Shown: positions 1-16,192 of the stretch, piece after piece
Layout: each line of letters opens with the position of its first letter
How positions within the stretch are numbered: the first letter of the stretch is position 1
DNA from: Candidatus Falkowiibacteriota bacterium
GTDB taxonomy: Bacteria > Patescibacteriota > Patescibacteriia > Patescibacteriales > SZUA-104
NCBI GenBank assembly: GCA_003231075.1
Contig: QIIF01000070.1
Location: 1-16,192, forward strand
Reading direction: 5' to 3'
Length of the DNA stretch: 16,192 nt
The notes under the pieces: model-generated
Told to the model about the DNA's origin: nothing
The model's input: the letters and a program-made list of their open reading frames with translations, nothing else
The model's database searches: none
Position numbers and translations under genes: made by a program

Positions 1-15
1 AAAATAACTTTGGCG

Positions 16-36
16 TAATGCAATGGAATTGCGTTA
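16..36 (+). other. Small hairpin just upstream of a ribosome-binding site
   Basis: The arms at 16-24 and 28-36 can pair over nine positions, one of them a G-U wobble, around a 3-nt loop. The hairpin ends against the strong AAAGGAGG at 36-43 of the next gene. It could influence access to that site or be the remnant of an upstream element cut by the window edge. No function is shown. Confidence 0.3.
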
Positions 37-50
37 AAGGAGGAAACCTT

Positions 51-1031
51 ATGTCTTTGTACAAAACAATTTTGAGCCAAGCATGGAAGACGACTTGGCG
101 CCATAAGTATTTATGGTTTTTTGGGCTTTTTGCCACTTTTATCGGAGCGGGCGGTGAATACAATGTATTATTCAGAGGATTTTCCGGCGGCTCCAAACAG
201 CAAATTTTTCCAGGGCTTAGCAGAATAGCGGAAACAGGAGTTTTTAGCGGACAAACATTAGTTAATATTGGAGGAATTATGAGAAATGACCCGTTATCTT
301 TGTTAACTTTGTTATTGGTGTTTTTAATTATTTTGGTTATTATCGGTTTTTTAATTTGGTTGGCAACTGTTTCACAGATCGCTTTGGTAAATAGCGCCGC
401 AAAATATTTAGCAAAGAAAAAAGTTGATTTTAGGGCCGGAGTGGCTATGGGAACGGAAAAATTTTGGCCGGTGCTCTGGCTGAATGTTCTTGTTAAATTT
501 TTAATTTATTTGATTTTTATCATAGTCGGAATATTAGTTATAGCAAATGTTCCTTGGCCGGTATTTACGGTGGCTTTTATTATTTCCGTTATCGCCGCCC
601 TGTCATTGTCTTTTATCATAAAATACGCCGTAGCGTATATAGTTATTGAGGAAAATAATTTTGTTGAATCTATAAAAAACGGGTGGCGGTTGTTTATTGA
701 TAATTGGTTAGTAAGTTTGGAGATGGCTATTATTTTATTTTTTATTAATCTTTTAGTCGGTTTATCCGTAGTTTTGGTTATTTTAACCCTAACCATACCG
801 TTCATGTTTTTGCTTATGGCCGTTTATCAAATATCGGTGACTGCCGGTTTTGGGATTGTGGCCATTTTAGCGCTTGTTTTGCTTTTGGTAATTATTGTAT
901 TAAGCGGCGCTATTCTTTCCGTTTTTCAAATATCGTCTTGGACGGGATTATTTATCCGGCTGATCGGCAAAGGCGGAACCAGCAAGATAATCAGGGTAGC
1001 GAATAATGTGAAGAAAAAAATTTCTAAATAA
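51..1031 (+). CDS. Polytopic membrane protein of unknown function
   Basis: A 326-residue integral membrane protein. The start at 51 is chosen because AAAGGAGG lies at 36-43 with good spacing; an in-frame ATG at 18 has no such site. The N terminus (MSLYKTILSQAWKTTWRHKY) is a basic amphipathic stretch that leads into a hydrophobic segment at about residues 20-35. A Gly/Ser-rich loop follows, then about five long hydrophobic segments (about 82-105, 135-160, 165-195, 220-250 and 260-300). The C terminus is Lys-rich and probably cytoplasmic. The layout resembles proteins often found in Patescibacteria and distantly the membrane domain of glycerophosphodiester phosphodiesterases, but no catalytic motif is visible. 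A role in envelope or membrane organisation is only a guess. The next gene lies 67 nt downstream behind a hairpin, so co-transcription is uncertain. Confidence 0.75.
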   Translation: MSLYKTILSQAWKTTWRHKYLWFFGLFATFIGAGGEYNVLFRGFSGGSKQQIFPGLSRIAETGVFSGQTLVNIGGIMRNDPLSLLTLLLVFLIILVIIGFLIWLATVSQIALVNSAAKYLAKKKVDFRAGVAMGTEKFWPVLWLNVLVKFLIYLIFIIVGILVIANVPWPVFTVAFIISVIAALSLSFIIKYAVAYIVIEENNFVESIKNGWRLFIDNWLVSLEMAIILFFINLLVGLSVVLVILTLTIPFMFLLMAVYQISVTAGFGIVAILALVLLLVIIVLSGAILSVFQISSWTGLFIRLIGKGGTSKIIRVANNVKKKISK

Positions 1032-1056
1032 TTCTTAAGAAAGCTAAAGCTTAAAT

Positions 1057-1089
1057 AACTGCCGCTAAATATATTTTTTGGCGGCAGTT
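1057..1089 (+). terminator. Hairpin between the membrane protein gene and pilB
   Basis: AACTGCCGC (1057-1065) pairs perfectly with GCGGCAGTT (1081-1089) around a 15-nt loop that contains a T-run. The T-run is inside the loop and not after the stem, so this is a poor match to an intrinsic terminator. It ends 9 nt before the pilB ATG and might instead affect translation. Confidence 0.35.
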
Positions 1090-1098
1090 TAAACATAT

Positions 1099-2820
1099 AT
1101 GCCACAAGGTATGCAATCAATTGAAGATTTAATCGGCCGATCAGCAGGCGATTCAAACGCTAATGATGATAGCGCTCAAGTTCAGTTTGCCCATAAAACG
1201 AAAGAAATAAAAATAAAAGAAATGGAGCAATTAACTGAAAGCCAAGCGGCTGATTTGGGAGCGCCGTATGTTGATTTGATTAATTTTTCCATCAGCCCGG
1301 AGGCATTGTCTTTAATTGAAGAAGATGACGCTATCAGATTATCAGCAGTTTGTTTTTTTTATAACGGCAAAGATGTTCGTTTGGGGACGGTAAATTACAC
1401 CGATCCGGCCGTGAATGATTTATTAAAAAAATTAGAAAAAAAATACCATTCGCGCGGAGCGCTTTATTTAATTTCCGAACATAGCTTAAAGCACGCTTTA
1501 AATATTTACAAAGCGCTGCCGAAGCCGAGAAAAATTGTTAAAGGCATAAATATTGCTGAAAAAGATTTAAACAAATATAGCGAGAAATTTTCAAGTTTTA
1601 ATGATGTGCATCAAGAAATTGAGGAGGCGAAGCAGGTGACGGATATTGTTACCGTGATTATGGCGGCGGCGATTAAAACCGGAGCGTCGGATGTCCATAT
1701 TGAAGTGGAGGAAAAAGATATAAAAGTAAGGTTCAGAATAGACGGCGTTTTGCATGATGTGGCAACCATAAAAAAAGATTTATGGAACAAGATAGTTTTA
1801 CGGTTTAAAATTTTAACGAAAGTAAAAATAAATATTTCCAACAAACCACAGGACGGCCGTATGTCAATTTTTATGAAAGACGGCCGCATTGACATCCGAG
1901 CTTCTTTTTTGCCTACCGCTTACGGCGAAAGCATAGTAATGCGGCTACTTCGTTCCAGTTCGGTCGAACTGGGATTTGAAGAGCTGGGTATTCGCAGCAA
2001 GTCATTTAAGCAATTAAAGAGGGAAGTGGAACGGCCGAATGGAATGATTATTACTACCGGACCGACCGGTTCGGGAAAAACAACCACTCTTTACGCCATT
2101 TTAAAGAAATTAAACAGCCCGGAAACTAAAATTATCACCATTGAGGATCCGATTGAGTATCAATTGAACGGGGTTAATCAGTCGCAGACCAGCGAAAAAT
2201 ACACCTTTGCTCAAGGATTGCGTTCAATCGTCCGCCAAGATCCGGACATCGTTATGGTCGGCGAAATCAGGGATTTGGAAACGGCGGAGATTTCAATCCA
2301 AGCGGCGCTTACCGGACATTTGGTGCTATCCACTATTCATACCAATAACGCCGCCGGTACCGTACCCAGATTTTTATCAATGGGCGCCAAGCCGTTTTTG
2401 CTCGCTCCGGCGCTTAACGCCATTATCGGGCAGAGATTAGTGAGGAGGGTGTGCGAAAAATGCAAACGCGAGGAGAAATTAGACGACGAAGCTTTGACGC
2501 GCGTTAATGATATTTTGGAAAAACTGCCGGATGAAGAGAAAAAAGGCATTGACATTAATAATTTAAAATTTTACAAAGGCGCCGGCTGTGATGTTTGCCA
2601 AGACATAGGTTATAAGGGGCGGATCGGCATCTATGAAATTATGACGGTTAATAAAGAAATTGAGGAAATAATTTTATCAGGCAAATTAAGCGAATATGAC
2701 ATGGCGGAAGTCGCCGTTAAAAACGGAATGATTACTATGGCGCAAGACGGGATTTTAAAAGCCATTGACGGCATTACCAGCGTGGAAGAAATATTCAGAG
2801 TGGCGGAGATGAAGAAGTAG
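1099..2820 (+). CDS. pilB: Type IV pilus assembly / type II secretion ATPase (PilB/GspE family)
   Basis: A cytoplasmic hexameric AAA+-like ATPase that powers pilin polymerisation or pseudopilus assembly. Its 573 residues are a full family length. The N-terminal third (about residues 35-150, with ESQAADLGAPYVDL) matches the MshEN/GspE N domain. The ATPase core carries the Walker A motif GPTGSGKTT at 321-329, the Asp box ITIEDPIEYQ at about 347-355, the Walker B region VMVGEIRD at 385-392, and a His box (LSTIHTN) just after. A CxxC pair at C452/C455 and another at C497/C500 form the tetracysteine zinc site typical of PilB and GspE and absent from PilT retraction ATPases. There is no obvious Shine-Dalgarno; ATG 1111 is an alternative start. 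No pilC, pilT or pilin gene is adjacent, so the rest of the machine must lie elsewhere. The family call is firm; pilus versus DNA-uptake use is inferred, with comEC nearby. Confidence 0.93.
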   Translation: MPQGMQSIEDLIGRSAGDSNANDDSAQVQFAHKTKEIKIKEMEQLTESQAADLGAPYVDLINFSISPEALSLIEEDDAIRLSAVCFFYNGKDVRLGTVNYTDPAVNDLLKKLEKKYHSRGALYLISEHSLKHALNIYKALPKPRKIVKGINIAEKDLNKYSEKFSSFNDVHQEIEEAKQVTDIVTVIMAAAIKTGASDVHIEVEEKDIKVRFRIDGVLHDVATIKKDLWNKIVLRFKILTKVKINISNKPQDGRMSIFMKDGRIDIRASFLPTAYGESIVMRLLRSSSVELGFEELGIRSKSFKQLKREVERPNGMIITTGPTGSGKTTTLYAILKKLNSPETKIITIEDPIEYQLNGVNQSQTSEKYTFAQGLRSIVRQDPDIVMVGEIRDLETAEISIQAALTGHLVLSTIHTNNAAGTVPRFLSMGAKPFLLAPALNAIIGQRLVRRVCEKCKREEKLDDEALTRVNDILEKLPDEEKKGIDINNLKFYKGAGCDVCQDIGYKGRIGIYEIMTVNKEIEEIILSGKLSEYDMAEVAVKNGMITMAQDGILKAIDGITSVEEIFRVAEMKK

Positions 2821-2882
2821 GCTATCTTTTAGCTTGTAAATTGTCATTTTATATTTTGATTTTTATATTTTACATTTATTAT

Positions 2883-3299
2883 ATGGACAAAGAAAAAACT
2901 TCAAAAAAAACAAAAAATGAAATTCCGGCTCCATGGGAAGGGCCGTCTCCGTCCAGTCCCGTCCGCCAAAAGGCAAATTCAGAACAAATAGAAAAGTTAA
3001 TGGAGGAAAATTTGCGGTTGACCCAAGAAATTTATAAAATGACCAAAAAAATAAATAATTTTGTGGTCTGGTCGCGTATTTTAGGGTTCTTGAAAGTGCT
3101 GATTTTCGCCGCGCCGGTAATTTTGGGAATAATGTATTTTAAACCGTTGTTGAATTTAATGGGACAAGCGTTCGCGCCGTATAAAGAGCTTTTTTATATG
3201 ACAGATGTGCCCACCATTAAAAGCCAGGTGAATCAGAATGGAATCGGTCCGTCATCAATAGATGAACTGCTTAATTCGTTGAAAAACGGAAACCGGTAA
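2883..3299 (+). CDS. Small single-pass membrane protein with coiled coil, unknown function
   Basis: A 138-residue protein when started at ATG 2883. An in-frame ATG at 2841 would add a hydrophobic stretch (MSFYILIFIFYIYYM), but that stretch is encoded by an AT-rich low-complexity spacer, so the later start is preferred. Neither start has a Shine-Dalgarno. The N terminus is Lys- and Pro-rich (EIPAPWEGPSPSSP). A short coiled-coil-like segment (about residues 36-60, EQIEKLMEENLRLTQEIYKM) follows, then one transmembrane helix (about 70-92, with FLKVLIFAAPVILGIMYF) and a polar tail ending ELLNSLKNGNR. I recognise no catalytic motif or named family. The gene sits between pilB and prfB with short gaps, but nothing ties it functionally to either. 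It is probably real, given its ordinary amino-acid pattern and clear topology. Confidence 0.65.
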   Translation: MDKEKTSKKTKNEIPAPWEGPSPSSPVRQKANSEQIEKLMEENLRLTQEIYKMTKKINNFVVWSRILGFLKVLIFAAPVILGIMYFKPLLNLMGQAFAPYKELFYMTDVPTIKSQVNQNGIGPSSIDELLNSLKNGNR

Positions 3300-3346
3300 T
3301 ACGACTAATATCGGCAGAGTATCGCGTTTTTGAAAAACTTTTTTAT

Positions 3347-4444
3347 ATGGAAAATTTGTTAAAAGAAATAGAGATTTTACGGGAACGCCTTCTAAAAACA
3401 TGGGGGCTTTTAAGAATTGAAAATGAAGAATTGAGAATTAAAGATTTAAAAGACGAGATGAATAAACCGGAGTTTTGGAATAATCGCGAGCGCGCGGTAG
3501 CAATAAGCAAGGAGTCAGAAGGATTGGAATCAGAGGTAAATAAATGGAAAGAGTTGAAAAAAGAAATCAGGGAACTGGAAGAGTTGGTGGCTGTGGGCCA
3601 GAAAGAAGGCGATACTTCCATAGACGAAGAGGCGCGCGCGAAATACGAGGAATTAAAAAAGAAATACGAAGAGTTGGAATTCTTGGTTTTATTTTCCGGC
3701 AAGTATGACAAAAATAACGCGATTATATCAATCCACGCAGGCACGGGCGGAGTGGACGCCCAAGATTGGGCGGAGATACTGGAGCGGATGTTTTTAAGGT
3801 TTGCCGAGAAGAAAGGGTGGAAGGCGGTTTTGGTTGACAGAAATGCCGGCGCCGAAGCGGGGATTAAAAGCGCGGCTTATAGAATTGAGGGGCGTTGGGC
3901 TTACGGCTATTTAAAAAGCGAGTCGGGCGTGCATAGATTGGTCCGCATTTCTCCTTTTGACGCGGAGCAAATGCGGCATACTTCTTTCGCGTTAGTGGAA
4001 GTAATTCCGGAGCTGCCGGAGTCCGAGGAAATAGAAATTAAAGAAGAGGATTTGCGGATTGATGTGTTCCGTTCGTCCGGTCCGGGCGGACAAGGCGTGA
4101 ACACGACCGATTCAGCCGTGCGAGTTGTCCATATTCCCACGAAAATTACCGTAAGCTGCCAGACTGAACGCTCCCAGCATCAAAATAAAGAAACCGCTTT
4201 AAAAATTTTAAAATCCAAATTATTTAAATTGCAAGAGGAAGAAAGAGAGAAAAAAGAATTAAAACTGCGCGGCGAAGCCCAAAAAGCCGAATGGGGAAAG
4301 CAAATCCGCTCGTATGTGATGCAGCCGTATAAAATGGTCAAAGATCACCGGACAAATTATGAAACACAAGATATTGACGGGGTTCTGAATGGGGAACTGG
4401 AAGAATTTATGGATAGTTATCTTCGCGCAGCCCATAACTCATAA
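3347..4444 (+). CDS. prfB: Peptide chain release factor 2
   Basis: Recognises UGA and UAA stop codons in the ribosomal A site and triggers peptidyl-tRNA hydrolysis. It is 365 residues, normal for RF2. The class-defining SPF tripeptide is at residues 202-204 and separates RF2 from RF1, which has PxT. The catalytic GGQ is at 247-249 inside SSGPGGQGVNTTDSAVR. The N-terminal helical domain contains DEMNKPEFWNN, typical of RF2. Most bacterial prfB genes have a programmed +1 frameshift near codon 25. Here the frame is open throughout: the region reads GGG CTT TTA AGA, with no in-frame TGA, so frameshift autoregulation is absent. No Shine-Dalgarno is visible. The last residues (HNS) and the TAA stop come from a repeat that continues into the comEC leader. 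Presence of RF2 indicates that UGA is a normal stop codon in this organism. Confidence 0.96.
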   Translation: MENLLKEIEILRERLLKTWGLLRIENEELRIKDLKDEMNKPEFWNNRERAVAISKESEGLESEVNKWKELKKEIRELEELVAVGQKEGDTSIDEEARAKYEELKKKYEELEFLVLFSGKYDKNNAIISIHAGTGGVDAQDWAEILERMFLRFAEKKGWKAVLVDRNAGAEAGIKSAAYRIEGRWAYGYLKSESGVHRLVRISPFDAEQMRHTSFALVEVIPELPESEEIEIKEEDLRIDVFRSSGPGGQGVNTTDSAVRVVHIPTKITVSCQTERSQHQNKETALKILKSKLFKLQEEEREKKELKLRGEAQKAEWGKQIRSYVMQPYKMVKDHRTNYETQDIDGVLNGELEEFMDSYLRAAHNS

Positions 4445-4544
4445 CTTGTAACTCATAACTCGTAACGCGCAACATTTTAAGCGGTGGCATTAATTTAATG
4501 TTATGAGCCGTGAGTTGCGAGTTATATGTTATGAGTTACGAGAA
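4433..4544. repeat. Inverted set of TAACTCAT-type repeats between prfB and comEC
   Basis: Units related to AACTCATAAC recur in direct order at about 4434-4465, and the same units in inverse orientation (GTTATGAGTTACGAG and relatives) fill about 4501-4544. A roughly 30-nt unique spacer separates them. The left arm holds the prfB stop codon; the right arm holds both possible comEC starts. The arms could form an imperfect stem in RNA and might act as a weak terminator or processing site. No coding gene lies between. Confidence 0.7.
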
Positions 4545-6096
4545 TATTAATTTATCCAAATCTAAAATATTTTTAATTTGTTGTTTGGTTTTTATTTTTG
4601 GGATTGCGGTTGCTTCTTTTTTGCCGTTAGGATTAATACAGAGTGATTTATCGTGGTTCGCGGGGATTGCCGCCGGCGCGGCGGTTTTGATTTTATTTTG
4701 GAAAAACAAAATTATCAGGATAGCGGCCCTCGCGGGGCTGTTTTTATTTTTGGGGATTTGGCGGTATTCCGTCGGGTTGCCGAAAAATACGCCGGATAAA
4801 ATTTGGCATTATAACGGACAAGTTGTAACGGTGATCGGGACGGTTTCAAATGAGCCGGATGTGAGGCGGAAGAATGTGAAATACACCGTAGAGACGCAAG
4901 ATTTTGCGTCTCTACAACATGGATACCGCGACAACACCGTAGAGACGCGTAGCAACGCGTCTCTACGGGTTAATGGAAAAATTTTAATTACCGCGAATTT
5001 ATATCCCCGATACAGTTACGGGGATGAATTAAAAATTTCCTGCGAACTGAAAAAACCGGAACCGTTTAACGGTTTTTCGTATGATAGATATTTAGCCAGA
5101 TATGATGTTTATTCTATTTGTTATTACCCTAAAATAGAATTATTAAATTCCGGCAAGGGTAATTGGCTGTATGAAAACATATTTAAAATAAAAAATAAAT
5201 TTCGCGGGATTATAGATTACGGATTAAGCGAACCGGAAAGCAGTTTGGCGCGAGCGATAATATTGGGCGATAAAAAAGGAATTCCGGACGATTTGCGCGA
5301 TAAATTTTCCAAAACGGGAATAAGCCATATTATGGCGATTTCAGGAATGCATATCAGTATTTTAGCCGGATTGTTTATGATCATACTTTTAGGGGCGGGG
5401 CTTTGGCGCAAACACGCTTTTTATTTTTCCGCCGTATTTCTATTTATTTATATTATGTTAATCGGGCTGCCGGCGTCGGCTATGCGCGCGGGGCTGATGG
5501 GGTTTTTGGTTTTATGGGCGCTGAATTTGGGGCGGCTTAATAAATTGGTTAATTCCTTAGTTTTGGCGGCCGCAATTTTGCTTTTTATCAATCCGAAACT
5601 TTTACGCGGCGATATCGGCTTCCAACTTTCTTTTTTGGCCGTGCTTGGCATTTCTCTTGTTTATCCGGCTCTCAAAAAAAGATTGCCGGAATTGCCAAGA
5701 CAGCTTGGAAGTTTCGGCGAGATTATCCGCGATATGTTTATTATAACTATAGCCGCGCAGATTTTTACTTTGCCGATTATCGCCTTGAATTTTTCCCAAA
5801 TATCCGTCATCGCCCCCGTAACCAATTTATTGGTGATTTGGATTTTGCCGTTTTTAATGATGGCGGTTTTAGCCGCGCTGTTTTTAAGCTCAATATTTCC
5901 GGGTATTTCATTTTTATTTTTTCTTCCATCTAAATTATTGTTGAAATATATAATAATTACCGTGGAATTTTTAGATAAAATTCCTTACGCTTATTTAAAA
6001 ATAGATTATTTATGGTGGGGATGGATTATTTTGTATTATGGAATTATCGGATGGGTGGCGTGGGTAATAAAAAAAACAAACAACAGCGCTCTTTAA
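4531..6096 (+). CDS. comEC: ComEC-type DNA internalisation channel, lacking the hydrolase domain
   Basis: A polytopic inner-membrane channel that passes single-stranded DNA into the cytoplasm during natural transformation. From ATG 4531 it has 521 residues; an in-frame GTG at 4510 is the alternative. Both starts lie inside a repeat and neither has a Shine-Dalgarno. Two N-terminal membrane segments are followed by an OB-fold-like region (DUF4131 type, with YSYGDELKISCELKKPEPF). The competence domain follows, with the hallmark HIMAISGMHISILAGL (His about residue 266) and many membrane helices. Full-length ComEC usually ends in a metallo-beta-lactamase-like domain; here the protein stops after the last helices (WVAWVIKKTNNSAL), so that domain is absent. 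Two palindromic repeats are translated inside the OB region. The family assignment is firm. Joint function with the upstream PilB-type ATPase in DNA uptake is a reasonable inference. Confidence 0.92.
   Translation: MSYENINLSKSKIFLICCLVFIFGIAVASFLPLGLIQSDLSWFAGIAAGAAVLILFWKNKIIRIAALAGLFLFLGIWRYSVGLPKNTPDKIWHYNGQVVTVIGTVSNEPDVRRKNVKYTVETQDFASLQHGYRDNTVETRSNASLRVNGKILITANLYPRYSYGDELKISCELKKPEPFNGFSYDRYLARYDVYSICYYPKIELLNSGKGNWLYENIFKIKNKFRGIIDYGLSEPESSLARAIILGDKKGIPDDLRDKFSKTGISHIMAISGMHISILAGLFMIILLGAGLWRKHAFYFSAVFLFIYIMLIGLPASAMRAGLMGFLVLWALNLGRLNKLVNSLVLAAAILLFINPKLLRGDIGFQLSFLAVLGISLVYPALKKRLPELPRQLGSFGEIIRDMFIITIAAQIFTLPIIALNFSQISVIAPVTNLLVIWILPFLMMAVLAALFLSSIFPGISFLFFLPSKLLLKYIIITVEFLDKIPYAYLKIDYLWWGWIILYYGIIGWVAWVIKKTNNSAL
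4888..4915. repeat. Palindromic repeat translated within comEC, copy 1
   Basis: GTAGAGACGCAA and TTGCGTCTCTAC form perfect 12-bp arms around a 4-nt loop. The element is read in frame as VETQDFASL within the OB-fold-like region of ComEC. The same arms recur in ispG at 15556-15601. Confidence 0.9.
4937..4968. repeat. Palindromic repeat translated within comEC, copy 2
   Basis: CCGTAGAGACGCGT and ACGCGTCTCTACGG form perfect 14-bp arms around AGCA. The copy is read in the same frame as copy 1 (VETRSNASL versus VETQDFASL) and begins 49 nt downstream of copy 1. The family is the same, but the arm tips and loop differ. Confidence 0.9.
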
Positions 6097-6129
6097 CGCT
6101 TTAACGCCGGCGGCCGCTTTAATGTTGTT

Positions 6130-6157
6130 TTGGTATTTTAACAAAATATGGTAGTAT
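6130..6157 (+). promoter_or_regulatory. Possible promoter for the polyprenyl synthase gene
   Basis: TTGGTA (6130-6135) and TAGTAT (6152-6157) are separated by 16 nt in an AT-rich gap after comEC. Both hexamers are imperfect, so this is only a candidate. An overlapping TATAAA lies at 6155-6160. Confidence 0.35.
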
Positions 6158-6189
6158 AAAAGAATAAATAGGAGGAGTGGCATAGATTT

Positions 6190-7209
6190 ATGAAGAATGA
6201 TATAAAATTAATTTTAGCAAAGACGGCGAAAATAATTGATTCCGTGGTTTTGAAAATATTATGTTCATCTGTTTACAGGAAACATCATAAAATAATCAAG
6301 CATCAAATTGAAATCGGCGGCAAAAGATTAAGGCCGGTTTTAGCCATACTTTCCTGCCGGATGATGGGAGGGGCGACAAAAGACGCGTTGTATCCGGCGG
6401 CGGCTTTGGAAATTTTACACAATTACACTTTGATCGTTGACGATATAATTGATCATAGTGATTTTAGGAGAGGACAGCCGACAGTATGCAAAAAATACGG
6501 CAGATCAATAGCGGAGAGCATTTCAATAAGCTATGCCGCCTCTATTTTTGATATAGCCGATAAGCGCGGGAATGTTCAAAAGTGTTATCCCGTGTTCGCG
6601 AAAACCTTAAAAATGATGGCGGATGGAGAGATATTTGATATTTTATTTGAACAAGGAGGAAGAGACGATGAAAAATATATAGTAAAAAACAGGTATCGCC
6701 AGATTAGCTTAAATGATTATTTTGGAATGATCGGCAAAAAAACAGCCGGCTTAACGGGCGCTTGCGCGGAAGTGGGCGGAGTATGCGCCAACGCTTCGGC
6801 AAAGGAAATAAAACTCTTAAAAAGTTTTGGATACAATCTGGGAATGGCGTTCCAGATTCAGGACGACATATTGGATATATTCGGAGATGAGAAAAAATTC
6901 GGCAAGAAAATCGGCAAGGACATTGAAGAGAGAAAACTGGGAAACATCACCATCCTTCTCGCCATGGACGAATTTTCTCTTAAAGATAAAAAGCGGTTTT
7001 TAAATATTTTAAGGAAAAAAAAGATAAGCGGCAAAGATATTAAAGAAGGGATCGGGTTAATTAAAAAAACAAGCGCCCAAAGCGATGCTTATAAATTGGA
7101 AATGAATTATATAAAAAAAGCCAAACAAAGTTTGGCGAATTTACCGAAGAATAAATGGAATGATATTTTAAATGAGTTGACGGATTATTTGGTTGAGAGG
7201 AGGGTATAG
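6190..7209 (+). CDS. trans-Polyprenyl diphosphate synthase (geranylgeranyl/farnesyl type)
   Basis: A soluble all-helical prenyltransferase that adds isopentenyl diphosphate units to an allylic primer. It has 339 residues. The substrate-binding GGKRLRPVLAIL is near the N terminus. The first Asp-rich motif, DDIID, is at 84-88 (LIVDDIIDHSDFRRGQPTV), and the second, DDILD, at 225-229 (FQIQDDILDIFGD); both are intact. A Tyr sits five residues before the first motif. In known enzymes a bulky residue there limits chain length to about C15-C20, so a short product is inferred. A strong AGGAGG (6170-6175) precedes the ATG, at an unusually long spacing of 14 nt; no better start exists in frame. Together with ispG at the right edge it supports an isoprenoid route in this organism. 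The exact product, and hence a gene symbol, cannot be fixed. Confidence 0.9.
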   Translation: MKNDIKLILAKTAKIIDSVVLKILCSSVYRKHHKIIKHQIEIGGKRLRPVLAILSCRMMGGATKDALYPAAALEILHNYTLIVDDIIDHSDFRRGQPTVCKKYGRSIAESISISYAASIFDIADKRGNVQKCYPVFAKTLKMMADGEIFDILFEQGGRDDEKYIVKNRYRQISLNDYFGMIGKKTAGLTGACAEVGGVCANASAKEIKLLKSFGYNLGMAFQIQDDILDIFGDEKKFGKKIGKDIEERKLGNITILLAMDEFSLKDKKRFLNILRKKKISGKDIKEGIGLIKKTSAQSDAYKLEMNYIKKAKQSLANLPKNKWNDILNELTDYLVERRV

Positions 7210-7222
7210 ATTATTAAGATTT

Positions 7223-7254
7223 ATATAAAACGAGACCGTAGTCTCGTTTTATAT
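7223..7254. terminator. Convergent bidirectional terminator
   Basis: A perfect 14-bp stem (7223-7236 with 7241-7254) with a CGTA loop sits between two convergent genes. T-rich flanks occur on both strands. It overlaps the stop codon of the DUF169 gene on the - strand (7249-7251) and follows the polyprenyl synthase stop by 13 nt. Confidence 0.85.
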
Positions 7255-7968
7255 TTTATCAACTTTACAAGGAGTGATTTTAGGCTTGTAGCTTCCACTT
7301 GGGCTTTTAGTGAGATTATTTAAAATAATATTAAGATGTTTATATGTTAAAGAAATAATAAGTTTATTTTCCGGCCAAATAAGTTTATTATTTATCTGTC
7401 CCTGACAGTATCTGTCATAGTAGTCAATAAAATTTATATGAGGCATGTTAGTGGCTATTGGCATATAAAAAGAAAGGCATGTTGGTTGGTTGGGCAACAC
7501 TTCCAATTTGTTATAAGTATTATAGTTTAATAGTCCAATAATTCTACTTGCCTGAGCCGGGTCAACCAATAAAATGACAATTTCAGGATTGTCATTTTTT
7601 TTTATAGGCCTAATTACGATTGATTTATTTATTAGTTTCGCAGGAAATTTTGGCACATAGTCTAAAAATTTTTTACAAGTTTTTTTATTTTTAAATACAT
7701 GTTCAGAATTAATATAGATGTCCGCAATTTTTTGTTTTTTTTCTTTAGAAAAATTTAAAAAATAATCAGCCACTTGACAGAGTTGTTTATGGTTATTTGC
7801 ATTAAAAGCAACAGTTTTTCCTTTACAAAAAGCTCTAGCCATGGCGGTGCAGGCTGTATCTTTGTATAAAATAGATTTTTTAGGTATTTTTTTATAAAAA
7901 TAAATACCCAAGATATCGTTCTCTATTTTTAAGATTTTTTTAAATTGTTTTATGGTTTGCATGCTCAT
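7249..7968 (-). CDS. DUF169 family protein (COG2043-like)
   Basis: A 239-residue soluble protein. Family features I recognise are an N-terminal CTAMARAFCKGKTVAF block (about residues 40-55), the central PEIVILLVDPAQASRIIGLL, and a C-terminal ENKLIISLTYKHLNIILNNL matching the usual tail that discriminates and contacts a partner helix. The biochemical role of DUF169 is not established; the proteins are found in archaea and anaerobic bacteria, often with several Cys, and here scattered Cys (about six) are present. The gene lies downstream of the radical SAM gene on the same strand but is separated by a hairpin and has its own promoter. The start at 7968 has no Shine-Dalgarno; ATG 7962 is the alternative. 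It looks more AT-rich and Lys/Asn/Ile-rich than the radical SAM gene, so the two may have separate histories. The family call is by motif recall and not verified. Confidence 0.7.
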   Translation of the reverse strand: MSMQTIKQFKKILKIENDILGIYFYKKIPKKSILYKDTACTAMARAFCKGKTVAFNANNHKQLCQVADYFLNFSKEKKQKIADIYINSEHVFKNKKTCKKFLDYVPKFPAKLINKSIVIRPIKKNDNPEIVILLVDPAQASRIIGLLNYNTYNKLEVLPNQPTCLSFYMPIATNMPHINFIDYYDRYCQGQINNKLIWPENKLIISLTYKHLNIILNNLTKSPSGSYKPKITPCKVDKI

Positions 7969-7980
7969 ATCATATTAATT

Positions 7981-8009
7981 ATTCTATATGTTAAGTTTTA
8001 AATTGTAAA
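7981..8009 (-). promoter_or_regulatory. Sigma70-like promoter of the DUF169 gene
   Basis: Read on the - strand: TTTACA (8009-8004), a 17-nt spacer, then TAGAAT (7986-7981). Each hexamer matches the consensus at five of six positions. The start codon at 7968 is only 12 nt past the -10 box, so the 5' leader would be a few nucleotides at most. Confidence 0.65.
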
Positions 8010-8013
8010 TAGG

Positions 8014-8049
8014 ATATGGAGACGACAAACAAGATTATCGCCTCCATAT
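8014..8049 (-). terminator. Hairpin after the radical SAM gene, possible terminator
   Basis: Arms 8014-8024 and 8039-8049 pair over 11 positions, with one G-U wobble in - strand RNA, around a 14-nt loop. On the - strand no clear U-run follows; a T-run (8049-8053) lies on the + strand side instead. It separates the radical SAM gene from the promoter of the DUF169 gene, so a terminator or 3'-end stabiliser is plausible. Confidence 0.45.
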
Positions 8050-8061
8050 TTTTATAAGGTA

Positions 8062-9183
8062 TTACTGCTTATCTTTTTTTAAGTAGCAATTAAGATGAGA
8101 CTCCAAAGGGCAGTTTTTACAGTTCGCAGGAGCCATTTTTTCATGATCGTTTCTAATTTCAGCAGGAATATGCCAGCAGGTAGGACAGGAAGCCCTTGGG
8201 CAGCCGAATTTTAGGGCGGCCTCTCCCCGACATCCTCCACGGCATAGCGAGTAGTGCTCGCATTTTTTACACGGCCCTACTATCCAGTCATCTTGTTCTT
8301 TAAAAACAATCATGCTGTCGTCCGATAATATTTCCTGGAGAGATTTTTTTCTTAAATCTCCATGGCATATATCTTGGGCGCAGCAAGAGTATACTCCGCT
8401 AAAATTTTCCGTGCTAAAGTTTTTTACATGAAGTCCGGTAATAGACATTGTGCATTTCGTGCCGTATGCCGGCGGAGTCAAAACTTTATCAGCAAGATTA
8501 GGATAATGGTTTTTATCCCATATTTGCAGCTCCTCAAAAGTTTTTTTTAATTCTTCCGCGGAAACTGAAAGCTTGCTGGAATGTTCGTTATTCCCTCTGC
8601 GATTAAGCTCAATAAATGGAATATATCCATTTACCCTGCACCATTTGTGAAACTCCATGAGTTTTGGCAGGAACGGCTTTATTGCTACGGCCTCTGCTAC
8701 GATTGTCATGTCTTTCGTTCGCATGGCTTCAATGTTTCTGTAAGCTTCTTGCAGGTTTTTTGCGTATCCTTTCAGCTTTACGTGCTTATCCATCGCTTTA
8801 GCGGCGATTGGAATTAATCCGTGGATAACAATAGTCGTTCCGGGGAGCAATATTTTTTTGCAATATTCTTTGTCAGCCAGCCTAATGCCGTTTGTGCAGA
8901 TAATCGGCGAGAGACCCTCTTTGAGAATCATTTCTGTAAATTCAGGCAGCAGGGGATGCATTGTCGGCTCGCCTCCGATTAGCACAATTTCAGCAAAGCC
9001 GGTTTCCTTAGCTTCTTTAATTATTCTTTTGACAAATTTTGCGGGCATAGGAGCGGCAGCATTGCCAAAAGAGCGATAACAGTTGCCGCATTTTAGTTGG
9101 CACTCCGCTTCTATCTCCAAGGCGAAGCTTTGTAGCTTGCTTTTACCCGTTTCCCTAAAACCATAAAATCCATTTTTTTTCAT
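8062..9183 (-). CDS. Radical SAM / SPASM domain enzyme
   Basis: A 373-residue enzyme expected to bind a [4Fe-4S] cluster and S-adenosylmethionine and to start 5'-deoxyadenosyl radical chemistry. The CxxxCxxC motif is C28, C32, C35 (CQLKCGNCY). IGGEPTMHPLL matches the SAM-binding GGE motif. The C-terminal third has a SPASM pattern: a Cys in YGTKCTMS, a Cys pair in GVYSCCAQDIC, then CKKCEHYSLCRGGC (Cx2Cx5Cx3C), so auxiliary Fe-S clusters are likely. Extra Cys follow (CPRASCPTCW and CKNCPLESHLNC), more than a minimal SPASM needs. AAGGAGG overlaps the stop codon of the small zinc-ribbon gene and lies 5 nt before this ATG, so the two genes are translationally coupled. A T-box leader lies upstream of both. 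SPASM enzymes often modify peptides or proteins; the substrate here is unknown and the neighbouring small protein is a candidate substrate or partner. Confidence 0.9.
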   Translation of the reverse strand: MKKNGFYGFRETGKSKLQSFALEIEAECQLKCGNCYRSFGNAAAPMPAKFVKRIIKEAKETGFAEIVLIGGEPTMHPLLPEFTEMILKEGLSPIICTNGIRLADKEYCKKILLPGTTIVIHGLIPIAAKAMDKHVKLKGYAKNLQEAYRNIEAMRTKDMTIVAEAVAIKPFLPKLMEFHKWCRVNGYIPFIELNRRGNNEHSSKLSVSAEELKKTFEELQIWDKNHYPNLADKVLTPPAYGTKCTMSITGLHVKNFSTENFSGVYSCCAQDICHGDLRKKSLQEILSDDSMIVFKEQDDWIVGPCKKCEHYSLCRGGCRGEAALKFGCPRASCPTCWHIPAEIRNDHEKMAPANCKNCPLESHLNCYLKKDKQ

Positions 9184-9193
9184 TTCTCCTCCT

Positions 9194-9334
9194 TCAGTTG
9201 CTCCAACATTTTAATGGTTTACGCTTAATTTCTACTTTGCATGTTTCGCAAAAGTATATTTTTTTCCCTTCAAGCTCTTTTTCATACGCCTCTGATTTGC
9301 ATTTTGGACACAATATGTAGGGTCGAACTTTCAT
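9194..9334 (-). CDS. 46-residue zinc-ribbon microprotein, first gene of the T-box operon
   Basis: A short gene starting at ATG 9334 with AAAGGAGG just upstream and ending in TGA 10 nt before the radical SAM start. The protein begins MKVRPYILCPKCKSEAY and has two CxxC knuckles, C9/C12 and C29/C32, spaced as in a classic zinc ribbon (FCETCKVEIK for the second). A fifth Cys is followed by Trp near the end (KCWSN). No membrane segment or signal peptide is present. The strong ribosome-binding site, the sensible knuckle spacing and the coupling to the next gene argue that it is translated. It may be a metal-binding partner of the radical SAM enzyme, a nucleic-acid binder, or a Cys-containing peptide substrate; the zinc-ribbon pattern favours a structural metal site. 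I do not recognise a named family. Confidence 0.75.
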   Translation of the reverse strand: MKVRPYILCPKCKSEAYEKELEGKKIYFCETCKVEIKRKPLKCWSN

Positions 9335-9373
9335 TTTTCCTCCTTTATTTTTGTAATGTACATTTTGGGAAAT

Positions 9374-9434
9374 TAAAAACTTCCCGTCTCTTTGCCGATA
9401 CTAAAACAGTATCGGCAAAGGGACGGGAAGTTTT
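9374..9434 (-). terminator. Long intrinsic terminator of the T-box leader
   Basis: Arms 9409-9434 and 9376-9401 pair over 26 positions with one mismatch around a 7-nt loop. On the - strand the stem is followed by a short U-rich stretch. The 5' arm contains CGTCCC, the element that pairs with AGGG of the T-box sequence in the alternative antiterminator. It lies 42 nt before the zinc-ribbon ATG. Confidence 0.92.
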
Positions 9435-9723
9435 GAAAAAATTCACGCGGTGCCACCCTTATTTTGGAACAAAAAAACCGCTATGGAAGGCGACCTTTGT
9501 TCCACTCATCAACTCCTTGTTTTTTTATTCGCATGCGCCCCATTTGTAGCGGGACTTCGCGAAGCGAAAAACATGACATTGATTATCCTATGGTTACGGA
9601 GGATTCCGGGTTTCCACTAACGCAGAAACCACCTTCCCCGCTTTGGCGGGGTAAACCGGACCCAGCCCCGTTCGCCAACCGGCGAATCGGGATCCAGCTT
9701 GTAGGTTTTATGATTTTTAAAGA
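9376..9723 (-). promoter_or_regulatory. T-box riboswitch leader controlling the zinc-ribbon/radical SAM operon
   Basis: Read on the - strand, AAGGGTGGCACCGCG (9460-9446) is the canonical T-box sequence. It is preceded by a stem III (TGGAACAAA at 9504-9496 pairing with TTTGTTCCA at 9473-9465) and followed by CGTCCCTTT, the antiterminator partner that also opens the terminator. In T-boxes an uncharged tRNA 3' end pairs with UGGN and stabilises the antiterminator. Here N is C, which calls for a tRNA with discriminator base G (for example Trp, Asn, Asp, Ser, Gln or Glu). Stem I is obscured: the 5' half contains palindromic repeats, and a stem pairing the region near 9663 with that near 9607 is possible. 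Candidate specifier codons on its 3' side include TCC (Ser) and AAC (Asn), but I cannot assign one. The 5' end is inferred from the promoter. Transcriptional control is clear; the amino acid is not. Confidence 0.88.
9543..9698. repeat. Palindromic repeats inside the T-box leader
   Basis: Three repeat-like units lie in the 5' half of the leader. At 9656-9698 a hairpin has core arms TTCGCC/GGCGAA and outer GGACCC/GGATCC. At 9636-9651 CCCCGC and GCGGGG flank TTTG. At 9543-9564 there is what looks like one half of a larger palindrome with CTTCGCGAAG at its centre. They occupy the place where stem I of the T-box should be. Confidence 0.55.
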
Positions 9724-9730
9724 TATTATT

Positions 9731-9758
9731 AGTTTAACATGTTAAAAAAATATGTCAA
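9731..9758 (-). promoter_or_regulatory. Promoter of the T-box operon
   Basis: On the - strand a perfect TTGACA (9758-9753) is followed after 16 nt by TAAACT (9736-9731, four of six matches). Transcription would start near 9723, giving a leader of about 390 nt before the zinc-ribbon ATG. Confidence 0.6.
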
Positions 9759-9791
9759 TAGCGATTTGCCTAAGCTGTTTGGTAAAAAATT

Positions 9792-9858
9792 TTGATAAAA
9801 TGCGAAAAAATGATAGAATGAAGATGTAGAAAGTTAAAGTGCGGATAAGTGTTATAAT
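9792..9858 (+). promoter_or_regulatory. Promoter region of the acyltransferase/kinase operon
   Basis: TTGATA (9792-9797), a 16-nt spacer and TAGAAT (9814-9819) form a good sigma70-like promoter. A second, perfect TATAAT lies at 9853-9858, only 5 nt before the ATG at 9864, with no clear -35 box; if used it would give a leaderless mRNA. This promoter is divergent from that of the T-box operon. Confidence 0.55.
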
Positions 9859-9863
9859 TATTT

Positions 9864-11252
9864 ATGGCAACAAGGTTAAGGTATTTAGTAATAAGATTGG
9901 TATATTGGCTATGCTGGCCGATAATGTTTTTTATTTTACGATTTTTTACGAAGATGCAAATAATAGGGAAAGAAAATTTAAGGAATATAAGAGGATCGGC
10001 AATTTTTGTTTCTAATCATGAGAGTTATTTTGACCCGTATATAATAGGAGCGAGTATTCCTCTTTTTTCCGCAAATCTATACCCTGTTTATTATCTGACT
10101 CATGATATATTATTTAAAAATAGGTTTTTAAAATTGAGTTTATGGTTTTTTGGAGCTTTTCGCGGAAGAGTCAGCGAGGGAGTTGAAAAAGCGGTTGAGA
10201 AGCCGTTAGAGCTATTACGACAAAGAAAAACTGTTGGTATTTTTTCTAATTGGTGTTATAAAAAAGAACCGGAAATAAGCAGAGTGCAAGAAGTAATTTC
10301 CGTGTTAAGCATTAAAAGCGGAGCGCCCATTATCCCCGTGTTTATATACGGCATTTATAACGGCGGTATTTCATGGAAAAAAATATTTCATCGCGAACGG
10401 GAAATAAAAATTATTTTTGGCAAACCGATATATTCCGATAAAAATATGAGTACAGAAGAGATGACGGAATTATTTCAGCAATCCCTTGCGCGGGCAAAAT
10501 CAACATTAATTAAAATATTTCACGAAAAAGAGAAAAAATTTTGGAGCCATTACGCGAAATTTTATTATCATCTTGAAAAATCAGATCCATATAAAAAGCT
10601 ACTTAGTGATTTTAAAGATAATCTGCCCAAAGAAATTAGCGGAAAATTAATTGATTTAGGAAGCGGTTCCGGCGCTATTGCGCGCTTACTTGTGGAAAAA
10701 TCAAAAGATGCCAAGCTTAAAACGGAGATATTCACTACCGATATAGATCCTTTTATGCTTAATTATCTTTCCGATATTTTTTGTAATGACGAAAATGTAA
10801 AAATAAAAAAAGCTGACTTGGCTTTACCTATTAATTTTCAGGATAATTATTTTAATTGTGTTACCGCCAATCTTGTCTTGCCGTATTTAATACACCATCG
10901 CGGAGAAATCGGCCTAAAAGGATTTATTAAGTTATTAGAGGATATTCATAGAGTTTTAAAACCGGGAGGACATTTCATTTGGTCAAGCCCGAAAAAGAAA
11001 GTAAAATTTTTAAAAGTATTTACAGCTTCATGGAAAAATGTTTTAGATCCAAAAAATTTAGAGCACTTATATTATGGACCGGCTATTTTAAAACAAGCGC
11101 TGCAAATACAACGGAAAGGGTATAAAATCATATATCATTTTTTAGATGTTAAAGAATTAGAGAAAATTCTTATTGATATTGGATTTACGGATATAAAGTT
11201 TACCAAATCAATGGCAGATCAAGTAAATATTATTAAGTGTAAAAAAATATGA
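9864..11252 (+). CDS. PlsC-like acyltransferase fused to a class I methyltransferase
   Basis: A 462-residue two-domain protein. The N-terminal half begins with a hydrophobic segment (LVYWLCWPIMFFILRFF) and has the lysophospholipid acyltransferase motif NHESYFD at 51-57 (NHx4D) and the late APIIPVFIYG. The usual EGTR motif region instead reads VGIFSNWCYKKE (124-135), so acyl-acceptor binding may be altered or lost. The C-terminal half has the SAM-binding DLGSGSG (264-270), an acidic TDIDPF next strand, and the post-core RVLKPGGHF, all typical of class I methyltransferases. The natural guess is membrane-lipid synthesis and modification at the cytoplasmic face. There is no Shine-Dalgarno; start ATG 9864 follows a TATAAT box closely. 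The stop overlaps the histidine kinase ATG by 4 nt, so the two are co-translated. Confidence 0.85.
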   Translation: MATRLRYLVIRLVYWLCWPIMFFILRFFTKMQIIGKENLRNIRGSAIFVSNHESYFDPYIIGASIPLFSANLYPVYYLTHDILFKNRFLKLSLWFFGAFRGRVSEGVEKAVEKPLELLRQRKTVGIFSNWCYKKEPEISRVQEVISVLSIKSGAPIIPVFIYGIYNGGISWKKIFHREREIKIIFGKPIYSDKNMSTEEMTELFQQSLARAKSTLIKIFHEKEKKFWSHYAKFYYHLEKSDPYKKLLSDFKDNLPKEISGKLIDLGSGSGAIARLLVEKSKDAKLKTEIFTTDIDPFMLNYLSDIFCNDENVKIKKADLALPINFQDNYFNCVTANLVLPYLIHHRGEIGLKGFIKLLEDIHRVLKPGGHFIWSSPKKKVKFLKVFTASWKNVLDPKNLEHLYYGPAILKQALQIQRKGYKIIYHFLDVKELEKILIDIGFTDIKFTKSMADQVNIIKCKKI

Positions 11253-12835
11253 TTTTTTTTATTTATTCAGCATTATTTAATGCGTTTATTGCGGGATTAT
11301 TAGGAATCGTTGTTATTTTAAAAAACAGAAAAGATATTATTAATAGATTATTTTTTGGATTAAGTTGCGCGGTTATTCTTTGGTCATTAAGTTATTGGCA
11401 GTGGATGTCGGCAGATAGCCCTCAGCTCGCCTTGTTTTGGTCAAGAGTTTTATCTGTTGGTTCGCTTTTTATCCCTGTTTTTTATTTTCACTGGATATTG
11501 GCTTTTACAGGATTAAACAAACAGAAAAAACGGGTTATTCAAACGGTTTATGCGATCACTTTTCTTTTTTTGATTTTTTCTTTTTCAGGTTATTTTATTG
11601 AAAGAGTTGAACCAAGGTATATATTCGCATTTTGGCCGGTACCGGGAGTTTTTTATAATTTATATTTAATTTTTATTTATTTTGGATTAACGGCGTATGC
11701 TTTAATTATTCTTTGGCGGCAATTTAAAATAAACACGGGAGTAAAAAGACAAAGCATTAAATATGTAATAATAGGGTCTTTAATCGGTTTTGGAGGCGGA
11801 GCTACTAATTTTTTTATTTGGTATAACATCCCGATTTATCCATACGGCAATGTATTGGTATCTTTTTACCCCATAGTACTCGCCATTGCCACTTTTAGAT
11901 ATAACTTGTTTAATATTAAAATAATAGCCACCGAATTACTAACATTTTCTATTTGGAGTTTTATTATTGTCAGATTATTTTTATCTGAGACATTACAGGA
12001 GAGATTGATTGATGGCGGTTTGTTGATATTTTTAGTTGTTTCCGGTATATTGCTTATTCGCAGTGTATCTCATGAGGTAAATCAGAGAGAAAAAATGGAG
12101 AAATTAGCCAAACAATTAAAAATCGCCAATACAAAACTTAAAAAATTAGATAAGGCCAAGAGTGAGTTTATTGCCATAGCTTCGCATCAATTGCGTACGC
12201 CGTTGACAGTGATTAGGGGGTATGTTTCAATGATATTGGCGGGGGACTTCGGCAGTATGAGCCCCAAAATAGCTGATCCGATTAATAAAATTTCCGAATC
12301 AAGCAAGAGATTGATTTCTTTGGTGGAGGGAATGCTCAATGTTTCGCGCATTGAATCCGGAAGATTAAAATTTAATTTTAGCGTTACGCGGTTGGAAGAT
12401 GTTATTACAAGCGTAATTCAAGAATTAAGCGGTAGAGCTAAGGAAAAAAATATTCGTTTGCGCTACAAAAAGAGTAAAAAACCATTACCGGAATTAATGC
12501 TTGATAGAGAAAATATCAGGCAAGTGATTATGAATCTTGTTGATAACGCGATAAAATATACTGATAAAGGGAATATTACCGTTGATTTAAAACAGGATGG
12601 GGATAATATAAAATTTTGTATTTCCGATACGGGCGCCGGCATTAGGCAAAGGGATATGATAAAATTATTTCAGAAATTTTCGCGCGGCACCGGCTCCACT
12701 AAAAATATGGAGGGAACCGGTTTGGGGTTATTTATCGCCAGACAAATGGTGAAGGCGCATAAGGGCAGAATTTGGGCGGAAAGCAAGGGCGAGGGGTATG
12801 GCAGTAAATTTTATTTTACATTGCCAATAAAATAA
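11249..12835 (+). CDS. 7TM-type membrane sensor histidine kinase
   Basis: A 528-residue sensor kinase. The N-terminal 240 residues contain about seven hydrophobic helices and resemble the histidine-kinase N-terminal 7TM region (for example FNAFIAGLLGIVVILKNRK, then an aromatic stretch with LFWSRVLSVGSLFIPVFYFH). Another hydrophobic stretch (about 250-270) leads into a coiled linker (about 280-305). The HisKA H-box is ASHQLRTPLTVIRG with the phospho-acceptor His at 313. The HATPase domain has the N-box NLVDNAIKYT (N433 in the motif), the G1 box SDTGAGI, the F-box KLFQKFSRG and the G2 box GTGLGLFIARQM. All catalytic motifs are intact. It overlaps the acyltransferase-methyltransferase stop by 4 nt. 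No response regulator is adjacent, so its partner must be encoded elsewhere. The signal is unknown; coupling to a lipid-type enzyme hints at membrane state, which is inference. Confidence 0.93.
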   Translation: MIFFIYSALFNAFIAGLLGIVVILKNRKDIINRLFFGLSCAVILWSLSYWQWMSADSPQLALFWSRVLSVGSLFIPVFYFHWILAFTGLNKQKKRVIQTVYAITFLFLIFSFSGYFIERVEPRYIFAFWPVPGVFYNLYLIFIYFGLTAYALIILWRQFKINTGVKRQSIKYVIIGSLIGFGGGATNFFIWYNIPIYPYGNVLVSFYPIVLAIATFRYNLFNIKIIATELLTFSIWSFIIVRLFLSETLQERLIDGGLLIFLVVSGILLIRSVSHEVNQREKMEKLAKQLKIANTKLKKLDKAKSEFIAIASHQLRTPLTVIRGYVSMILAGDFGSMSPKIADPINKISESSKRLISLVEGMLNVSRIESGRLKFNFSVTRLEDVITSVIQELSGRAKEKNIRLRYKKSKKPLPELMLDRENIRQVIMNLVDNAIKYTDKGNITVDLKQDGDNIKFCISDTGAGIRQRDMIKLFQKFSRGTGSTKNMEGTGLGLFIARQMVKAHKGRIWAESKGEGYGSKFYFTLPIK

Positions 12836-12952
12836 ATTATTAATTATCATTAAGATTTTTTTTAGATATTTAGGATTGTTGAAATTTTTTGGGTTATGTT
12901 ATTTTATCTCAAGAATCACAAACATCTTAAATTTCTCAGAAATCACACAATT

Positions 12953-13126
12953 ATGATTAAAGTTAACCAAGAGACATGTATCGGCTGCGGCACTTGCGTA
13001 GCCCTATGCCCGCAGACTTTTCAGCTTAATGACGGCGGAAAATCAGAAGTTATCAGCCAAGACGATACGGAATGCGCCAAAGGGGCGGTCGCGTCTTGTC
13101 CGGTGCAGGCGATAACGGTTGAGTAG
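12953..13126 (+). CDS. Small single-cluster [4Fe-4S] ferredoxin
   Basis: A 57-residue electron carrier. The start at 12953 (MIKVNQETCIGCGTC) gives normal ferredoxin length; an in-frame ATG at 12896 would add 19 basic residues unlike the family. Cysteines are C9, C12, C15, C19, C41 and C49. This matches the Thermotoga-type single-cluster ferredoxins, where the first three and the last (SCPVQAI) bind the cluster and the other two (C19, C41) form a disulfide. It has its own strong terminator and no Shine-Dalgarno. Likely partners in the window that need low-potential electrons are IspG and the radical SAM enzyme, but no linkage is shown. Confidence 0.92.
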   Translation: MIKVNQETCIGCGTCVALCPQTFQLNDGGKSEVISQDDTECAKGAVASCPVQAITVE

Positions 13127-13150
13127 TTCAGTAAGACAAGAAAACAAAAA

Positions 13151-13190
13151 AACAATTCCTCTGCCGGCCGGCGGGCTGGGATTGTTTTTT
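13151..13190 (+). terminator. Intrinsic terminator after the ferredoxin gene
   Basis: AACAATTCC pairs with GGGATTGTT around a GC-rich inner palindrome (CCGGCCGG), followed by a run of six Ts. It ends 26 nt before the uvrC ATG, so uvrC needs its own promoter. A weak candidate is TTGTTT (13182-13187), a 17-nt spacer, then TAAAGT (13205-13210). Confidence 0.88.
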
Positions 13191-13216
13191 ATTTGGCTGG
13201 ATGGTAAAGTATTTTT

Positions 13217-14563
13217 ATGAATATTAGCGATATTAAAAAATTAAATATTCCCAAATCTCCGGGTGTTTATCAATTCTTGGATAAAAACAATAAGATTATT
13301 TATGTCGGCAAGGCGGCGGATTTGAGGGCGCGCGTGTTGTCATATTGGAGAAAAAGCGCCGGCCATTCTCCGGCTAAGTATTCAATGATGAAGCGGATTA
13401 ATAAGGCTGAGTGGATTGAAACAGGCAGTGAGATTGAGGCATTGCTTTTGGAGGCGAATTTAATAAAGAAAATTCAGCCGCAATATAATATCGCGATGCG
13501 CGACGATAAAAGATATGTGTATATTAAGATAACCGTTGAAAATGAAATCCCCGGAGTTTTTATTACGCGCAAGATAGATAAGAGCGGAAAATATTTCGGG
13601 CCGTTTACGGGCGTAGAAGCGGTAAAGCAGACCCTGAAAGCCGTAAGAAAGATTTGGCCGTATTGCGCCGCGCGCAAACGGCAAAAAAAGCCGTGCTTTT
13701 ATTATCAGATTAACCGATGCGCGGGAATTTGCGGTGGCATTGTCGGTAGGAAGGAATATATGGATAAAGTGATAAAGCCGATTATTTTGTTTTTGGAAGG
13801 GAAGAAGGGAAAAGTAATTAAGAATTATGAATTAAGAATTAAGAATTACGAGAAAAAGTTAAAAAGCTGTAAAGTTAAAAGTGAAAAGTTTTATAAAATT
13901 CAAGAAGAAATTAGTTTGTTGAAATTTCAGTTGTTGAATATCAGAAAAGTTTTGGAGCATACTAAAATTTTAAGCGTGTCCGATAAATACGCGAATGATG
14001 TTATTGAGTTGGCGAAAGTTTTGGGGCTGCCAAAAATTCCCGAGCGGATTGAGGGTTATGATATTTCAAATCTTTTCGGCAGGGAAGCAACGGGTTCAAT
14101 GGCTGTATTTAGAGGGGGCGAGCCGAATAAAAGTGAGTATAGGAAATTTAAAATTAAAACAGGCCAAGACCAAGCTAATGATGTTGGGATGTTAAAGGAA
14201 ATTTTGGAGAGAAGATTTAAACATTTAAAAGAGACTAAGTCTCCAATTGGAGACTTAGTCTCTCGTGGTTGGCAATCTTCGGATTTGATAATTGTTGACG
14301 GCGGCAAGGCCCAGTTGAATACGGCGGTAAGAGTATTAAAAAAGTTTAAGTTTGATATTCCGGTTATAGCGATTTCAAAGGGGTTGGGGCTGCGCGGCGC
14401 TTTAGCGCCGGATAAATTATTTTTTCCCGGAGAAAAAAAGCCGCTGGAATTGCCTCTCGCTTCGCCGGCTTTGCATTTAATTAAACGCGTGCGCGACGAA
14501 GCGCATCGGTTCGCGATTAGCTATCATAGGAAACTGAAGAGAAAGAGTGTATTTAATTTATAA
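13217..14563 (+). CDS. uvrC: UvrC excinuclease subunit, lacking the C-terminal HhH domain
   Basis: The dual-incision nuclease of nucleotide excision repair, acting with UvrA and UvrB. It is 448 residues, against about 600 in typical UvrC. The N-terminal GIY-YIG domain (SPGVYQFLDKNNKIIYVGKA) makes the 3' cut. Cysteines C150, C160, C168 and C172 match the conserved iron-sulfur site (KPCFYYQINRCAGIC). The UVR region (KIQEEISLLKFQLLNI) contacts UvrB. The RNase H-like domain that makes the 5' cut has D282 (GYDISNLFG), D361 (IIVDGGKAQL) and H430 (DEAHRFAI). The protein ends soon after (RKLKRKSVFNL), so the tandem helix-hairpin-helix domain is missing; a repeat begins right at the stop. Two repeat-like stretches are translated inside (near residues 200-225 and 339-349). 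No Shine-Dalgarno is present. Confidence 0.95.
   Translation: MNISDIKKLNIPKSPGVYQFLDKNNKIIYVGKAADLRARVLSYWRKSAGHSPAKYSMMKRINKAEWIETGSEIEALLLEANLIKKIQPQYNIAMRDDKRYVYIKITVENEIPGVFITRKIDKSGKYFGPFTGVEAVKQTLKAVRKIWPYCAARKRQKKPCFYYQINRCAGICGGIVGRKEYMDKVIKPIILFLEGKKGKVIKNYELRIKNYEKKLKSCKVKSEKFYKIQEEISLLKFQLLNIRKVLEHTKILSVSDKYANDVIELAKVLGLPKIPERIEGYDISNLFGREATGSMAVFRGGEPNKSEYRKFKIKTGQDQANDVGMLKEILERRFKHLKETKSPIGDLVSRGWQSSDLIIVDGGKAQLNTAVRVLKKFKFDIPVIAISKGLGLRGALAPDKLFFPGEKKPLELPLASPALHLIKRVRDEAHRFAISYHRKLKRKSVFNL
13814..13890. repeat. Low-complexity AATTAAGAATTA repeat translated within uvrC
   Basis: AATTATGAATTAAGAATTAA-type units are tandemly arranged and read in frame as NYELRIKNYEKKLK, followed by GTTAAAAG-type units. 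A related AATTTAGAATTTAGAAT run lies at 15119-15150 upstream of ispG, and a shorter relative encodes ENEELRIKDLKD in prfB. It falls between the Fe-S region and the UVR region of UvrC, a flexible linker in the family. Confidence 0.6.
14230..14263. repeat. Perfect 34-bp palindrome translated within uvrC
   Basis: AGAGACTAAGTCTCC and its exact complement flank AATT, giving a perfect palindrome. It is read in frame as ETKSPIGDLVS (residues 339-349) in the RNase H-like domain, just before IIVDGGKAQL, where the family has a loop of variable length. Confidence 0.9.
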
Positions 14564-14665
14564 ATCCCTTTTAGCAAGGGGGCTGGGGCGATTTTAAAAC
14601 CGTGAATAGCGAAACAAAACAAATCACCCCAACCCCTCTTTGCTTTAAAGAGGGGAATCAATTTT
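14563..14665. repeat. Two oppositely oriented copies of a CCCCTT/AAGGGGG hairpin repeat
   Basis: Copy 1 (about 14563-14599) contains CAAGGGGGCTGGGGCGATTT. Copy 2 (about 14621-14665) is the same unit in reverse orientation, with AAATCACCCCAACCCCTC and its own CTTTAAAG hairpin. The uvrC stop codon abuts copy 1. A third copy lies at 15152-15188. The gap holds no gene. Confidence 0.75.
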
Positions 14666-14669
14666 AGTA

Positions 14670-14697
14670 TTGACATTTTCAGCGTTTGTATTAATAT
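14670..14697 (+). promoter_or_regulatory. Promoter of the YerC-type regulator gene
   Basis: A perfect TTGACA (14670-14675), a 16-nt spacer and TAATAT (14692-14697, four of six). The start codon at 14735 would be about 30 nt from the transcription start. It begins directly after repeat copy 2. Confidence 0.5.
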
Positions 14698-14734
14698 TAT
14701 TAGCAGATGATAAAATTCATAGTCGCGTATTATT

Positions 14735-15049
14735 ATGAGTGATTTTAAATTTGATAAAAAAACAGATGATTTATTTAGGGCGATTTTAAGTTTGGAATCT
14801 GTTGAAGAAGCGGAGGATTTTTTCCGCGATCTTTGCGCTATTGACGAAATTCAAGCGATGTCAATGAGGTGGCAGATCGCCAAATTGGTTTATAGCGGCA
14901 TGCCTTATAAAAAAATCGCCAAGAAACTGGGAGTAAGCGAAGCAAAGGTAAGCCGGGTGGCGGTTTGGGTGTTCCATGGAGAGGGAGGGTATAGGTCGGT
15001 TTTGGATAAAATGCCGAAAGACAGATTATTCAAGATTTTTAAAAAATAA
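14735..15049 (+). CDS. YerC/YecD-type TrpR-fold DNA-binding protein
   Basis: A 104-residue all-helical protein of the TrpR-related YerC/YecD family. The segment FRDLCAIDEIQAMSMRWQIA matches the family's conserved entry helix, followed by the helix-turn-helix region (PYKKIAKKLGVSEAKVSRV, about residues 62-80) and VWVFHGEGGYRSVLDKM near the end. The family binds DNA; in other bacteria it has been studied as a transcription regulator, but its ligand and targets are not generally known. Here it is a single-gene unit with its own TTGACA promoter and a strong terminator. No Shine-Dalgarno is visible. A role in tryptophan control is not implied by the fold alone. Confidence 0.88.
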   Translation: MSDFKFDKKTDDLFRAILSLESVEEAEDFFRDLCAIDEIQAMSMRWQIAKLVYSGMPYKKIAKKLGVSEAKVSRVAVWVFHGEGGYRSVLDKMPKDRLFKIFKK

Positions 15050-15073
15050 AACAGGCAACATAATGAGAAGTTT

Positions 15074-15096
15074 AAGAGGTTTTGCCTCTTTTTTTT
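15074..15096 (+). terminator. Intrinsic terminator after the YerC-type gene
   Basis: AAGAGG (15074-15079) and CCTCTT (15085-15090) flank a 5-nt loop and are followed by a long T-run. Confidence 0.88.
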
Positions 15097-15109
15097 ATTT
15101 GTGGTATAT

Positions 15110-15188
15110 ATAAAATATAGAATTTAGAATTTAGAATATTGAATTAAGAATAATCCCCCAACCCCCTTTATTAAGGGGGCGATAAATT
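15110..15188. repeat. Low-complexity run and hairpin repeat copy 3 before ispG
   Basis: Tandem ATTTAGAAT units (15119-15150) are followed by a third copy of the hairpin repeat (15152-15188): AACCCCCTTTATTAAGGGGG. The 3' arm AAGGGGG lies 9 nt before the ispG ATG and can serve as its Shine-Dalgarno sequence. Confidence 0.75.
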
Positions 15189-16192
15189 ATGAATGATTAT
15201 AAAGCGTTAAAAGAGAGGAGAAAGGCCCGGGAGGTGATGGTTGGGAATGTTGGTATTGGCGGGGATAATCCGGTTAGAACCCAAACTATGGCTAATACCG
15301 ATACATTGGATATTAATGCTACCGTAAATCAAATTATTGAATGCGTTGAAGCGGGCGCGGAATTGGTCAGGGTGACGGCGCAGACCAAAAAGCACGCGCG
15401 GGCGATTGGGGAGATTAAAGAGGAGTTAAAAAAACAAGGATATGATACGCCTGTCATCGCCGATATTCATTTTTTGCCCGAGGCCGCTTTTGAGGCGCTG
15501 AAATACGCGGATAAGGTCCGGCTTAATCCCGGGAATTTATTTGATTCTCCCGGAAGTAGAGACGCAAAATCTGGCAGAGACGCAAAATCTTGCGTCTCTA
15601 CGGGAGAGTATCAAAAAGAATTAAAAAGAGTTGAAGAGAGTTTAATGCCGTTTATTCAAGAATTAAAAAAATTTAAAAAACCGATTAGAATCGGCGCTAA
15701 TCACGGTTCTTTATCCGGCAGGATTTTATCCAGATACGGCGATACGCCCGAGGGGATGGTTGAGTCCGCTATGGAGTATCTAAGGATTTTTAAAAAGAAT
15801 GATTTTAATGATATTGTCGTGGCTATGAAGGCGTCAAATCCACTGGTTATGATTGAGGCAAACCGCTTATTGGTTGATAAAATGAAAAAAGAAAATATGG
15901 ATTATCCTATTCATTTGGGCGTCACCGAGGCCGGCAGTGGCGAAGACGGGCGGGCAAAATCAATAATCGGAATCGGGACATTATTGCTTGAGGGTGTTGG
16001 AGATACTATCCGGGTGTCATTAACTGAAAGCCCGGAAAAAGAAATTCCTGTTTGTTACAGTATTTTGCAGGCGGCGCGCCGGCGCATTACAAAAACAGAA
16101 TTTATATCATGCCCGTCTTGCGGGAGGACTTTATTTGATATTGAAAAAGTTACCGAGAAAATAAAAAATGAATTAGGGCATTTGAAAGGCGC
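15189..16192 (+). CDS. ispG: 4-hydroxy-3-methylbut-2-enyl diphosphate synthase, 3' end outside the window
   Basis: The penultimate MEP-pathway enzyme, a [4Fe-4S] protein that reduces methylerythritol cyclodiphosphate to HMBPP. The reading frame is open from ATG 15189 to the window edge (334 codons). The start has AAGGGGG 9 nt upstream, within a repeat. The TIM barrel shows NPVRTQTMANTDT, LVRVTAQT, VIADIHFLPEAA and VRLNPGN. Later blocks (IGANHGSLSGR, SRYGDTPEGMVESAMEYL, HLGVTEAGSGEDGR, GVGDTIRVSLTE) resemble the plant/Chlamydia-like branch of IspG, but the large inserted domain of that branch is absent because the Fe-S domain begins at once. The first two cluster cysteines are C308 and C311 (CPSCGRT); the third lies beyond the window. 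A palindromic repeat is translated after NPGNLFD. Electrons would come from a ferredoxin or flavodoxin. Confidence 0.94.
   Translation, partial: MNDYKALKERRKAREVMVGNVGIGGDNPVRTQTMANTDTLDINATVNQIIECVEAGAELVRVTAQTKKHARAIGEIKEELKKQGYDTPVIADIHFLPEAAFEALKYADKVRLNPGNLFDSPGSRDAKSGRDAKSCVSTGEYQKELKRVEESLMPFIQELKKFKKPIRIGANHGSLSGRILSRYGDTPEGMVESAMEYLRIFKKNDFNDIVVAMKASNPLVMIEANRLLVDKMKKENMDYPIHLGVTEAGSGEDGRAKSIIGIGTLLLEGVGDTIRVSLTESPEKEIPVCYSILQAARRRITKTEFISCPSCGRTLFDIEKVTEKIKNELGHLKG
15556..15601. repeat. Palindromic repeat with internal duplication translated within ispG
   Basis: GTAGAGACGCAA (15556-15567) and TTGCGTCTCTAC (15590-15601) are the same 12-bp arms seen in comEC copy 1. The left arm plus AATCT is duplicated at an 18-nt period (15558-15572 and 15576-15590), giving the six-residue repeat RDAKSG/RDAKSC. 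It is read in a different frame from the comEC copies. Confidence 0.9.

Follow-up and report, generated by a model that had tools for sequence, protein, structure and literature searches.

The window analysed here, a 16,192-nt stretch of DNA from a Candidatus Falkowiibacteriota bacterium, carries on its minus strand a T-box leader followed by genes for a zinc-ribbon microprotein, a radical SAM/SPASM enzyme, and a DUF169 protein. Sequence comparison gave good support to the prediction that this leader senses tRNA-Trp, and we consider it rather probable that it is a tRNA-Trp switch in front of a tryptophan-starvation system. The initial annotation of this DNA had already proposed a starvation response with a radical SAM/SPASM enzyme, which we retain, but it had left the tRNA unnamed and had listed two genes downstream; tRNA-Trp can be named, and DUF169 was missed as the third gene.

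Anatomy of the T-box leader and its cognate tRNA

The leader spans positions 9711-9376 (minus strand). The T-box proposed in the initial annotation was borne out by cmscan, which aligned the whole Rfam model RF00230 at 9711-9416 of the minus strand (35.1 bits, E 4.3e-6 with 691 nt searched), while the gathering score of 93 was reached nowhere in the window, the leader included. Upstream, a consensus scan placed a sigma-70-like promoter (TTGACA, 16 nt, TAAACT; 10 of 12 positions) at 9731-9758 of the minus strand. As three such sites in the scanned region compare with 1.6 in shuffles, this promoter is weak evidence alone, but its placement suits the leader.

Stem I, stem II with its S-turn, and the IIA/B pseudoknot domain were assigned to 9570-9709 (minus strand) by covariation and with the model CM R1, in which the window leader scored 120.5 bits, the window itself being one of the 35 rows behind R1. 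The specifier codon UGG (Trp; 9662-9664) lies in a 5-nt bulge of stem I, GCUGG (9666-9662). It is followed on the same strand by the stem III region (9462-9510; -15.2 kcal/mol, 5 of 200 shuffles equally stable) and by the T-box sequence AAGGGUGGCACCGCG (9446-9460), which was read from the sequence and includes the acceptor-pairing bulge UGGC (9455-9452). The intrinsic terminator at 9376-9434 (minus strand) comprises 27 pairs (-43 kcal/mol, z = -13.6, 0 of 200 shuffles), and its 5' arm contains CGUCCC, the antiterminator partner. The T-box sequence, stem III, the terminator, and the antiterminator partner had been named beforehand and are present. The whole-leader fold was likewise more stable than expected (z = -7.1, equalled in 0 of 100 shuffles). 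The antiterminator alternative with CGUCCC reached -11.2 kcal/mol (z -1.2) and was matched by 24 of 200 shuffles; its support thus comes from sequence conservation and not from energy. Matches to microRNA families in the RNA-model scan coincided in position with the terminator hairpin.

The leader shares with Trp-type T-boxes of RF00230 the T-box sequence, a UGGN bulge matching the discriminator, the S-turn, the IIA/B pseudoknot, the terminator/antiterminator switch, and the UGG specifier. It differs from them in that stem I is short, presents the codon within a bulge of 5 nt, and has no recognisable long distal part; the distal stem I was skipped by the Rfam alignment, and no distal-loop motif was recognised by eye. 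A long stem I with distal loops contacts the tRNA elbow, and some known short T-box types do without it.

Covariation across 35 related leaders of the order (alignment A3) supports the T-box fold. The rows were chosen by hand, partly re-bounded by hand, and partly picked via the motif TG[GC]G; a false match (L080) and the loci L010, L055, and L059 were excluded. In the common domain, which consists of a short stem I, stem II with S-turn, and the IIA/B pseudoknot, 99.1% of the pair cells were paired and two-sided changes occurred at 20 of 25 pairs, whereas pairing fell to 32-60% in controls with slid partners. Helices 4 and 7 covary, and helices 5 and 6 are nearly invariant.

The specifier column of A3 reads UGG in 34 of 35 leaders and UGC in one (L118). 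As the TG[GC]G motif had been used in the choice of rows, this constancy is partly by construction, and the assignment to tRNA-Trp therefore rests on the downstream genes. We classified 141 T-box loci with a motif script, mostly from order-wide matches (25 and 100 loci) and also including some further loci, L034, and the window, which yielded 51 Trp-type and 89 other T-boxes, with one locus dropped for too short a flank. Genes for trpS, trpB, trpB2, or trpD-like proteins lay downstream of 24 of the 51 Trp-type T-boxes versus 1 of the 89 others. According to the script, the Trp-type T-boxes preceded trpS (10), trpB (6), TrpB-like (5), trpD-like (3), and unnamed genes (27), and the others thrS (56), aspS/asnS (18), glyS (4), trpS (1), and unnamed genes (10). 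The script captured part of the order-wide T-box matches, missed the T-box of L036, the core of which deviates, and misscored L055, L059, and L170 as non-Trp; all three belong to the 10 others with unnamed genes and are recognised by R1. When one gene each was sampled against NCBIfam, trpS, trpB, and TrpB-like exceeded their cut-offs, trpE reached 486 of 518 bits, and trpD 148 of 199.

The tRNA side agrees with this assignment. The source genome's own tRNA-Trp (L190) has the anticodon CCA. Its discriminator, read by eye, is G73 and pairs with UGGC, so that the discriminator base G deduced earlier from UGGC was correct. A tRNA-Trp pattern matched in 25 of 31 genomes; at 24 of those 25 loci, a complete gene was identified by ARAGORN, and all 24 complete genes have G73 (by eye). 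On these grounds, the sensing of tRNA-Trp by the window leader is a well-supported prediction.

In the exceptional locus L118 (725-2403), a T-box of Trp architecture combines a UGC specifier and UGGA and lies upstream of a ParB-like small protein (by reading) and a gene of the cystathionine beta-synthase/cysteine synthase family (473 bits, NCBIfam cut-off 510). As tRNA-Cys carries U73, which UGGA would fit, L118 is probably a Cys T-box. The UGGN element was UGGA in 56 of 56 thrS leaders, and UGGC (26) or UGGU (25) in the 51 Trp-type leaders. In thrS, aspS, and glyS T-boxes (L041, L043, L045, L053, L065, L094, and others), the specifier ACC, GAC, or GGC seemingly lies in a very short hairpin loop. 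Apparently, the codon is thus placed in a stem I bulge for Trp and Cys and in a small hairpin loop for Thr, Asp, and Gly.

Of the 111 genomes of the order, 84 had a T-box match at E 0.01 and 2 had one over the Rfam cut-off, indicating that this cut-off is too strict for the order; at E 1, the model search also matched two genomes in which T-boxes are unexpected. The source genome (G000; 858 kb, 193 contigs, 80.7% complete) has one T-box match. T-boxes had been called uncommonly reported in this lineage. The literature searched indeed contained no paper pairing T-box riboswitches with Patescibacteria or the Candidate Phyla Radiation and none on tryptophan that linked T-boxes with candidate phyla or riboswitches with Patescibacteria, and papers on radical SAM and T-box riboswitches appeared unrelated, judged by the listing; the T-boxes themselves, however, are common. 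According to the consulted part of a 2008 survey (PMC2494555), most T-boxes were found in Firmicutes, some in Actinobacteria, Chloroflexi, and Deinococcus/Thermus, and two in Proteobacteria, and the T-box database TBDB covers 3,632 species according to the consulted part of its description (PMC7778990).

Several other T-box loci deserve mention. The three T-boxes over the Rfam cut-off (L003, L004, L039) have an unusual target in that the genes downstream read by eye as GNAT-type acetyltransferases. Directly 3' of the T-boxes in L010, L014/L085, L059, and L111, a gene encodes a conserved protein of some 265 aa; its L014 copy had no NCBIfam match, and its T-boxes are Trp-type in three cases by script and in L059 by R1. 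L040 (Trp-type by script) and L055 (by R1) have the order T-box, dehydrogenase, and apparent aminotransferase, and the best NCBIfam match of the dehydrogenase, scored for the L040 copy, was the tryptophan dehydrogenase ScyB (318 of 600 bits).

Zinc-ribbon microproteins behind Trp T-boxes

The first gene of the operon (9194-9334, minus strand) encodes a 46-aa zinc-ribbon microprotein (CPKC...CETC) and is presumably translated from the ribosome-binding site AAAGGAGG. The zinc ribbon and the radical SAM/SPASM gene are as initially annotated, although no Pfam family, zinc ribbons included, matched the microprotein over its cut-off (best E 9e-5). We searched for such proteins at the other T-boxes, accepting zinc-ribbon-like frames of 34-145 aa with a start at most 400 nt from the T-box. 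They followed 21 of 51 Trp-type versus 1 of 89 other T-boxes (Fisher 4e-10), or 21 of 54 versus 1 of 86 after the three R1-recognised loci had been moved (Fisher 2e-9); both values are descriptive, as the Trp class and the microprotein criterion were set after examples had been seen. The single exception (L114), whose leader lies close to the end of a contig, precedes trpS, and 30 of the 51 Trp-type T-boxes had no microprotein by script. A G[WF]G motif occurs in 16 of the 21 microproteins (shuffled mean 1.1, maximum 5), and the window microprotein has CWSN in its place. A 70-aa version is present in two genomes with 1 difference in 213 nt, although the corresponding leaders match in only 311 of 398 columns.

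In a genome of the same genus (G001), a T-box and a homologous 46-aa ribbon lie beside a polyprenyl synthase that is 79.5% identical. That locus contains no radical SAM gene and no DUF169 gene, and the opposite flank is not common to both. The enzyme is therefore a variable part of the unit, and the best explanation counts the microprotein among the older parts of the lineage's Trp T-box units.

The radical SAM/SPASM enzyme, DUF169, and their tryptophan controls

The second gene (8062-9183, minus strand) encodes a radical SAM/SPASM enzyme of 373 aa, recognised as radical SAM by Pfam and its Cys motif. It scored 45.3 bits with PF04055 (cut-off 29.5) and 20.8 bits with the SPASM family PF13186, just below the cut-off of 21.5, and structural matches span 4-341. 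Across 36 sequences, the family has 43 invariant columns, 14 of which are Cys and which include C28, C32, and C35 of the CxxxCxxC cluster motif. By sequence, the enzyme is a family of its own, apart from known SPASM maturases: identity to SuiB, anSME, and PqqE was 14-18% in the alignments, and NCBIfam matches were far under the cut-offs (best 60.5 versus 500 bits among the 25 families listed). The protein matched a Kuenenbacteria protein at 65%, and further matches bore the names Magasanikbacteria, Gracilibacteria, and Peregrinibacteria, so that the source genome looks patescibacterial. Identity was 56-66% to the 14 closest database homologs of full length, which were compared as proteins only.

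A third gene (7249-7968, minus strand), very probably part of the same operon, encodes a DUF169 protein of 239 aa (PF02596, E 5.9e-26, 92 bits, cut-off 27), a probable partner of the enzyme. The structure search gave no fold match for it, and the literature and databases searched named no function for DUF169 or the enzyme's radical SAM family. Between the two genes, at 8049-8014 (minus strand), we noted a 12-bp inverted repeat, ATATGGAGGCGA, with one G-U pair and no U-run, which could modulate DUF169 expression. Two further genes of the window are an acyltransferase-methyltransferase fusion (9864-11252) that starts divergently from the T-box operon and a YerC/YecD-type TrpR-related gene (14735-15049) on the other strand, 5 kb from the operon.

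DUF169 adjoins the radical SAM gene in all six other core-family loci (L028-L033), hence in seven of seven with the window, and the two frames, when read from the first start codon, overlap in L029, L031, L032, and L033; we infer a physical partnership of the two proteins. The same search did not find DUF169 in the distant relatives L034-L036. Excluded from these comparisons were L205-L208 (identical to L030, L031, L029, and L032), L213-L215 (apparent repeats of L028, L035, and L036), and L038 (same matches and scores as L033), and L216 (G789) was dropped from the counts because it belongs to a different radical SAM family.

Among the core-family members with DNA read, a T-box is found solely at the window's enzyme. 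Relatives without T-box and terminator had been named beforehand as evidence against the T-box reading, and the T-box is indeed absent from all six homologous core operons. Five of the six (L029-L033), however, are preceded by another Trp-sensing leader, namely a tandem-Trp-codon frame with a terminator, which strengthens the link to tryptophan. Such leaders occurred at 3 of 386 control frames (Fisher 4e-9, a descriptive value because this criterion, too, was set after examples had been seen), the 392 control units being frames of at least 130 aa from either strand, some of them spurious. Of the three control matches, two belong to loci with a Trp T-box or TrpR (L068, L142). The leaders of L029-L033 share tandem UGG codons and a terminator with the trp leader-peptide attenuator of the Escherichia coli trpL type, but the latter is located upstream of trpEDCBA and controls it, whereas the former precede the radical SAM-DUF169 pair. 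Minimum-energy folds predicted an alternative pairing in the leaders of L030, L032, and L033; in those of L029 and L031, the terminator was kept even with the Trp codons covered, and no alternative pairing was obtained. The Trp codons of L029 form the end of a TrpR-like gene. Such a gene lies directly upstream in L028 (65.3 bits), which has no tandem-Trp leader, and in L029 (61.4 bits; cut-off 67.25). Of the three distant relatives, two (L034, L036) have a Trp T-box following the enzyme, with 52.1 bits by Rfam and trpS-type and tRNA-Trp genes nearby in L036; no Trp element was found in L035.

A proposed tryptophan-starvation system and its alternatives

In the mechanism that we favour, tryptophan shortage would cause uncharged tRNA-Trp to accumulate and to bind the leader, with the anticodon CCA on UGG and the acceptor end GCCA on UGGC. 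Binding would stabilise the antiterminator and so permit read-through in vivo into the genes for the microprotein, the radical SAM/SPASM enzyme, and DUF169, a gene order unlike that behind known Trp T-boxes. The enzyme and DUF169 would form a tryptophan-starvation system, most likely for obtaining or coping with scarce tryptophan, whether by salvaging it, by freeing it from a modified or peptide-bound form, or by a step of synthesis that has escaped recognition. As homologous pairs stand under other tryptophan devices, a role in tryptophan shortage is the best explanation of the data. Tryptophan synthase beta was not seen in the two enzyme-bearing genomes that we checked, G000 (80.7% complete) and G360, in which single PLP-fold matches were read by eye as other enzymes. 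As both seem to be without this subunit, the pair may work in salvage or in a route not yet described. The source organism is a small and probably tryptophan-dependent bacterium.

The microprotein invites comparison with anti-TRAP (rtpA) of Bacillus subtilis, described in the consulted part of the source as a zinc ribbon of 53 residues whose expression is switched on by a T-box for tRNA-Trp (PMC11255114). The layout of a Trp T-box followed by a small zinc-ribbon protein is shared with the rtpA operon and would suit a true anti-TRAP, which would release trp mRNAs from TRAP, but the sequences differ, and other genes lie downstream in the window. Most microproteins of the lineage have G[WF]G, unlike anti-TRAP, and anti-TRAP was not among the PDB sequence matches of the window microprotein up to E 10. 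Moreover, TRAP (PF02081) scored over its cut-off in none of the 111 genomes of the order, the window's genome being 80.7% complete, with two weak matches within long frames, so that the target of the microprotein must differ from TRAP; a true anti-TRAP is accordingly very hard to credit. TrpR-family genes are present in 28 of the 111 genomes, 26 of them over the cut-off. By analogy, the microprotein is probably a starvation-induced regulator or accessory protein that acts like anti-TRAP without being anti-TRAP itself.

For the enzyme, two other explanations have to be weighed against a tryptophan-starvation system. It could be a peptide maturase that acts on a tryptophan-bearing microprotein or another small peptide and yields a starvation-induced modified peptide for signalling, competition, or import, which we regard as rather unlikely. 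That the T-box serves the microprotein only, and that the enzyme-DUF169 pair is an inserted passenger read through by chance, appears less likely still: it would fit the T-box and microprotein of G001 without the pair and the finding of the enzyme, at E 1e-15, in none of 97 other genomes searched, but the homologous pairs have their own, different tryptophan controls, which random insertion would leave as a coincidence. The tryptophan-starvation system can also be extended to a bolder and more tentative proposal, possible in our view though doubtful in its entirety. The pair would then supply tryptophan, by salvage or synthesis, to host-dependent Patescibacteria that have no tryptophan synthase, through a route so far unrecognised, and would have come under starvation control repeatedly and independently (by T-box, ribosome-mediated attenuation, and probably TrpR). 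The G[WF]G microproteins, as a common Trp T-box product in the lineage, would add a second layer of regulation that is TRAP-free and anti-TRAP-like.

T-boxes prove to be common in a group for which the searched literature had left them unmentioned, and the association with Trp T-boxes now defines a class of zinc-ribbon microproteins. Three unrelated tryptophan controls around one enzyme pair are a strong functional pointer for both families, and the case offers a concrete test of how Patescibacteria that apparently are without tryptophan synthase may cope with tryptophan shortage.
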